NCBI GenBank assembly: GCA_021783515.1
Contig: JAJXTV010000026.1
Location: forward strand, 1 to 53,503
From: Nitrospirota bacterium
GTDB lineage: Bacteria > Nitrospirota > Thermodesulfovibrionia > Thermodesulfovibrionales > UBA6898
Direction of reading: 5' to 3'
DNA length: 53,503 nucleotides
Made by a program: the position numbers and the translations under genes. The notes below the pieces were generated by a model that saw only the letters and a program-made list of their open reading frames with translations, did no database searches and was not told the DNA's origin. Positions 1 to 53,503 of the stretch are shown here, piece after piece (position 1 is the first letter of the stretch; every line of letters starts with the position of its first letter).

Positions 1-2
1 AG

Positions 3-221
3 CGTGGTCTGCTCGATAAGGCGCCGATTGAGTTCCCGAAAGATTGGACGGAGTATGTCGATCAACCGCTGCAGGAAAATGATCTTGACCTCGTGCGATC
101 GAGCGTAAATCGGCAGACGCCGTTGGGAGATGCCGGATGGCTGATGAAAGTGTGCAGGGAGTTCGGCTTGGAGTCGACGGTGAGAAGGAGAGGACGGCCA
201 AGGAAGGAGACGGCGGCATGA
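3..221 (+). CDS. REP-associated tyrosine transposase (RAYT), C-terminal fragment
   Basis: Only the last 72 codons lie in the window; the reading frame is open from base 3 and ends at TGA 219-221. The protein ends with an NRQTPLGDAGW stretch, then GLEST and the basic tail RRRGRPRK. That arrangement (N-R-x-x-P-x-G-x-x-x-W, then a GRPRK tail) is the usual C-terminus of IS200-like RAYT transposases, which act on REP palindromes as single-strand nucleases. The catalytic HUH and Tyr motifs are outside the window, so activity cannot be judged. A group II intron lies just downstream in the opposite orientation, so this end of the window is a mobile-element landing site. Confidence 0.75.
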   Translation, partial: RGLLDKAPIEFPKDWTEYVDQPLQENDLDLVRSSVNRQTPLGDAGWLMKVCREFGLESTVRRRGRPRKETAA

Positions 222-237
222 AAAAAGTATTCGCGGT

Positions 238-302
238 AGGGACGACCGTTTCCGGTCGCCCCCCGCACAGATCCGTACGCGAGGAATTGCCTCATACGGC
301 TC
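238..302 (-). ncRNA. Group II intron domains V and VI
   Basis: Read on the minus strand, 302-269 gives GAGCCGTATGAGG, a short internal part, then CCTCGCGTACGG. This is the typical 34-nt domain V hairpin with its AGC-type catalytic triad region. It is followed by a hairpin GGGCGACC/GGTCGTCCC (about 262-239), consistent with domain VI, and then CTAC. The stop codon of the reverse transcriptase (TGA, 292-294) falls inside domain V, so coding and ribozyme sequence overlap by about ten bases. Confidence 0.8.
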
Positions 303-1785
303 CTACCTTGGGTTTCACGCAAAGCCTCTGATTTGGATAAGGATGCTGTATTCGTGCTTTGGGTATCCAGGTTGCTATCAGACGTTTGAGCCGGCTCCAC
401 GTCAACATTCTGCCCTTCTGACTTCGACGACGTAAGGCAGAGAACCACGCCTTCGTAATCTCTGTGCGGAATGCCTCCAAGGACGCCATGTTGCCCGGGA
501 CGGCAAAGTAGTTGAAATACCCCTGCACAACCGACCTGAGCCACCGGCCCTGTATAGATGCCTGCTCATGTCGTATGCGCATGAGTTCCTTTCGAACCTC
601 TGTTACCTTCGCCTGCAAGCGATTGGCGATTGTCTGACGCCGCACCGTGAAACCATTTCCCTTCCTCGTCCGACTGCATATATGCGTGAAGCCGAGAAAG
701 TTGAACGTTTCAGGCTTACCCTCTCCGCGTTCCGCGCGGTTTGCTTCCGCAAAACGCCCGAATTCGATGAGTCGGGTCTTTTCGCTATGGATTTCCAACC
801 CGTATTCGGCAAAGCGCTCCTTCAATTCCGCCAGAAATTGCTCCGCCTCTTTCCGGTACTGAAACCCCATCACGAAGTCGTCACAGTAACGGACGATTAT
901 CACCTCGCCGCGCCCTTGACTGTTTCGCCAATCCCTCACCCATACGTCAAGAACATAGTGCAGGTAGATATTGCTCAGCAAGGGCGATATTACCGATCCC
1001 TGCGGAGTGCCCACTTCTGTCCTTGACCACTCGCCGTCTTCCGATACTCCGGCCCTGAGCCATTTCCTGATCAGGCGAAGCATCCGGGAGTCAGCTATGC
1101 GTTTCTCCAGAAATTTTATCAGCCACGAATGATTGATCGTGTCGAAAAAGCTCCGGATGTCCGCATCCAGCACCCAACTCACTCTTCGCTGTGTGATCCC
1201 GACCCATATTGCATCCAACGCGTTATGCTGGCTGCGCTCAGGCCGGAATCCGTAACTGAAACCGCAGAACTCCCCTTCGTAAATCCGGTTCAGCACCCAT
1301 ACCGCCGCCTGTTGGACTATCTTGTCTTCAAGCGCGGCTATGCCGATCGGCCTCTGCCGACCGTCCGACTTCGGTATCCAGACTCGTTTCGAGGGTTTCG
1401 CCCGATATCTGCCACTTTGCACGCGGTTATGAAGGTCCGTGATCCGTTCCTCCAGACCGTCACCATACTCGTACCACGTCATTTCATCTACCCCGGATAC
1501 AGCATCGCGCCTTAGCGCTTGATATGCCTCCCTGAGCAAGTCTGCCGTGATATGGTGCATCAAGTTGGTGAGGCGAAGATCTTTCTCCTTCGCTGCTTCA
1601 CGTATCCTGTCGAGTCCGTGCAATGCTTTCCCCTGCCTCTGCGTGCAGGTCGCAGACGACTCTTCAGAATTCCCCTTGGTCATCGGCCTTCCCTCCGGGG
1701 CCTCCGCTTCGCCGTCGGGACACGGCGTTTTGTTCGGCCCCTTCTTCGGTACTATGCCAATGTCAGACTCCTTAGAGACGTTCAT
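292..1785 (-). CDS. ltrA: Group II intron reverse transcriptase/maturase
   Basis: Intron-encoded protein that splices the intron RNA and copies it during retrohoming. Visible parts, in order: a variable N-terminus ending around TPCPDGEAEAPEGRPMTKG, then the fingers/palm RT domain with GVDEMTW, RPIGIAALEDKIVQ, GFSYGFRPERS, GTPQGSVISPLLSNIYL and the catalytic YCDD box, then a maturase (X) region with FNFLGFTH and a C-terminal RNA-binding part ending in HPYPNQRLCVKPK. No HNH endonuclease motif follows, as in En-minus introns that use replication forks or hairpins. The frame is open to 1887. I prefer the ATG at 1785 because proteins of this intron family usually start at an MNVS-type sequence, but 1887 and 1683 are possible. 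All RT motifs look intact. Confidence 0.9.
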   Translation of the reverse strand: MNVSKESDIGIVPKKGPNKTPCPDGEAEAPEGRPMTKGNSEESSATCTQRQGKALHGLDRIREAAKEKDLRLTNLMHHITADLLREAYQALRRDAVSGVDEMTWYEYGDGLEERITDLHNRVQSGRYRAKPSKRVWIPKSDGRQRPIGIAALEDKIVQQAAVWVLNRIYEGEFCGFSYGFRPERSQHNALDAIWVGITQRRVSWVLDADIRSFFDTINHSWLIKFLEKRIADSRMLRLIRKWLRAGVSEDGEWSRTEVGTPQGSVISPLLSNIYLHYVLDVWVRDWRNSQGRGEVIIVRYCDDFVMGFQYRKEAEQFLAELKERFAEYGLEIHSEKTRLIEFGRFAEANRAERGEGKPETFNFLGFTHICSRTRKGNGFTVRRQTIANRLQAKVTEVRKELMRIRHEQASIQGRWLRSVVQGYFNYFAVPGNMASLEAFRTEITKAWFSALRRRSQKGRMLTWSRLKRLIATWIPKARIQHPYPNQRLCVKPKVGAV

Positions 1786-2087
1786 ATCGGGATTGCGGCC
1801 ACAGGCCTTCCCCGACCGTCCCGCCGTACATCCACCGGCGGATGCCTCTGAGGTCTCCCGGTTCTCGATCATAGAGTGTCTACGCATGCTCGGGTTCTCT
1901 GACTCCGCAGGGCCAGTGGACGGCTCGCTGTTTATCGTCGCCCACTATATTGCCTTCCCTGACACAGGCACGAGGTCGGCACCCCGGAAGGGTGATTTCG
2001 GAGCTCAATGTCCGGCCTGCGCTTCCCCCTGTCAACGCTTCACGTGCAGACTCGCGCCCGCCCGCGCATGACTCGGGGCCATGATGT

Positions 2088-2282
2088 TCAGCTATCACTT
2101 TCATGTAAGGCTCTTTCATCCTCTACTCTATGCCGGTTTATCCCGGCGCTTTCGCCTGTCCCCTTTCTTCTTGCCCCCAGCCAAAGGAATATAGCGTCAG
2201 TCTGTACCCCTTCTGCGAATGAAGATACGCCAAAGCCAAGGCATGCAATAAGAGAAACAACAATTGTTAACCGTCTGAGCAT
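2088..2282 (-). pseudogene. Small secreted-protein ORF truncated at mobile DNA
   Basis: A good ribosome-binding site (GGAGGG, 3 nt before the ATG at 2282) precedes MLRRLTIVVSLIACLGFGVSSFA, a clear Sec signal peptide with an A-x-A-like cleavage region, followed by EGVQTD. After about residue 30 the frame runs into REP-like and intron sequence and ends with unrelated residues at 2088. I read this as the 5' part of an exported-protein gene whose 3' part was replaced by the RAYT/REP and intron insertions. It is 51 bases downstream of the PepSY-like gene and on the same strand, so it was probably the last gene of that riboswitch-controlled operon. Function unknown. Confidence 0.45.
2153..2210. repeat. 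RAYT-associated REP-like sequence
   Basis: On the minus strand this stretch contains GGGGTACAGACTGACGC and AAAGGGGACAGGC, wording typical of repeats that accompany RAYT transposases in many genomes. Together with the RAYT fragment at the left edge it suggests that a RAYT/REP unit was present before the intron entered it. A genome-wide copy count would settle whether it is a true REP family member. Confidence 0.35.
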
Positions 2283-2333
2283 ATTCCCTCCAATTAAGAA
2301 TAAAAGGCAACTATACACCAACTTAAGCAAAAA

Positions 2334-3407
2334 CTACTTCGTTAATCCCCGTAAACAAGATGGCGCAATGCGAGATTCTGTGAGAATCTCACCAGTGGCC
2401 GCATCGTATCTAACTTCATATGATCTCGGGGGTTTCCCCAATTCATGCCATTTTCGAAATTGATTACTTATTGCCGCAGCGGCAGCTTCCTGTTCACTCT
2501 CCGATGAATTATTTGGAGACTTATATTCAATGCCGCCGGTAAAGTAGAAAGAAACGATCCATGCTAAACGCGATTCATTTTTCTCAGTTGGTAGCCATGA
2601 GAATACTCTGGGCTGAACAATTCTGAGAGACACGTCAGTGCCGTAGAGAGTATGTGCCTTGCCTCTTAATGACGTGGGAAGCTTCTCGATAAATCTACTC
2701 CACCCTCTCTTTGTAATTTCTTGCTGTGACAGACGAACTTCTGTAGGGCATGGATGTCCCTTATAAGTCTTGAGATACTCCACAAACTCTCCGGTAGCTC
2801 CCATGATACTTACAAGCATCCTATCTTTTTCGTAGCGGTAGCCATTGAGCTCTCGCTGCCATACTGCTGTCCAAACACCTTTCTTGTAATTTTGCTTTAT
2901 CGTCTGGAGAGTCATGTCAGCTGGTAATTTCAGTCTGTCCGCAATGCTGCTAATTGCTCTTTTTGCGTCTTCTTCAGACATAAAATGCGGCCATGCAATT
3001 GCCTTAGATTCCGAGTCTTTGACTCCGTATTTGTTTTCCATCTCAAAATATAACCTGCGATTTGAGTAGGTCGCTATTTCACCCGAATGGCGTCCTACGA
3101 TAAAGCTAATTGGTTGAGATCTGTGCCCATATTGATCAACGCTTGTAAAATGAATTTCTATATCTCCACATGAAAGCTTTAAGGTTGGCTCGCTAATAAG
3201 GCCGAGAAGAGCGTTTGGATCAGTCCATGAAAGGGACGGATGCAAGTCCGTACAGCCGAGTTTAAACATCTCACAGAATTTATTGACTGAACTCTGCGCC
3301 TCTTTTTTGTACGTAGTGATAGTGTGAGCCACAAAAAAAGATAGCAACAACCCTAGTGCGATCAGAGCGCCAATTACGTATTTCATTTTGCCATTTGCAC
3401 GGAGCAT
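2334..3407 (-). CDS. Membrane-anchored PepSY/YcdB-like protein, function unknown
   Basis: A 357-residue protein that starts with a single N-terminal membrane helix (VIGALIALGLLLSFFVAH) and is otherwise predicted outside the cytoplasm. The start at 3407 is supported by AGGAGGGGG six bases upstream. Two similar segments (roughly residues 75-205 and 225-345) show the pattern aromatic - conserved W/Y - acidic - V.I - D/GATGE, as in DAATGEILTES and MGATGEFVEY. That is the signature of PepSY/YcdB-like repeats, which in other proteins inhibit or chaperone peptidases or bind membranes. It follows the caspase-like gene by 9 bases, so the two are surely co-transcribed under the riboswitch. A peptidase-inhibitor or anchoring role is inference; the family assignment itself is tentative. 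Confidence 0.5.
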   Translation of the reverse strand: MLRANGKMKYVIGALIALGLLLSFFVAHTITTYKKEAQSSVNKFCEMFKLGCTDLHPSLSWTDPNALLGLISEPTLKLSCGDIEIHFTSVDQYGHRSQPISFIVGRHSGEIATYSNRRLYFEMENKYGVKDSESKAIAWPHFMSEEDAKRAISSIADRLKLPADMTLQTIKQNYKKGVWTAVWQRELNGYRYEKDRMLVSIMGATGEFVEYLKTYKGHPCPTEVRLSQQEITKRGWSRFIEKLPTSLRGKAHTLYGTDVSLRIVQPRVFSWLPTEKNESRLAWIVSFYFTGGIEYKSPNNSSESEQEAAAAAISNQFRKWHELGKPPRSYEVRYDAATGEILTESRIAPSCLRGLTK

Positions 3408-3416
3408 TTCCCCCTC

Positions 3417-5665
3417 CTACGGTACCAGCGTAGTTCTTTCTGACTTCGGGGCATTTTCTACTCGCAATTGAAGAAGATGATAGGCAGTGGAAAGAGCAGG
3501 CGTTGTCGCAGCACGCGCGATGAGGACTAATCGCGCCTCTTCTGTCGACAGACCTTGCCCCATTAAAAGCCAATATTCAAATGCGAACCATTCAGAAAAA
3601 AATAGGACGCTGTCACCTGCAAAACCTAGAATCGCTTCGTTTCTGTGAACCTGCTTGCCGCCTACCGTATAGCTGCCGTCAATATGAAATGAGTCTACGA
3701 AACTTCCATCACTTGTATTATTATCGTTCATACTTCCACAGCTGTTGAGAAATACAATTTTTGCGTTAGATTGGATGTCACTTGGACGTACACAATTTTT
3801 TGGACAAATAGCGTCCGGTATAGCTGGGCCATATGCCCCATGACCAGCATAGTAGAATATCCATGTCCACTCATGGTTGGCCGCTAATTTCACCCAGGTT
3901 TCGTCAGCTCCAGAATAATCCATTGGTATATATCCGTAATACTGCCAGATCGGTAGAACCGCAGTCGCAGTTACTACCTCTTCCAGCCAATTCCATAATA
4001 CAGGATGCTCACTGAGAAACATCTGCTGACCAGTGATAAACCAAGCAAGCTTTATTTCGCCGTCAAACGCCGGATTAGATGCCGCCACCTGAGCTGTCCC
4101 TCCTCCTCCCAACCCATTCGATATCATATATGATCCTGTTCCCGTAGTCGGATCTCTAACGATATACCCAACTCCTGTCCAGTCGTAAAGGGTGATGTTG
4201 TCCCGGGAAACCGTCACCTCTTTGCCCGCGTTCACCGCATTCTGGATGTCTGTTTTGTCTGACTGCGATAAGGTAAGAAGAGGCAACATGCTGCCTATAT
4301 TACCGCTGTTAATGACATAAATCGGTATATTATTTGTCGCCGCAGTCTGCAGCGCCTTCACGGCTGATATGGATTCAATCCCAAAAAGATTCTCAAGAAT
4401 CTTGTGCTCAAGATATGACGAATTCAGACCCCTCTGCTTTATGAACGCTTTTCTCTGCGCTAAGTCTCCGTCTATTGGCATGGGCAAGGACGCAACTCTC
4501 CTCGCATCAATCCCCAACCCTTGCATGATCGGCGGAGACACCGGCGTGCCAAACACCTCATTATATGTTGCATCCGCCGACACAAACGCTATCGACGGCA
4601 TCTTCGTAAGCTGGACGTGCATAACGCCTTCGACAGACCTCGATATGTTGTTCAACTGCCCGAAATACTCTATCGCTATATTCTGAAGGAGTTCTCCTGC
4701 CCTTGTATCCATAGCGCTTATAGAGTCATGAAGAGTCCCTTCGAGCACCCTCATTCTATCGATCTGTCCTATAAGCTGAGTGCCGGCGTATGTAAGGGCT
4801 GGAAGCCCTATTGCATAGCTGATGCCTTGGGTTATATCCGTCGCCTTTATATCAGTGCTCATATTTGGGCTTGAAAGGGCAGTAGTAATCGACATGGGAG
4901 CGCCCAATCCGACCTCCGGGCCCGTGAGGATTGTTACGTCGTTAAGCCTGATCTCGGGTTTGACGTTTATCAGATAAGCAGGAGTGCTCAACAGCCCTCC
5001 ATAACTGTCTATAGTTGCCTGGTCGGCCTGCGTTGCTAGCACATAGGAAAGCGTTATCTTCTGGCCTGCTATCTCCGGATATGTCTTCTGAACAGCGTAG
5101 GTCGCCCCTGTATCGTAGATGCCCGAGGAGGCCAGACTCAGGCTTATTTTGTGCCTCTTCGCATCGGGGATTTCCGAGTGCCGTTGCAGGCTGATGACTT
5201 GATAGGGAAGCGACCCCATGAATATCCCTAACTCTTTCCTCTTTTTGACTGAGACATAGAAAATCTTCGTAAAGTCATATCCGTAATTTGTATTGTAATA
5301 ATCTTTGAGCTTGTATATGTAAGAAAGGACCGGGGGCATGTCGTCGCCGCTTGTAATGTAGGCCGTCTCGTCGAAGGGCACTGTCTTTGAAATGTCGATC
5401 GAATCAGCCGATTCGGTTTCTTTCATGCTCGGGTCTATCGGTGTCCAGTATCTTCCCTTCTTGTTTACTGATCCTCGATGTCTTTGCCGAACTTCTCGCC
5501 ATGGCTGGGCGAGGTTGCGGTTTGCTGTTTGCTGATCGCTGACGGCTGAGAGCTGCTCTTGATCGCATAGGCGATATCCACGCCTCCTGCGAACGTCCAC
5601 GTAAAGAAAGATAAAACAACAGTAGATATGATCCTTAGTGACCGGCTGAATTGATGATTTCCCAT
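3417..5665 (-). CDS. Secreted chimeric protein: transglutaminase-associated region plus caspase-like domain (N-terminal frame break)
   Basis: The main frame runs from about 5490 to 3417. It opens with KKGRYWTPIDPSMKE, which resembles the end of bacterial transglutaminase-like domains. A long region typical of the part after that domain in large exported proteins follows (PFDETAYITSGDD, LPYQVIS, AGQKITLSYVLATQADQ, LINVKPEIRLNDV). The last third has a caspase/gingipain-like core: a WIFYYAGHGAYGP strand with His (codon 3840-3842) and IVFLNSCGSM with Cys (codon 3738-3740), the expected His-Cys dyad. A convincing signal peptide (FSRSLRIISTVVLSFFTWTF, ATG at 5665, RBS GGGAGG) lies in a different frame and stops at TAA near 5465, so either a frameshift or a deletion joins signal peptide and body. 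The transglutaminase core (Cys, His, Asp) is absent. It is first in the riboswitch operon. Confidence 0.65.
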
Positions 5666-5705
5666 GCCCCACTCCCTCCCAGTATCTTTAAGACCCCACA
5701 AAAAC

Positions 5706-5733
5706 AAAAAAAGCCTACCTCCGAAAAGGTAAG
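5706..5733 (-). terminator. Rho-independent terminator of the riboswitch expression platform
   Basis: On the minus strand TACCTTTTCGGAGGTA folds into a short hairpin followed by GGC and seven T residues. Its 5' arm re-uses the CTTACCTTTT that forms the 3' side of helix P1 of the adjacent aptamer. Aptamer and terminator therefore exclude each other, which predicts read-through (gene ON) when ligand holds P1 together. Confidence 0.75.
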
Positions 5734-5821
5734 CTCAGTTCCTCCACCACTTCGACAGCCCCTCTATCCCTGATCGGGACAGGTAGCTTTGCGTCATCCG
5801 GTCACCCGGATCTTACCTTTT
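5724..5821 (-). promoter_or_regulatory. Cyclic di-GMP-I (GEMM-I) riboswitch aptamer
   Basis: Reading the minus strand from 5821: AAAAGGTAAG (P1 5' side), ATCCGG-GTGA-CCGGAT (a hairpin closed by a GNRA tetraloop, as in GEMM-I), GACGCAAAGC (the most conserved stretch of the class), a second hairpin around CTGTCCC/GGGATAG, and GAGCTTACCTTTT (P1 3' side). Order, spacing, GNRA loop and the GACGCAAAGC joiner all match the class I c-di-GMP riboswitch. It lies about 60 bases upstream of the secreted caspase-like gene. From sequence alone I cannot separate c-di-GMP from the cGAMP-preferring subclass. Confidence 0.85.
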
Positions 5822-5911
5822 CGATGGTTGCGCCCGCATTTAAACACAACGAACAGAATCGTGTCAAGCTCACTTTAGGATCAGAAAAATATTCGTTACC
5901 CCCCCCTCGGC

Positions 5912-6478
5912 TCAGAAAGCGGCCTTCTGCTTCTCCCAGTTCAGGGCCTGCGCATATTCCCTGAAGATCTTCTCCCTCTTCCGGAATTCAGCGGAATGGA
6001 TCGACCTTCTGCCGCCCTTTTCTTCGCAGCCCATGTCCGCATGCAGCATCTCGTGATAAATGATGAACCTGATAAAATAGGCCGGTACGGCCTTCCTGTC
6101 GAGGACCGGGGTGATCCTGATCGTATCGCTATGAATGCTATAGCTGCCGAGCGTCCTCCTCCGGACGGCCCGGCCCCTGCGCGTCGTCCCCCACGTGATC
6201 GCCGCGGTTATCCTCCCGCCAAAATATTCCTCATTCACGGATCGCGCAAGCGCGGAGAGGTCGTGATGCGCCCCGCGCGGATTGACAGCCGGGCGTCTCA
6301 GCGCCGCCTTTCTGATAAGACCGCTCCGGCTCCGTATAAATTCCCTGATGAGAGGCGTCCTGCCCCTCCGTTTTCTTATAAAGAGACCGATCTCGGCGAT
6401 AAGCGCGTCGTCCGCCTGCAGGAACATCCGGTGGAGCCTCACCACAAGGACATCTTCTTCCTGACGCACTGAAAGCAT
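5912..6478 (-). CDS. SprT-like zinc metallopeptidase-fold protein
   Basis: At least 188 residues. The C-terminal half is a SprT-like domain: NEEYFGGRI, a Trp-containing strand (ITWG), RTLGSYSIHSDTIRITPVLD, then the zinc motif FIIYHEMLHADMG with HExxH-type HEMLH, and a downstream His in SIHSAEFRKREK. The N-terminal part (VVRLHRMFLQADDALIAEI) is typical of these proteins and has no known role. The first ATG is at 6478, but the same frame upstream (to a TGA near 6612) encodes sensible sequence (LPFSLTEDSLRDRLRKAAG), so translation probably starts earlier, perhaps at the ATT at 6601 that overlaps the mglA stop codon. Likely translationally coupled to mglA. Substrate unknown. Confidence 0.75.
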   Translation of the reverse strand: MLSVRQEEDVLVVRLHRMFLQADDALIAEIGLFIRKRRGRTPLIREFIRSRSGLIRKAALRRPAVNPRGAHHDLSALARSVNEEYFGGRITAAITWGTTRRGRAVRRRTLGSYSIHSDTIRITPVLDRKAVPAYFIRFIIYHEMLHADMGCEEKGGRRSIHSAEFRKREKIFREYAQALNWEKQKAAF

Positions 6479-6596
6479 GGACGTCGAGTTGTCGGTGAGA
6501 GTGAGGGCGATATCTCTTCCCGCTGCCTTGCGGAGACGGTCGCGCAGGGAATCTTCGGTGAGAGAAAACGGGAGACTAATTTGGGCGAAGGAGTTG

Positions 6597-7184
6597 CTAA
6601 TAGTGCTTCTTCAGCTCCACGAGGACCTGCTTCGCGACGTTTTTCAGCGTCTCGAAAACGCCGGGGCCGGTGACCGCCACCGCCTCGAAGAAGGGGATAT
6701 TCCTCGGGTTCAGAAGTTTGTTCATGTTGTCGACCGGGGCGACGTTCGGAAGGTCTCTCTTGTTGTATTGGACCGTATAGGGCAGCTTGTCAAGGTCGTA
6801 TCCCTGCTCGGCAAGGTTGATCCTGAGGTCGTCGAGGCTCTCGATATTCGCCTCCATCCTCTCGATCTGGCTGTCGGCAACAAAAACGACCCCGTCTACG
6901 CCCTTGAGGATCAGTTTCCTGCTCGCCGCATAGAAGACCTGGCCGGGGACCGTATAGAGATGGAACCTCACTTTGAACCCCTTGATGTCGCCGAGCGCCA
7001 GCGGGAGGAAGTCGAAGAAGAGCGTCCGCTCGGTCTCGGTCGCGAGCGAGATCAGCTTCCCCTTCTGATCGGGGTTCGTCTTTTTGTAGACATACTGCAA
7101 ATTCGTCGTCTTCCCGCAGAGGCCGGGCCCGTAATAGACAATCTTGCAGTTGATCTCACGGGAGGAATAGTTTATAAAGGACAC
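6597..7184 (-). CDS. mglA: MglA-family small Ras-like GTPase
   Basis: 195 residues. The P-loop [13 protein letters not shown], the MglA-type switch region with [15 protein letters not shown], and the base-specificity motif NKRDLP are all present. MglA-GTP sets a cell pole in polarity, motility and sometimes type IV pilus positioning; its partner MglB (the next gene upstream) is the GTPase-activating Roadblock protein. Start is GTG at 7184, 12 bases after mglB. The gene order mglB-mglA is the usual operon. No motility or pilus genes are next to it here, so the output controlled by the pair cannot be read from the window. Confidence 0.92.
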
Positions 7185-7196
7185 TGAATGAAATCC

Positions 7197-7691
7197 CTAC
7201 CTGAATAGATTATCGATGTCTTCATCGCTGATTTCGGCAAAAGGCGACTCGTCGATCTTGCCCTCGCTCTTTTCCCGATCCGACTTGGCGGTGATGTCGG
7301 TGAATATCTTCGTGAGCGCCTCGGAGACCTTTTTCACCCGGAGCCGCACAAGCCCGAGCGAAGAGCGGCTGTCGAATATGACGACGAGGATGATCCTTTG
7401 CCCGATAAGAGATATATGGATGTTGTCTTTTTCGCCCTCGTGGAAGAGGATGGTGAACTCTTTCTCTCCGAGCAGGCGGGCGATACCGCCGGTTGCGGCG
7501 ATATTGCCCGCCGTCAGCGATGCCAGCGACGTAGTATCGATATCATGGGTCTCCCCGGCGGATGCGATCAGCTGGCCGTTCTTGTCAACAAGAAAAACGA
7601 CCTTCGCGTTCGTCTGGAGATACAGCTTCTGGAGTTCTTCATCGATTTTACCGAACTCCTCCTCATACATTACAAGATCGGAACCGCTCAT
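7197..7691 (-). CDS. mglB: MglB-like Roadblock/LC7 protein
   Basis: 164 residues, single Roadblock/LC7 domain (about residues 12-125) with the typical VFLVDKNGQLIASAG strand-turn-strand and ATGGIARLLGE helix, followed by an acidic tail (EISDEDIDNLF). Known MglB dimers activate MglA GTPase at the pole. Located immediately upstream of mglA on the same strand. ATG at 7691 with a conventional spacing to the preceding intergenic stretch; the gene is 35 bases downstream of porB and could be read from the same transcript. Confidence 0.88.
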   Translation of the reverse strand: MSGSDLVMYEEEFGKIDEELQKLYLQTNAKVVFLVDKNGQLIASAGETHDIDTTSLASLTAGNIAATGGIARLLGEKEFTILFHEGEKDNIHISLIGQRIILVVIFDSRSSLGLVRLRVKKVSEALTKIFTDITAKSDREKSEGKIDESPFAEISDEDIDNLFR

Positions 7692-7726
7692 GGTACCTAC
7701 AAAATATCACAACTCATGCGGCTTAA

Positions 7727-8659
7727 TCAACCGCATTTTGCCTCTTTCTGCAATTTTTCCCATTCTGCGTCGACTTCCTGCTGGATTTTCTCCAGCAGCC
7801 ACTCGTTGCCGGGGGCGAAGACATGCTTGAACCGCCCCTGGGGCTTCATGAAGTCGGCGATCGGCAGCTTTTCCTTCGGGGTGGAGGTAATCTTCGTCAC
7901 CCCGTTGTCGATCTCGTAGAGCGGCCAGTAGCACGTATTGACCGCAAGCCTGCTCAGCGTGATCGCGTCGTTCGTCTTCGACCGCCATCCGCGGTTGCAG
8001 GGAGAAATGATATTCAGGAACTTCGGCCCCTGGTAGGAATGGGCCTTTTGCACCTTCTTTATGAGGTCCATCCAGTGCGACGGCGACGCCTGCGCCGCGT
8101 ACGGGATGTTATGGGCCGCCATGATCTTCGTGAGGTTCTTCCGCGAGCGCAGCTTGCCGGGGACCACGTCTCCGGCCGGACAGGTCGTGGTGTCGGCGCC
8201 GAGCGGGGTCGCGCTCGAACGCTGGATGCCGGTATTCATGTACGCGCCGTTATCGTAGCAGACGTAGATCATGTCGTGACCGCGCTCCATCGCCCCCGAG
8301 AGGCTCTGGAAGCCGATGTCATAGGTCCCGCCGTCGCCGCCGAACGCGATGAACTTGACGTCCTTGTCGATCCTGCCCCTCTTTTTGAGCGAGCGGTACA
8401 TCGTCTCGACGCCCGAAAGCGTGGCCGCCGCGTTCTCAAACGCGGTATGTATCCAGGGGATCTTCCAGGCAGTATATTCTGAGATGCAGCTGGAGACCTC
8501 AAGACAGCCCGTCGCGTTGGCCGCGATGACCGGCCCTTCCGTGGCCAGGAGCACCATCTTCACGACGATCGGCGCGCCGCAGCCGGCGCACATCCTGTGG
8601 CCGTGGGTAAAACGGTCTTCTTGTTTCGAAAGCTCTTTTAACGTAAGTCCACTTGCCAT
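7727..8659 (-). CDS. porB: Pyruvate:ferredoxin oxidoreductase, beta subunit
   Basis: 310 residues. The thiamine-diphosphate-binding subunit: HRMCAGCGAPIVVK near the N-terminus and CxxC...C residues for the proximal 4Fe-4S cluster, then FGGDGGTYDIGFQSLSGA (the GDG...N TPP/Mg motif) and CYDNGAYMNTGIQRS. PNRGWRSKTNDA-type sequence near residue 205 is typical of pyruvate rather than 2-oxoglutarate enzymes. Last gene of the porGDAB operon; two bases from porA. With ferredoxin it interconverts pyruvate + CoA and acetyl-CoA + CO2, so it can serve either oxidation or autotrophic carboxylation. Confidence 0.93.
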   Translation of the reverse strand: MASGLTLKELSKQEDRFTHGHRMCAGCGAPIVVKMVLLATEGPVIAANATGCLEVSSCISEYTAWKIPWIHTAFENAAATLSGVETMYRSLKKRGRIDKDVKFIAFGGDGGTYDIGFQSLSGAMERGHDMIYVCYDNGAYMNTGIQRSSATPLGADTTTCPAGDVVPGKLRSRKNLTKIMAAHNIPYAAQASPSHWMDLIKKVQKAHSYQGPKFLNIISPCNRGWRSKTNDAITLSRLAVNTCYWPLYEIDNGVTKITSTPKEKLPIADFMKPQGRFKHVFAPGNEWLLEKIQQEVDAEWEKLQKEAKCG

Positions 8660-8661
8660 GT

Positions 8662-9840
8662 CTATTCCCTCACTCCTATATATTCTTTGAATACGTTGAT
8701 CTTTCCGCCCTTCGCGATCCCGTCCAGTTCATTGAGGACGAGCTCCGCATGGGAAGGCAGATAGTCCCTGCCGCCCAGACCGTAGATCTTGTTGATCAGC
8801 GCCGGTCTGTTCCGGAGCTGATACAGAGCCGAGCTCACCTCCATGAAGAGCGGCCCGTACCCGCCGAAGGAATCCGCCCTGTCCATGACGCAGACCGCCT
8901 TGGTGTTCTTCAAGGCCGCCGCAACTTCCTCGTACGGGAAGGGCCTGAAGAGCCTCGGCTTCAGAAGGCCCGCCTTGATCCCCCTGTCCCTGAAGGCATC
9001 CACGACGTCCTTCGAGGTGCCGGCAGCCGAGTTCAGGATGACCAGCGCGATATCGGCGTCTTCGAGCCGGTAGGATTCGAACAGGCCGTATTTTCTTCCG
9101 CTGAGCTTCTCGAACTCCCCTGCCACCTCAAGGACCACGCCTTTCACCTTCGTCATCACCTCGTGCTGCGCCCTCTTGTATTCATGAAAGAGGTCCGTGA
9201 GTATCAGAGGGCCATAGCTCTTGGGTTTGTCTAGATCGAGCAGCGGATGAAGGTTTTTGAACTCGCCGACGAATTTCTTCACCTCGGCGTCTTCGAGGTA
9301 CTCCATCCTTTCGATCGAATGGCTGATGATGAAACCGTCCATGCAGACCATGGCCGGCAGCCTGATGTCCATATGCTCGCCGATCCGGAAGGCCTGGATC
9401 GTGTTGTCGTAAGCCTCCTGGCCGTTTTCGGACCAGATCTGGATCCAGCCGGTGTCCCTCGCGCCCATCGCGTCCGAGTGGTCGCCGTGGATATTGAGAG
9501 GGGCCGAAAGCGCCCGGTTGACGACCGGCATGATGATAGGCAGCCTGTCTCCCGACGCGATATGCAGCATCTCCCACATCAGGGCGAGCCCCGTTGAAGA
9601 CGTGGCGGTCACTACCCTTCCGCCCGCGGCAGACGCGCCGATGCAGGCCGACATCGAGCTGTGCTCGCTTTCAACGAGGACCGCCTCGGTGTCCACCTTC
9701 CCGTTGTTGATGAAGGAGGCGTACCGCTGCATCATGTCCGTCTGGGGAGTGATCGGATAAATCCCGCAGACATCGGGGTTCACCTGGCGGAGCGCCTCGG
9801 CAACCGCCTCGTTCCCTGTTACCGCAACAACCTTCGCCAT
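8662..9840 (-). CDS. porA: Pyruvate:ferredoxin oxidoreductase, alpha subunit
   Basis: 392 residues, the catalytic alpha subunit with the pyrimidine-binding TPP domain: VTGNEAVAEALRQVNPDVCGIYPITPQTDMM, VESEHSSMSACIGASAAGGRVVTATSS, and a transketolase C-terminal-like part (FRPFPYEEV). The YPITPQT and SSTGLALMWE motifs are standard for the family. Adjoins porD (stop and start are adjacent) and porB. Same operon and same redox reaction as its neighbours. Confidence 0.93.
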   Translation of the reverse strand: MAKVVAVTGNEAVAEALRQVNPDVCGIYPITPQTDMMQRYASFINNGKVDTEAVLVESEHSSMSACIGASAAGGRVVTATSSTGLALMWEMLHIASGDRLPIIMPVVNRALSAPLNIHGDHSDAMGARDTGWIQIWSENGQEAYDNTIQAFRIGEHMDIRLPAMVCMDGFIISHSIERMEYLEDAEVKKFVGEFKNLHPLLDLDKPKSYGPLILTDLFHEYKRAQHEVMTKVKGVVLEVAGEFEKLSGRKYGLFESYRLEDADIALVILNSAAGTSKDVVDAFRDRGIKAGLLKPRLFRPFPYEEVAAALKNTKAVCVMDRADSFGGYGPLFMEVSSALYQLRNRPALINKIYGLGGRDYLPSHAELVLNELDGIAKGGKINVFKEYIGVRE

Positions 9841-10134
9841 CTATTTGCCCTCCTCTATCATCACGATCGCCTTCTGGCCCTTCTTGCCGGGGCATTCGAG
9901 CTCGCAGATGCCGCATCCCTTGCAGTAGTCATAATCGAACTCTCCCCGCTTGCCGTCTTTCACCTTCACGGCCATGTCCGGGCAGAAGACCCAGCAGAAC
10001 AGACAGTTGATGCAGTTTTCTTCCTTCCATACCGGCCTGAAAGCCCTCCACGAGCCTGTCTTGAACTTTACCGCGCTTCCGCCTTCCAGCACCACGGAGC
10101 CTTCCGGCAGGTCCTTCCAACCCTTCGCTTTCAT
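9841..10134 (-). CDS. porD: Pyruvate:ferredoxin oxidoreductase, delta (ferredoxin) subunit
   Basis: 97 residues with two 4Fe-4S motifs, CINCLFCWVFCPDM and CKGCGICELECPGKK. This is the small 8Fe-8S electron-transfer subunit that passes electrons from the TPP site to soluble ferredoxin. It overlaps the 3' end of porG by four bases, so the two are translationally coupled. N-terminal residues WKDLPEGSVV are as in other PorD proteins. Confidence 0.92.
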   Translation of the reverse strand: MKAKGWKDLPEGSVVLEGGSAVKFKTGSWRAFRPVWKEENCINCLFCWVFCPDMAVKVKDGKRGEFDYDYCKGCGICELECPGKKGQKAIVMIEEGK

Positions 10135-10706
10135 CCTTCTCTTACCTCCTCGTACCCTCTTTTCGTCGCCTCGATGTTGCCGTCGATCACCTTCTGGGCG
10201 AACTTCTTGCCAAAGCTCTTCCTCACGTCCTCAAGCAGGTGGTCGAGCGTGATCAGCCCCGTCACCTTGCAAAGTGCGCCCAGCATGGGGGAGTTCGGCA
10301 TCGCCCTTCCGAAGCAGTCCAGGGCGATCTTCGTCGCGTCGACGGTGAAGATCTTCTGGCCGGCACCGGCCTTGAGTTTTTCCCTAACCTCTTTCGGCTC
10401 TTTCGTCGTATTTACCAGGAAAACGGTGTCTTCCTTCGCACCCTCGGCAATGTTGATGCTGTCGAGAAGCGTGGCATCGACAACGCTCACCACGTCCGGC
10501 GCAAGGACAGGACAGTGCATCCTGAGTTCCTTCGCGCTAATCCTGTTATATGCCCTCAGCGGCGCACCGGCTCTTTCGGGCCCGTACTCCGGAAATGCCT
10601 GTACATGCCGCCCGCCGCTCAGGCAGGCGTCCGCCAGAACCTTCGCTGCGGTGACCGTTCCCTGACCTCCACGGCCGTGCCATCTGATTTCGGTTGTTTC
10701 AGCCAT
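10131..10706 (-). CDS. porG: Pyruvate:ferredoxin oxidoreductase, gamma subunit
   Basis: 191 residues: TEIRWHGRGGQGTVTAAKVLADAC at the start, FPEYGPERAGAPLRAYNRIS, and NSPMLGALCKVTGLI near the end, the standard gamma-subunit domain. First gene of porGDAB, with GGAGGA before the ATG at 10706 and an AT-rich promoter region upstream (10750-10795) facing away from yicC. Promoter elements in that AT-rich stretch are plausible but not clear enough to assign. Confidence 0.92.
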   Translation of the reverse strand: MAETTEIRWHGRGGQGTVTAAKVLADACLSGGRHVQAFPEYGPERAGAPLRAYNRISAKELRMHCPVLAPDVVSVVDATLLDSINIAEGAKEDTVFLVNTTKEPKEVREKLKAGAGQKIFTVDATKIALDCFGRAMPNSPMLGALCKVTGLITLDHLLEDVRKSFGKKFAQKVIDGNIEATKRGYEEVREG

Positions 10707-10999
10707 AGTTCTCCTCCGGGTAATGAAATGGATTTTGATTGTAGTCGATTTTTGCCTGCTTTATCAATAAAGTTATTAATATATTTAAATTTTTAATGAC
10801 ACCCGGTCAGAGCATACTTCCTGCTAAGGGAGGGCACTTCGACAGACCTGCCCGCAGGCAGGCTCAGGGCGACACGGGGAAGACCCTCCCCTTTGAACAG
10901 ATTGCCCTAAAAGTGCACCGCGACGGCGGCGTCATTGCCGTGCGGAGGGGAATCCATGGTTTGACTAAACCTCGATACTGGTTTATATTGTATTCCACG

Positions 11000-11848
11000 A
11001 TGATTCAGAGCATGACAGGCTTCGGAAGCGCAGAGCAGGACGGATACAGGGTCGAGGTCCGCTCGGTCAATCACAGGTTCCTCGATCTTCATATGCGGGC
11101 GCCCTCTTTTCTGAACCAGCTCGAGATACCGTTCAGGAATCTGGTAAAAGAACGTTTCGCCAGGGGGAAATTCGACATTACGGTCACGGTCTCCGAACTG
11201 GCGGCCTCCGCGCTCAGCATCAACACCGAAGCGGTGAGAAAGATATACGGGGCCTTCAAAACGCTTCAGGCCGAGCTATCGGTCAAGGGCGAGATCGACA
11301 TAAACACCTTCGTCACTCTCCACGAGATGTTCATCGAGACGAGCCCGAAGTACGACACCGCCCTTGCCACGGACGTCTTCTCCCGCGCGCTGGACGATCT
11401 TTCCCGGATGAGGGGCAAGGAGGGCGAAGCCCTCGCCGGCGAACTTTCGGGGATGGCGGGCGCGCTGCTGAAGATGAACGAAACGATACGCGGTCTTGCC
11501 GGGGGCATGGTGAGCGCGGTCAAGGACAAGTTCGCGGAGCGGTTGGCGCAGCTCCTCGAAGGGCAGGAGCCGGACCAGGCGCGCATCCTCCAGGAAGGGG
11601 CGATATTCGCGGCGCGCCTCGACATCGCGGAGGAAATCGCGAGGATAGACAGCCATCTCAGGCAGTTCACGGAAATACTCTCCGAGGGTGGTATAATAGG
11701 ACGAAAGCTGGACTTCATCCTGCAGGAACTCAATAGGGAAGTCAATACCATCGCGTCGAAGGCGGCGGAATACGCCGTTTCGATTCTGACCGTCGAGATG
11801 AAGACCGAGATAGAAAAGATGAGAGAGCAGATTCAGAACATACAGTAA
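11000..11848 (+). CDS. yicC: YicC family endoribonuclease-like protein
   Basis: 282 residues from the ATG at 11000. That start gives the canonical MIQSMTGFGSAE N-terminus; the frame is open further upstream but that part is not conserved. Further family marks are VRSVNHRFLDLHMRAP and the C-terminal GRKLDFILQELNREVNTIASKA. YicC-type proteins are RNA-cleaving oligomers implicated in sRNA turnover and stationary phase. First gene of the long run yicC-remA-gmk-rpoZ-coaBC, a common order in many phyla. The 290 bases before it hold the AT-rich por promoter region and a short CTTCGACAG...GGCTCAGGGCGA repeat remnant with the palindrome CCTGCCCGCAGGCAGG (about 10843-10860). Confidence 0.9.
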   Translation: MIQSMTGFGSAEQDGYRVEVRSVNHRFLDLHMRAPSFLNQLEIPFRNLVKERFARGKFDITVTVSELAASALSINTEAVRKIYGAFKTLQAELSVKGEIDINTFVTLHEMFIETSPKYDTALATDVFSRALDDLSRMRGKEGEALAGELSGMAGALLKMNETIRGLAGGMVSAVKDKFAERLAQLLEGQEPDQARILQEGAIFAARLDIAEEIARIDSHLRQFTEILSEGGIIGRKLDFILQELNREVNTIASKAAEYAVSILTVEMKTEIEKMREQIQNIQ

Positions 11849-11881
11849 GAACAGACGGATCATGAATGCGAGGTTAGGGAG

Positions 11882-12163
11882 ATGAAAAAAAGTGATGCGA
11901 GTCCGGTTCTGGTCAACATAGGGTTCGGCAACGTAGTGGCCTCTTCGAAGGTCGTCGCGATCGTGACCCCCGGGTCCGCCCCGATCAAGCGTATGAGGGA
12001 AGAGGCGAAGAAAGACAGAAAGCTCGTCGATGCGACACAGGGAAGAAGGACTCGTTCCATCATCGTCACCGACAGCAACCATATAATCCTTTCCGCCCTG
12101 CAGGCCGAGACGATCACTCAGAGGTTCCTTGAAGGAAAAAACGACCTTGCAGAAGAAGAATAG
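11882..12163 (+). CDS. remA: RemA-like regulatory protein (DUF370)
   Basis: 93 residues: [31 protein letters not shown] and [29 protein letters not shown] are hallmarks of the RemA/DUF370 family, DNA-binding ring-forming regulators of matrix and osmoprotection genes in Bacillus. In other phyla the gene sits, as here, between yicC and gmk and its target is unknown. The 3' end overlaps gmk by 35 bases. Confidence 0.9.
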
Positions 12164-12764
12164 GGGAGGCATTTTCATCGTTTCCGCACCGTCGGGCGCT
12201 GGAAAGACCACGCTCTGCGGCAAGCTCCTCGCCAAAGACGAAACCGTCAGGCCGTCCGTTTCCTACACTACCCGCCTTCCGCGGCCCGGGGAGATCGACG
12301 GCCGGGATTACAGCTTTGTGACCGAGAGGGTTTTCCGGGCGATGGTGAAGAGGGGCGAGTTCGTGGAGTGGGCCGAGGTGCACGGGAACCTGTACGGAAC
12401 CTCGAAAAAGAGGCTGCAGGGGCTCATGCGCTCCGGATTCGACGTCATCCTCGACATCGACGTCCAGGGTGCCCGTCAGATTCGTGAGTCGCTCGACGGC
12501 TGCGTCTTCATCTTCATCCTGCCGCCCTCAATGAAGACGCTGAGGGAAAGAATCGAAAAGAGGAAGAGCAATACCAGGGCGGACATCGAAAGAAGGCTGC
12601 GGCGGGCCGCTACGGAAATCCGGGAGTATAAATTGTACGATTATGTTATAGTTAACGATACCCTGAAACTCGCGCTGAAGAGCCTTGAGGCCGTCTTCGC
12701 TGCCGAGAGACTCGGCACGCAGAGGATGGATGCGCGGTGGATAAAAGAAAATTTTTTGTCTTAG
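12129..12764 (+). CDS. gmk: Guanylate kinase
   Basis: 211 residues. P-loop [17 protein letters not shown]-binding [32 protein letters not shown] and the [14 protein letters not shown] Walker B region are all present, so the enzyme (GMP + ATP to GDP + ADP) looks intact. The start is TTG at 12129, preceded by GAGG, which places the initiation site inside remA and points to translational coupling. No ATG is available before the P-loop. Confidence 0.93.
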
Positions 12765-12773
12765 GAGGACCAG

Positions 12774-13190
12774 ATGGACATCATTTCTCTCCCCGTAGAA
12801 TATGACAATACCAAGATCGACGGCAAATACAGGCTCGTGGCGATTGCGTCGCAGCGGGCGAAAGACCTCTCCCTCGGCTCCAAGCCGAAGATCCAAGCCA
12901 GGACGAAGAAGGTGACGTCGATCGCCATTGAAGAGGCGATCAGCGGCGAACTCGAATTCCTTACAGGAGAAGAGGCGATCAAGGCGAGAGAGGAAGCGGG
13001 CAAGTTCGATTACCGCAAGCTCCTCGAAGAGAGCAGAAAGATTTCGGCGGGAGAAGACCTCAGCGAGCTCGAAAAAGACCTGAAGGTGTACCTGCACGAG
13101 AGAGAGACGATGGACAAGAAGGCCTTCGACGAGCTTTTTGCCGAAAAGAAGGGCGAAGAACCTGAAGAATCTGAAGAGACTGAAGAATAG
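12774..13190 (+). CDS. rpoZ: RNA polymerase omega subunit
   Basis: 138 residues; the omega core is the first 70 (YRLVAIASQRAKDLSLGS, TKKVTSIAIEEAISGEL). It promotes assembly of RNA polymerase through beta-prime. It is longer than the usual 80-95 residues because of a charged helical extension that ends in an acidic KKGEEPEESEETEE tail. RBS AGGAGG before the ATG. Ten bases after gmk. Confidence 0.88.
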   Translation: MDIISLPVEYDNTKIDGKYRLVAIASQRAKDLSLGSKPKIQARTKKVTSIAIEEAISGELEFLTGEEAIKAREEAGKFDYRKLLEESRKISAGEDLSELEKDLKVYLHERETMDKKAFDELFAEKKGEEPEESEETEE

Positions 13191-14352
13191 GTGCATACTC
13201 CTCGGCGTATCAGGAGGCGTTGCAGCCTATAAGTCGGTCGAACTGGCAAGGCGGCTGACGGACGAAGAGGCCTCGGTTTTTGTCGTCATGACCGAGGCCG
13301 CAAAACAGTTTGCGACCCCTCTTTCCTTCGAGACAGCCTCTCACAACAGGGTATATTCCTCGCTGTTCGACGAGCCGATGGCCCATATTTCCCTTCCGGC
13401 AAAGGCCGACTGCATGGTAGTCGCTCCGGCCACGGCGAATACCATCGCAAAATTCGCCCACGGTCTCGCTGACGACCTGCTCAGCACCTGCTTCCTTTCC
13501 TTCCGCGGCAACGTGATCGTCGCGCCTTCCATGAACTGGAAAATGTATGATAACCCCGTTGTCAGGCGAAATCTCGACGCCCTCGCATCTGCGGGGGTCG
13601 CACAGGTGGGACCCGGTTCGGGCGCCCTCGCCTGCGGAGAGGAAGGCGTCGGCAGGATGGCCGAGCCGGCCGAGATCGTGGAGGCCGTCAGGGCCGCCCT
13701 CTCGGAAAAAAACCTTTCCGGGGAAAGGGTCGTTATTACTGCGGGGCCCACACGGGAATACCTGGATCCTGTCCGTTTCATCTCGAACAGGTCCTCCGGC
13801 AAGATGGGATATGCGCTGGCGCGCACGGCCCGGGACAGGGGCGCCGAAGTCACCCTCATCAGCGGTCCCTCATTCCTGGGAAAGCCGGCCGGGGTGGCAT
13901 ATATAGGGGTAGAGACGACATCCGAGATGCTGGGGGCAGTGACAGAAGCGGTGGCGAAGGGAGCAACGGTCCTTGTCATGGCTGCTGCCGTCGCGGACTT
14001 CTCGCCTGTCCGGGAATCCCGCCTGAAGATCGAAAAGGGCCGCGGGCTGACCCTGAAACTGTCGCCGACGAAGGATATCGTCACATCGGTTTCGTCCTCC
14101 CGAAAGAGACCCTTCATCATCGGGTTTGCAGCCGAGACCGGGAGTCGAGCCGACAGGGCGGCGAAGAAGATGAAAGAAAAGAAGATGGATATGATAGTCT
14201 TTAATGACGTCACGGAGCCCGGCGCCGGCTTCGACGTCGATACCAACAAGGTCGAAATTATCGACCGTAGAGGACGAATACATACCGGTCTGATGAGCAA
14301 AGACGACGTGGCTGACGCGATTTTCGACAGGTTCCTCGAAATCAAGGCTTGA
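13138..14352 (+). CDS. coaBC: Bifunctional phosphopantothenoylcysteine decarboxylase/synthetase
   Basis: About 400 residues. The CoaC flavoprotein half shows GVSGGVAAYKSVELAR, an active-site His in AHISL, and the PSMNWKMYDNP substrate motif; the CoaB half shows VITAGPTREYLDPVRFISNRSSGKMGYALA and the lid sequence KLSPTKDIV. Together they make 4'-phosphopantetheine from phosphopantothenate and cysteine. The first available start is TTG at 13138 inside rpoZ (53-base overlap); the conserved part begins only at about codon 20 (CILLGVSG), so a later non-ATG start is possible. The basic KRRAKNLKNLKRLKNR leader is unusual and may be untranslated. Confidence 0.92.
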   Translation: MPKRRAKNLKNLKRLKNRCILLGVSGGVAAYKSVELARRLTDEEASVFVVMTEAAKQFATPLSFETASHNRVYSSLFDEPMAHISLPAKADCMVVAPATANTIAKFAHGLADDLLSTCFLSFRGNVIVAPSMNWKMYDNPVVRRNLDALASAGVAQVGPGSGALACGEEGVGRMAEPAEIVEAVRAALSEKNLSGERVVITAGPTREYLDPVRFISNRSSGKMGYALARTARDRGAEVTLISGPSFLGKPAGVAYIGVETTSEMLGAVTEAVAKGATVLVMAAAVADFSPVRESRLKIEKGRGLTLKLSPTKDIVTSVSSSRKRPFIIGFAAETGSRADRAAKKMKEKKMDMIVFNDVTEPGAGFDVDTNKVEIIDRRGRIHTGLMSKDDVADAIFDRFLEIKA

Positions 14353-14388
14353 CTTTATTTGCTCGATTTGATAAAAAATGGCAAGGTT

Positions 14389-15477
14389 ATGTCGCTCAAA
14401 GATATAGAAAAACTGAAAGAACGGGTTGAGAAGGACCCGAATTCCAAGCTTTTTGTTCCCCTTGCCGAGGAGTACCGGAAAGAGGGCATGCTCGACGACG
14501 CCATCTCGGTGCTTATGAGCGGGATCGAACGGCAGCCGGGCTATATGAGCGCCCGCGTATCGCTTGGCAAGATATTCCTTGAAAAAGGGATGACCAACGA
14601 GGCCCGCGGAGAATTTGAAAACGTCATCAAGTCCATCCCGGACAATCTGTACGCCCATAAAAAGCTGGCCGAAATCTACCGGGACATGGGACGGAAGGAT
14701 ATGTCGGTCCAGTCGTACAGGACCGTCCTTAAACTCAACCCGCTCGACGAAGACTCTCTTGCGAATCTGCGGGACCTGGAAGAGGAAAAACTCCAAGACC
14801 CCGGGAAAGCCCCGGCCGGCATCCCCGAAGAACCCCTTGCCGCTGTTGAAGAAGCCGGGGGAGAGCAGCCCGTAGAGGCAGTTGCCGAAGAAGAGACCAC
14901 GGCCGACGCCCTGGAGATGCCGGCGGCGATCGACGTCGACGATCTCAACGCGTTCAAGGATTCTATCTTCGGTGACAAGTCGGTCGCCGAGGATGTGGAC
15001 ATCCTGGAAGGTGCGGAGTATGAAGTCTCCGAAGCGGAAGATGAGCCTCTCGAAGAGGAAGAGGCGCTTGAAGTAGTCGAGGAACCGTCTGAGACGGAGA
15101 TGTCCTTTGCCGACGTCGGCGCCGTTCTTGAAGAGACGCCTTCTCCAGCCCCGGGCGAAACCGAAGAGGAACTGACTTTCGAAGATGAGGCTTCCGGGGC
15201 CGGACAAGCGACCGCTTCCGTGCGGACCTCGGGCGAACAGACGAAGGTCGGCGACGCCGACCGCTTCGTCGCCGACGGCGACTATGTCCGGGCGATACAG
15301 GCCTACCGGGAGATCCTGTCTGCCGATCCCGACAACCGGATGGTCCTGCAGCGTGTGGAGGAGCTCCGGACACTCCTGAAACTCATGGGAAAGGACAAGG
15401 ATGCCCTGATAGCGAGGATGAGCACCTTCCTTGAAGGCATCACGAAACGGCGCAATGAATTTTACGGACGTTCTTAA
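14389..15477 (+). CDS. TPR protein with acidic linker
   Basis: About 362 residues from the ATG at 14389 (AAGG five bases upstream); the longer frame from TTG 14359 adds ten unlikely residues. At least three tetratricopeptide repeats lie at residues 5-120 (LFVPLAEEYRKEGMLDDAI, ARVSLGKIFLEKGMTNEA, AHKKLAEIYRDMGRKDMS). A long Glu-rich, probably disordered linker follows, then a final repeat (VRAIQAYREILSADPDN). Such proteins scaffold complexes. It overlaps the following Roadblock gene by 23 bases, so the two products probably act together; this TPR-Roadblock pair is typical of Nitrospirota/Deltaproteobacteria-like genomes. Function unknown. Confidence 0.75.
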   Translation: MSLKDIEKLKERVEKDPNSKLFVPLAEEYRKEGMLDDAISVLMSGIERQPGYMSARVSLGKIFLEKGMTNEARGEFENVIKSIPDNLYAHKKLAEIYRDMGRKDMSVQSYRTVLKLNPLDEDSLANLRDLEEEKLQDPGKAPAGIPEEPLAAVEEAGGEQPVEAVAEEETTADALEMPAAIDVDDLNAFKDSIFGDKSVAEDVDILEGAEYEVSEAEDEPLEEEEALEVVEEPSETEMSFADVGAVLEETPSPAPGETEEELTFEDEASGAGQATASVRTSGEQTKVGDADRFVADGDYVRAIQAYREILSADPDNRMVLQRVEELRTLLKLMGKDKDALIARMSTFLEGITKRRNEFYGRS

Positions 15478-15811
15478 AGAGACGGTCGACAAAGTAGACG
15501 GCGCAGTGTCGGCGATGATCATCGCATCGGACGGCATCCCGGTCGAGGAATATGCCGGCGAAAGGCTGATCGACCTTACCGGTCTCGGGGCCGAGGCCTC
15601 GGCGATGATACGCGATGTCGGACTCGCCGCCGAAAACCTTGGGCTCGGGGAGGCCCGTGAATTCTCGATTATCTCCGATAAATGCGGCATCATCATGCGC
15701 AAGATCAACGACGAATACTATCTCGCCCTCGTCATAAAGCCGGAAGGCAATTTCGGCAAGGGGCGGTTTGTGCTGAAGACGGCGGTGCCGAAGATCGAGG
15801 GGGAATTCTGA
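15455..15811 (+). CDS. Roadblock/LC7 domain protein
   Basis: 118 residues from ATG 15455, which overlaps the end of the TPR gene. A single Roadblock domain: VDGAVSAMIIASDGIPVEEY, then ASAMIRDVGLAAENLGLGEARE and YYLALVIKPEGNFGKGRF. Roadblock proteins form dimers that regulate small GTPases of the MglA type. Unlike mglB it has no adjacent GTPase; a trans partner could be the MglA at 6597-7184 or another one outside the window. Confidence 0.8.
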   Translation: MNFTDVLKETVDKVDGAVSAMIIASDGIPVEEYAGERLIDLTGLGAEASAMIRDVGLAAENLGLGEAREFSIISDKCGIIMRKINDEYYLALVIKPEGNFGKGRFVLKTAVPKIEGEF

Positions 15812-15878
15812 AGTCCGCCGTCCGGGCGGCGCACCGGGCACTCACGGGCCTCCGGGCCTGAGGCACTTATTCCCGATT

Positions 15879-16307
15879 ATGAAAATTCTGGTAATTCATG
15901 GCCCTAACCTCAATCTGCTCGGCAGCAGGGAGACCGGCGTCTATGGCGCGGAAACGTTCGACTCCCTGAACGCCAGGATCGTCTCGCTCTGCGCCGAACT
16001 CGGCATGGACGTCGAGATCTTCCAGTCCAACAGCGAGGGGGGCATCGTCGATGCGGTACAGGGGAGGAAATACGACCTGCTCGTGATCAATCCGGCCGCG
16101 TACACCCATACCAGCATCGCCCTTCGGGACGCGATCGCGGCCGTCGGCAAGCCCGCGATCGAGGTCCACATCTCCAACATCTATCGAAGGGAAGACTTCA
16201 GAAAGCACTCCTATATCTCCGGGGTGGCCGTCGGCCAGATCAGCGGCCTCGGTCCCGAGGGGTATCTGCTGGCCCTGCGGGCGGCCCAGACCATACTGTC
16301 CAAATGA
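15879..16307 (+). CDS. aroQ: Type II 3-dehydroquinate dehydratase
   Basis: 142 residues, full length. GPNLNLLGSRETGVYG with the catalytic Tyr, QSNSEGGIVDAVQ, NPAAYTHTSIALRDAI, EVHISNIYRREDFRKHSYIS with the catalytic His, and the final GPEGYLLALRAA are all present. Third step of the shikimate pathway. Its last four bases overlap the start of the M24 peptidase, a common aroQ-pepP-efp arrangement. Confidence 0.95.
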   Translation: MKILVIHGPNLNLLGSRETGVYGAETFDSLNARIVSLCAELGMDVEIFQSNSEGGIVDAVQGRKYDLLVINPAAYTHTSIALRDAIAAVGKPAIEVHISNIYRREDFRKHSYISGVAVGQISGLGPEGYLLALRAAQTILSK

Positions 16308-17365
16308 ACCGTCTCGACGAGATAACCGATGCCCTTCGGACGAGGGGCATCGACGGCATCCTCATCTCCGATCTCACGAATGTGCGGTACCTCTCGGACT
16401 TCAGGGGTTCGTCTGCCTGCGTTCTCATTACAGAGAAGAAGCGGCTCTTCTTTACCGATTTCCGCTACGAAGAGCAGGCGGCGAAACAGATCAGGGGGTT
16501 CGAGATATGCATCGAGAAGGAACCAAGACCGCGTCTCATCCTTGAGAAGGCCAAGTCGCTCGGCATCGGGACGCTCGGCTTCGAGGCGTCCGCCTCCTAT
16601 GAGTTCTACCGTTCGCTCCTGCGCAAGGGCCCCCGCATCAAGGCGATCACCAACCTCGTTGAGGACCTTCGCAGGGTAAAAGACGCGAAAGAGACAAGAC
16701 TGATTGCGGCGGCGATCGACCGGGCCGAAAAGGCCCTCACGGACATCAAGCCCCATATCAGGAACGGAGTCACGGAATTGCAGATCGCGGCGAGACTCGA
16801 GGAGCGGCTGAAGGAAAGAGGATGCGCAGCACTGCCTTTTGATATAATAGTTGCGGCCGGCCCGCGCTCGTCGATGCCGCATGCGCGGCCGACGGCCAAG
16901 AAAATTCAGGCAGGCGACCTCGTCGTGGTCGACTGGGGCGGAGAGGCCGACGGCTATTTCTCCGATATGACGAGGACTTTCCTCGTGAGCGGGGGAGCGG
17001 CCGAGAAGAAGAGGGAGATCTACGATACCGTGCTCCGGGCGAACCTCGCGGCGATCGCAGCCGTAAAGAGCGGAGTCAGGGCGCGGCTGATCGACAAAAC
17101 CGCCCGCGGCGTCATACAGGACGCGGGATATGGAGATTTTTTCGGGCACGGCACAGGACACGGCGTCGGGCTGCACGTACACGAACTGCCCCGCATTTCG
17201 AGGCTGGGGAGGGAGTCGGTGAAGACCGGTATGATATTCACGATCGAGCCGGGTATCTACCTGCCCGGTACGGGCGGCGTAAGGATCGAAGACATGGTCC
17301 TCGTACGCGACAAGGGGTGCAAGGTGATGACTTCGCTTCCCAAGGAACTCGAGATATTACATTAG
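16304..17365 (+). CDS. pepP: M24 family Xaa-Pro peptidase
   Basis: 353 residues. N-terminal creatinase-like domain (DGILISDLTNVRYLSDFRGS), then the M24 metal site: VDWGGEADGYFSDMTRTFLVSG (two Asp ligands), FFGHGTGHGVGLHVHELP (His), FTIEPGIYLPG (Glu) and VRIEDMVLV (Glu). All five ligands are present, so an active dimetal aminopeptidase cleaving before proline is expected. Between aroQ and efp. pepQ would be an equally fair name. Confidence 0.9.
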   Translation: MNRLDEITDALRTRGIDGILISDLTNVRYLSDFRGSSACVLITEKKRLFFTDFRYEEQAAKQIRGFEICIEKEPRPRLILEKAKSLGIGTLGFEASASYEFYRSLLRKGPRIKAITNLVEDLRRVKDAKETRLIAAAIDRAEKALTDIKPHIRNGVTELQIAARLEERLKERGCAALPFDIIVAAGPRSSMPHARPTAKKIQAGDLVVVDWGGEADGYFSDMTRTFLVSGGAAEKKREIYDTVLRANLAAIAAVKSGVRARLIDKTARGVIQDAGYGDFFGHGTGHGVGLHVHELPRISRLGRESVKTGMIFTIEPGIYLPGTGGVRIEDMVLVRDKGCKVMTSLPKELEILH

Positions 17366-17383
17366 TTTCAGGAGGAGACGCAG

Positions 17384-17943
17384 GTGATAGCGACATCGGA
17401 TTTCAGAAAAGGCATGAAGATCGAATTCAAGGGCGACCCGTACGAGATTATCGAATTCCAGCATGTGAAGATGGGTCGCGGCGGGGCGAACGTCAAGACG
17501 AAGATGAAGAACATCAGGACGGGCTCCGTGATAGAGGAGACGATACGGTCCGGAGAGAAGTTCCCCCCTCCGGGACTTGAGGAAAAGAAGATGCAGTACC
17601 TCTACGTGCAGGACGAGCATTACTATTTCATGGACCAGGAGACCTTCGAACAACTGCCGCTCGATGCGGCAAAACTCGGCGACGCGCGCCTTTTCCTGAA
17701 GGAAAACACCGAAGTGAAGATCCTCTATTACAAAGGGGAAGCGCTCAACGTCGAACTTCCCACCTTCATCGAACTCGTCGTGGCAAAGACAGACCCCGGG
17801 TTCAAAGGCGACACCGCCTCCGGCGGAGGCAAGCCGGCCACACTCGAGACCGGCGCGGTGGTGAGGGTGCCCTTCCATATCAACGAAGGCGACACCATCA
17901 AGGTGGACACGAGGACATCCGCATATATAGAAAGGGTCAAGTA

Positions 17944-17944
<1 letters not shown>
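17384..17944 (+). CDS. efp: Elongation factor P
   Basis: 186 residues, GTG start at 17384 with GGAGGAG before it. Three OB-like domains as usual; relieves ribosomes stalled at polyproline. The loop tip that carries the modification reads VKMGRGGANVKTK, so residue 32 is Arg and not the Lys of Escherichia or Bacillus. Arg32 is the residue rhamnosylated by EarP in Pseudomonas-type EF-P, but the surrounding MGRGGA wording differs, and no modification gene is in the window. Stop and accB start overlap by one base. Confidence 0.94.
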
Positions 17945-18374
<430 letters not shown>

Positions 18375-18378
<4 letters not shown>

Positions 18379-19739
18379 AACTGTTCAGAAAGATCCTTAT
18401 CGCCAACCGCGGAGAGATCGCGGTCAGGATCATACGGGCCTGCAAGGAGCTCGGCATCCGGACCGTCGCCGTTTACTCCGACGCGGACAAGGACTCGCTG
18501 CACACAAAACTCGCCGATGAGTCGATCTGCATCGGGCCGGCAAGCTCTGCCCAGAGTTATAACAATATCCCGAGCATCCTCACCTCGGCCGAGATCACCG
18601 ATTCCGAGGCGATCCACCCCGGGTACGGGTTTCTTTCGGAAAATCCCCATTTCGCCGAGGCGTGCCTGACGTCCGGTATCACCTTCATCGGCCCGTCTCC
18701 CGAATCGATCAGGCTCGGCGGCGACAAGGCACGGGCGAGACAGGTTATGAGGCGCCGGGGCGTGCCGGTGGTCCCCGGCAGCGAGGGAGCGGTCGTTTCG
18801 GAGGAGGCGGCGATGAAGACCGCCAAAAAGATCGGGTTCCCGGTGATCATCAAGGCCTCGGCGGGAGGAGGAGGCAGAGGGATGCGGATCGCAAAGTCGG
18901 AGGAAGAGCTCGACAAGCTCTACTTCATGGCCCAGCGCGAAGCGCTCACCGCCTTCGGCAACGGGGAACTCTATGTCGAAAAATATATCCCTGCGATGAG
19001 GCATATCGAGGTCCAGATCATCGCCGACTCGAAAGGCAACTTCCTTCACCTGGGCGAACGGGATTGTTCAATCCAGCGGAGGCACCAGAAGCTCGTCGAG
19101 GAATCTCCCTCCCCCGTCTCGACCGAAAAATTCAGGAAGAAGCTGGGCGAATACGCCATCAAGGCGGCCCGGGCGATCAAGTACAAAAACGCCGGCACCG
19201 TCGAATTCATCGTCGATCCTGAGGGGAACGTCTATTTCATGGAGATGAATACCCGGCTCCAGGTCGAACATCCCGTGACCGAATACGTCACGGGGATGGA
19301 TATCGTGAAGGAACAGATCAGGATCGCAGCCGGGTTCCCCCTCGAGATGAAGCAGACACAGATCAGGATTTCCGGTCATGCGATAGAATGCCGGATCAAC
19401 GCGGAGGACCCGGATCGGTTCATCCCCTGCCCGGGAAAGATCTCCTTCCTTTCCCTGCCGGGCGGACCGGGCGTACGGGTCGACACGGCCGCGTACTGCG
19501 GCTGCGTCATCCCCTCGCACTACGACTCCCTCGTGGCGAAACTGGTCGTCCACGGGAGGGACCGGTCGGAGGCGATCTCCCGGATGAAGCGCGCCCTCGA
19601 TGAATTCATCATCGAGGGGATCAAGACGACGATCCCCTTTCATAAAAGGGTGCTGAACGACCCCGAATTCTTCAACGGCAACTTCAACACCAACTTCATC
19701 GAAAAATTCAACGCGCCGGTCATCGCCGCAGACAAATAG
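18375..19739 (+). CDS. accC: Biotin carboxylase
   Basis: 454 residues, full length. [22 protein letters not shown] at the start, [10 protein letters not shown], the ATP-grasp glycine loop [33 protein letters not shown], and [16 protein letters not shown]. All catalytic parts look intact. It carboxylates biotin on AccB with ATP and bicarbonate. The high similarity of this type to the biotin carboxylase subunit of pyruvate carboxylase is noted, but the tight accB link favours acetyl-CoA carboxylase. Confidence 0.94.
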
Positions 19740-19743
19740 CGGT

Positions 19744-20793
19744 ATGCCGTTCGGCGACTCACCCCGGCAGCCCGCTTTTGGACGGGGCACTGCCCCGCCG
19801 GCCGCGCGAATTATTGCCTTTACGGCGCTCTCGATTTTGCTGATGACCTGCCTGCCTGCGCGTCGGCCAGCCTTTGCAGGAGACGGCCTCGCCGTCGCAC
19901 AGTCCCAGTTTTCGGCCGGGGCCTATGCCTCAGCGGTCGGAACGCTGAAGGAGATCACCCTGCGTCATCCCGATGACGCCGCGGCGCACTTTCTCGCGGG
20001 ACGGTGCTACTACGAAATCCACGATTACGACAACGCCATAGCCGAGGCATTGCTCAGCGTCGAGTTCTCCCCCGACAACTCACTCTATCATCAATGGCTC
20101 GGTCGCGCCTACGGCGGAAAGGCCGACAGGGAAAAGAGTTTCCTTCTCGCGCGAAAAGTAAGGAAAGAACTGGAAGAGGCGGTGGCGCTGGACCCCACGA
20201 ATGTCAGCGCCCGGCGGGACCTGCAGCGCTTCTACATGGACGCTCCATGGATTGTCGGCGGAAGCCGGGACAAGGCGCTCGGGATGGTCAATGCGATTAA
20301 GGAAATAGATCCCGTCGAAGGCCGCCTGGCCCGGGCCGACTACTCCCTGCATTCGCTCAACGATATAGCCGGGGCCGACAAAGAATACCGGGGCGTGCTT
20401 GCGATGGAAAACGGACGGGCCGGACCGTATTTCGAGGCGGCGGAGTTTTACGCCGGGAGGGAAGATGCTCCCGCCCTGGAGAAGGCATTGAAAGCTGCGG
20501 CGAAGGCAGCCCCCTCTGACTTGCGGCTTTTTTACTACCGGGGCGTGGCGTGCGTGGTTGCGGGCGGGCCTCCTCATGATGCGGAAAGGGCGCTTCGGGA
20601 GTATCTCGCAGCCCCGCAACGGAGCGATTGGCCGTCTCATACAGACGCGAGGCAGTGGCTGGGGCGACTTCTGGAAAGTGAGGGCAGACTAGCCGACGCG
20701 GCGGCAGAGTATCGCAAGGCGCTGGCGGAAGATCCCTCCCGAGGCGGAACGCGCGCCAGGCTCGAGCGCCTCGATGAGTCGCTGAAACGCTGA
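19744..20793 (+). CDS. Exported TPR protein
   Basis: 349 residues. An N-terminal hydrophobic segment (IIAFTALSILLMTCLPA, then PAFAG) looks like a signal peptide after a long basic n-region, so the real start may be a later codon. The rest is helical repeats: AQSQFSAGAYASAVGTLKEI, AAHFLAGRCYYEIHDYDNAI, HQWLGRAYGGKADREKSF, and at the end RQWLGRLLESEGRLADAAAEY. Resembles periplasmic TPR proteins of unknown role; the central part (DLQRFYMDAPWIVGGSRDKAL) is characteristic of one such family. Begins four bases after accC. Confidence 0.75.
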   Translation: MPFGDSPRQPAFGRGTAPPAARIIAFTALSILLMTCLPARRPAFAGDGLAVAQSQFSAGAYASAVGTLKEITLRHPDDAAAHFLAGRCYYEIHDYDNAIAEALLSVEFSPDNSLYHQWLGRAYGGKADREKSFLLARKVRKELEEAVALDPTNVSARRDLQRFYMDAPWIVGGSRDKALGMVNAIKEIDPVEGRLARADYSLHSLNDIAGADKEYRGVLAMENGRAGPYFEAAEFYAGREDAPALEKALKAAAKAAPSDLRLFYYRGVACVVAGGPPHDAERALREYLAAPQRSDWPSHTDARQWLGRLLESEGRLADAAAEYRKALAEDPSRGGTRARLERLDESLKR

Positions 20794-20886
20794 GTGCCCG
20801 TCCGGCTTCGTCTCGACGATTTGTGCGCATGTAGGGTAAAATGAATTGCCTCGGCTTGCCGCCCTGGCAGTGAGGAAATAGTGTCA

Positions 20887-21534
20887 ATGTACATGAACGG
20901 ATTATGTTTCATCACCGACCGGGACTCCTGCAGCGTTCCTGTCTATGAAGCGGCGTTTGCCGTCCTGAAGGCCGGCGTCACCTTCATACAATACAGGAGG
21001 AAGGAAGGCAGCCGTCGGGAAATATACGAGGAGGCGGTCAAGTTCAGGAAACTCACGCGCCACTTCAATGCCACGTTCATAGTGAACGACCACGCGGACA
21101 TCGCCCTTGCCGTCGATGCCGACGGCGTCCACCTCGGGCAGGAGGACCTCCCCCTGAAGGAGGCCCGCAGGATCATGGGAAAGAAGCTCGTCGGGATCTC
21201 CACGCATGACCTTTCCCAGGCCAGGGAGGCGGAGGCGGGCGGCGCGGACTATATCGGGTTCGGCCCGCTCTTTCATACCGCCACGAAGGACGCCGGGACG
21301 CCCAGGGGCGCTGAAGCTCTGGCGGAGATCTGCCGGAATGTGGCCATTCCCGTAGTGGCGATCGGCGGAATAACGCCCGCCACACTCGGGGCCGTGGTGG
21401 ATGCCGGCGCCGATGCGGTTGCAGTGGCCTCGGCGCTCTGCAGGGGCGACGCTACCGCAAATGCTGTACAGTTCGTCGATCTTCTGAAGACGATGCAGGG
21501 TTCACACACTATAGACAAGAGAGGTGCGGAATGA
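20887..21534 (+). CDS. thiE: Thiamine-phosphate synthase
   Basis: 215 residues from ATG 20887 (a GTG lies six bases earlier). TIM-barrel family marks: FIQYRRKEGSRRE, FIVNDHADIALAVDADGVHLGQEDLP, VGISTHDLSQAREAEAGGADYIGFGPLFHTATKDAG and VAIGGITPATLGAVVDAGADAVAVAS. Joins HMP-pyrophosphate and THZ-phosphate. The phosphate loop and Asp/Lys residues look intact. Overlaps the next gene by four bases; no other thiamine gene nearby. Confidence 0.92.
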   Translation: MYMNGLCFITDRDSCSVPVYEAAFAVLKAGVTFIQYRRKEGSRREIYEEAVKFRKLTRHFNATFIVNDHADIALAVDADGVHLGQEDLPLKEARRIMGKKLVGISTHDLSQAREAEAGGADYIGFGPLFHTATKDAGTPRGAEALAEICRNVAIPVVAIGGITPATLGAVVDAGADAVAVASALCRGDATANAVQFVDLLKTMQGSHTIDKRGAE

Positions 21535-22646
21535 AAAGACAGCTTTTCGTGGCGCTGCTGATCGCAGCGGTCGCGGTCGCAGCAGTCGGGTGCAAGAAGA
21601 AGACCGACGCGGTGCAGATCGGCGTAGCCGGCCCTATGACCGGCGACCAGTCCAAGATGGGCATGGACTTCAGAAACGGCGTGGCGCTGGCGGTCGACGA
21701 ATGGAACAGCCGGGGCGGAGTGCTCGGCAAAAAGATTGAAGTAGTGATTGGCGACGACCAGCACGATCCGAAGCAGGCGGTCTCCGTCGCCAACAAACTG
21801 GTCAACGACGGGGTGGTCGGCGTCATCGGCCATTTCAATTCGAGCTGCTCGATCCCGGCCTCCGACATCTATCACCGGGCGGAAATCCCAATGATCTCGC
21901 CCGGGTCTACCAATCCGCAGTTCACCGAGAAAGGCTATGACAACGTCTTCCGGGTATGCGGAAGAGACGACCAGCAGGGGAGAGTGGGCGCCCGGTTCGT
22001 CGCCGAGCGGCTGAAGCTCAAGAGAGTCGCCGTCATCCACGACAAGACGACCTACGGTCAGGGACTCGCCGACGAGTTCAAAAAGGCGCTGGGAGGAGAA
22101 GTGGAAGTCGTCTATTACGGAGGGATCGTCCAGGGCGACAAGGATTTCAAGAGCGTGCTCACCTCGATCCGGGAGAAGAACCCCCAGCTGATCTTCTTCG
22201 GCGGCATTTACCCGGAGGCCGGTCTTCTCGTAAGGCAGTCCAGGGAGCTGGGCATCAAGGCGCCCTTCATGAGCGGAGACGGCACGATCGACCCGAAGTT
22301 TATCGAGATCGCCGGCGCCAGGGCGGCAGAGGGAACGTATCTTACGTTCAGTCCCGACCCCAACAACATCCCGACCGCAAAGGACTTCATCAGAAACTAT
22401 ACCGCAAAGTTCGGCCAGATAGGGCCGTACTCGATCTATGCCTACGATGCGGCAAATATCCTTTTGAACGCCATCAGGGAAGCGAACACTACCGCGGGCA
22501 AGGCGATCACGGCACAGCTCCACTCCGGGGAATTCAGCGGCGCGACCGGAACGATCAGGTTTGATTCCAAGGGGGACGTCACCGCCGCGCCATACGTCGT
22601 CTGGATTACAAAAAACGGGAACTTCGAGGAATACTGGAAGCCCTAA
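21531..22646 (+). CDS. livK: Branched-chain amino-acid ABC transporter substrate-binding lipoprotein
   Basis: 371 residues. Lipoprotein signal (FVALLIAAVAVAAVGC, Cys 21 in a VGC lipobox). A Leu/Ile/Val-binding type periplasmic domain follows: VQIGVAGPMTGDQSKMGMDFRNGVALAVDEWN, VGVIGHFNSSCSIPASDIY, VFRVCGRDDQQG, and ending VVWITKNGNFEEYW. Binds branched-chain amino acids or a related ligand for an ABC permease that is not encoded in the window; the orphan state leaves the ligand open. Followed by a strong hairpin terminator at 22725-22755. Confidence 0.85.
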   Translation: MKRQLFVALLIAAVAVAAVGCKKKTDAVQIGVAGPMTGDQSKMGMDFRNGVALAVDEWNSRGGVLGKKIEVVIGDDQHDPKQAVSVANKLVNDGVVGVIGHFNSSCSIPASDIYHRAEIPMISPGSTNPQFTEKGYDNVFRVCGRDDQQGRVGARFVAERLKLKRVAVIHDKTTYGQGLADEFKKALGGEVEVVYYGGIVQGDKDFKSVLTSIREKNPQLIFFGGIYPEAGLLVRQSRELGIKAPFMSGDGTIDPKFIEIAGARAAEGTYLTFSPDPNNIPTAKDFIRNYTAKFGQIGPYSIYAYDAANILLNAIREANTTAGKAITAQLHSGEFSGATGTIRFDSKGDVTAAPYVVWITKNGNFEEYWKP

Positions 22647-22724
22647 GAGAAACCTTCAGGATTGACGAACAGGCGCCATAAAGGGGAATGCTTTTCTCCT
22701 GAGCATCCTCGGCGCATAAATAAG

Positions 22725-22756
22725 GGCCGGAGGGGATGTTTTCCCTCCGGCCCTGT
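22725..22756. terminator. GC-rich hairpin between convergent genes
   Basis: AGGGCCGGAGGG, loop GATGTTTT, CCCTCCGGCCCT: a perfect 12-bp stem between the end of the binding-protein gene and the convergent H1-like/SWIB gene. T-rich bases on both sides are modest, so a bidirectional terminator is likely but not certain for both strands. Confidence 0.75.
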
Positions 22757-22774
22757 GTATTTCTCCTGCTTCCC

Positions 22775-23179
22775 TTAGCTGAGGTGCTTGTTGACCAGTT
22801 TGGTCATCTCGAACATCGATACCTGCTTCTTCCCGCCGAAAACGGCTACAAGGTTTGCATCGGCATTGATGTTCCTTTTGTTCTTCGCATCCTGAAGCTT
22901 GTTCTTCTTGATGTAGTCCCAGAGCTTCTTGGTGATCTCTGTCCTCGGAAGCGGCTTGCCGCCCACGATCTTCGAGAGCGCCTCGCTCGGCTGCATCGCC
23001 TTCATGAACGCGGGATTGGGGGTCCTCTTCTTCTTTACCACCTTCTTCGCGGGCGCAGCTTTCTTGGCCGGCTTCTTCGCCGCCGTCTTTTTCGCTGTCG
23101 TCTTCGCCGCCGTCGCCTTCTTCGCAGGTGCTGCCTTCTTCACCGGCTTCTTCGTCGCTGTCTTCCCCTTTACTGCCAT
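22775..23179 (-). CDS. Histone H1-like/SWIB domain fusion protein
   Basis: 134 residues. The first 53 are a low-complexity Lys/Ala/Pro tail (repeats of KKAAPAKK and AAKK type) as in bacterial histone H1-like proteins. After KRTPNPAFMKAMQPSEALS comes an SWIB/MDM2 domain (VGGKPLPRTEITKKLWDYIKKNKLQD, ending FEMTKLVNKHLS). The basic tail should bind DNA nonspecifically; the SWIB fold in eukaryotes joins remodelling complexes and its bacterial role is unknown. Start at ATG 23179 with AAGGAGG upstream. Known in Chlamydiae as separate parts, and in some Deltaproteobacteria/Nitrospirota as this fusion. Confidence 0.85.
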   Translation of the reverse strand: MAVKGKTATKKPVKKAAPAKKATAAKTTAKKTAAKKPAKKAAPAKKVVKKKRTPNPAFMKAMQPSEALSKIVGGKPLPRTEITKKLWDYIKKNKLQDAKNKRNINADANLVAVFGGKKQVSMFEMTKLVNKHLS

Positions 23180-23297
23180 CATTGTCCTCCTTGCTGAGAT
23201 CGGTATCGATTTCTGCTCCCCGTATCGAGGCGCACTTGCATAGAATTATACAACAAACGTCAATGAAAATCTTCAAAAAATCACGTTTCCGCTGCAG

Positions 23298-23326
23298 TTG
23301 CCAACCTCCCCTTTCTGTGCTATAAA
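23298..23326 (+). promoter_or_regulatory. Sigma-70 type promoter of the sulfite-oxidase-like operon
   Basis: TTGCCA (23298-23303), a 17-base spacer, then TATAAA (23321-23326), about 20 bases upstream of the ATG with AAGGAGG between. Both hexamers are one base off consensus. Confidence 0.7.
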
Positions 23327-23346
23327 GGAGCAAGGAGGACACGGCC

Positions 23347-24537
23347 ATGATCTCTCGCAATCTTTCCCGCAGAAATTTCCTCAGGGCAGCAGGAGCGGTC
23401 ACCGCATTGACGGCGGTGGGGGGCTTCCCCGCAGACCTTTTCGCGTACAAACGGAGGATGGCGAAGTTTCCGGAAAAGACCGATCTGATTCTTCTCACCT
23501 CGCGGCCGCCGCAGCTCGAAACGCCGCTTTCGTATTTCAGGGAGATGATCACCCCGAACGAGGCTCTCTTCGTCAGGTGGCACATCTCCGGCGTCCCGAC
23601 CTCGATAGACCTCAGCGAATGGAGGCTTAAGGTGGGCGGCAACACCGAAAAGGAACTCGAACTTTCGATGGCCGACCTCAAGAAATTCGAAAAGGTCACC
23701 TTCACCGCGGTCATCCAGTGCTCTGGCAACGGACGGAGTCTCTTCGCCCCCCCTGTCGCTGGAGGCGAATGGGGCGACGGGGCTATGGGCAACGTCACAT
23801 GGACCGGGGCAAGGTTACGGGACATTTTAAATTCCGCCGGGCTGAAGGCAGGCACGGTCGACGTCTCCTTTAACGGGCTCGATAAACCGCCTCTACCTAC
23901 CGTCCCTGACCTTGTCAAGAGCCTGCCCGCAGATAAGGCCATGGAAGAGGACCTCATCGTCGCATACGAGATGAACGGCAAACCGCTCACGATGCTGAAC
24001 GGGTTTCCGGCGAGGCTTATAGTCCCGGGCTGGTATGCCACCTATTGGGTAAAGTCTCTCAGCGACATCACTGTGCTGTCAAAACCCTTTGAGGGCTTCT
24101 GGGTTAAGACAGCATACCGCATCCCCGAGACCGACTGCGGCTGCATACCCCCGGGGACCACGCCGAAGAAGACGGTACCGATAAACCGGATGACTACCAG
24201 GTCGCTGATTATCGACCCATCCGGTTCTTCCGGACTCACACTAAACAAACCGGTCGCGATCATGGGCGTCGCCTTCTCGGGCGGACGGGGCGTACAGGAC
24301 GTGCTCGTTTCGGTCGACGGAGGAAAGAGATGGGAGGAAACGCGGCTGGGTGCAGACAAGGGCAAGTATTCCTGGCGACAGTTCTTCTACGAATGGAGGC
24401 CGACAAAGCCGGGCAGATATGACTTGATGGCGCGCGCCACCGACACGATCGGCGAATCGCAGCCATTCGAGGGCCTCTGGAACCCGGCCGGCTACCTCTG
24501 GAACAAAGTAGAAAAAACCGAAGTCGTGGTGAAATAG
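23347..24537 (+). CDS. Molybdopterin sulfite-oxidase-family protein
   Basis: 396 residues. Tat signal SRRNFLRAAGAVTALTAVGG, so exported folded with its cofactor. Sulfite oxidase core: VRWHISG, Moco-binding Cys125 in IQCSGNGRS, GFPARLIVPGWYATYWVK, then the C-terminal Mo-co dimerisation domain (AFSGGRGVQDVLVSVDGGKRW, WRPTKPGRYDLMARATDT). Resembles SorA/SoxC and similar sulfite or unknown-substrate dehydrogenases. The next gene encodes a monohaem cytochrome c, as in SorAB, so electrons likely go there. Whether sulfite is the substrate in this organism is inference. Confidence 0.85.
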   Translation: MISRNLSRRNFLRAAGAVTALTAVGGFPADLFAYKRRMAKFPEKTDLILLTSRPPQLETPLSYFREMITPNEALFVRWHISGVPTSIDLSEWRLKVGGNTEKELELSMADLKKFEKVTFTAVIQCSGNGRSLFAPPVAGGEWGDGAMGNVTWTGARLRDILNSAGLKAGTVDVSFNGLDKPPLPTVPDLVKSLPADKAMEEDLIVAYEMNGKPLTMLNGFPARLIVPGWYATYWVKSLSDITVLSKPFEGFWVKTAYRIPETDCGCIPPGTTPKKTVPINRMTTRSLIIDPSGSSGLTLNKPVAIMGVAFSGGRGVQDVLVSVDGGKRWEETRLGADKGKYSWRQFFYEWRPTKPGRYDLMARATDTIGESQPFEGLWNPAGYLWNKVEKTEVVVK

Positions 24538-24545
24538 GAGGGGCC

Positions 24546-24869
24546 ATGAATAAACTCATTATTCTGTCGCTCTTGCTCGCAGTCGCCGGGTTAGCGTATG
24601 CGGCAGAGAAAGACGCCGTGCACTCTATCGCGATTCCCGTGGTCAGGACCGAGTTGAAGGCCGGTGAAGGCATGGATACGACCGGGAAGTATTGCTCGAT
24701 CTGCCACAGCCTCGACTACATCACCATGCAGCCGGAATTTCCGAAGGCCACATGGACTGTAGAAGTAAACAAGATGATAAAGGTAATGGGTGCGCCGATA
24801 CCCGAAAAGGATGCGCAGACGATCATCGACTATCTCGCGGCCCAATACGGGACGGGGAACAAACCATGA
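24546..24869 (+). CDS. Monohaem cytochrome c, SorB-like
   Basis: 107 residues with a signal peptide (LIILSLLLAVAGLAYA) and one haem site, CSICH at 50-54, followed by LDYITMQPEF and a distal Met around VNKMIKVMGAPI. Periplasmic electron carrier for the upstream molybdoenzyme (8 bases away, same operon). The pairing mirrors SorA-SorB. Confidence 0.85.
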   Translation: MNKLIILSLLLAVAGLAYAAEKDAVHSIAIPVVRTELKAGEGMDTTGKYCSICHSLDYITMQPEFPKATWTVEVNKMIKVMGAPIPEKDAQTIIDYLAAQYGTGNKP

Positions 24870-24909
24870 TGTTCGGCAACAGGCTCCGTCAGATCCCCTG
24901 GAGGAAACA

Positions 24910-25542
24910 TTGAATATCGCAGTCATAGGATCAGGCAGAATGGGAAGCGGTCTCGGCACGATATGGGCGCACAAGGGGCACCACGTTTTTTTCAGCTTTT
25001 CACGCGACCCCAGAAAGCTCGGCACCCTCGCAAACGTGACTCCGCATTGTCGCGCCGGTTCGCCTTCCGAAGCGGCCGCCTCAAGCGAGATAGTGCTGTT
25101 GTCGGTCGGCTGGGCGATGGTAGATGAAGCGCTGAAGGCAACGGGCGGCCTGGACGGGAAGGTCCTCATCGACTGTACCAATCCGCTGAAGCCGGACCTG
25201 AGCGGACTCGCCGTCGGCCTTGAGACGTCTGCGGCCGAAGAAATCCAGGCCCGCGTCTCCGGCGCAAGGGTGGTCAAGGCGTTCAATACCGTCTTTGCCG
25301 AGGTTTACCATTCCGAGACGCGACTCTTCGGATCGCGCAGACCGACGATGCTCTTCTGCGGCAACGACCCCGGCGCAAAATCCACAGTGTCGAAACTTAT
25401 CATCGAGACCGGGTTCGAACCGGTGGATGCCGGCCCTCTCTCCTCCGCGAGATATCTCGAACCGCTTGCGATGCTCATGGTCCAGCTCGGCCGCAAACAG
25501 GGGCTGGGCACGAACATCGCGCTCAATCTGATTCATCGCTGA
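24910..25542 (+). CDS. F420-dependent NADP reductase-like oxidoreductase
   Basis: 210 residues from TTG 24910, preceded by GGAGGAAACA; the frame extends further upstream but only this start gives the Rossmann fold at the N-terminus (NIAVIGSGRMGSGLGTIWA). Further marks: VLIDCTNPLKPDLSGL, ARVVKAFNTVFAEVYH, FCGNDPGAKSTVSKLI and VDAGPLSSARYLEPLA. The family (NADP oxidoreductase, coenzyme F420-dependent type) includes many members that do not use F420, and F420 synthesis is not shown here, so the acceptor is open. 40 bases after the cytochrome and may belong to the same transcript. Confidence 0.8.
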   Translation: MNIAVIGSGRMGSGLGTIWAHKGHHVFFSFSRDPRKLGTLANVTPHCRAGSPSEAAASSEIVLLSVGWAMVDEALKATGGLDGKVLIDCTNPLKPDLSGLAVGLETSAAEEIQARVSGARVVKAFNTVFAEVYHSETRLFGSRRPTMLFCGNDPGAKSTVSKLIIETGFEPVDAGPLSSARYLEPLAMLMVQLGRKQGLGTNIALNLIHR

Positions 25543-25695
25543 GGCAGACTTTTCGCATATGATGCGGCCGCAAAGCAGGTCTTTGGGCGGGACCACGGTC
25601 CTGTTCGGCGGTAAGGTTTTCCTTCCGGCTTTTTACGGGCCTCCCGGGTATCTTCATTCCGCCCTCCCCCCCTTGCCGGTGTCGGCCGTGAGAGG

Positions 25696-25724
25696 GTTAA
25701 TCGGCCCCGATCCTGGTGTATAAT
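25696..25724 (+). promoter_or_regulatory. Putative promoter of the P-type ATPase gene
   Basis: A perfect TATAAT at 25719-25724 with a weak GTTAAT 17 bases upstream; start codon 47 bases downstream. The only clear sigma-70-like pair in this 228-base gap. Confidence 0.55.
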
Positions 25725-25770
25725 ATCCCATTCTCGATTCCGTATTCTCTTCTTTATCGAACAGGGGGAC

Positions 25771-28335
25771 ATGAAGAAACAACAAAACGCTGATCTCGAT
25801 ATCGCCGGCATTGCCGGTCTTTCCGAGGCAGAGGCCGCCGCCAGACTCAGACAGGAGGGATACAACGAGCTTCCCTCCTCAAAAAGCCGGGGCTTCCTTT
25901 CGATCGCCTTCGAAGTTGTGCGGGAGCCGATGTTCCTCCTTCTCATCGCGGGCGGGGCAATCTACCTGCTTCTCGGGGACGTGCAGGAGGCGGTGATGCT
26001 GCTGGGCTTCGTCTTCGTCGTGATGGGCATCACGCTCTACCAGGAGCGAAAAACCGAGCGGGCGCTCGAGGCGCTGCGCGATCTTTCGAGTCCAAGGGCG
26101 ATGGTGGTCCGGGACGGCCGTCAAAAGAGGATAGCCGGCCGCGAGGTGGTCCGCGGCGATATGATCGTCGTCTCCGAGGGAGACCGGATACCCGCCGACG
26201 CGGTCCTGCTCTCTGCGGTAAACCTCTCCGTGGATGAATCGCTTCTGACCGGGGAGTCGGTTCCGGTCCGGAAGACCCATGCGGCAGAGCCGACCGGGAT
26301 GTCCCGGCCGGGCGGCGACGACCTGCCTTGCATCTATTCGGGGACCCTCGCGGTGCAGGGAGTCGGAGTCGCCAGGGTGGAGTCGACCGGGATACATACC
26401 GAAATCGGCAAGATCGGCAGGGCGCTGCAGTCGATCGTGCAGGAGCAGACCCTTCTGCAGAAAGAAACCGGCTCGATCGTAAAAAAACTTGCCGCCATAG
26501 GATTGAGCCTCTGCGCCCTTGTGGTCGTCGTCTACGGACTCACCAGACACAACTGGCTTAACGGCCTGCTGGCGGGCATTACGCTCGCCATGGCGATGCT
26601 CCCGGAGGAATTCCCCGTCGTACTCACGATCTTTCTTGCCCTCGGCGCATGGAGAATATCGAAGAAGCGGGTCCTTACCCGCCGGGTGCCGGCGGTCGAG
26701 ACGCTCGGCTCGGCCAGTATCCTCTGCGTCGACAAGACGGGTACGCTGACGCTGAACCAGATGTCGGTCCGGAAGATATTCGACGGAGGGAACCTCCGCG
26801 ATCTCGGCGGTCCGGAGACGGCAATCCCGGAAGAACTCCACGAAACTGTCGAATACAGCATCCTCGCAAGCCAGGCCGACCCCTTCGATCCGATGGAAAA
26901 GGCGCTGAAGGAGCTCGGGGAAAGGGCGCTCTCCCATACGGAGCACCTGCATGGCGACTGGACGCTTGTGCAGGAATATCCGCTTTCCAAGGACCTCCTG
27001 GCGATGTCCAGGGTCTGGAAATCGCAGGACAGCAGAAATTACGTCATCGCCGCCAAAGGGGCCCCCGAGGCGATCTTCGATATCTGTCACCTGGATGAGA
27101 AACAGGTGCTGGCGCTTTCGGAAAAGATAAACGCGATGGCGGCCGAAGGACTGAGAGTGCTCGGCGTGGCGAAGTCCGAATTCGACGAGACCTCACTGCC
27201 CGGCGGCCAGCATGCCTTCAGGTTCGATTTCGTCGGCCTTATCGGTCTGGCGGACCCCGTACGGCCGGGCGTCGCGGAGGCGGTCCGCGAGTGCACCGAG
27301 GCCGGCATACGGGTCGTGATGATCACCGGGGATTATCCCGTCACCGCCCAGAATATCGGGAGGCAGATCGGATTGAGCAACCCGGAGAACGTTATCACGG
27401 GGCCCGAACTGGAGATGATGGACGACGCCGAGCTCGGCCGGCGGCTTGCGAGGATCAATATATTCGCGAGGGTCGTCCCCGAACAGAAGCTGAGGCTCGT
27501 CAATGCACTGAAGGCGTCCGGAGAGGTGGTCGCGATGACCGGCGACGGCGTAAACGACGCAGCGGCGCTGAAATCCGCTCATATCGGCATCGCCATGGGA
27601 GCGAGGGGGACCGACGTCGCACGGGAAGCCTCGGCGATCGTGCTGCTCGACGACGACTTTTCGTCAATCGTCCAGGCGGTAAGGATGGGCAGGAGGATCT
27701 TCGACAACCTCAAGAAGGCGATGGCGTATATCCTCGCCGTTCATGTGCCGATCGCGGGGATGTCTCTCCTGCCGGTACTGTTTAACTGGCCGCTCATCCT
27801 TCTGCCGGTTCATATCGTCTTTCTGGAACTCATCATCGACCCTGCCTGCTCGGTTGTCTTTGAAGCCGAAACCGAGGAGGCAAACGTGATGACCCGCCCT
27901 CCCCGCAGCCTGAAGGACCCGATGTTCAACAGGCGTACCGTCGCCTTCAGCCTGCTGCAGGGGGCAAGCGTGCTCAGTATCGTAATGGCCGTATTTCTGA
28001 TCACTATGCACCGCGGACTCGGCGAAGAGGAGGCCAGGGCGCTCAGCTTCACGACGCTCATCGTCGCCAACCTCGGGCTGATTCTGACCAATCGCTCGTG
28101 GTCGCGCTCCGTCATCGAGACGCTGAGGCTGCCGAACCCCGCCTTCTGGGCTGTGCTTGCCGGAGCGCTCTTCTTCCTCGGCTGCGTGATCTACGTGCCT
28201 TTTCTCCGGGGGCTTTTCCGGTTCAGCTATCTCCACCTGCCCGATCTGGCGATCTGTCTGGTCGCCGGCGCGGTCAGCGTCCTCTGGTTCGAAGGGTTCA
28301 AGGTGATCAACAGGGAAAGAAACATTCTGTCCTGA
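25771..28335 (+). CDS. P-type cation-transporting ATPase (P2-like)
   Basis: 854 residues, full length. Actuator motif LLTGESVPV, phosphorylation site CVDKTGTLTLNQ, nucleotide-domain KGAPEAI, MITGDYPVTA and GDGVNDAAALKSAHIGIAMG, with about ten membrane helices. Membrane helix 4 has PEEFPVV (calcium pumps have PEGLP) and helix 6 has ELIIDPACSVVFEAE. No N-terminal metal-binding domain, so not a P1B heavy-metal exporter. Closest in design to the Ca2+/Mn2+-type (PMR1-like) pumps; the ion is uncertain given the PEEFP change. Monocistronic by context. Confidence 0.9.
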   Translation: MKKQQNADLDIAGIAGLSEAEAAARLRQEGYNELPSSKSRGFLSIAFEVVREPMFLLLIAGGAIYLLLGDVQEAVMLLGFVFVVMGITLYQERKTERALEALRDLSSPRAMVVRDGRQKRIAGREVVRGDMIVVSEGDRIPADAVLLSAVNLSVDESLLTGESVPVRKTHAAEPTGMSRPGGDDLPCIYSGTLAVQGVGVARVESTGIHTEIGKIGRALQSIVQEQTLLQKETGSIVKKLAAIGLSLCALVVVVYGLTRHNWLNGLLAGITLAMAMLPEEFPVVLTIFLALGAWRISKKRVLTRRVPAVETLGSASILCVDKTGTLTLNQMSVRKIFDGGNLRDLGGPETAIPEELHETVEYSILASQADPFDPMEKALKELGERALSHTEHLHGDWTLVQEYPLSKDLLAMSRVWKSQDSRNYVIAAKGAPEAIFDICHLDEKQVLALSEKINAMAAEGLRVLGVAKSEFDETSLPGGQHAFRFDFVGLIGLADPVRPGVAEAVRECTEAGIRVVMITGDYPVTAQNIGRQIGLSNPENVITGPELEMMDDAELGRRLARINIFARVVPEQKLRLVNALKASGEVVAMTGDGVNDAAALKSAHIGIAMGARGTDVAREASAIVLLDDDFSSIVQAVRMGRRIFDNLKKAMAYILAVHVPIAGMSLLPVLFNWPLILLPVHIVFLELIIDPACSVVFEAETEEANVMTRPPRSLKDPMFNRRTVAFSLLQGASVLSIVMAVFLITMHRGLGEEEARALSFTTLIVANLGLILTNRSWSRSVIETLRLPNPAFWAVLAGALFFLGCVIYVPFLRGLFRFSYLHLPDLAICLVAGAVSVLWFEGFKVINRERNILS

Positions 28336-28376
28336 ACTCCGCGCCGGCTGCAGCCGGCGCTGTGATACAATTACCT

Positions 28377-30281
28377 ATGTCTTACGTCGATATAGTATTC
28401 CCGGTCAATCTCCATCCCCTGACATATAAATGTCCCGAAGGCCTTGAGGGACAGGTAAAAGAAGGCATGATCGTTTCCGCTCCTCTCAGGAACAGACTGG
28501 CAACGGGCATTATAGCGAAACAAAACGCCGCTCCTCCTTCCGGGCGGGCCAGGGAGTTTGCAGCGCTCATCGGAGATTCCCCGGCACTCAGCAAGAGTCT
28601 GCTTAAGCTCCTCTCCTGGATGTCGGATTATTATATCGCCTCCGCAGGAAGCGTACTTCAACAGACGATGCCGAAGGAACTTTTTGTTAGGACAAAGGCA
28701 AAGACCTCGAGAAGGGTCCCGTCCGGAAAGACAATCGAAATTTCCTACATCCCGCAGGAGGAGATCGCGCCGATATTAAGTTCCGTCGCAGAAAAAAAAT
28801 ACCGCGCCTTTCTGGTCCATGCGCCTTCCGTCGCCCACGAGTATTCCATAATGTCGGGACTGCTGCGTTCTTCGCTGAAAAACGTCCTGGTGGTCCTTCC
28901 CGAGATATCCGGAGCAGACGCCTTTTATCGTTCGGTCAGGGAGGTCCTCGGAGAAAGGGTCTGCCTCCTCCACAGCGACATCTCGAAGGGGCTGCGGTCC
29001 GAGGCGATAGAAGGGATCATCTCCGGAAGGCACGACATCGTCGTCGGGACGCGTGCCGCCCTCTTCGCGCCGATGAAGACCGTCTCCCTCATTGCGGTCC
29101 TGCAGGAACATTCCGCTTCATACAAGCTGGAAGAGGGCATCAGATACAACATCCGGGACGTGGCGGTGATGAGGGGGTTCCTCGAAAAAGCGCCGGTGGT
29201 GCTATCTTCGGTCACCCCATCCGTCGACTCTTATTTCAACGCCCTCACCGGAAAATACGTCCTGTTGTCCCCCCCTTCCCTGACAAAACGGCAGAGGATC
29301 ACGATCGTCGACATGAGATATGCCAAGAAAGTCCGGCCCGGAATCTCGAAAGAGGTAGTCGATGCGGCGAGGAGCAGAATCAAGTCGGACAGGAAGATCA
29401 TGTTCGTCATCAACAGAAGGGGCTACTCCACCCTTCTGCTCTGCGCGGAATGCGGCCACCGGGAGACCTGCGACAACTGTGAGATCCCGCTCGTCATGCA
29501 TAAGGATGAAAAGACGCTCAGATGTCATTATTGCGGCTCGGTCCGCGTCGTGCCAAACCGGTGTGCGCGGTGCGGAAGCACCCACCTGGAGCTGCTCGGG
29601 GCGGGCACACAGAAGATGCAGGAGGAACTCGAAGGCCTCTTCGGGGTTGAGGCGGTCAGGTTCGACAGCGACGAGGTGAAGAAAAAGACCGGCGCCCGCG
29701 CCCTCCTGAAGCGTCTTTCGGAAGACCCGGCCAGGGTGATCGTCGGAACGAAGATGATGACGAAACAGATCGGCGCGGCCGGGGATTTCTCGATGGCCGC
29801 CGTCATGAATACGGACGTCTCGCTCAACTTCCCGGATTTCAGGGCGTCGGAGAAGGCGTACAGGGAATTATCGGTGATTGCCGGCCTCATCGAACCCGGC
29901 GGCGAAGTCCTGGTCCAGACGAGGTTCGCCCGGCACAGCCTCTTTAAATACCTGAGGGCAGGCGATTATCCGTCTTTTGTGAAGGAGGAGCTCGCGGCCC
30001 GAAAGGAGCTTTCCTATCCGCCCTATTCTAAACTCGTGAATATCACGGTCACAGGGAATGCAAGGCTTGCGGAGCCCATAATGAGGATAATCAAGGGACT
30101 CTCCGGAGACATAGAACTGCTCGGGCCGACTCGCTCCAAGAGCAAACGGGGAGAGGAGGAATTCTCAGTCCTCCTCAAGTCAGGCAGCAGAAAAGCGCTG
30201 AATCAGGCGGCGCGGTCCGTAATGGAGAAATACGGCGAAGTGAAGGGAATAAAGCTCGTGATCGATGTAGACCCGGCCTGA
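28377..30281 (+). CDS. priA: PriA-like replication restart protein without ATPase motifs
   Basis: 634 residues from ATG 28377 (the longer frame upstream lies over the ATPase end), shorter than the usual 700-plus. The 3' DNA-end-binding part (residues 1-100) and the eight-Cys zinc region (LCAECGHRETCDNCEIPL, LRCHYCG, PNRCARCGS) are conserved, as are VVGTRAALFAP, LGAGTQKMQEEL and LNFPDFRASEKAYREL. The helicase motifs are gone: around residues 147-156 HAPSVAHEYS replaces the GVTGSGKTEVY loop, VLQEH (241-245) replaces VDEEH, and VIAGLIEPGGEV replaces QVAGRAGRGGEV. So DNA recognition is probably kept but ATP hydrolysis lost, as known for actinobacterial PriA. Confidence 0.88.
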   Translation: MSYVDIVFPVNLHPLTYKCPEGLEGQVKEGMIVSAPLRNRLATGIIAKQNAAPPSGRAREFAALIGDSPALSKSLLKLLSWMSDYYIASAGSVLQQTMPKELFVRTKAKTSRRVPSGKTIEISYIPQEEIAPILSSVAEKKYRAFLVHAPSVAHEYSIMSGLLRSSLKNVLVVLPEISGADAFYRSVREVLGERVCLLHSDISKGLRSEAIEGIISGRHDIVVGTRAALFAPMKTVSLIAVLQEHSASYKLEEGIRYNIRDVAVMRGFLEKAPVVLSSVTPSVDSYFNALTGKYVLLSPPSLTKRQRITIVDMRYAKKVRPGISKEVVDAARSRIKSDRKIMFVINRRGYSTLLLCAECGHRETCDNCEIPLVMHKDEKTLRCHYCGSVRVVPNRCARCGSTHLELLGAGTQKMQEELEGLFGVEAVRFDSDEVKKKTGARALLKRLSEDPARVIVGTKMMTKQIGAAGDFSMAAVMNTDVSLNFPDFRASEKAYRELSVIAGLIEPGGEVLVQTRFARHSLFKYLRAGDYPSFVKEELAARKELSYPPYSKLVNITVTGNARLAEPIMRIIKGLSGDIELLGPTRSKSKRGEEEFSVLLKSGSRKALNQAARSVMEKYGEVKGIKLVIDVDPA

Positions 30282-30470
30282 GTCTTTCGGGACACCTCCT
30301 CTTTCCACACTCCGGCGGATTCGCCGAGGAGAAAAGGTAACACCCCCGGCTTTGCCACCCTCTCTTAAGGTAAGGGGGGGCTTTGTCTCAGCCGCATGAT
30401 TCCCTGAATACCCAACATATTTTCGCCCCGACGGCCATGCCAACTCGCAGGGGCAATTCCCAGGCGCCCT

Positions 30471-31292
30471 TCACGCTTCCCCGGTCTCCTCCGGCAGGTC
30501 GTAGACCTCGTCCTCCCGGATCTCCACCGTCTCTCCTCTATCTCCGAGCTCCCTGAAGATGAACGGCTTTGTCGACGTCGGCACCTTCGAATCGGCGTAG
30601 AGGTCCTTGAGGTCCGGGGTCCTCATCGCCCTGATGAACTTGTCGACCCGTCCCATCGGCGTATAGAAGTTCCTGATCAGGGCATAGCGGACGAAATAAC
30701 TGAGGGCCCACCGCGAATGCTCGGCGATCATCCTGACGACCGCCGGTTTTGCGTCGCCCCTGTTGAGGAGCTTATACAGATGGGCCTCGGTCAATGCCGG
30801 GCTCTCGAGACAGACGCGGATGACCCTTACGTCCCCGCCCGCCATAAGCGCAAGCAGGATATTCGATCCCGCCCTTCTTGCGAGCGCCGTCTTGTTCCCG
30901 AGCGGCATCGCCGGCAGCTTTTCGAGAATCAGGTGTTCCACCTTCTGGCGAACATTGATATGGATGCGCTGGTCCTTGGCGATATCGGCCAGGTCGAAGA
31001 AGCGGACGAATTTCAGGAGTGAAAAGACCGTCTTCTGAGGCGCCTTCGGGTTTTTGCAGATCGCCAGTTTCAGGGGATAACTGTTTCTAAAGCGGACGTC
31101 GCCGGCAAGAAGACCGAGCGTCTCCGCGAGAACGCTCTTTCTCCTGGCCAGGGAGACCGCCATTTCGTCCGTGAGGTTCCGATTCAGCGCCGCCCTCGAT
31201 GCGACCTCGGGATTGGCGTCCCGGACCGCCTTCCAGAGCTCTTCGCCCTGCGCGGAGACCGCAGCCTTTATTCTCTCGTCGAGGGTCGTCAT
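30471..31292 (-). CDS. Helical-repeat protein of unknown function
   Basis: 273 residues, all alpha by appearance. Three or more repeat-like units (ANPEVASRAALNRNLTDEM, VRFRNSYPLKLAICKNPKAP, GDVRVIRVCLESPALTEAHL) resemble HEAT/leucine-rich-variant repeats with the pattern D/N-P-x-V...A..NP.L. C-terminal tail acidic. No signal peptide. Monocistronic, ATG at 31292 with no clear operon partner. Similar repeat proteins occur widely in Nitrospirota and deltaproteobacteria without known role. Confidence 0.65.
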   Translation of the reverse strand: MTTLDERIKAAVSAQGEELWKAVRDANPEVASRAALNRNLTDEMAVSLARRKSVLAETLGLLAGDVRFRNSYPLKLAICKNPKAPQKTVFSLLKFVRFFDLADIAKDQRIHINVRQKVEHLILEKLPAMPLGNKTALARRAGSNILLALMAGGDVRVIRVCLESPALTEAHLYKLLNRGDAKPAVVRMIAEHSRWALSYFVRYALIRNFYTPMGRVDKFIRAMRTPDLKDLYADSKVPTSTKPFIFRELGDRGETVEIREDEVYDLPEETGEA

Positions 31293-31426
31293 GCTTGTAT
31301 TCTAACCGATTATTCCCGGTTTTCCGCTTGTCATTTCGGCGATTTGGCACTACCATGTAAGAAACGGGCGCGACCGGAAATCCGAAAATGTTTGGCGGAC
31401 CGGCCGTCACATGAGGGAGGCAGCGA

Positions 31427-31906
31427 ATGGACATTTACGAGTACGCGATGCAGATGGAGAAGGACGGCGAGGCGTTGTACCGCGAGCTGGCGTCAAAGAC
31501 CACCAACACCGGCATGAAGGCGATCCTGGCTATGCTCGCCGATGCGGAGGTAAAGCATTACAGGCTTTTCGAAGACATGAAGCGCCACGATGCGGTGCGC
31601 GCAGCCGATACGACCATACTCATCGACGTAAAGAATATTTTCGTAGAGATGAGGGAGAAGAAACAGTTCGACGTCGACGTCTCCCAGGCGGAGCTCTACC
31701 GCAAGGCCCAGGGAATCGAGCAGAAGACTCGCGATTTCTATCTCGAAAAGGCCGGCCTGGCCGACCGTTCGCAGAAAGAGGTCTTCCTGAAGATCGCAGA
31801 CGAGGAGAAAAAACATTTCATCGTCCTTGAAAACCTCCTCACGCTCGTCACCCGGCCCGGCATATGGCTCGAAAACCCGGAGTGGTACCACCTGGAAGAT
31901 TACTGA
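31427..31906 (+). CDS. Ferritin-like (erythrin/rubrerythrin-type) diiron protein
   Basis: 159 residues. A four-helix bundle with two duplicated iron-ligand motifs: E..G..LYREL plus ADAEVKHYRLFE (ExxH) and EQKTRDFYLEKA plus IADEEKKHFIVLE (ExxH). No rubredoxin domain, so of the erythrin subtype; probably involved in oxidative-stress or iron handling. The end (LENPEWYHLEDY) is conserved in the family. RBS GAGGGAGG before the ATG. Confidence 0.85.
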   Translation: MDIYEYAMQMEKDGEALYRELASKTTNTGMKAILAMLADAEVKHYRLFEDMKRHDAVRAADTTILIDVKNIFVEMREKKQFDVDVSQAELYRKAQGIEQKTRDFYLEKAGLADRSQKEVFLKIADEEKKHFIVLENLLTLVTRPGIWLENPEWYHLEDY

Positions 31907-31984
31907 CACGTCTTGCGCAACCTCACGGTTGTACAAACCGTCACTCCCCCGCTTTACGCAACGAAAGGGGATGCAGCGGCAACC

Positions 31985-32680
31985 TTATCCTTCGTCCCTG
32001 CCCTCTGTTTTTGCGCGGACGTTTCCGGTAATAAAATCCATCAGGTCGCTCTTGTCCTCTGCAGTCATGTTCCGGAAGGTCGCCCCGTAGGCGTAAAGCG
32101 CACCGGGGTGGTCCGTTGTCATCCGGACCACCGCTCCCTCCAGGATGAACCGCCTCCGGGTCTTGGGAGCGACGAAGGTGATGATGACGCGTCGTCCCTC
32201 GGCGATCTTCTCGTTGCACTCGAAGGCGATGCCGGTCTCGCTGAAGTCCAGGGACTTGCCGAAGTACTTCCTCCCGTCCCCTTCCGGCTGGACGCCGATC
32301 AGTATTTCGTACAGGCGGCGGTGGGCCCTCTTCTGGATCCCGGCAATCTTCGAAAGCACCTCCGACTTGTCCACCGGAAGCCGGAGTACGGTCTCCGATT
32401 CGAGCCGGGAGGACTTCAGAGAGGCGGACGGGACCTTGGCCGGCAGAAACACCATTCTCGGGATCTTCGCGTAAAAGGAATTGCCCCTCAGATAGGTGAG
32501 GTCTCTTTTTAGGTTTTCAGGGTCGCCGTCGGCCGCCAGAAGGATGAGGTCTGGCGGGCCATCCGCCTTGATCGCCTCCATCACCGAACAAAACCCCGCG
32601 CATCTCGCGACGTCCGCAAGATACGCCATGATCGGGTTCAATTCCTCGCCCTCCTGCTCGATGAAGAAAATCTTTTGCAC
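31985..32680 (-). CDS. PilZ domain protein with degenerate receiver-like N-terminus
   Basis: 231 residues, GTG start at 32680. Residues 1-110 look like a response-regulator fold (KIFFIEQEGEEL, PPDLILLAADGD, KIPRMVFLPAK), but the phospho-acceptor position after LILL is Ala, so it is a pseudo-receiver. Residues 115-225 are a PilZ domain with KRAHRRLYEI (RxxxR-type) and the DFSETGIAFEC motif (D/NxSxxG), the known c-di-GMP-binding elements. Such proteins act as c-di-GMP effectors. Lies directly downstream of nifJ (17 bases) and could be co-transcribed. Confidence 0.82.
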   Translation of the reverse strand: MQKIFFIEQEGEELNPIMAYLADVARCAGFCSVMEAIKADGPPDLILLAADGDPENLKRDLTYLRGNSFYAKIPRMVFLPAKVPSASLKSSRLESETVLRLPVDKSEVLSKIAGIQKRAHRRLYEILIGVQPEGDGRKYFGKSLDFSETGIAFECNEKIAEGRRVIITFVAPKTRRRFILEGAVVRMTTDHPGALYAYGATFRNMTAEDKSDLMDFITGNVRAKTEGRDEG

Positions 32681-32697
32681 AAGCTACACCTGCAGTG

Positions 32698-35600
32698 CTA
32701 TCCCTCCGGGGTCCACTTGGCAAGGTGCTTGAGGTACTTCCATCGCCTCTGCACGTTCGCCTCGGCCTGTTTCATAAGCTCGGCCGCAAGCTCCGGATTG
32801 CTCTGCTTGAGCGCACGGTACCTGTTCTCCTTGTACGCATATTCCTCAAACGTTATCGTCGGTTCCTTGCTGTCGATCACCAGAGGGCTCTTGCCCTGGT
32901 CTTCGAGCTCGGGGTTGAAGCGGAAGAGGGGCCAGTGGCCGCAGGCTACCGCCTTCTTCTGCTCGTCAATACCCTTGCCCATGTCTATGCCCTGCGCGAT
33001 GCAGGTCGAGTAACAGATGACGAGGGAGGGCCCCCTGTAAGCCTCGGCCTCTGAGATCGCCTTGATCGCCTGACCGGGATTTGCCCCGAAGGCTATCTGG
33101 GCGACGTAGACATTTCCGTACGTCGTCATGATCGCGCCGATACTCTTCTTCGGGGTCCTCTTTCCCCCAGCGGCAAACTGCGCCAGGGCGGCAAGAGGAG
33201 TGGACTTCGACATCTGTCCCCCCGTATTCGAATACACCTCAGTATCCAGGATCATGATATTCATGTCCTCACCCGAAGCAAGGACATGGTCGAGGCCTCC
33301 GTATCCGATATCATAGGCCCACCCGTCGCCGCCGATTGCCCATACCGACTTCCTTACCAGATAATCGGCAAGGGAAGAGAGGCTCTTGGCCTCAAAAAAG
33401 CCATCGCCTGAAATCAGGCGCTTCAGCTCTCCTACGCGGCCGCGCTGATCTTCCACCCCCTTCTGAGAGGACTGATCGGCATTCCTGATAGAATCGAACA
33501 GTTCCCTCGCCCCGGTGTATTCCGGCTTCGCCCCGAGCCGGTCGAGCAGCTCCAGGGCCTGCGCATTGAACTTGTTCACCGTCTGCCTCATTCCGAAGCC
33601 AAATTCCGCGTTGTCTTCAAACAGGGAGTTGGCCCAGGCCGGTCCCCTTCCGTCGGCCCGTTTCGTGTAAGGCGTCGTCGGCAGGTTGCCGCCGTAGATC
33701 GAGGAACAACCCGTGGCATTGGCGATAAGGAGCCTGTCGCCGAAGAGCTGTGTCAGCAACTTGAGATAGGGAGTCTCCCCGCATCCCGCGCAGGCGCCGC
33801 TGTACTCGAACAGGGGCCTGACCAACTGGCTCCCCTTGATGGTGGTCAAATTGAACCGCGCGGGGTCGGTCTCGGGAAGGGAGAGGAAGAAATCATAATT
33901 GGCAACTTCCTGCGCCCTCAAGGGTTCCTGCAAGCTCATGTTGATCGCCTTAAAATTGGGGATCTTGTTCCCCTCGGCGTCCTTCTTGTATCCCGGACAG
34001 ACATGGACGCAGGAGCCGCATCCGGTGCAGTCCTCCGGCGCAACCTGTACCGTAAAACGCATACCCTTGAGCTCATTGCCCTTCGCGTCGGCAGATTTAA
34101 AGGTCTTAGGCGCACCCTTCAGCAAGGCAGGGTCATATGCCTTGATCCTTATCGTCGCATGAGGACAGACAAAGGAGCACTGGCCGCACTGGATGCAGAT
34201 GTCCGGCTCCCATACGGGGATATGAACGCCGATGTTCCGCTTCTCGTATTGTGTGGTCGAAGTCGGCCAGGTGCCGTCGACCGGGATGGCGGAAACAGGC
34301 AGGGAATCTCCGTTTCCCTCGATCATCCTTGCCGTCACGTTCCTGACGAATTCCGGGGCCTCTTCCGGAACCGCCGGCCTCATCCGCTTTCCGCTGGTCG
34401 CCTTGGCCGGGACCGGCACCTCCACGATATTCTGAAGGGCCTTGTCCACGGCGGCGTAATTCATCTGGACCACCTGCTCGCCCTTCTTCATATATGTCTT
34501 CTTGATCTCTCTTTTGATCGACTCGATCGCCTCGTCCTTCGGGATGATGCCGGCGATCACGAAAAAGGCGGTCTGCATGATCATGTTGATCCTCGTCCCG
34601 AGGCCGAGCTCTTCAGCGAGCGAGATTGCGTCGATGATATAAAACTTCATCTTCTTCGATATGAGCTGCTCCTGGACCTCGGCAGGCAGAGTATCCCATA
34701 CCTCGTCCTTCTTATGCAGCGTCGTCAGGAGGAAGGTCGCCCCCGGTTCAGCCTTCGACAGCATGTCATACTTCTCAAGAAAAGACGTATTATGGCATGC
34801 GATAAAGTTAGCCTGGGGAACAAGGTACGGATTATGGATCTTCTCCTTGCCGAACCGGAGGTGGGATATCGTAATTGCGCCCGACTTCTTCGAATCGTAG
34901 ACGAAATAGCCCTGTGCGTAATTTTCGGTTTCCGCCCCGATGATCTTGATGGTATTTTTGTTTGCGCCTACCGTCCCGTCGGATCCGAGGCCGTAGAAGA
35001 GGGCGCGGAATACCCCGCTGCCCTCGATGCGGAAAGACTCATCATAAGGAAGGCTCGTCCCGGCGAGGTCGTCATTGATGCCGACGGTGAAGTGGTTCTT
35101 CGGCGCGGAGGCGGACAGGTTGTCGAAGACCCCCTTGACCATCCCCGGGGTAAAGTCCTTGGAACCGAGACCGTAACGGCCGCCTACGATCTTCGGATAA
35201 CTCTTAAGGGCCGCCGTCTTGTTTTCCATCGCCTCTCCGACCGCCGTCCTGACATCCAGATAAAGAGGCTCTCCGATGGCGCCGGGCTCCTTTGTCCGGT
35301 CGAGGACCGCTATCGCCTTTACCGTCGCGGGCAGGACCTTCGCGAAGGCATCGACCGAAAACGGCCTGAACAGCCTCACGCTGACGAGACCGAGTTTCTC
35401 GCCCTTTGCGTTAAGCGCGTCGACGGTGCTCTGGACCGTCTCGGAAGCCGACCCCATGACAACGATAACGCGTTCGGCGTCGGCAGCCCCATAATAATCG
35501 AAGAGGTTATACTGCCTGCCAACTATGCCCGCAAACCGGTCCATCGCCTTCTGCACTATCTCCGGCACTGCGTTATAGAAGTTGTTCACCGTTTCCCTGC

Positions 35601-36282
35601 CCTGGAAATAGACGTCCGGGTTCTGCGCCGTTCCGCGAATCGCGGGATTGTCCGGGGTCAGTCCCCGCTGTCTCAGCTGAATGATCAGGTCATCGTCAAG
35701 CATCGCCCTCATGTCGTCGAATGTCAGTTCCTCGATCTTCTGGATCTCGTGGGACGTCCTGAAGCCGTCGAAGAAATGGATGAACGGCACCCTCGATTCG
35801 AGCGCGGCTGCCTGGGATATCAGGGCGAAGTCCATCGCCTCCTGGACGCTTTCAGAACAGAGCATGGCAAATCCCGTGGCCCTGCAGGCCATAACGTCCG
35901 AATGGTCCCCGAAGATCGACAGGCCCTGACACGCCAGTGAGCGCGCCGTGATGTGAAAGACCGTGGGGGTAAGTTCGCCCGCTATCTTGTACATGTTCGG
36001 GATGATCAGCAGAAGCCCCTGCGACGCAGATACGGTCGTCGCCAGGGCGCCCGTTGCCAGGGACCCGTGGACCGCACCCGCAACTCCGCCCTCTGACTGC
36101 ATCTGGCTTATCTTCGGTGCGGAGCCCCATATATTGGACTTCCCGGCAGCCGACTTCGCGTCGCAGATCTCGGCGATCGGCGAAGAAGGAGTGATCGGAT
36201 AAATCGTGATTATCTCGTTCGTGGCATGCACCACGTGCGCACATGCCGTGCAGCCGTCCACCGTTATCATTTTTCGAGCCAT
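32698..36282 (-). CDS. nifJ: Pyruvate:ferredoxin (flavodoxin) oxidoreductase, single chain
   Basis: 1194 residues from ATG 36282 (AAGGAGG six bases upstream; the longer frame from 36297 adds five residues). Domain order is the fused PFOR: alpha-type (YPITPSSPIAE, LFRPFSVDAF), gamma-type (GLGSDGTVGANKNTIKIIG), two 4Fe-4S clusters (CIQCGQCSFVCPHATI and CTGCGSCVHVCPGYK), and beta-type with CAGCGETPYLKLL plus GGDGWAYDIGYGGLDHV for TPP. All Cys ligands are present. A second pyruvate enzyme besides porGDAB, so the two probably serve different directions or conditions. Confidence 0.94.
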   Translation of the reverse strand: MARKMITVDGCTACAHVVHATNEIITIYPITPSSPIAEICDAKSAAGKSNIWGSAPKISQMQSEGGVAGAVHGSLATGALATTVSASQGLLLIIPNMYKIAGELTPTVFHITARSLACQGLSIFGDHSDVMACRATGFAMLCSESVQEAMDFALISQAAALESRVPFIHFFDGFRTSHEIQKIEELTFDDMRAMLDDDLIIQLRQRGLTPDNPAIRGTAQNPDVYFQGRETVNNFYNAVPEIVQKAMDRFAGIVGRQYNLFDYYGAADAERVIVVMGSASETVQSTVDALNAKGEKLGLVSVRLFRPFSVDAFAKVLPATVKAIAVLDRTKEPGAIGEPLYLDVRTAVGEAMENKTAALKSYPKIVGGRYGLGSKDFTPGMVKGVFDNLSASAPKNHFTVGINDDLAGTSLPYDESFRIEGSGVFRALFYGLGSDGTVGANKNTIKIIGAETENYAQGYFVYDSKKSGAITISHLRFGKEKIHNPYLVPQANFIACHNTSFLEKYDMLSKAEPGATFLLTTLHKKDEVWDTLPAEVQEQLISKKMKFYIIDAISLAEELGLGTRINMIMQTAFFVIAGIIPKDEAIESIKREIKKTYMKKGEQVVQMNYAAVDKALQNIVEVPVPAKATSGKRMRPAVPEEAPEFVRNVTARMIEGNGDSLPVSAIPVDGTWPTSTTQYEKRNIGVHIPVWEPDICIQCGQCSFVCPHATIRIKAYDPALLKGAPKTFKSADAKGNELKGMRFTVQVAPEDCTGCGSCVHVCPGYKKDAEGNKIPNFKAINMSLQEPLRAQEVANYDFFLSLPETDPARFNLTTIKGSQLVRPLFEYSGACAGCGETPYLKLLTQLFGDRLLIANATGCSSIYGGNLPTTPYTKRADGRGPAWANSLFEDNAEFGFGMRQTVNKFNAQALELLDRLGAKPEYTGARELFDSIRNADQSSQKGVEDQRGRVGELKRLISGDGFFEAKSLSSLADYLVRKSVWAIGGDGWAYDIGYGGLDHVLASGEDMNIMILDTEVYSNTGGQMSKSTPLAALAQFAAGGKRTPKKSIGAIMTTYGNVYVAQIAFGANPGQAIKAISEAEAYRGPSLVICYSTCIAQGIDMGKGIDEQKKAVACGHWPLFRFNPELEDQGKSPLVIDSKEPTITFEEYAYKENRYRALKQSNPELAAELMKQAEANVQRRWKYLKHLAKWTPEG

Positions 36283-36364
36283 ATTCTCCTCCTTCATGCG
36301 ATTATGTATTGATTTCCACCGGATTTGCGTGTCGTGTATTATAATACAAAAAGCCGCCCGGACG

Positions 36365-37819
36365 TCATCCCTCCTGACCGGAAAGCCGTTTCGCAGTCAA
36401 CACGACGACGCCGGAAACAGCAAGAGACACTCCGAGAAGTCCGGCGGTCACCACGACGTTGTTAAGAAGTTCCGGCCTTGTCAGAAGGACCGCCCCCAGG
36501 CAGAGCATCATCATGCCGGAGACGAGCTTCAGAACCTGTCCCTGGTGTTCAGTCAGTTTCCTTGCACCGAGGGTGACGGCGAAAAAGAGCACGATCGCGG
36601 CGAGCGGGACGACGTAGATCACATTGTAGAGGACAAGATAAAGGTAATACTCGCCGGGCTGAAGGTGATGGAGCGTCAGGATCCGCGTATAGACCATCGG
36701 AAACCCGGCGGTGCAGAAGAGCTCGTAGACATTCGCCGCCGCCGCAAGTACCACGGTGCCGGCGATCATCGACGGAAACGAGCCCGACTTCATGAGTCTC
36801 CTCATGCGGTCGAAAAGCCTCGGCTTCGCCTTCTCCGGGATAACGAGAGAGATGCCTTTTTTGAAGAAGAAGAAATCCTTGATGTTGATGGCGGCAATGA
36901 CCAGCGCAACCGCGCCCGCCGCTGCGGTGACGGCGTCGATCTTGCCGGCAAGAAGAAATATATTCAGCCACGCGGCCATAAAGATGAAATAGATGAATCC
37001 GGAAAAAAAGACGAAGATGCCGCCGATCACGAGCAGCCTCTTTCGCGAATGCACGTGCAGAAGAAGGCCGAGGAGGGTAAAGAGCACAAAGAAGGCGCAG
37101 GGGTTGAAGCCGTCAATCCCTGCGATGGCGATCGTCTGATACAGGAGAGACCCATTCGAGGCGTCGATCTTTCCGAGGAGGGGCAGCTCGATGACGGATT
37201 CGCTCTTCTGCCCCGCTGCGCCGGGAGAAGGGCCACGCGGAGCCGCCGCCTCTTTCCGAAGGGGAGGCGTCCCGGGACCGGCAGGGGAGGTCATCGATGC
37301 CGGGGCCCCCTCCGGGCATTCCTTGTCCTGCGGGCAGACGCCCTCCCCTTCTTGGGCTATAATGCCCGCGGAGCCGCCCTGCGGCAGCAGCGGCGGCCCT
37401 TCGGTATGCAATCTCATCCGTTCACTCGGATCGGGACAGCCGACCCGGATGCATCCCTGTATCCTTTCCTCGATCTCCCTCCCGGTCGTTGCGGCGTCGC
37501 GGTAACCCACGATCGGACCGTCCCCGCCGATAAAGGTTGCCGGCACTCCCTTGAGCCTCACCCCGTATGCATCGGCCATGTCGGAAAAGAGCTTCGCGTT
37601 TTCCAGATTACCCTTCACCTCGAAATACCGCAGCTCGATCCCCCGATACCGCCCCGCCATCTCCAGGAGGAAATCCTTTTCCTCCTGGCAATGCGGGCAT
37701 CCGGTGGCCCAGAAGAGATAGACGACGACCTTTCCGGCAGCCTGCCCCGCATCGCAAAAAAGAAGCAGGGCCGCGACAAAAAAGGCGGCTCCTGATTTCG
37801 ATGCGAAGAGCCCTTTCAT
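36365..37819 (-). CDS. Thioredoxin-like/DsbD-type membrane fusion protein
   Basis: 484 residues. Signal peptide (FFVAALLLFCDAGQAA), a thioredoxin-like domain with CPHC (VVYLFWATGCPHCQEE) and the cis-Pro loop KGVPATFIGG, a Pro/Gly-rich linker of about 70 residues, then a six-to-eight-helix CcdA/DsbD-like part with GFNPCAFFVLFTLLGLL and a second conserved Cys in YELFCTAGFP. Probably moves reducing equivalents from the cytoplasm to exported proteins or to cytochrome c maturation. Divergent from the direction of nothing useful; separate transcript from nifJ. Confidence 0.85.
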   Translation of the reverse strand: MKGLFASKSGAAFFVAALLLFCDAGQAAGKVVVYLFWATGCPHCQEEKDFLLEMAGRYRGIELRYFEVKGNLENAKLFSDMADAYGVRLKGVPATFIGGDGPIVGYRDAATTGREIEERIQGCIRVGCPDPSERMRLHTEGPPLLPQGGSAGIIAQEGEGVCPQDKECPEGAPASMTSPAGPGTPPLRKEAAAPRGPSPGAAGQKSESVIELPLLGKIDASNGSLLYQTIAIAGIDGFNPCAFFVLFTLLGLLLHVHSRKRLLVIGGIFVFFSGFIYFIFMAAWLNIFLLAGKIDAVTAAAGAVALVIAAINIKDFFFFKKGISLVIPEKAKPRLFDRMRRLMKSGSFPSMIAGTVVLAAAANVYELFCTAGFPMVYTRILTLHHLQPGEYYLYLVLYNVIYVVPLAAIVLFFAVTLGARKLTEHQGQVLKLVSGMMMLCLGAVLLTRPELLNNVVVTAGLLGVSLAVSGVVVLTAKRLSGQEG

Positions 37820-37968
37820 GGGGTGCCCTGTGACGCGATGGCCAGATTCTCCAACGTTACCGACCCGACGGTGATCTGCCCGTTCGGCAGGAGCGCGGCG
37901 TCATATACGGGGCCGCCGGCCACATTGGGGTCGAACCCGTCATTCGCCGTGACCGCCGCAAAGAGCGG
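37816..37968 (-). pseudogene. Delta-60 repeat remnant
   Basis: The minus-strand frame ending at 37816 contains LNPLFAAVTANDGFDPNVAGGP and VYDAALLPNGQITVG. This fits the delta-60 (beta-propeller-like) repeat pattern of the type 'DGSFDPN...V.A..LQPDGKILVGG'. No complete gene is visible; the stop overlaps the start of the thioredoxin-DsbD gene by four bases and the upstream part looks random. Best read as leftover of an exported repeat protein. Low certainty. Confidence 0.3.
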
Positions 37969-38436
37969 GTTCAAACGGGTACGCGACTTCTTTCCGACAC
38001 CCTTGCCGGCATCCACGATGCACCCTTTCCGCAGCCCCGATGCAGGGCCGTCAACAACCATAAAGGTTTCTGCTGACACCAACCCTTTCCGGCCGCTGCG
38101 CGGGGCACAAAAAGGGCGAATACGGGGCTTCACGCCTCTCATTCGCCTCACTACTCCCTGAAATCCGGGAAGCCGAAACACCACGTCCGACCTTATTTGT
38201 CTTCCTATTTATAGTATGAATCCTTTTTCCCGGGTGTCAACTGTGGCTATGTGCCTGCCCCAGGTTGCGGGGTCCGCGGTCACTATCAGTTCTTCCGCAT
38301 TCTCCGCCGCCCTTCGAAAGCCCCGGAAGACAAGGCGGGTTTGACGGGTTGCCGTAGTAATCGCCGCGGGATGAAAAGAGTGCTTGCATAGCGTCACCAT
38401 TCCGGCAATACTATCAGTAGGAGGGCACAGCTCCGG

Positions 38437-38832
38437 ATGGACCCGCAAAAAAGGATTCCCCGGATACTCATTGTTGACGACGACCCTTCGATACGGGACG
38501 TCATGAAGGATTTTTGCGAGGTAAACGGCTATAACGCGGCCTTCGCCGGAAACGGCTTCGACGCGATCGCGCTGATCAGGGAAGAAGGGCCGTTCGGGCT
38601 GGTCATCGCGGACTTCCTGATGCCGGGGATGCATGGGGTCGAATTTATCAGAGAGATCAGGAACCACTGGCGGGCACTGCCGGTCATCGCAATGAGCGCC
38701 TGGTCCGATGTCAAACCATCTCTCATGGAAGCGGGGGCTTGCCGTTTCTTCGCCAAGCCCTTCGATCCGCAGGAACTCGAAAGCGCGATAGAAGAGATCC
38801 TTGGGGACCGGCCCGCGGCAGACCAGGATTGA
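38437..38832 (+). CDS. Stand-alone response regulator receiver protein
   Basis: 131 residues, one receiver domain and nothing else: ILIVDDDPSIRDVM with acidic pocket, phosphorylated Asp in LVIADFLMPGMHGVEF, Ser in IAMSAW and Lys in FFAKPFDPQELE. No output domain and no histidine kinase nearby. Such CheY-like proteins act by protein-protein contact. AGGAGG lies about 15 bases before the ATG. The 250 bases upstream have no gene I recognise. Confidence 0.88.
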   Translation: MDPQKRIPRILIVDDDPSIRDVMKDFCEVNGYNAAFAGNGFDAIALIREEGPFGLVIADFLMPGMHGVEFIREIRNHWRALPVIAMSAWSDVKPSLMEAGACRFFAKPFDPQELESAIEEILGDRPAADQD

Positions 38833-38942
38833 TGCAGTCAGGGATTTCCGCCATGCATGGAATATTCCAGAAATATCTTGATTTTTTTCATCGTCCCATG
38901 TAATATTTTTTCTGAAGTTTCAGGAGTTCTTGTAGTAGAAAA

Positions 38943-38978
38943 ATGCCGCAAAGACTCTGAGCTTTGCGGTTTTTTTAT
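38943..38978 (+). terminator. Terminator hairpin in the cspA leader
   Basis: TGCCGCAAAG, loop ACTCTGAG, CTTTGCGG, followed by seven T residues: a textbook intrinsic terminator 53 bases before the cspA start codon, inside its likely 5' untranslated region. Either it ends a short upstream transcript (none recognised) or it attenuates cspA. Confidence 0.7.
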
Positions 38979-39030
38979 TGCGCGATTTCAGGGGCGCAAA
39001 ATATCTTTTTCTACAGGAGGAAAACGCAGC

Positions 39031-39234
39031 ATGTCGCAGAAAGGCACCGTGAAGTGGTTTAACGAAACCAAGGGGTATGGATTTATCACGAGCGATGACG
39101 GGGGAGACGTTTTCGTGCACTATTCGGAGATTCAGGCCAATGGTTTTAAAACACTCGCCGAGGGTCAGGCCGTCGAATTCGAGGTGGCGGACGGACCAAA
39201 AGGCCCCAAGGCGGTCAACGTCACCAGATTCTAA
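39031..39234 (+). CDS. cspA: Cold-shock domain protein
   Basis: 67 residues, one OB-fold cold-shock domain with both nucleic-acid motifs: [15 protein letters not shown] (RNP1) and VFVHYSEI (RNP2). RNA chaperone that melts secondary structure. ATG 39031 with a strong AGGAGG nine bases upstream. The leader has a terminator-like hairpin and sequence (TAGAAAAA at about 38936 and TTTTTCTA at about 39007) that could pair across it and bring the Shine-Dalgarno region into structure. Followed by a strong terminator. Confidence 0.93.
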
Positions 39235-39261
39235 TCAGAGAGCGAACCTACCATAACCATC

Positions 39262-39293
39262 AAAGCCCCTTTTCGAGGGGCTTTTTATTTTTC
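39262..39293. terminator. Intrinsic terminator after cspA
   Basis: AAAGCCCC, TTTTCGA, GGGGCTTTTTATTTTT: a strong stem followed by a T tract, and with A residues before the stem so it can also stop the convergent zinc-ribbon gene that ends at 39285. Confidence 0.85.
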
Positions 39294-39548
39294 CGCCGCG
39301 GGCTGCGACCTAATCGCCTTCATCAGCCGGTCGTATTTCTCGGCCCCCAGACAGTCTCTCGCGCCGGGGCACCACTCGATGCAGGAAGGCCGTATTTCGC
39401 GGGTCACCTTCTTGCCGCATTTCTTGCAGTCGGTCTCGACCTCGTCGGTCCAGATCTCGTTTACCGTGTCGCACCAGAAACACCTCACCTCTTCAGGATA
39501 CGGCGTCCTGATCTCCCTGCTTCCCGGACATGATTCTTTCAGTGCCAT
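39285..39548 (-). CDS. Small zinc-ribbon protein of unknown function
   Basis: 87 residues with a CxxC...CxxC ribbon (VRCFWCDTVNEIW, then VETDCKKCGKKVTREI) and a second Cys-rich stretch PSCIEWCPGARDCLGAEKYDRLM. This pair of motifs recurs in anaerobes as a conserved unknown; the second is Fe-S or Zn binding by appearance. No operon partner. Ends within the cspA terminator. Confidence 0.75.
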   Translation of the reverse strand: MALKESCPGSREIRTPYPEEVRCFWCDTVNEIWTDEVETDCKKCGKKVTREIRPSCIEWCPGARDCLGAEKYDRLMKAIRSQPAAEK

Positions 39549-39719
39549 GATTTATTGTAACACCCGGCGGGGCAGAGCGTTATGAGATAGATCATATGCC
39601 GTCTCCTTGAAGTATGACTGATACGCCGCGCACCACGCATTGTCTCCTGCATCCGCCGCAGACGGCATCGCGCTTCTGCGGCGCGGTTGGGGTTAGGGTA
39701 TACTATCATTGAGGTGAAT

Positions 39720-40538
39720 ATGCCCACAAAAAGAGTCGTCATTATTTCCGACGCCACGGGCCAGAGCGGCCTGCATATTCTGAGGGCGGCACTGGTGCAG
39801 TTTGAACACGCCCACCCCAGGATAATGCTTTTCCACGACATTGATTCCAAGGCAGGGCTCAAAAAGGTCCTCGACCAGGCGAGGGCTGACAAGGCCCTTA
39901 TCGCTTATACCTTTGTCAAAAAGGAGATGCGCGACTATACGACCGCCTTCTGCGTTAAGAACAACATCTTTCATCTCGACATTCTGGGCCCGCTGATCAA
40001 GAACCTCGCCTCCTATCTTCGGCTGGAACCGCTCGAAACGCCGAGCCTGCTCAGAAAAGTCGATGAACGATATTTTAAGCGCATCGACGCCATCGAGTAT
40101 ACGCTGGGACACGACGACGGCAGGGACGCCAACCGCCTTGATGACGCGGACATCGTCATCGTCGGACTTTCGCGGACGTCCAAGACCCCGACCTCGTTCT
40201 TTCTGGCCCAGGAGGGCTACAAGGTCGCCAACGTCCCGATCGTTCCCGGCATCCCCCTGCCCGAAGAGCTTTTCGAAATCGATCAGCACAAGATCGTCTG
40301 TCTGGTAATCGATCCCGAGGTCCTTCAGAAAATCAGGAGGGCGCGCCAGGAAAAGTCCTCGCTCACCCCGAGCTACAGCGAATTCAAGAAGGTCTTTGCC
40401 GAGTGCGAGTATGTCTGGGACCTCCGCAAGAAACACCGGATCTGGAAAGTCGTCGATACCACGAACAAATCCATCGAAGAGACCGCGTGGGAAATCATCC
40501 ACCACGTGTTCGGAGACCAGCCTGAAGAATATAATTGA
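39720..40538 (+). CDS. ppsR: Pyruvate, water dikinase/PPDK regulatory protein
   Basis: 272 residues from ATG 39720 (GAGGTG upstream, TATACT at 39699-39704 as a possible -10). Hallmarks of the DUF299 bifunctional kinase/pyrophosphorylase: IISDATGQSGLHILRAA, the P-loop-like VGLSRTSKTPTSFFLAQEGYKVANVPIVPGI and LVIDPEVLQKIRRAR. It inactivates phosphoenolpyruvate synthase or pyruvate phosphate dikinase by ADP-dependent Thr phosphorylation and reverses it with phosphate. The target enzyme is not in the window; the gene fits an organism with two pyruvate:ferredoxin enzymes, where pyruvate-PEP flow needs control. Confidence 0.92.
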   Translation: MPTKRVVIISDATGQSGLHILRAALVQFEHAHPRIMLFHDIDSKAGLKKVLDQARADKALIAYTFVKKEMRDYTTAFCVKNNIFHLDILGPLIKNLASYLRLEPLETPSLLRKVDERYFKRIDAIEYTLGHDDGRDANRLDDADIVIVGLSRTSKTPTSFFLAQEGYKVANVPIVPGIPLPEELFEIDQHKIVCLVIDPEVLQKIRRARQEKSSLTPSYSEFKKVFAECEYVWDLRKKHRIWKVVDTTNKSIEETAWEIIHHVFGDQPEEYN

Positions 40539-40860
40539 TACTGGCGGCGGAACTCAGATGCGCCGTGAAGTCCTGAAGGCACGACAGAAACCAGGAGGAG
40601 AATCGTTGCGAAGGACTGCGCGAATACGGTGATTATTCCGATGACATTGCTTCGGAAGCGGCGACAAAAGGGGCGTCAGGCGGGTCTTATTTATTGCAGG
40701 CCCCTCTAAGATTTGGCATTTCCGCCTATACCCCGCAGAGTTTTCAAGTCGCGTCAATGCGGTTTTTCTGAGAAGCCGATTCCGGCCTATCCTTTGTTCT
40801 TGCGCATCTCAGATACCGATATTCTTTGCCGACAAATCCCCGGGCAGGCGACGCCCTGCC
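40539..40860. other. Intergenic stretch between convergent ppsR and ubiX
   Basis: 322 bases with no reading frame I can support. A GGCAGG-GCGTCG-CCTGCC hairpin near 40845-40862 lies just past the ubiX stop codon and may end that transcript, though no T run follows. Nothing else recognised. Confidence 0.5.
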
Positions 40861-41454
40861 CTATTTCCCCCACCTCTTATAGATCTCATGCTCAACCCCC
40901 ATCAGGTCGAGGATCTTGCCCGCCACGAAATCGACCATGTCGTCGATCGTCTTCGGGCCGTGATAGAAGCCGATGACCGGCGGGGCGATCTTCACGCCTA
41001 TCCTGGCAAGCTTCAGCATGTTTTCGAGATGGATGGGGCTGAACGGCATCTCCCGCGGAGCAAGCACAAGGGGCCTCCCCTCTTTGATCGTCACGTCAGC
41101 CGCGCGCTCGATGAGGCTATTCGAATACCCGTTGGCGATCCCCGACAGGCTCTTCATCGAGCAGGGAATGACGAACATCCCGTCGGTCCTGAACGAGCCG
41201 CTTGCAACAGGGGCCTCGAAATTCCCCTCGTCGTACCAATAAATGTTTTTCGATCCGGCCAGCTTTCTTATCTTCTTCTCCATGGCCACCGCGTTCTCAC
41301 CCGAAAGGTCGACGCCGGATTCGTCCCGCAGGATCGAGAAGGACTGGCGCGAGATGATCATGTGGACCTCGGCTGTGCGGCCGAGCGCCTTCAGTACCCT
41401 CAGCCCGATGATCGGGCCGGTCGCGCCGGTTATCGCAAGGACGAATTTCTTCAT
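40861..41454 (-). CDS. ubiX: UbiX-family flavin prenyltransferase
   Basis: 197 residues from ATG 41454; the longer frame upstream runs through ubiA. VLAITGATGPIIGLRVLKAL, SGSFRTDGMFVIPCSMKSLSGIANG (FMN and phosphate site), RPLVLAPREMPFSPIHLENMLKLARIGVKIAPP. Makes prenylated FMN for UbiD-type decarboxylases. Start overlaps the ubiA stop by four bases. With UbiA and no ubiquinone genes visible, a role in menaquinone synthesis, for example the futalosine branch, is likely. Confidence 0.92.
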   Translation of the reverse strand: MKKFVLAITGATGPIIGLRVLKALGRTAEVHMIISRQSFSILRDESGVDLSGENAVAMEKKIRKLAGSKNIYWYDEGNFEAPVASGSFRTDGMFVIPCSMKSLSGIANGYSNSLIERAADVTIKEGRPLVLAPREMPFSPIHLENMLKLARIGVKIAPPVIGFYHGPKTIDDMVDFVAGKILDLMGVEHEIYKRWGK

Positions 41455-42311
41455 ACCAGGAAATCCGCCAGGGTAAAGAGGAAGACGGCAACGCTGATGT
41501 ATCCGTTCATATTGAAAAAAGCCATGTCGAGTTTGCTGAGGTCGTGCTCTTTTATCAGGGAATGCTCGTAGATGAAAAGGCCTCCGATAATGCACATGCC
41601 GGCCATGTACAAGCCGCCCAGACCGAAGATCAGCCCGTTTGCAACGAGGAGGAGATAGCTGACCGTATGAAATGCCCTCGCGAGATAGAGCGACTTCCTG
41701 ACCCCGAAACGCTTCGGCATCGAATAGAGTCCGTAACTCCTGTCGAACTCGATATCCTGGAGCGCGTAGAGCACGTCGAAGCCGGCCAGCCAGAAGATCA
41801 CGGCGATGACAAGGGGCAGTATCGCCGGGTCGAAGGAGCCTTTCACCGCCAGCCACGAGCCGAGTGGCGCCGCCGAAATCGAGAGACCCAGGACGAAGTG
41901 GGAAGACCAGGTGAACCGCTTCGTGTAGGAATAAAGAAAGAGGACGGCGATCGCAAGCGGCGAAAGCTCGAGACAGAGCGGGTTAAGCATATATGCCGCA
42001 TAGACCATTAGCCCGAACGAGACAGCGACAAAAACGGCGGTCTCGCCGACGCCGATGGCCCCACGGGGCAGTTCCCTGCCGGCAGTGCGGGGATTGGCGG
42101 CGTCTATCTTCCTGTCGATGATCCTGTTGAGACCCATCGCCCCCGACCGCGCCCCTACCATCGCCGCGACAATCCAGAAGATCTGTCGCGGGGCGGGGAT
42201 GCCCGATGCCGCGATCAGAGCGGAGGTGAAGGCGAACGGCAGCGCGAAGATCGAGTGGGAAAACTTGATCATCCTCAGATACAGCGTAATTTTCCGGGTC
42301 ACCGTGCTCAT
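41451..42311 (-). CDS. ubiA: UbiA-family prenyltransferase
   Basis: 286 residues, about eight membrane helices. First Asp-rich motif NRIIDRKIDAANPRT (with R after it as usual), second motif DIEFDRSYGLYSMPKRFG. Attaches a polyprenyl chain to an aromatic ring at the membrane. The ubiA-ubiX pairing is typical of menaquinone (MqnP-like) pathways in anaerobes. Divergent from the following regulator gene, with a 185-base gap. Confidence 0.92.
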   Translation of the reverse strand: MSTVTRKITLYLRMIKFSHSIFALPFAFTSALIAASGIPAPRQIFWIVAAMVGARSGAMGLNRIIDRKIDAANPRTAGRELPRGAIGVGETAVFVAVSFGLMVYAAYMLNPLCLELSPLAIAVLFLYSYTKRFTWSSHFVLGLSISAAPLGSWLAVKGSFDPAILPLVIAVIFWLAGFDVLYALQDIEFDRSYGLYSMPKRFGVRKSLYLARAFHTVSYLLLVANGLIFGLGGLYMAGMCIIGGLFIYEHSLIKEHDLSKLDMAFFNMNGYISVAVFLFTLADFLV

Positions 42312-42496
42312 GCCGTTGCTTTATAGTATAACCGATCCTCGGCTGCGGCTGTCCGGCGGGGGAAGTGTCGTGAATATGATATACTTTCTGGATGAATCCT
42401 GCGGGGTAGACGCCGGCTTCAGGGGGAAACAGGGGAAGAAATTTCAAGAAACGGCAAGAACCATTTATTGCGCGCTACCCGCATTCGGAAGCGCCT

Positions 42497-45400
42497 ATGC
42501 GAAAAAAAGAAAAAAAAGAAGACAGACCGGGGACGAAGCGCGGGGACGCTCATGCAGCCGAAAGACGTCTCCGCTATGCGAAAATCACTCCTCCCGATCC
42601 CTCGGGGGCGGTCCCGAGGAAGAGGCTTTTCTCCCTTATCGACCGCTGCAGGAAGAAGCCCGTCGTCTGGGTCGCCGGCCCCGCCGGCTCCGGCAAGACC
42701 ACGCTGATCTCGGACTACCTGAAACATCGCAAACTCCCCTGCCTCTGGTATCAGGTGGACAAGGGCGACAGCGACATCGCCGCCTTTTTCTATTATATGG
42801 CGCTCGCCGCCAGGAAGGCCGCCCCCCGTTACCGCAAGACGATGCCTCCCCTCACCCCGGAATACCTTCAGGGACTCGAGGTGTTTACGAGGCGATGGTT
42901 CGAGGAGCTCTTCCGCCGGCTCGACCCTCCCGGCGTGATCGTCTTCGACAATTTTCAGGAGGCGCCGGAGGACTCCGATTTCCACGGCATGTTCGGTTGC
43001 GCCCTCGACACCGTACCCCCCGGGTACAGCGTCATTGTGCTGAGCCGTTCCGAGCCGCCGGGCCCTCTCGTCCGTCTGAGAGGGGGCAGCAGGATGGGGT
43101 TCATCGGGGGGGGCGATATCGGCTTTACCTTCGAGGAATGCCGCCGCTTTCTCACGGCGAAAGGCGGCAAAGGGCTTCCCGACGAAACGGTTAGGCGGCT
43201 CCACGACAAGACCGACGGATGGGCCGCCGGCCTCGTGCTGATGACCGAAATGGCCAAGACAAGAGACATCCATTTCCCCCTGATCAGCGAGCTTTCGCAA
43301 GGGGCGGTATTCAATTACTTCGCGCGCGAGATATTCGAAAAAGCGGACGGTGAAACAAGGGATTTCCTGCTGCAGACCTCCTTTTTACCGGCGATGACCT
43401 CGTCGGCCGCCGAGCGCCTGACCGGAAACACCGGGGCCCGCGCCATCTTGTCGCGTCTGAGCCGCAGCCATTACTTCACCGACTGGCGTTCGCTGCCCAG
43501 TCCCGTATACCAGTATCATCCCCTCTTCAGGGAGTTTCTCCAGAGTTCCGCAAGAAAAGCCTTCGGTCCGGAGGAACGCAGCCGGATAGGGAAGCGCGCT
43601 GCGGCAATACTCGAAACCGAAGGCAGGACGGAAGAGGCCGCATCGCTTTATATCGCTGCGGCCGACTGGCAGGGACTGGCGGCCCTCGTTCTCAGCCACG
43701 CGCAGGTCCTTCTGGCGCACGGAAGACACAAGTCTCTCCAGGAATGGATCGAACGCATCCCCGGAGAAATAACGGAAACCTCTCCATGGCTTCTGTATTG
43801 GTCTGCCGCCAGCAGGATGCCCTACGAGCCTCCTCGCAGCCGCGCTCTCCTCGAAAAAGCGTTCGATCTGTTCGACGCCGGCAGAGACGAAACCGGTGTG
43901 CTGCTTTCGTGGGCGAGCATCGCAGACACCTTTATCTACGAGCTGGGCGAATTTTCGGCGGCGGACCATTGAATCTGCCGGATAGAAACGCATCTGGGGC
44001 GGCGCCCGAAGTTCCCCTCCGCCGAAATCGAGGCGCGGGTGACATTTGCGGTCTTTTGCCTGATGATGTTCAGGCAGCCCCAGAATTCCGACCTGCCCCT
44101 TTGGGCGGAGAAGGTGCAAAGGATTGCCGAGGCCTCGCCCGACCCCGACCTTAAGATTCTGATCAGCGCCCATCTCCTTCTTTACCACACCTGGTGGACC
44201 GGCAGACAGGCCAGGGCCGGCCTTCTCCTTGATACTGTCGGACCCTCCGTCCGGCCGGAAAAGATCGAACCCCTCACCTATATAACCTGGCATGCCTTCG
44301 AGGCGGCCCATCACTGGATGACGGCAGACAACAACGGATGCCATCGTTCCGTAAAGGCCGGACTGGAAGCGGCGGAGGCTTCGGGTATTCACATATGGGA
44401 TTTCGTGCTCCTCGCTCAGCAGACATGGGCCATAACCGGAAGCGGCCGCGAGGCGATTTCGAAACACCTGCGCAGCATGGACTTTGTTATGGCCTCGAAC
44501 CGGCGCATCGACATCTTCTATTACCACTATCTTCTGGGTTGGGAGGCCCTCTGCCTGTCACAATTGGTCCGGGCTGAAGAGTATATGAGGACGGCACTCA
44601 CACAGGTGAAGGGAACAGGGATCGCGGCGCCGTTCGGGGTGGCGTTCACCCTCATGGGACTGGCCGAAGTGCTGATCGAGTCGGGCAGATACGACGAAGC
44701 CGAAGGGCATCTCCGCGACGCGCGGGAACTGGGACTGTCAATGAACTGCAAGACCGTGGAATACCAGTATTTATGGATTCAGTCACTTCTTTGTCTTAAG
44801 CGCGGCGACGATACGTCGGCGATGCAATATCTTGGCAGTCATCTTGCGGTAAGCCGCAAGTACGGAATATTGAACCACCCCTGTTGGCGCGCTCCCGTAA
44901 TGGCGCGCCTTTACGCAAAGGCCCTTGAATCAGAAATAGAGACTGACCAGGCGCGGCTGCTTATCCGCAAACACAGACTTTCCCCTGTGCGTCCTCCGGA
45001 GACCGACAGGTGGCCCTACCCCGTCAAAATATATACCCTCGGCAATTTCACGATACTCCTGGACGACGAGCCGGTGGATTTCGGCGGCAAGGGGCAGCGC
45101 AAGCCGCTCACCATGCTGAAGGCGCTGATCGCGCTCGGAGGCAGGGAGGTCTCAGAGAACCGGTTGTCCGACATGCTTTGGCCTGATGCGGACGGAGATT
45201 CAGCCCACAAATCCTTTGAGATCACACTCCTCCGGCTGCGAAGACTGCTTCGCAAGGAAGGGGCCCTTCAATTCAAAGGAGGAACGCTCAGTCTCGACCC
45301 GCGCTGCTGCTGGGTCGACGTTTGGCTGCTTGATGAAGTCGAGAAAACCCACGGGGAATGGAGCCGCTCCGCCGGAGGAGGCGCGGCGTCTGCGGCGACG

Positions 45401-45772
45401 ATGCGTCTATGGGAAAAGGCGATCGCCCTGTACAGCGGACATTTTCTCGAAAGCGATGCCCCGCAGCCCTGGACCTCGGGAATGCGGGAGAAGACGAGGG
45501 GAATCGTGCTTCGTCTCATCGCCGCGCTCGGCAGGCAGCACGAAAACGCCGCGGAATGGGAAATGGCGGCGGAACGCTACCAAAAAGGGATCGCCATAGA
45601 CGATCTCGCGGAAGAGTTTTACCGTCGGCTCATGGGCTGTCTCGACCGCCTGGGCCGGAATGCCGAAGCGGCAAGGGTGTATCGCGCATGCGCTTCCGCC
45701 CTTTCCGGTTCCCTCGGGATCGAACCGTCCGAAAAAACAACCGCAGCCTATAACGCCATCCGCAGCCGCTGA
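42497..45772 (+). pseudogene. MalT-like ATPase/BTAD transcriptional regulator with in-frame UGA
   Basis: One continuous frame of 1092 codons interrupted by TGA at codon 492 (43970-43972). N-terminal STAND/MalT-like ATPase: P-loop WVAGPAGSGKTTLISDYL, Walker B VIVFDNFQE, VIVLSRSEPP, and LHDKTDGWAAGL. Then a helical repeat region, and from about codon 840 an OmpR-like winged helix (VKIYTLGNFTILLDDEPVDF, KPLTMLKALIALGGREV) and a BTAD domain to the end. The UGA falls in EFSAADH-UGA-ICRIE, where a Trp is expected from the shape of related proteins, so a TGG to TGA change is the simple explanation. The second half alone (from GTG 44039) could be made as a separate DNA-binding protein. Divergent from ubiA. 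Confidence 0.8.
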
Positions 45773-45849
45773 GACATTCTCCCGGCGGCAATAGCTGCCG
45801 AAGTCCCGGGCGCCGGACAGACTTTTTTTCGGCGCTCTTATTTCCCCTG

Positions 45850-45886
45850 ATCTGTAGGCTATCTGTAGGTTGCCGTCTGTTATCCT
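45850..45886 (+). promoter_or_regulatory. SARP/BTAD-type operator: 11-bp direct repeats plus -10 element
   Basis: ATCTGTAGG occurs at 45850-45858 and again at 45861-45869, an exact 11-base period, followed after about 9-11 bases by TATCCT (45881-45886). BTAD/SARP regulators are known to bind direct repeats of one helical turn just upstream of the -10 element, which replaces the -35. This site lies directly after the BTAD gene and before the broken small gene, and looks intact. Confidence 0.65.
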
Positions 45887-45928
45887 AGCCCGAAGTGAAG
45901 AAGAGCAACCGGAAGGACACAGAACGGG

Positions 45929-46140
45929 ATGGCCGCAAGGCAGGAGAAGTTCCCTCCCGGGGCCGGCTTTCGCGAATCCCTGTGAGGCTATATCGTCCGG
46001 GTTTATCGCCGGAGCGCGAAGAACCCGTCGGCTATAGCCGGCATCGTGGAAGTGGTGGAGACCGGTGAGATCAGGAAGTTTAGCCGGCGGGCAGGAGCTC
46101 AATGAAGTTATTTCCGGCGGGCGGGGAAGAAGACCTGAAG
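45929..46140 (+). pseudogene. Decayed small conserved protein, in-frame UGA and frameshift
   Basis: From ATG 45929 the frame reads MAARQEKFPPGAGFRESL, TGA (45983-45985), GYIVRVYRRSAKNPSAIAGI, VEVVETGEIRKFSRR. The second part matches the pattern of small proteins found near BTAD regulators (S/GYIVRVYR...G.VE...TG....F). After FSRR the frame changes: the neighbouring frame continues QELNEVISG, which is the expected ending (F-x-x-x-x-E-L-x-x-V/I). So one nonsense codon (Trp position likely) and one single-base shift near 46090 broke it. The operator upstream appears intact. Confidence 0.5.
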
Positions 46141-46370
46141 TCCCGGCCGGAACATCCGACAAGGACCTGAAGGGACAGATGGAGATGATGTCGGCAATGA
46201 CGCCGACCGACCAGAAGATCGTTTCGGGAACGATGAATAAGGACACGGCGGTCCTCAAGGTCATCGGCAAAATGGAAGGGAAGAAGCAGTACGGTACGAT
46301 CGAGATGAAGAAAAAGGGCGGCCTCTGGAAGATCACGAAGGAGGGCTGGAGCGATACGGAGAAGAAGTAG
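46141..46370 (+). pseudogene. C-terminal remnant of an exported small protein
   Basis: SDKDLKGQMEMMSAMTPTDQ, KIVSGTMNKDTAVLKVIGKM and GTIEMKKKGGLWKITKEGWSD form a good C-terminal half of an NTF2/DUF4878-like lipoprotein family (strands ending in W-K-I-x-K-E-x-W). No N-terminal half, start codon or signal peptide precedes it; it is joined directly to the previous broken gene, probably by a deletion. Still readable as an ORF from 46065. Confidence 0.4.
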
Positions 46371-46497
46371 CGGGGCAGTGTTGCCCGGATATACCCTGTC
46401 GTTTCGTGCCTGGCGGGAAACCGTCAGCCGGGAAATAGTATGCGCCCGCAGGCTATACTACCGGAAGTGATATCTTCCCCTCATTAAGGAGGTAGCG

Positions 46498-46986
46498 ATG
46501 AATCTGCTTTCATTGTCGAAGAAAGGGCTGCTGGCATGTATGCTCTTCAGTATGCTGGCGGCAGGCTGCACAAAAGCCCCGGACTCGGGGAAGACCGAAC
46601 CGGGCCGGACCGTTGGGGAAAAGCAGGAACTGTCGATCAAGGTACCCGAATCGGGGACGCTCAACGATCGCGTCCGGGCGCTCTGGGCGACCACCCTTCC
46701 CATCATCAAAACAGACGCCGCGGCAGGGCTGAGCGACGCTGACTATCAGGCGCGACGGCTGCCGCTCTTTTCCGCGTGGGTCACTCTCCAGCAGCAAAAT
46801 GCAAACGCGCCGGCAAACGACACGCAATTGAGCAAGGTCATCCCCCGGATACTCGAGCTCCTCGACCACGTCTACGGTTTCCCCGGAACGCCGGCCGAAA
46901 AAAGGATCAAGGAGCGGCAGAACGCGGGACGGACGGCTTATCTCATCGCAGATATCGAAAGGCAGGTCGCTGCGCTGCCCAAGTAG
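46498..46986 (+). CDS. Lipoprotein of unknown function
   Basis: 162 residues. Strong RBS (AAGGAGG) and a lipobox: LLACMLFSMLAAGC with Cys 24, then a charged linker. The body is helical, with RALWATTLPIIKTDAAAGLSDADY and RILELLDHVYGFPGTPAEKR; no family recognised. A TATACT-like -10 lies about 45 bases upstream (46454-46459). Convergent with the cytochrome gene; the 13-base gap holds no terminator. Confidence 0.7.
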   Translation: MNLLSLSKKGLLACMLFSMLAAGCTKAPDSGKTEPGRTVGEKQELSIKVPESGTLNDRVRALWATTLPIIKTDAAAGLSDADYQARRLPLFSAWVTLQQQNANAPANDTQLSKVIPRILELLDHVYGFPGTPAEKRIKERQNAGRTAYLIADIERQVAALPK

Positions 46987-46999
46987 CGGGAGGCGCTTC

Positions 47000-47695
47000 T
47001 CAGTTTCTGGATCTTCTTGCGGCAGGCTTGATGTAGTCCACGAGGCCCCTGATCTCCTCATCGGTGAGGGGGCCGCCGTGTTTCGCGTCCCACCCCGGCA
47101 TCGAAGTTTTTCGGATGCCTTCCCTGAGCGCCTTTTCGATCTCTTCCCTCGCTTTTGCCTGCATTCCGGACACCGGCAGCGCACTCCTTCCTTCATTGTG
47201 GCACATGATGCAGTCGCTCATAAAAAGGCTGAACTTCTTCTGCGAGTTCCCCCGCTCGACATGGCAACCCCTGCAGGGGGCCTTGAATATCTCGTCGGCC
47301 TCGTACTTTCTCGCGTGGATCAGGTCCTTCACCCGCATCTTCATCAGGAGATTGGTCCGGCGCCTCAGGGGATCGTTCGTAATAACCTGGATCGTCTTGA
47401 CGATGGCTCCGAATTTGCCCCTCAGGTCCACCGTTACCTTGATCTCGCCTTTCTGTCCGGGCTTCAGATGGTCCGAACTGGCCATCACCGCGGTGCAGCC
47501 TCAGGACGGCGTCAGTTTCTCGATAATGAGCTCGCCGTCCCCCCTGTTTTCGATCTCGAAGACATGCTCGGCCTTGTCGTCCTGGCTGATGGTGCCGAAG
47601 TCAAATTGAGGCTTGTCGATATGCAGCACGGGCGAGGCATACGCCGATGAAGCGGCCAGGATAAGAAACAGTGTCAGGAAATACGTTTTCGCCAT
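47000..47695 (-). CDS. DUF1573 - dihaem cytochrome c, probable selenoprotein
   Basis: 231 residues if the in-frame TGA at 47501-47503 is read as selenocysteine (residue 65). Signal peptide (TYFLTLFLILAASSAYA), then a DUF1573 Ig-like domain with HIDKPQFDFGTISQDD and VFEIENRGDGELIIEKLTPS. Next is UGA-Gly-Cys-Thr-Ala-Val, exactly where the family has Cys-Gly-Cys-Thr. The domain continues with KVTVDLRGKFGAIVKTIQVITNDP. A C-terminal cytochrome part has two haem sites, CRGCH (141-145) and CIMCH (162-166), and a GGPLTDEEIRGLVDYI helix typical of cytochrome c. A hairpin with the features of a bacterial SECIS lies 21 bases after the UGA. Without read-through only 64 residues would be made and neither haem site. 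ATG at 47695. Confidence 0.82.
47467..47486 (-). promoter_or_regulatory. Candidate bacterial SECIS element
   Basis: On the minus strand, starting 15 bases after the UGA (apical loop 21 bases after it): GATGGCC, loop AGTTC, GG, one bulged A, CCATC. Seven base pairs with a bulge and a five-base loop having G in the second position, all within the rules described for bacterial SECIS (loop 16-37 bases after UGA, G among the first two loop bases). It lies wholly inside the coding sequence, as it must in bacteria. Confidence 0.6.
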
Positions 47696-47876
47696 GGGCT
47701 ATAGTACACCAGAAGGTCCGAAAAAGTCGTGAAAAAAGAAGACCGTTATCCTCCGCTTCTGCTGAAACAGCCGGACTGTGCATGATACATTGTGCCGGGC
47801 CTTTCTCTTGGCGGCAGGACATGCCCCAGCCAGGTTAACTTCTCCGGCTGCGTTCGGTTATAGTAAAAGGTACGGC

Positions 47877-50402
47877 ATGCAGAAGTTCATCAGGATAAAA
47901 GGCGCACGGGAGCATAACCTCAAGAATATCGACCTCTCGATCCCGCGGCAGGCGATCACCGTCATTACCGGCCCGTCGGGCTCGGGGAAATCCTCCCTTG
48001 CGATCGATACGATATACGCCGAAGGACAAAGGCGCTACGTCGAAAGCCTCTCGGCCTATTCCCGTCAGTTTCTCGACCAGCTGCAGAAGCCCGAGGTCGA
48101 TTACATCGAGGGGCTGTCCCCCTCGATCGCGATCGACCAGAAGACGGTCGGAAGGAGCCCCCGGTCGACCCTCGGGACGATCACCGAGATCTACGACTAC
48201 CTCCGCGTGCTCTATACGAGGCTCGGCAAGTCCTTCTGCTACAACTGCGGAACGGAAATCGCGACGCGGGAATCCGGAGACATCATCCGGGCGATCCTTA
48301 CGATGCGGGAGGGGACGAGGATACAGGTCCTCGCCCCGATCGTGAGGGACCGCAAGGGCAACTACCGGAAAGAGCTGCAGGAGATGCGCAACGAGGGGTT
48401 CGTCAGGGCGAGGATCGACAATGCCATGACTGACCTGACCGAGGACATCATCCTCGAGAAGAAGAAACGACATACGATAGAAATCGTCATCGACAGACTG
48501 ATCATCAGGGAAGGGGCGGAACGCCAGCTCAGGGAGGCGGTCGACACCGCTTTTAAGTACTCTGACACCGTCGTGGCAAACCTCGTCAAAGAAGATAAGG
48601 ACATCCTTTTTTCCAGGACAGCCGCATGCCCGAAATGCGGCATCAGTTATCCCGAGATCGTGCCTCGGTTCTTCTCGTTCAACAGCAAGGCAGGCGCCTG
48701 TCCCGCATGCGGAGGCCTCGGCTTCGAGAACGTCTCCGAGGACTCGTTCGATCTCGAAGGCCGCCGCCGATGCCGGGCCTGCAAGGGCTTCAGGCTGAGG
48801 CGCGAGGCGATGGGCGTCCGGTTTCAGGGGATGCATATAGGCGAATTCAGCAGGATGGCGGTGAGCGAGGCGCTCCGGTTTCTTGACGGGCTGCAATTGT
48901 CCGAGCGCGAGAGTATCATCGCAGCCCGGGTGCTGAAAGAAGTAAAAGACCGGCTCTCCTTTCTCATGCAGGTCGGGCTCGGGTATCTCACGCTCGACAG
49001 GCCTTCACTCACGCTTTCGGGAGGGGAGGCGCAGCGGATCCGCCTTGCCACGCAGATGGGCTCTTCGCTCACCGGCGTCCTCTACGTCCTCGACGAGCCG
49101 AGCATAGGGCTCCACCCGAGGGACTGCGCAAAGCTGCTCCGCTCCCTCGCGTCGGTGCGGGACGCCGGCAACACGATCATCATCGTCGAGCACGACGAAG
49201 AGACGATCCGGTGGGCCGACCATGTCGTGGATATGGGGCCGGGAGCCGGCGTCAGGGGCGGATGGGTCGTAGCCGAAGGGACGCCTTCCGGCATCGCTTC
49301 GGACGGAAGATCCCTCACGGGGCGCTATCTGAACGGCGCCCTCAGGATCGAAACACCGGCAGCAAGGAAAAGACCTCAGGAGTTCCTGTCGATCAGGGAC
49401 GCCTCGGAGCATAATCTGAAGCATATCGACGCCGACATACCGCTGGGGCTCTTCACCTGCGTCACCGGCGTCTCCGGCTCGGGCAAGAGCACACTCGTAT
49501 TCGACATCCTCTTCCGGGCCGCCGAGAGAAAATTGTCCCCCGACTCCGCCGCTCCCGCTGCCGGCAGCCACAGGGAGATCACCGGGCTCGACCTGCTCAA
49601 ACGGGTGATAAGCGTCGATCAGGCGCCGATCGGCAGGACACCCAGGTCGAACCCGGCGACCTACACCGGCTTCTTCTCCGCCATCAGGGAGCTTTTTGCC
49701 CTGCTGCCGGAATCAAGGGTCAGGGGATACGCCTCCTCCCGGTTCAGCTTCAACGTTTCCGGCGGCCGGTGCGAGTCCTGCAGGGGGAACGGGCTGATCA
49801 AGGTGGAGATGCACTTTCTCCCGGACGTATACGTCGTCTGCGACAAGTGCAAAGGCAGGAGATATAACAGCGAGACGCTCGATATCAGGTACAAGGAGAA
49901 GAATATCGCCGACGTCCTCGATATGACGGTCTCCGAAGCCCTTCAGTTCTTCGAAAATATTCCCCAGATCAGGCGGCGCCTCGAGGTGCTCGAAGAGATA
50001 GGGCTCGGGTATCTCCAGCTGGGACAGCCGGCTACCACGCTCTCGGGAGGGGAGGCCCAGAGAATCAGGCTGTCGCGCGAGCTCGGGAAGAAATCGGCGG
50101 GCGGCACGCTCTACCTTTTCGATGAACCGACGACGGGCCTTCATTTCTCCGACATCCAGAAGCTGCTCGACGTGCTCCGCATGCTCGTCGAAGAGGGCAA
50201 TACGGTCGTAGTGATCGAACACAATCTCGACGTGATCAAGTCGGCCGACCATCTGCTCGACATGGGCCCCGAGGGCGGAGAGGCGGGCGGCCGGATCGTC
50301 GCGGCAGGCACCCCCGAGGAAGTCGCGGCGAATCCTGAGTCGCAGACCGGAGCTTTCCTGAAGGAAAAACTCTCCGGCAGGCATGCGGGGGTCGCGGCAT
50401 GA
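47877..50402 (+). CDS. uvrA: Excinuclease ABC subunit A, short form
   Basis: 841 residues from ATG 47877. Both ABC modules are complete: GPSGSGKSSLAIDTIYAEGQ, TLSGGEAQRIRLATQ, VLYVLDEPSIGLHPRD; GVSGSGKSTLVFDILF, TLSGGEAQRIRLSREL, FDEPTTGLH. Zinc sites CPKCG...CPACGG, CRACK and CESCRGNG...CDKCKGRRYN are present. After ACPACGGLGFENVSEDSF it passes almost directly to GRRRCRACKGFRLR; the roughly 90-100 residues that normally separate these two are missing, which explains the short length. Part of the UvrB-facing/signature region is thus reduced. A TATAGT sits at about 47859-47864 with TTAACT 18 bases before it, giving a very short leader. Confidence 0.93.
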   Translation: MQKFIRIKGAREHNLKNIDLSIPRQAITVITGPSGSGKSSLAIDTIYAEGQRRYVESLSAYSRQFLDQLQKPEVDYIEGLSPSIAIDQKTVGRSPRSTLGTITEIYDYLRVLYTRLGKSFCYNCGTEIATRESGDIIRAILTMREGTRIQVLAPIVRDRKGNYRKELQEMRNEGFVRARIDNAMTDLTEDIILEKKKRHTIEIVIDRLIIREGAERQLREAVDTAFKYSDTVVANLVKEDKDILFSRTAACPKCGISYPEIVPRFFSFNSKAGACPACGGLGFENVSEDSFDLEGRRRCRACKGFRLRREAMGVRFQGMHIGEFSRMAVSEALRFLDGLQLSERESIIAARVLKEVKDRLSFLMQVGLGYLTLDRPSLTLSGGEAQRIRLATQMGSSLTGVLYVLDEPSIGLHPRDCAKLLRSLASVRDAGNTIIIVEHDEETIRWADHVVDMGPGAGVRGGWVVAEGTPSGIASDGRSLTGRYLNGALRIETPAARKRPQEFLSIRDASEHNLKHIDADIPLGLFTCVTGVSGSGKSTLVFDILFRAAERKLSPDSAAPAAGSHREITGLDLLKRVISVDQAPIGRTPRSNPATYTGFFSAIRELFALLPESRVRGYASSRFSFNVSGGRCESCRGNGLIKVEMHFLPDVYVVCDKCKGRRYNSETLDIRYKEKNIADVLDMTVSEALQFFENIPQIRRRLEVLEEIGLGYLQLGQPATTLSGGEAQRIRLSRELGKKSAGGTLYLFDEPTTGLHFSDIQKLLDVLRMLVEEGNTVVVIEHNLDVIKSADHLLDMGPEGGEAGGRIVAAGTPEEVAANPESQTGAFLKEKLSGRHAGVAA

Positions 50403-51409
50403 AGGCTGTGAAGGTCCTGACGGTGCTGCTGCTGCTCACAGCAACTGCGGTCTCATGCAGCAACGGCCCCGTCGAATACAGAAAGACAAAGCCCCTTATG
50501 GATACTATCGTCACGATCACGGTGGTTTCAGAGTCCGACAGAAAGGCTGATGAAGCAATAGAAAGCGCCTTCTCGGTCATATCCCGCTTCAGCGACAAGA
50601 TCGATTTCTTCAAGCACACGAGCGAACTGTCCGCCGTCAACAGAAACGCGGGCATCGCGGCTGTCACGGTCTCGCCGGAGACGCTGGGGGTCATCGAGAG
50701 GGCCCTATATATCGCGAAAATATCCGGCGGCGCCTTCGACCCGACGATAGGTCCGGAGATAAGGATGTGGGATTTCGCAAAGAAAGTGAGACCGTCGGAT
50801 GAGGAGATCAGGAAAAATCTTCCCCTTGTGAACTACCGTGACATAGTCGTCGACCGCAGCAGGTCCACCGTATTTCTCAGAAAAAGGGGGATGCTTATGG
50901 ACCTCGGCGGCATTGCTAAAGGATACGCCGCCGACCTGGCGCTTGCGGACCTGAAGAAAGAAGGGATCGCCGCCGGGATCGTCGCTGCGGCGGGAGACAT
51001 CAGGGCGTTCGGGCTGAAACCCGGAGGCGAGGCGTGGAGGGTGGGTATCATGAACCCCCGCCAAAAGAGCAAGGCCGACGAGCTCATCGCGACCGCCCGG
51101 CTGAGCAACAAGGCGGTCTCCACGTCGGGCGACTATGAGCGCTATTTCATCGAAAACGGCAGGCGGTACCATCATATTCTGGATCCCAAGACGGGATATC
51201 CCGCAGCCGGCTGCCGGAGCGTAACCGTTATCAGCGACGACGGGATCTTCGCTGACGGCTTTACCACTGCCGTCTTCGTGCTCGGGCCGGAAAAGGGGAT
51301 GAGGCTGGTAAGGGACTGCGGCGCGGACGCGCTGATCATAGACAGGGACGGCGGCGTGCACACCACGCCGGGCCTGAAGAAGATGGTGGCATTTGAAAAC
51401 GGTCATTAG
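50399..51409 (+). CDS. apbE: FAD:protein FMN transferase
   Basis: 336 residues. Lipoprotein signal (VLTVLLLLTATAVSC, Cys 19). ApbE domain: LMDTIVTITVVSE, GAFDPTIGPEIRMWDF, GMLMDLGGIAKGYAADLAL, AAGDIRAFG, HHILDPKTGYPA and DDGIFADGFTTAVFVLG, with the metal-binding Asp and Thr. It attaches FMN covalently to Thr/Ser of exported redox proteins such as Rnf or Nqr subunits and FMN-binding proteins. Overlaps uvrA by four bases and the next gene by 17, so it is read with the NusG-II and Gx genes. Confidence 0.93.
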   Translation: MKAVKVLTVLLLLTATAVSCSNGPVEYRKTKPLMDTIVTITVVSESDRKADEAIESAFSVISRFSDKIDFFKHTSELSAVNRNAGIAAVTVSPETLGVIERALYIAKISGGAFDPTIGPEIRMWDFAKKVRPSDEEIRKNLPLVNYRDIVVDRSRSTVFLRKRGMLMDLGGIAKGYAADLALADLKKEGIAAGIVAAAGDIRAFGLKPGGEAWRVGIMNPRQKSKADELIATARLSNKAVSTSGDYERYFIENGRRYHHILDPKTGYPAAGCRSVTVISDDGIFADGFTTAVFVLGPEKGMRLVRDCGADALIIDRDGGVHTTPGLKKMVAFENGH

Positions 51410-51779
51410 AAGCACCACGCTGGCTGATAAGCTGCTGTTCATTGCGCTGACAACCGCAGCGGTAGCCGGCATATTCTATTCGCGGGAGGCCATGCCGAAG
51501 GGGTCGGACGTCATCATAGAAGTCGACGGCAGGACCGCATATACCCTTGCCCTGGATACGGACAGGGTGCTTTCGGTACCCGGCCCTTACGGAAACACCG
51601 TCGTCGAGATTAAAGGCGGCAGGGTAAGGGTCAAGGAAGCGCACTGTCCCAACAGACTCTGCGAAAAACAGGGATGGATCACGAGAGGCGCGATCGTCTG
51701 CCTGCCGAACCATATCGTCATCTCGGTCGGGGGGAAGACGGAGAACCTCCCGAAGGGCCTCGATGCAGTTACAGGATAA
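51393..51779 (+). CDS. NusG domain II protein (EetA-like)
   Basis: 128 residues. Start is TTG at 51393 inside the apbE end. One N-terminal membrane helix (LLFIALTTAAVAGIFY), then an extracytoplasmic NusG-II (KOW-less beta) domain: VIIEVDGRTAYTLALD, NTVVEIKGGRVRVKEAHCPNRLCEKQGWI and GAIVCLPNHIVISV. The CPNRLC motif and the final IVCLPNH are typical. In flavin-based extracellular electron-transfer loci the EetA protein has this architecture. Function here is inferred only from context with apbE and the next gene. Confidence 0.85.
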   Translation: MKTVIRSTTLADKLLFIALTTAAVAGIFYSREAMPKGSDVIIEVDGRTAYTLALDTDRVLSVPGPYGNTVVEIKGGRVRVKEAHCPNRLCEKQGWITRGAIVCLPNHIVISVGGKTENLPKGLDAVTG

Positions 51780-52296
51780 GCACCGCATCGCCGTCCTCTC
51801 CGCCTATGCGCTCGCCCTGCACGGGTTCGAGAGCCTGCTGCCGACCCCGATCCCGTGGCTGCGGCTCGGGTTGGCGAACATCATCACGCTCGTCGCCCTC
51901 GTCCTCTACGGCTTCAGGACCGCGATGACCGTCACGCTGATCCGGGTGGTCCTTGCGTCGATCTTCCTCGGGACGTTCCTCGGCCCCTCCTTCATGCTCA
52001 GTTTCAGCGGCGGCGTAGCGAGTACCGCGGCCATGGGTCTTGCCTATGCGGCATTCGAAGGACTCTTCGGCCCGGTCGGACTGAGCCTGATCGGCGCCCT
52101 CTTTCACAATATCGCGCAGCTCACCCTCGCTTATTTCCTCTTCATCCAGCGGATCGAGGCGGTAATCTTCATCGCCCCGGTGATCATCCTCATCGGCACG
52201 CTGACCGGCGTCGCAAACGGCGCGGTCTCGGGCCTTCTTATCAAAAAGATATTGCAAAAAGACGGGGAAAATATTCAAAATGATAAAGCGGATTAG
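51763..52296 (+). CDS. Gx transporter family membrane protein (EetB-like)
   Basis: 177 residues, five to six membrane helices: PWLRLGLANIITLVALVLYG, LIRVVLASIFLGTFLGPSF, MLSFSGGVASTAAMGLAY, VGLSLIGALFHNIAQLTLAY. It belongs to the Gx/HepT-like (heptaprenyl diphosphate synthase component I) membrane family, which resembles substrate-binding S-type proteins. Follows the NusG-II gene with a 17-base overlap. The apbE - NusG-II - Gx trio recurs in many anaerobes and in flavin-linked electron-export loci; the transported molecule is unknown. Confidence 0.88.
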   Translation: MQLQDKHRIAVLSAYALALHGFESLLPTPIPWLRLGLANIITLVALVLYGFRTAMTVTLIRVVLASIFLGTFLGPSFMLSFSGGVASTAAMGLAYAAFEGLFGPVGLSLIGALFHNIAQLTLAYFLFIQRIEAVIFIAPVIILIGTLTGVANGAVSGLLIKKILQKDGENIQNDKAD

Positions 52297-52308
52297 AGGT
52301 GCTGGACA

Positions 52309-52488
52309 ATGAAGATACGATGTCCCGTCTGCAGGGAATGGACCACATGGGAGGAGAACCCCTATAAGCCCTTCTGCTCCAAGAGGTGCAAACTCATCGA
52401 CCTGGGGGCCTGGGCATCGGAGGAATACAGGGTCTCGGGCAAGAAAGAAGAAGAGGAAGACGAAGAGCAAAAAGAGGCGGACGAATGA
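52309..52488 (+). CDS. yacG: YacG-type small zinc protein (DNA gyrase inhibitor family)
   Basis: 59 residues, a short gene: [43 protein letters not shown], then an acidic tail. The CPxC...CSxRC zinc knuckle and LIDLGAWA signature are those of YacG, which inhibits gyrase by binding GyrB. Follows the Gx gene by 12 bases; start ATG 52309. The Glu-rich tail is longer than in most. Confidence 0.85.
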
Positions 52489-52889
52489 CCCTCTTTCCGT
52501 TGTCTTGCACGCACCGGTCGGTATTTGCGTTGACACATTTCTAAAGACGTCTATCGGCGACAACAAGCTTAACTCCCGGGAATCAAAAACCGTAAATTCC
52601 GCTTTACTTTTCCGCCTCCATTTTTTAGACTATGCAAACTTTCCCGCGTAGGGTCGCGGGAAAGCAATCATGGGGAAGAACATTAGTTACCTCGCTGAAT
52701 AATATCGCAAGTGTCATATTGGTCACGAGGTTAATGATAAGAAATCGGCTGCTTACCACGAATCACGAAGATTTACATATCGGCATGATTTTAAGATCGC
52801 CGGTGTTAGCGCAAACACCGACCGGGGTTAACGCTGTTTTGATTTTATATTCGGAGTTAACCCCGTCGGGTTATGCTCATCGTTAAGTC
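52489..52889. other. AT-richer spacer with several hairpins
   Basis: 401 bases with no supported gene (a frame from 52632 exists but has no recognisable content or good ribosome site). It contains a perfect 10-bp hairpin CTTTCCCGCG-TAGGGT-CGCGGGAAAG at 52639-52664, a second hairpin CGGTGTT-AGCGCA-AACACCG at 52801-52820, and a longer inverted repeat around GGGGTTAAC (52823-52831) and GTTAACCCC (52856-52864). Base composition falls sharply relative to the flanking chromosome. Confidence 0.6.
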
Positions 52890-53414
52890 ATGATATTAAA
52901 GGACGGATATAAAGAACAATTTCAAAGAGTTCTGCGTTACTTGGACAAGGTAAGGGACCAGGACCGCGGTACCCTTGAATATTCTGACGATATATGGGCC
53001 TTTTTTCAAAATTGCTGGCATATGAAAGACTGGATCAAAAATGATCCTATGTTACCGAATAGTGTTAAAGACAACATTGAAAGAGAAGTTGAGAATTACG
53101 ACAGTCTTATGATCAGCGCGGATTTAACGAATAGAAGTAAACATTTGGCTTTAACAAAGAATATTAGAAGAGATGCAAGAATATCCGGGATAGGGGGAAT
53201 AATACACGCGCCACCTATTGTTATTCATGAGCGCCTCTATTCAGGTGAGGCGCCGCCAGAGAAAGCCGACTTGCCTCGTGAGATTGGCTTTGCTGAACAT
53301 CCTTTTTTTATTGAAACCTCAGACGGCAAAAAAGTGGACGGTCTTTCAATTGCAGGTCAGGCAGTCGATGACTGGAAAATAATATTTCAGAAATTTTCAC
53401 TGCCTTGGACTTAA
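52890..53414 (+). CDS. Hypothetical protein, probably cassette-borne
   Basis: 174 residues, AT-rich codons unlike the rest of the window, so likely acquired. Contains DDIWAFFQNCWHMKDWIKND near the N-terminus, a wording shared by a group of unknown proteins seen in mobile contexts. The rest (NYDSLMISADLTNRSKHLAL, ending in VDDWKIIFQKFSLPW) has no known motif and no signal peptide or membrane helix. The ATG follows GTTAAGTC directly and the stop codon lies inside ACTTAAC, the kind of flanks seen in integron gene cassettes. Confidence 0.5.
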   Translation: MILKDGYKEQFQRVLRYLDKVRDQDRGTLEYSDDIWAFFQNCWHMKDWIKNDPMLPNSVKDNIEREVENYDSLMISADLTNRSKHLALTKNIRRDARISGIGGIIHAPPIVIHERLYSGEAPPEKADLPREIGFAEHPFFIETSDGKKVDGLSIAGQAVDDWKIIFQKFSLPWT

Positions 53415-53503
53415 CAACAGGCGCGACGGCGACCGGGAATAGCCTATGAGGTTTTCTTCAGTAGGGAGACCCTTTAGGGACGTTGTGTCCGAAGTGTCGT
53501 TGT
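53409..53503 (+). repeat. Possible attC-like recombination site (incomplete)
   Basis: ACTTAAC (53409-53415) fits the RYYYAAC core of integron attC sites and begins at the stop codon of the preceding gene, as in gene cassettes. The window ends in GTTGT, complementary to ACAAC at 53414-53418, but the GTTRRRY partner would lie outside, and L-box pairing is weak. A GTTAAGT (52882-52888) just before the same gene is a possible partner site of the neighbouring cassette. Tentative. Confidence 0.25.

Follow-up and report, generated by a model that had tools for sequence, protein, structure and literature searches.

The window, the whole 53,503-nucleotide stretch of Nitrospirota DNA analysed here, carries on its minus strand what is almost certainly a genuine selenoprotein gene, probably encoding an exported electron-transfer protein in which a Sec-Gly-Cys pair and two haem sites share one chain. 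An initial annotation had proposed that an in-frame UGA in this gene is read as selenocysteine. This reading is strongly supported by homologues, by covariation in a downstream hairpin, by the machinery encoded in the genome, and by orthologues that carry Cys.

The read-through gene and its internal UGA

The read-through protein comprises 231 amino acids when the internal TGA is counted as a residue. An ATG at 47693-47695 opens a 64-codon reading frame that runs to the TGA at 47501-47503, and the same frame continues beyond this codon to a second TGA at 47000-47002. The local context is Ser-UGA-Gly-Cys-Thr, and the full product reads MAKTYFLTLFLILAASSAYA/SPVLHIDKPQFDFGTISQ...LTPS-U-GCTAV...CRGCH...CIMCH...SMPGW. 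The coordinates, residue context, and hairpin given in the initial annotation were borne out by the reading of the ORF, the domain search, and the homologues.

47000-47695, minus strand: full-length coding region of the dihaem Sec-DUF1573 cytochrome c, from the ORF reading; close homologues L018 and L019 share the start Met
47501-47503, minus strand: in-frame UGA, residue 65, read as Sec and replacing the first Cys of the CGC motif, from the homologue column

With the Cys-substituted window protein as query, a six-frame search across the order (176 genomes) matched 90 genomes, mostly with exactly one internal TGA. Thirty loci from this search were aligned with 40 further regions. UGA occupies the residue-65 column in all 38 cytochrome-fused UGA homologues of the order, in agreement with the earlier proposal that it stands in for the first Cys of the DUF1573 CGC motif, and also in 27 further, unfused DUF1573 domains. 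At the same column, six Cys-form dihaem proteins of the order have SCGCT or SCGCV, and the Cys-form dihaem protein of genome G078 has NCSCA. A phylum-wide search (396 genomes) recovered two Sec-form fused genes from outside the order (L200 and L201), together with Cys-form orthologues of the same architecture (L191-L196): TTSCGCTAALVS. Homologues with a Cys codon and homologues with UGA are both found, in one column.

A DNA pattern combining UGA-Gly-Cys-(Thr/Ala)-Ala with the SECIS loop was also run on GTDB species genomes. It matched 57 stretches, nearly all from Nitrospirota (Nitrospirae, Nitrospiraceae, Thermodesulfovibrionales); the remainder are two records with a bacterium number alone and one Candidatus Methylomirabilota MAG. 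The contig from this MAG (L176) carries the same Sec-DUF1573 dihaem fusion with a SECIS, either through horizontal transfer or through a binning error.

Standard gene calling yields two ORFs here, 47501-47695 and 47000-47488. Taken at face value, this would make the UGA a plain stop or a sequencing error, and the locus a pseudogene or two genes, the second being a separate cytochrome of 162 amino acids with a GTG start at 47488. This downstream ORF lacks a signal peptide, and dozens of independent assemblies have their UGA in this very column. In eight gene pairs, dN/dS downstream of the UGA is 0.06-0.29, close to upstream values, which indicates that purifying selection acts on both sides of the codon. 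Conservation, selection, and the SECIS covariation described below rule out sequencing error, pseudogene, and two genes, and leave a plain stop with a negligible probability; the initial annotation had likewise accepted neither an error nor a plain stop. Automatic annotation would cut such genes at the UGA, masking a putatively exported Sec-haem protein that is kept across many Nitrospirota.

The SECIS hairpin and the selenocysteine machinery

The UGA is followed by a hairpin with the following parts.

47467-47486, minus strand: bSECIS hairpin, identified by covariation, a minimum free energy (MFE) of -8.8 kcal/mol, and published criteria
47480-47486, minus strand: 5' arm of this hairpin
47474-47479, minus strand: its consensus six-nucleotide loop, AGUUCG
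47467-47473, minus strand: its 3' arm

Published bSECIS criteria specify a loop of 3-9 nt, a stem of 4-16 bp, a distance of 16-37 nt from the UGA, a G among the first two loop positions, and an MFE of at most -7.5 (PMC13188914). The window hairpin agrees with every one of these. It begins 14 bases past the UGA, with a UGA-to-loop distance of 21 nt, and has a G at loop position 2. One of its consensus pairs is C-A, and its best fold has a bulged A, a five-nucleotide loop (AGUUC), and 7 bp.

With the U of the UGA counted as column 1, the stem forms between columns 18-24 and columns 31-37, around the loop AGUUCN. Across 53 distinct sequences, standard pairs fill 91.9% of cells, compared with 79.1% in shuffles, both partners have changed in each of the seven pairs, and covariation scores 0.489, compared with 0.252 when shuffled. 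None of 500 shuffles equalled the observed paired fraction, covarying pairs, and covariation score, and slid structures score far lower. Between the published criteria and this covariation, the SECIS hairpin proposed from the window sequence is upheld. AGT serves as the loop codon in 50 of 55 genes, even though these genes use a mixture of Ser codons elsewhere.

The hairpin also separates the two forms of the gene. At least six of the seven pairs are kept in 53 of 60 Sec genes, compared with one of 20 Cys genes, and the mean folding z is -2.95 in Sec genes against +0.26 in seven Cys genes. The window hairpin (z = -1.6) is weaker than most in Sec genes because of its C-A mismatch. The Cys orthologues L192 and L194-L196 keep the AGTTC loop letters and have lost the stem, as expected if a SECIS has decayed or if the protein has simply retained its serines; they are possible traces of a Sec-to-Cys change. 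An Rfam search of the hairpin region returned no match at E values up to 5, which does not count against a bacterial SECIS.

The genome that contains the window is 98.7% complete and encodes the four selenocysteine genes named in the initial annotation, all above curated cut-offs: selA (598.5 bits), selB (372.7 bits), selC (67.6 bits), and selD (346.4 bits). The SelA and SelB genes are adjacent on contig C25, and tRNA-Sec lies on C17. The selD gene (L088; G000:C22:1771-2688) has one in-frame UGA of its own, and SelD is probably itself a selenoprotein here. Since selA is near-universal in the order (detected in 153 of 176 genomes), its co-occurrence with the UGA gene is uninformative as a test. 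At least seven genomes have a UGA gene and no detected selA. Further, G134 has a UGA form and is absent among the selA matches listed. MAG incompleteness is the likely, if unproven, cause, but three of these genomes with Sec-DUF1573 genes and no selA detected (G091, G094, and G101) are rated 96-100% complete.

An in-frame UGA by itself would also fit a general reassignment or suppression (code 4 or 25) that inserts some other amino acid. However, UGA terminates both the window gene and uvrA (ATGA overlap at 50399-50402), the Cys position alone is affected, and the genome combines a full Sec machinery with a hairpin that obeys bSECIS rules. UGA is a normal stop here, so general reassignment is ruled out, its probability being vanishingly small. 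On the evidence of sequence, the UGA at 47501-47503 almost certainly inserts selenocysteine.

Domain architecture and likely role

The remaining features of the protein, and the one recurring pair of neighbouring genes, are as follows.

47636-47695, minus strand: putative Sec-type signal peptide, residues 1-20, from the sequence; cleavage AYA/SP placed by eye
47339-47623, minus strand: DUF1573 (PF07610; ASH/PapD-like Ig fold), Pfam match at residues 25-119 with 85.1 bits against a gathering cut-off of 26.1, and model compared with PDB 2QSV
47495-47497, minus strand: Cys67, partner in the Sec-Gly-Cys motif, invariant in a 40-sequence alignment
47315-47317, minus strand: His127, candidate distal ligand of haem 1
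47261-47275, minus strand: haem-binding motif 1, CRGCH, residues 141-145, from sequence and alignment
47198-47212, minus strand: haem-binding motif 2, CIMCH, residues 162-166, from sequence and alignment
47099-47101, minus strand: Met199 of an invariant Met-Pro, candidate axial ligand of haem 2
47030-47230, minus strand: class I cytochrome c domain, Cytochrome_CBB3 match at residues 156-222 with 46.2 bits (Cytochrom_C, 29.2 bits)
40861-42311, minus strand: genes for a UbiA prenyltransferase and a UbiX-like flavoprotein, from neighbourhood comparison

The N-terminus is hydrophobic in most homologues and is modelled as a helix at residues 2-16. The genome encodes a ResB-type cytochrome c maturation protein (320.3 bits), and the window protein is presumably exported and then matured by the cytochrome c system. 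All 40 aligned proteins share Cys67, His127, the two CxxCH motifs, and Met199-Pro200, and the features of a class I c-type cytochrome are present: CxxCH, a downstream Met199, and Pfam cytochrome c matches. This invariance suggests that haem 1 is probably ligated by His145 and His127, and haem 2 by His166 and Met199.

An AlphaFold2 model (mean pLDDT 92) folds residues 24-123 into a beta-sandwich and makes the C-terminal part helical, with Sec65 in the turn that joins strands 56-63 and 68-72. In a fold search, the DUF1573 beta-sandwich matches PDB 2QSV (Z 15.5, rmsd 2.3, 105 residues), as well as ASH/PapD/MSP-like domains. Among the matches listed, fold hits span residues 19-125 only, so the cytochrome part is barely tested by structure.

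Because DUF1573 finds its closest fold matches among structural domains (it resembles ASH domains and PapD chaperones), it could be chiefly structural or adhesive, with Sec-Gly-Cys as a mere stabilising cross-link. Selenocysteine is, however, rarely spent on a structural bond. A further argument against such a role comes from an unrooted tree of the DUF1573 domain, computed from its alignment columns minus those of the Sec and the loop serines. Six Cys-form dihaem proteins lie apart from almost every Sec form, with starred support, and only one fused protein, the long-branch L055, has Cys within the Sec clade. The forks that join fused and unfused Sec forms are poorly resolved, and the placement of L086, a very long-branch Sec form that groups with the Cys forms, is unreliable. 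A chiefly structural role is therefore considered unlikely.

An exported electron-transfer role is probable from the sequence features. In the mechanism that we propose, the bSECIS in the mRNA would recruit SelB and Sec-tRNA, and UGA 47501-47503 would be decoded as Sec65, while the second UGA (47000-47002), without such a hairpin context, would act as a stop. The product would be exported, and the cytochrome c maturation system would attach two haems to it covalently, giving a mature chain in which an Ig-like DUF1573 with a Sec-Gly-Cys pair is fused to a dihaem c module. The Sec-Cys pair may then alternate between selenol/thiol and selenenylsulfide, passing electrons to or from the haems, and the protein could connect a thiol-type partner, which handles two electrons, to the pool of one-electron cytochromes in the periplasm.

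Selenocysteine usually serves redox chemistry. A redox couple feeding haem is favoured for this reason, and because haem lies in the same chain; the chance that the pair cycles in this way, rather than binding metal, is put at about even. The main rival, possible and less probable, makes Sec65 and Cys67 the ligands of a soft metal, such as Cu(I), Hg(II), or some other chalcophile, at a site whose redox state the haems would sense or drive. The protein would then be a metal carrier or metallo-redox protein, not a selenenylsulfide switch. UxC and CxC motifs are good soft-metal ligands and suit this reading. Within the same order, a SCO1/SenC domain (72.7 bits) is fused to a Sec-DUF1573 domain (L080:2235-3152), and the SCO1/SenC family is known for copper delivery. 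SCO proteins are also thiol-redox proteins, so this fusion is compatible with both readings and does not separate them. No further conserved set of metal ligands was identified near the motif, and no copper gene was recognised beside the window locus.

Gene neighbourhoods offer limited guidance. The Sec-cytochrome gene is divergent from the uvrA, ApbE, NusG_II, and Hpre_diP_synt_I genes, and its neighbours are mainly housekeeping (uvrA, ApbE, NusG_II, DksA, and PCMT). In seven relatives, the UbiA and UbiX-like genes lie directly downstream on the same strand, as the sole recurring neighbours there; in the window they lie 4.7 kb downstream, behind plus-strand regulator and small genes. This association is a hint, and no more, of quinone metabolism. 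Most Cys forms of the order adjoin rhodanese and MCP-like sensor genes. Around Sec-cytochrome genes, the neighbourhoods of relatives show no operon that is conserved and includes a known redox partner.

The window genome has two DUF1573 genes, both UGA-containing and both dihaem. The second (L049; G000:C14:53748-54398) is 48% identical to the window protein and has its own UGA and its own SECIS. Elsewhere, L079 (G049) and L084 (G051) encode proteins in which a CarboxypepD_reg-type N-terminal part precedes a pair of DUF1573 domains; an in-frame UGA in each domain (UxxCT and UKxAT contexts) gives two Sec per protein. A model of these CarboxypepD_reg-Sec-DUF1573 relatives reached a pLDDT of only 61 and was set aside; that their N-terminal part is cupredoxin-like is an impression only.

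Returning to the redox reading, we tentatively suggest that the Sec-thiol couple and the two c-type haems could form one intramolecular two-electron/one-electron converter in the Nitrospirota periplasm. It might be one of a broader group of Sec-DUF1573 modules that are placed on different periplasmic redox partners and in some cases have two Sec each.

Comparison with known selenoprotein families

The selenocysteine biology of this gene is ordinary; its architecture is the new part. A selenoprotein family named OS_HP2, with a pfam07610 domain and a UxC motif, was reported in the 2008 GOS selenoprotein survey (PMC2398784), and DUF1573 with a UGC Sec motif is listed in two selenoproteome catalogues (PMC9312934, PMC13188914). 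The window protein fits the OS_HP2 definition, sharing the DUF1573 domain and the substitution of Sec for the first Cys in CGC. The corresponding NCBIfam model, NF041425 (OS_HP2_seleno), matches residues 27-122 (E 4e-21) at 75.2 bits, below its curated cut-off of 100, which places the window protein outside that model. What the window protein adds is two haem motifs in the same chain, whereas the OS_HP2 entries listed name no cytochrome.

Nor is a cytochrome selenoprotein in itself new. In Geobacter, GSU2937+GSU2936 was predicted in 2007 to be a multihaem c-type cytochrome with selenocysteine (PMC1914089), and ExtKL (NF040886) is the cytochrome c family entry in a 2026 catalogue (PMC13188914); we read these two as one protein. 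Like the window protein, the Geobacter protein is a c-type cytochrome chain with a UGA-encoded Sec. In contrast, it has five CxxCH motifs upstream of the Sec and a C-terminal part without known relatives, and no DUF1573 was reported for it (PMC1914089). NF040886 is not among the NCBIfam matches of the window protein at E values up to 1.

The initial annotation did not recall DUF1573-cytochrome selenoproteins as an established family. This holds for the fusion, which was not found in the literature; it does not extend to its parts, since Sec-DUF1573 has been known since at least 2008 and a cytochrome selenoprotein was also already known. Two selenoprotein reviews that mention DUF1573 describe no cytochrome fusion in the passages found, and the spread of the fusion through Nitrospirota and the two-Sec relatives were likewise not found in the open literature searched. 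Within that scope, the Sec-DUF1573 dihaem fusion appears to be undescribed so far. The finding widens a selenoprotein family that is catalogued but functionally uncharacterised.

The closest solved fold to the DUF1573 part is PDB 2QSV, a Porphyromonas gingivalis W83 protein of unknown function, and the match takes in no cytochrome part. The nearest counterparts in architecture are the Cys-form DUF1573 dihaem cytochromes of Nitrospirota, which have the same domain order and both CxxCH motifs, with His127 and Met199 invariant in those aligned. They differ in that CGC replaces UGC, the codon is TGC or TGT, and the SECIS hairpin is mostly gone. This natural single-chain system allows one dihaem protein to be compared in its Sec and Cys orthologues, so that the reason for retaining selenium in periplasmic electron transfer becomes testable.
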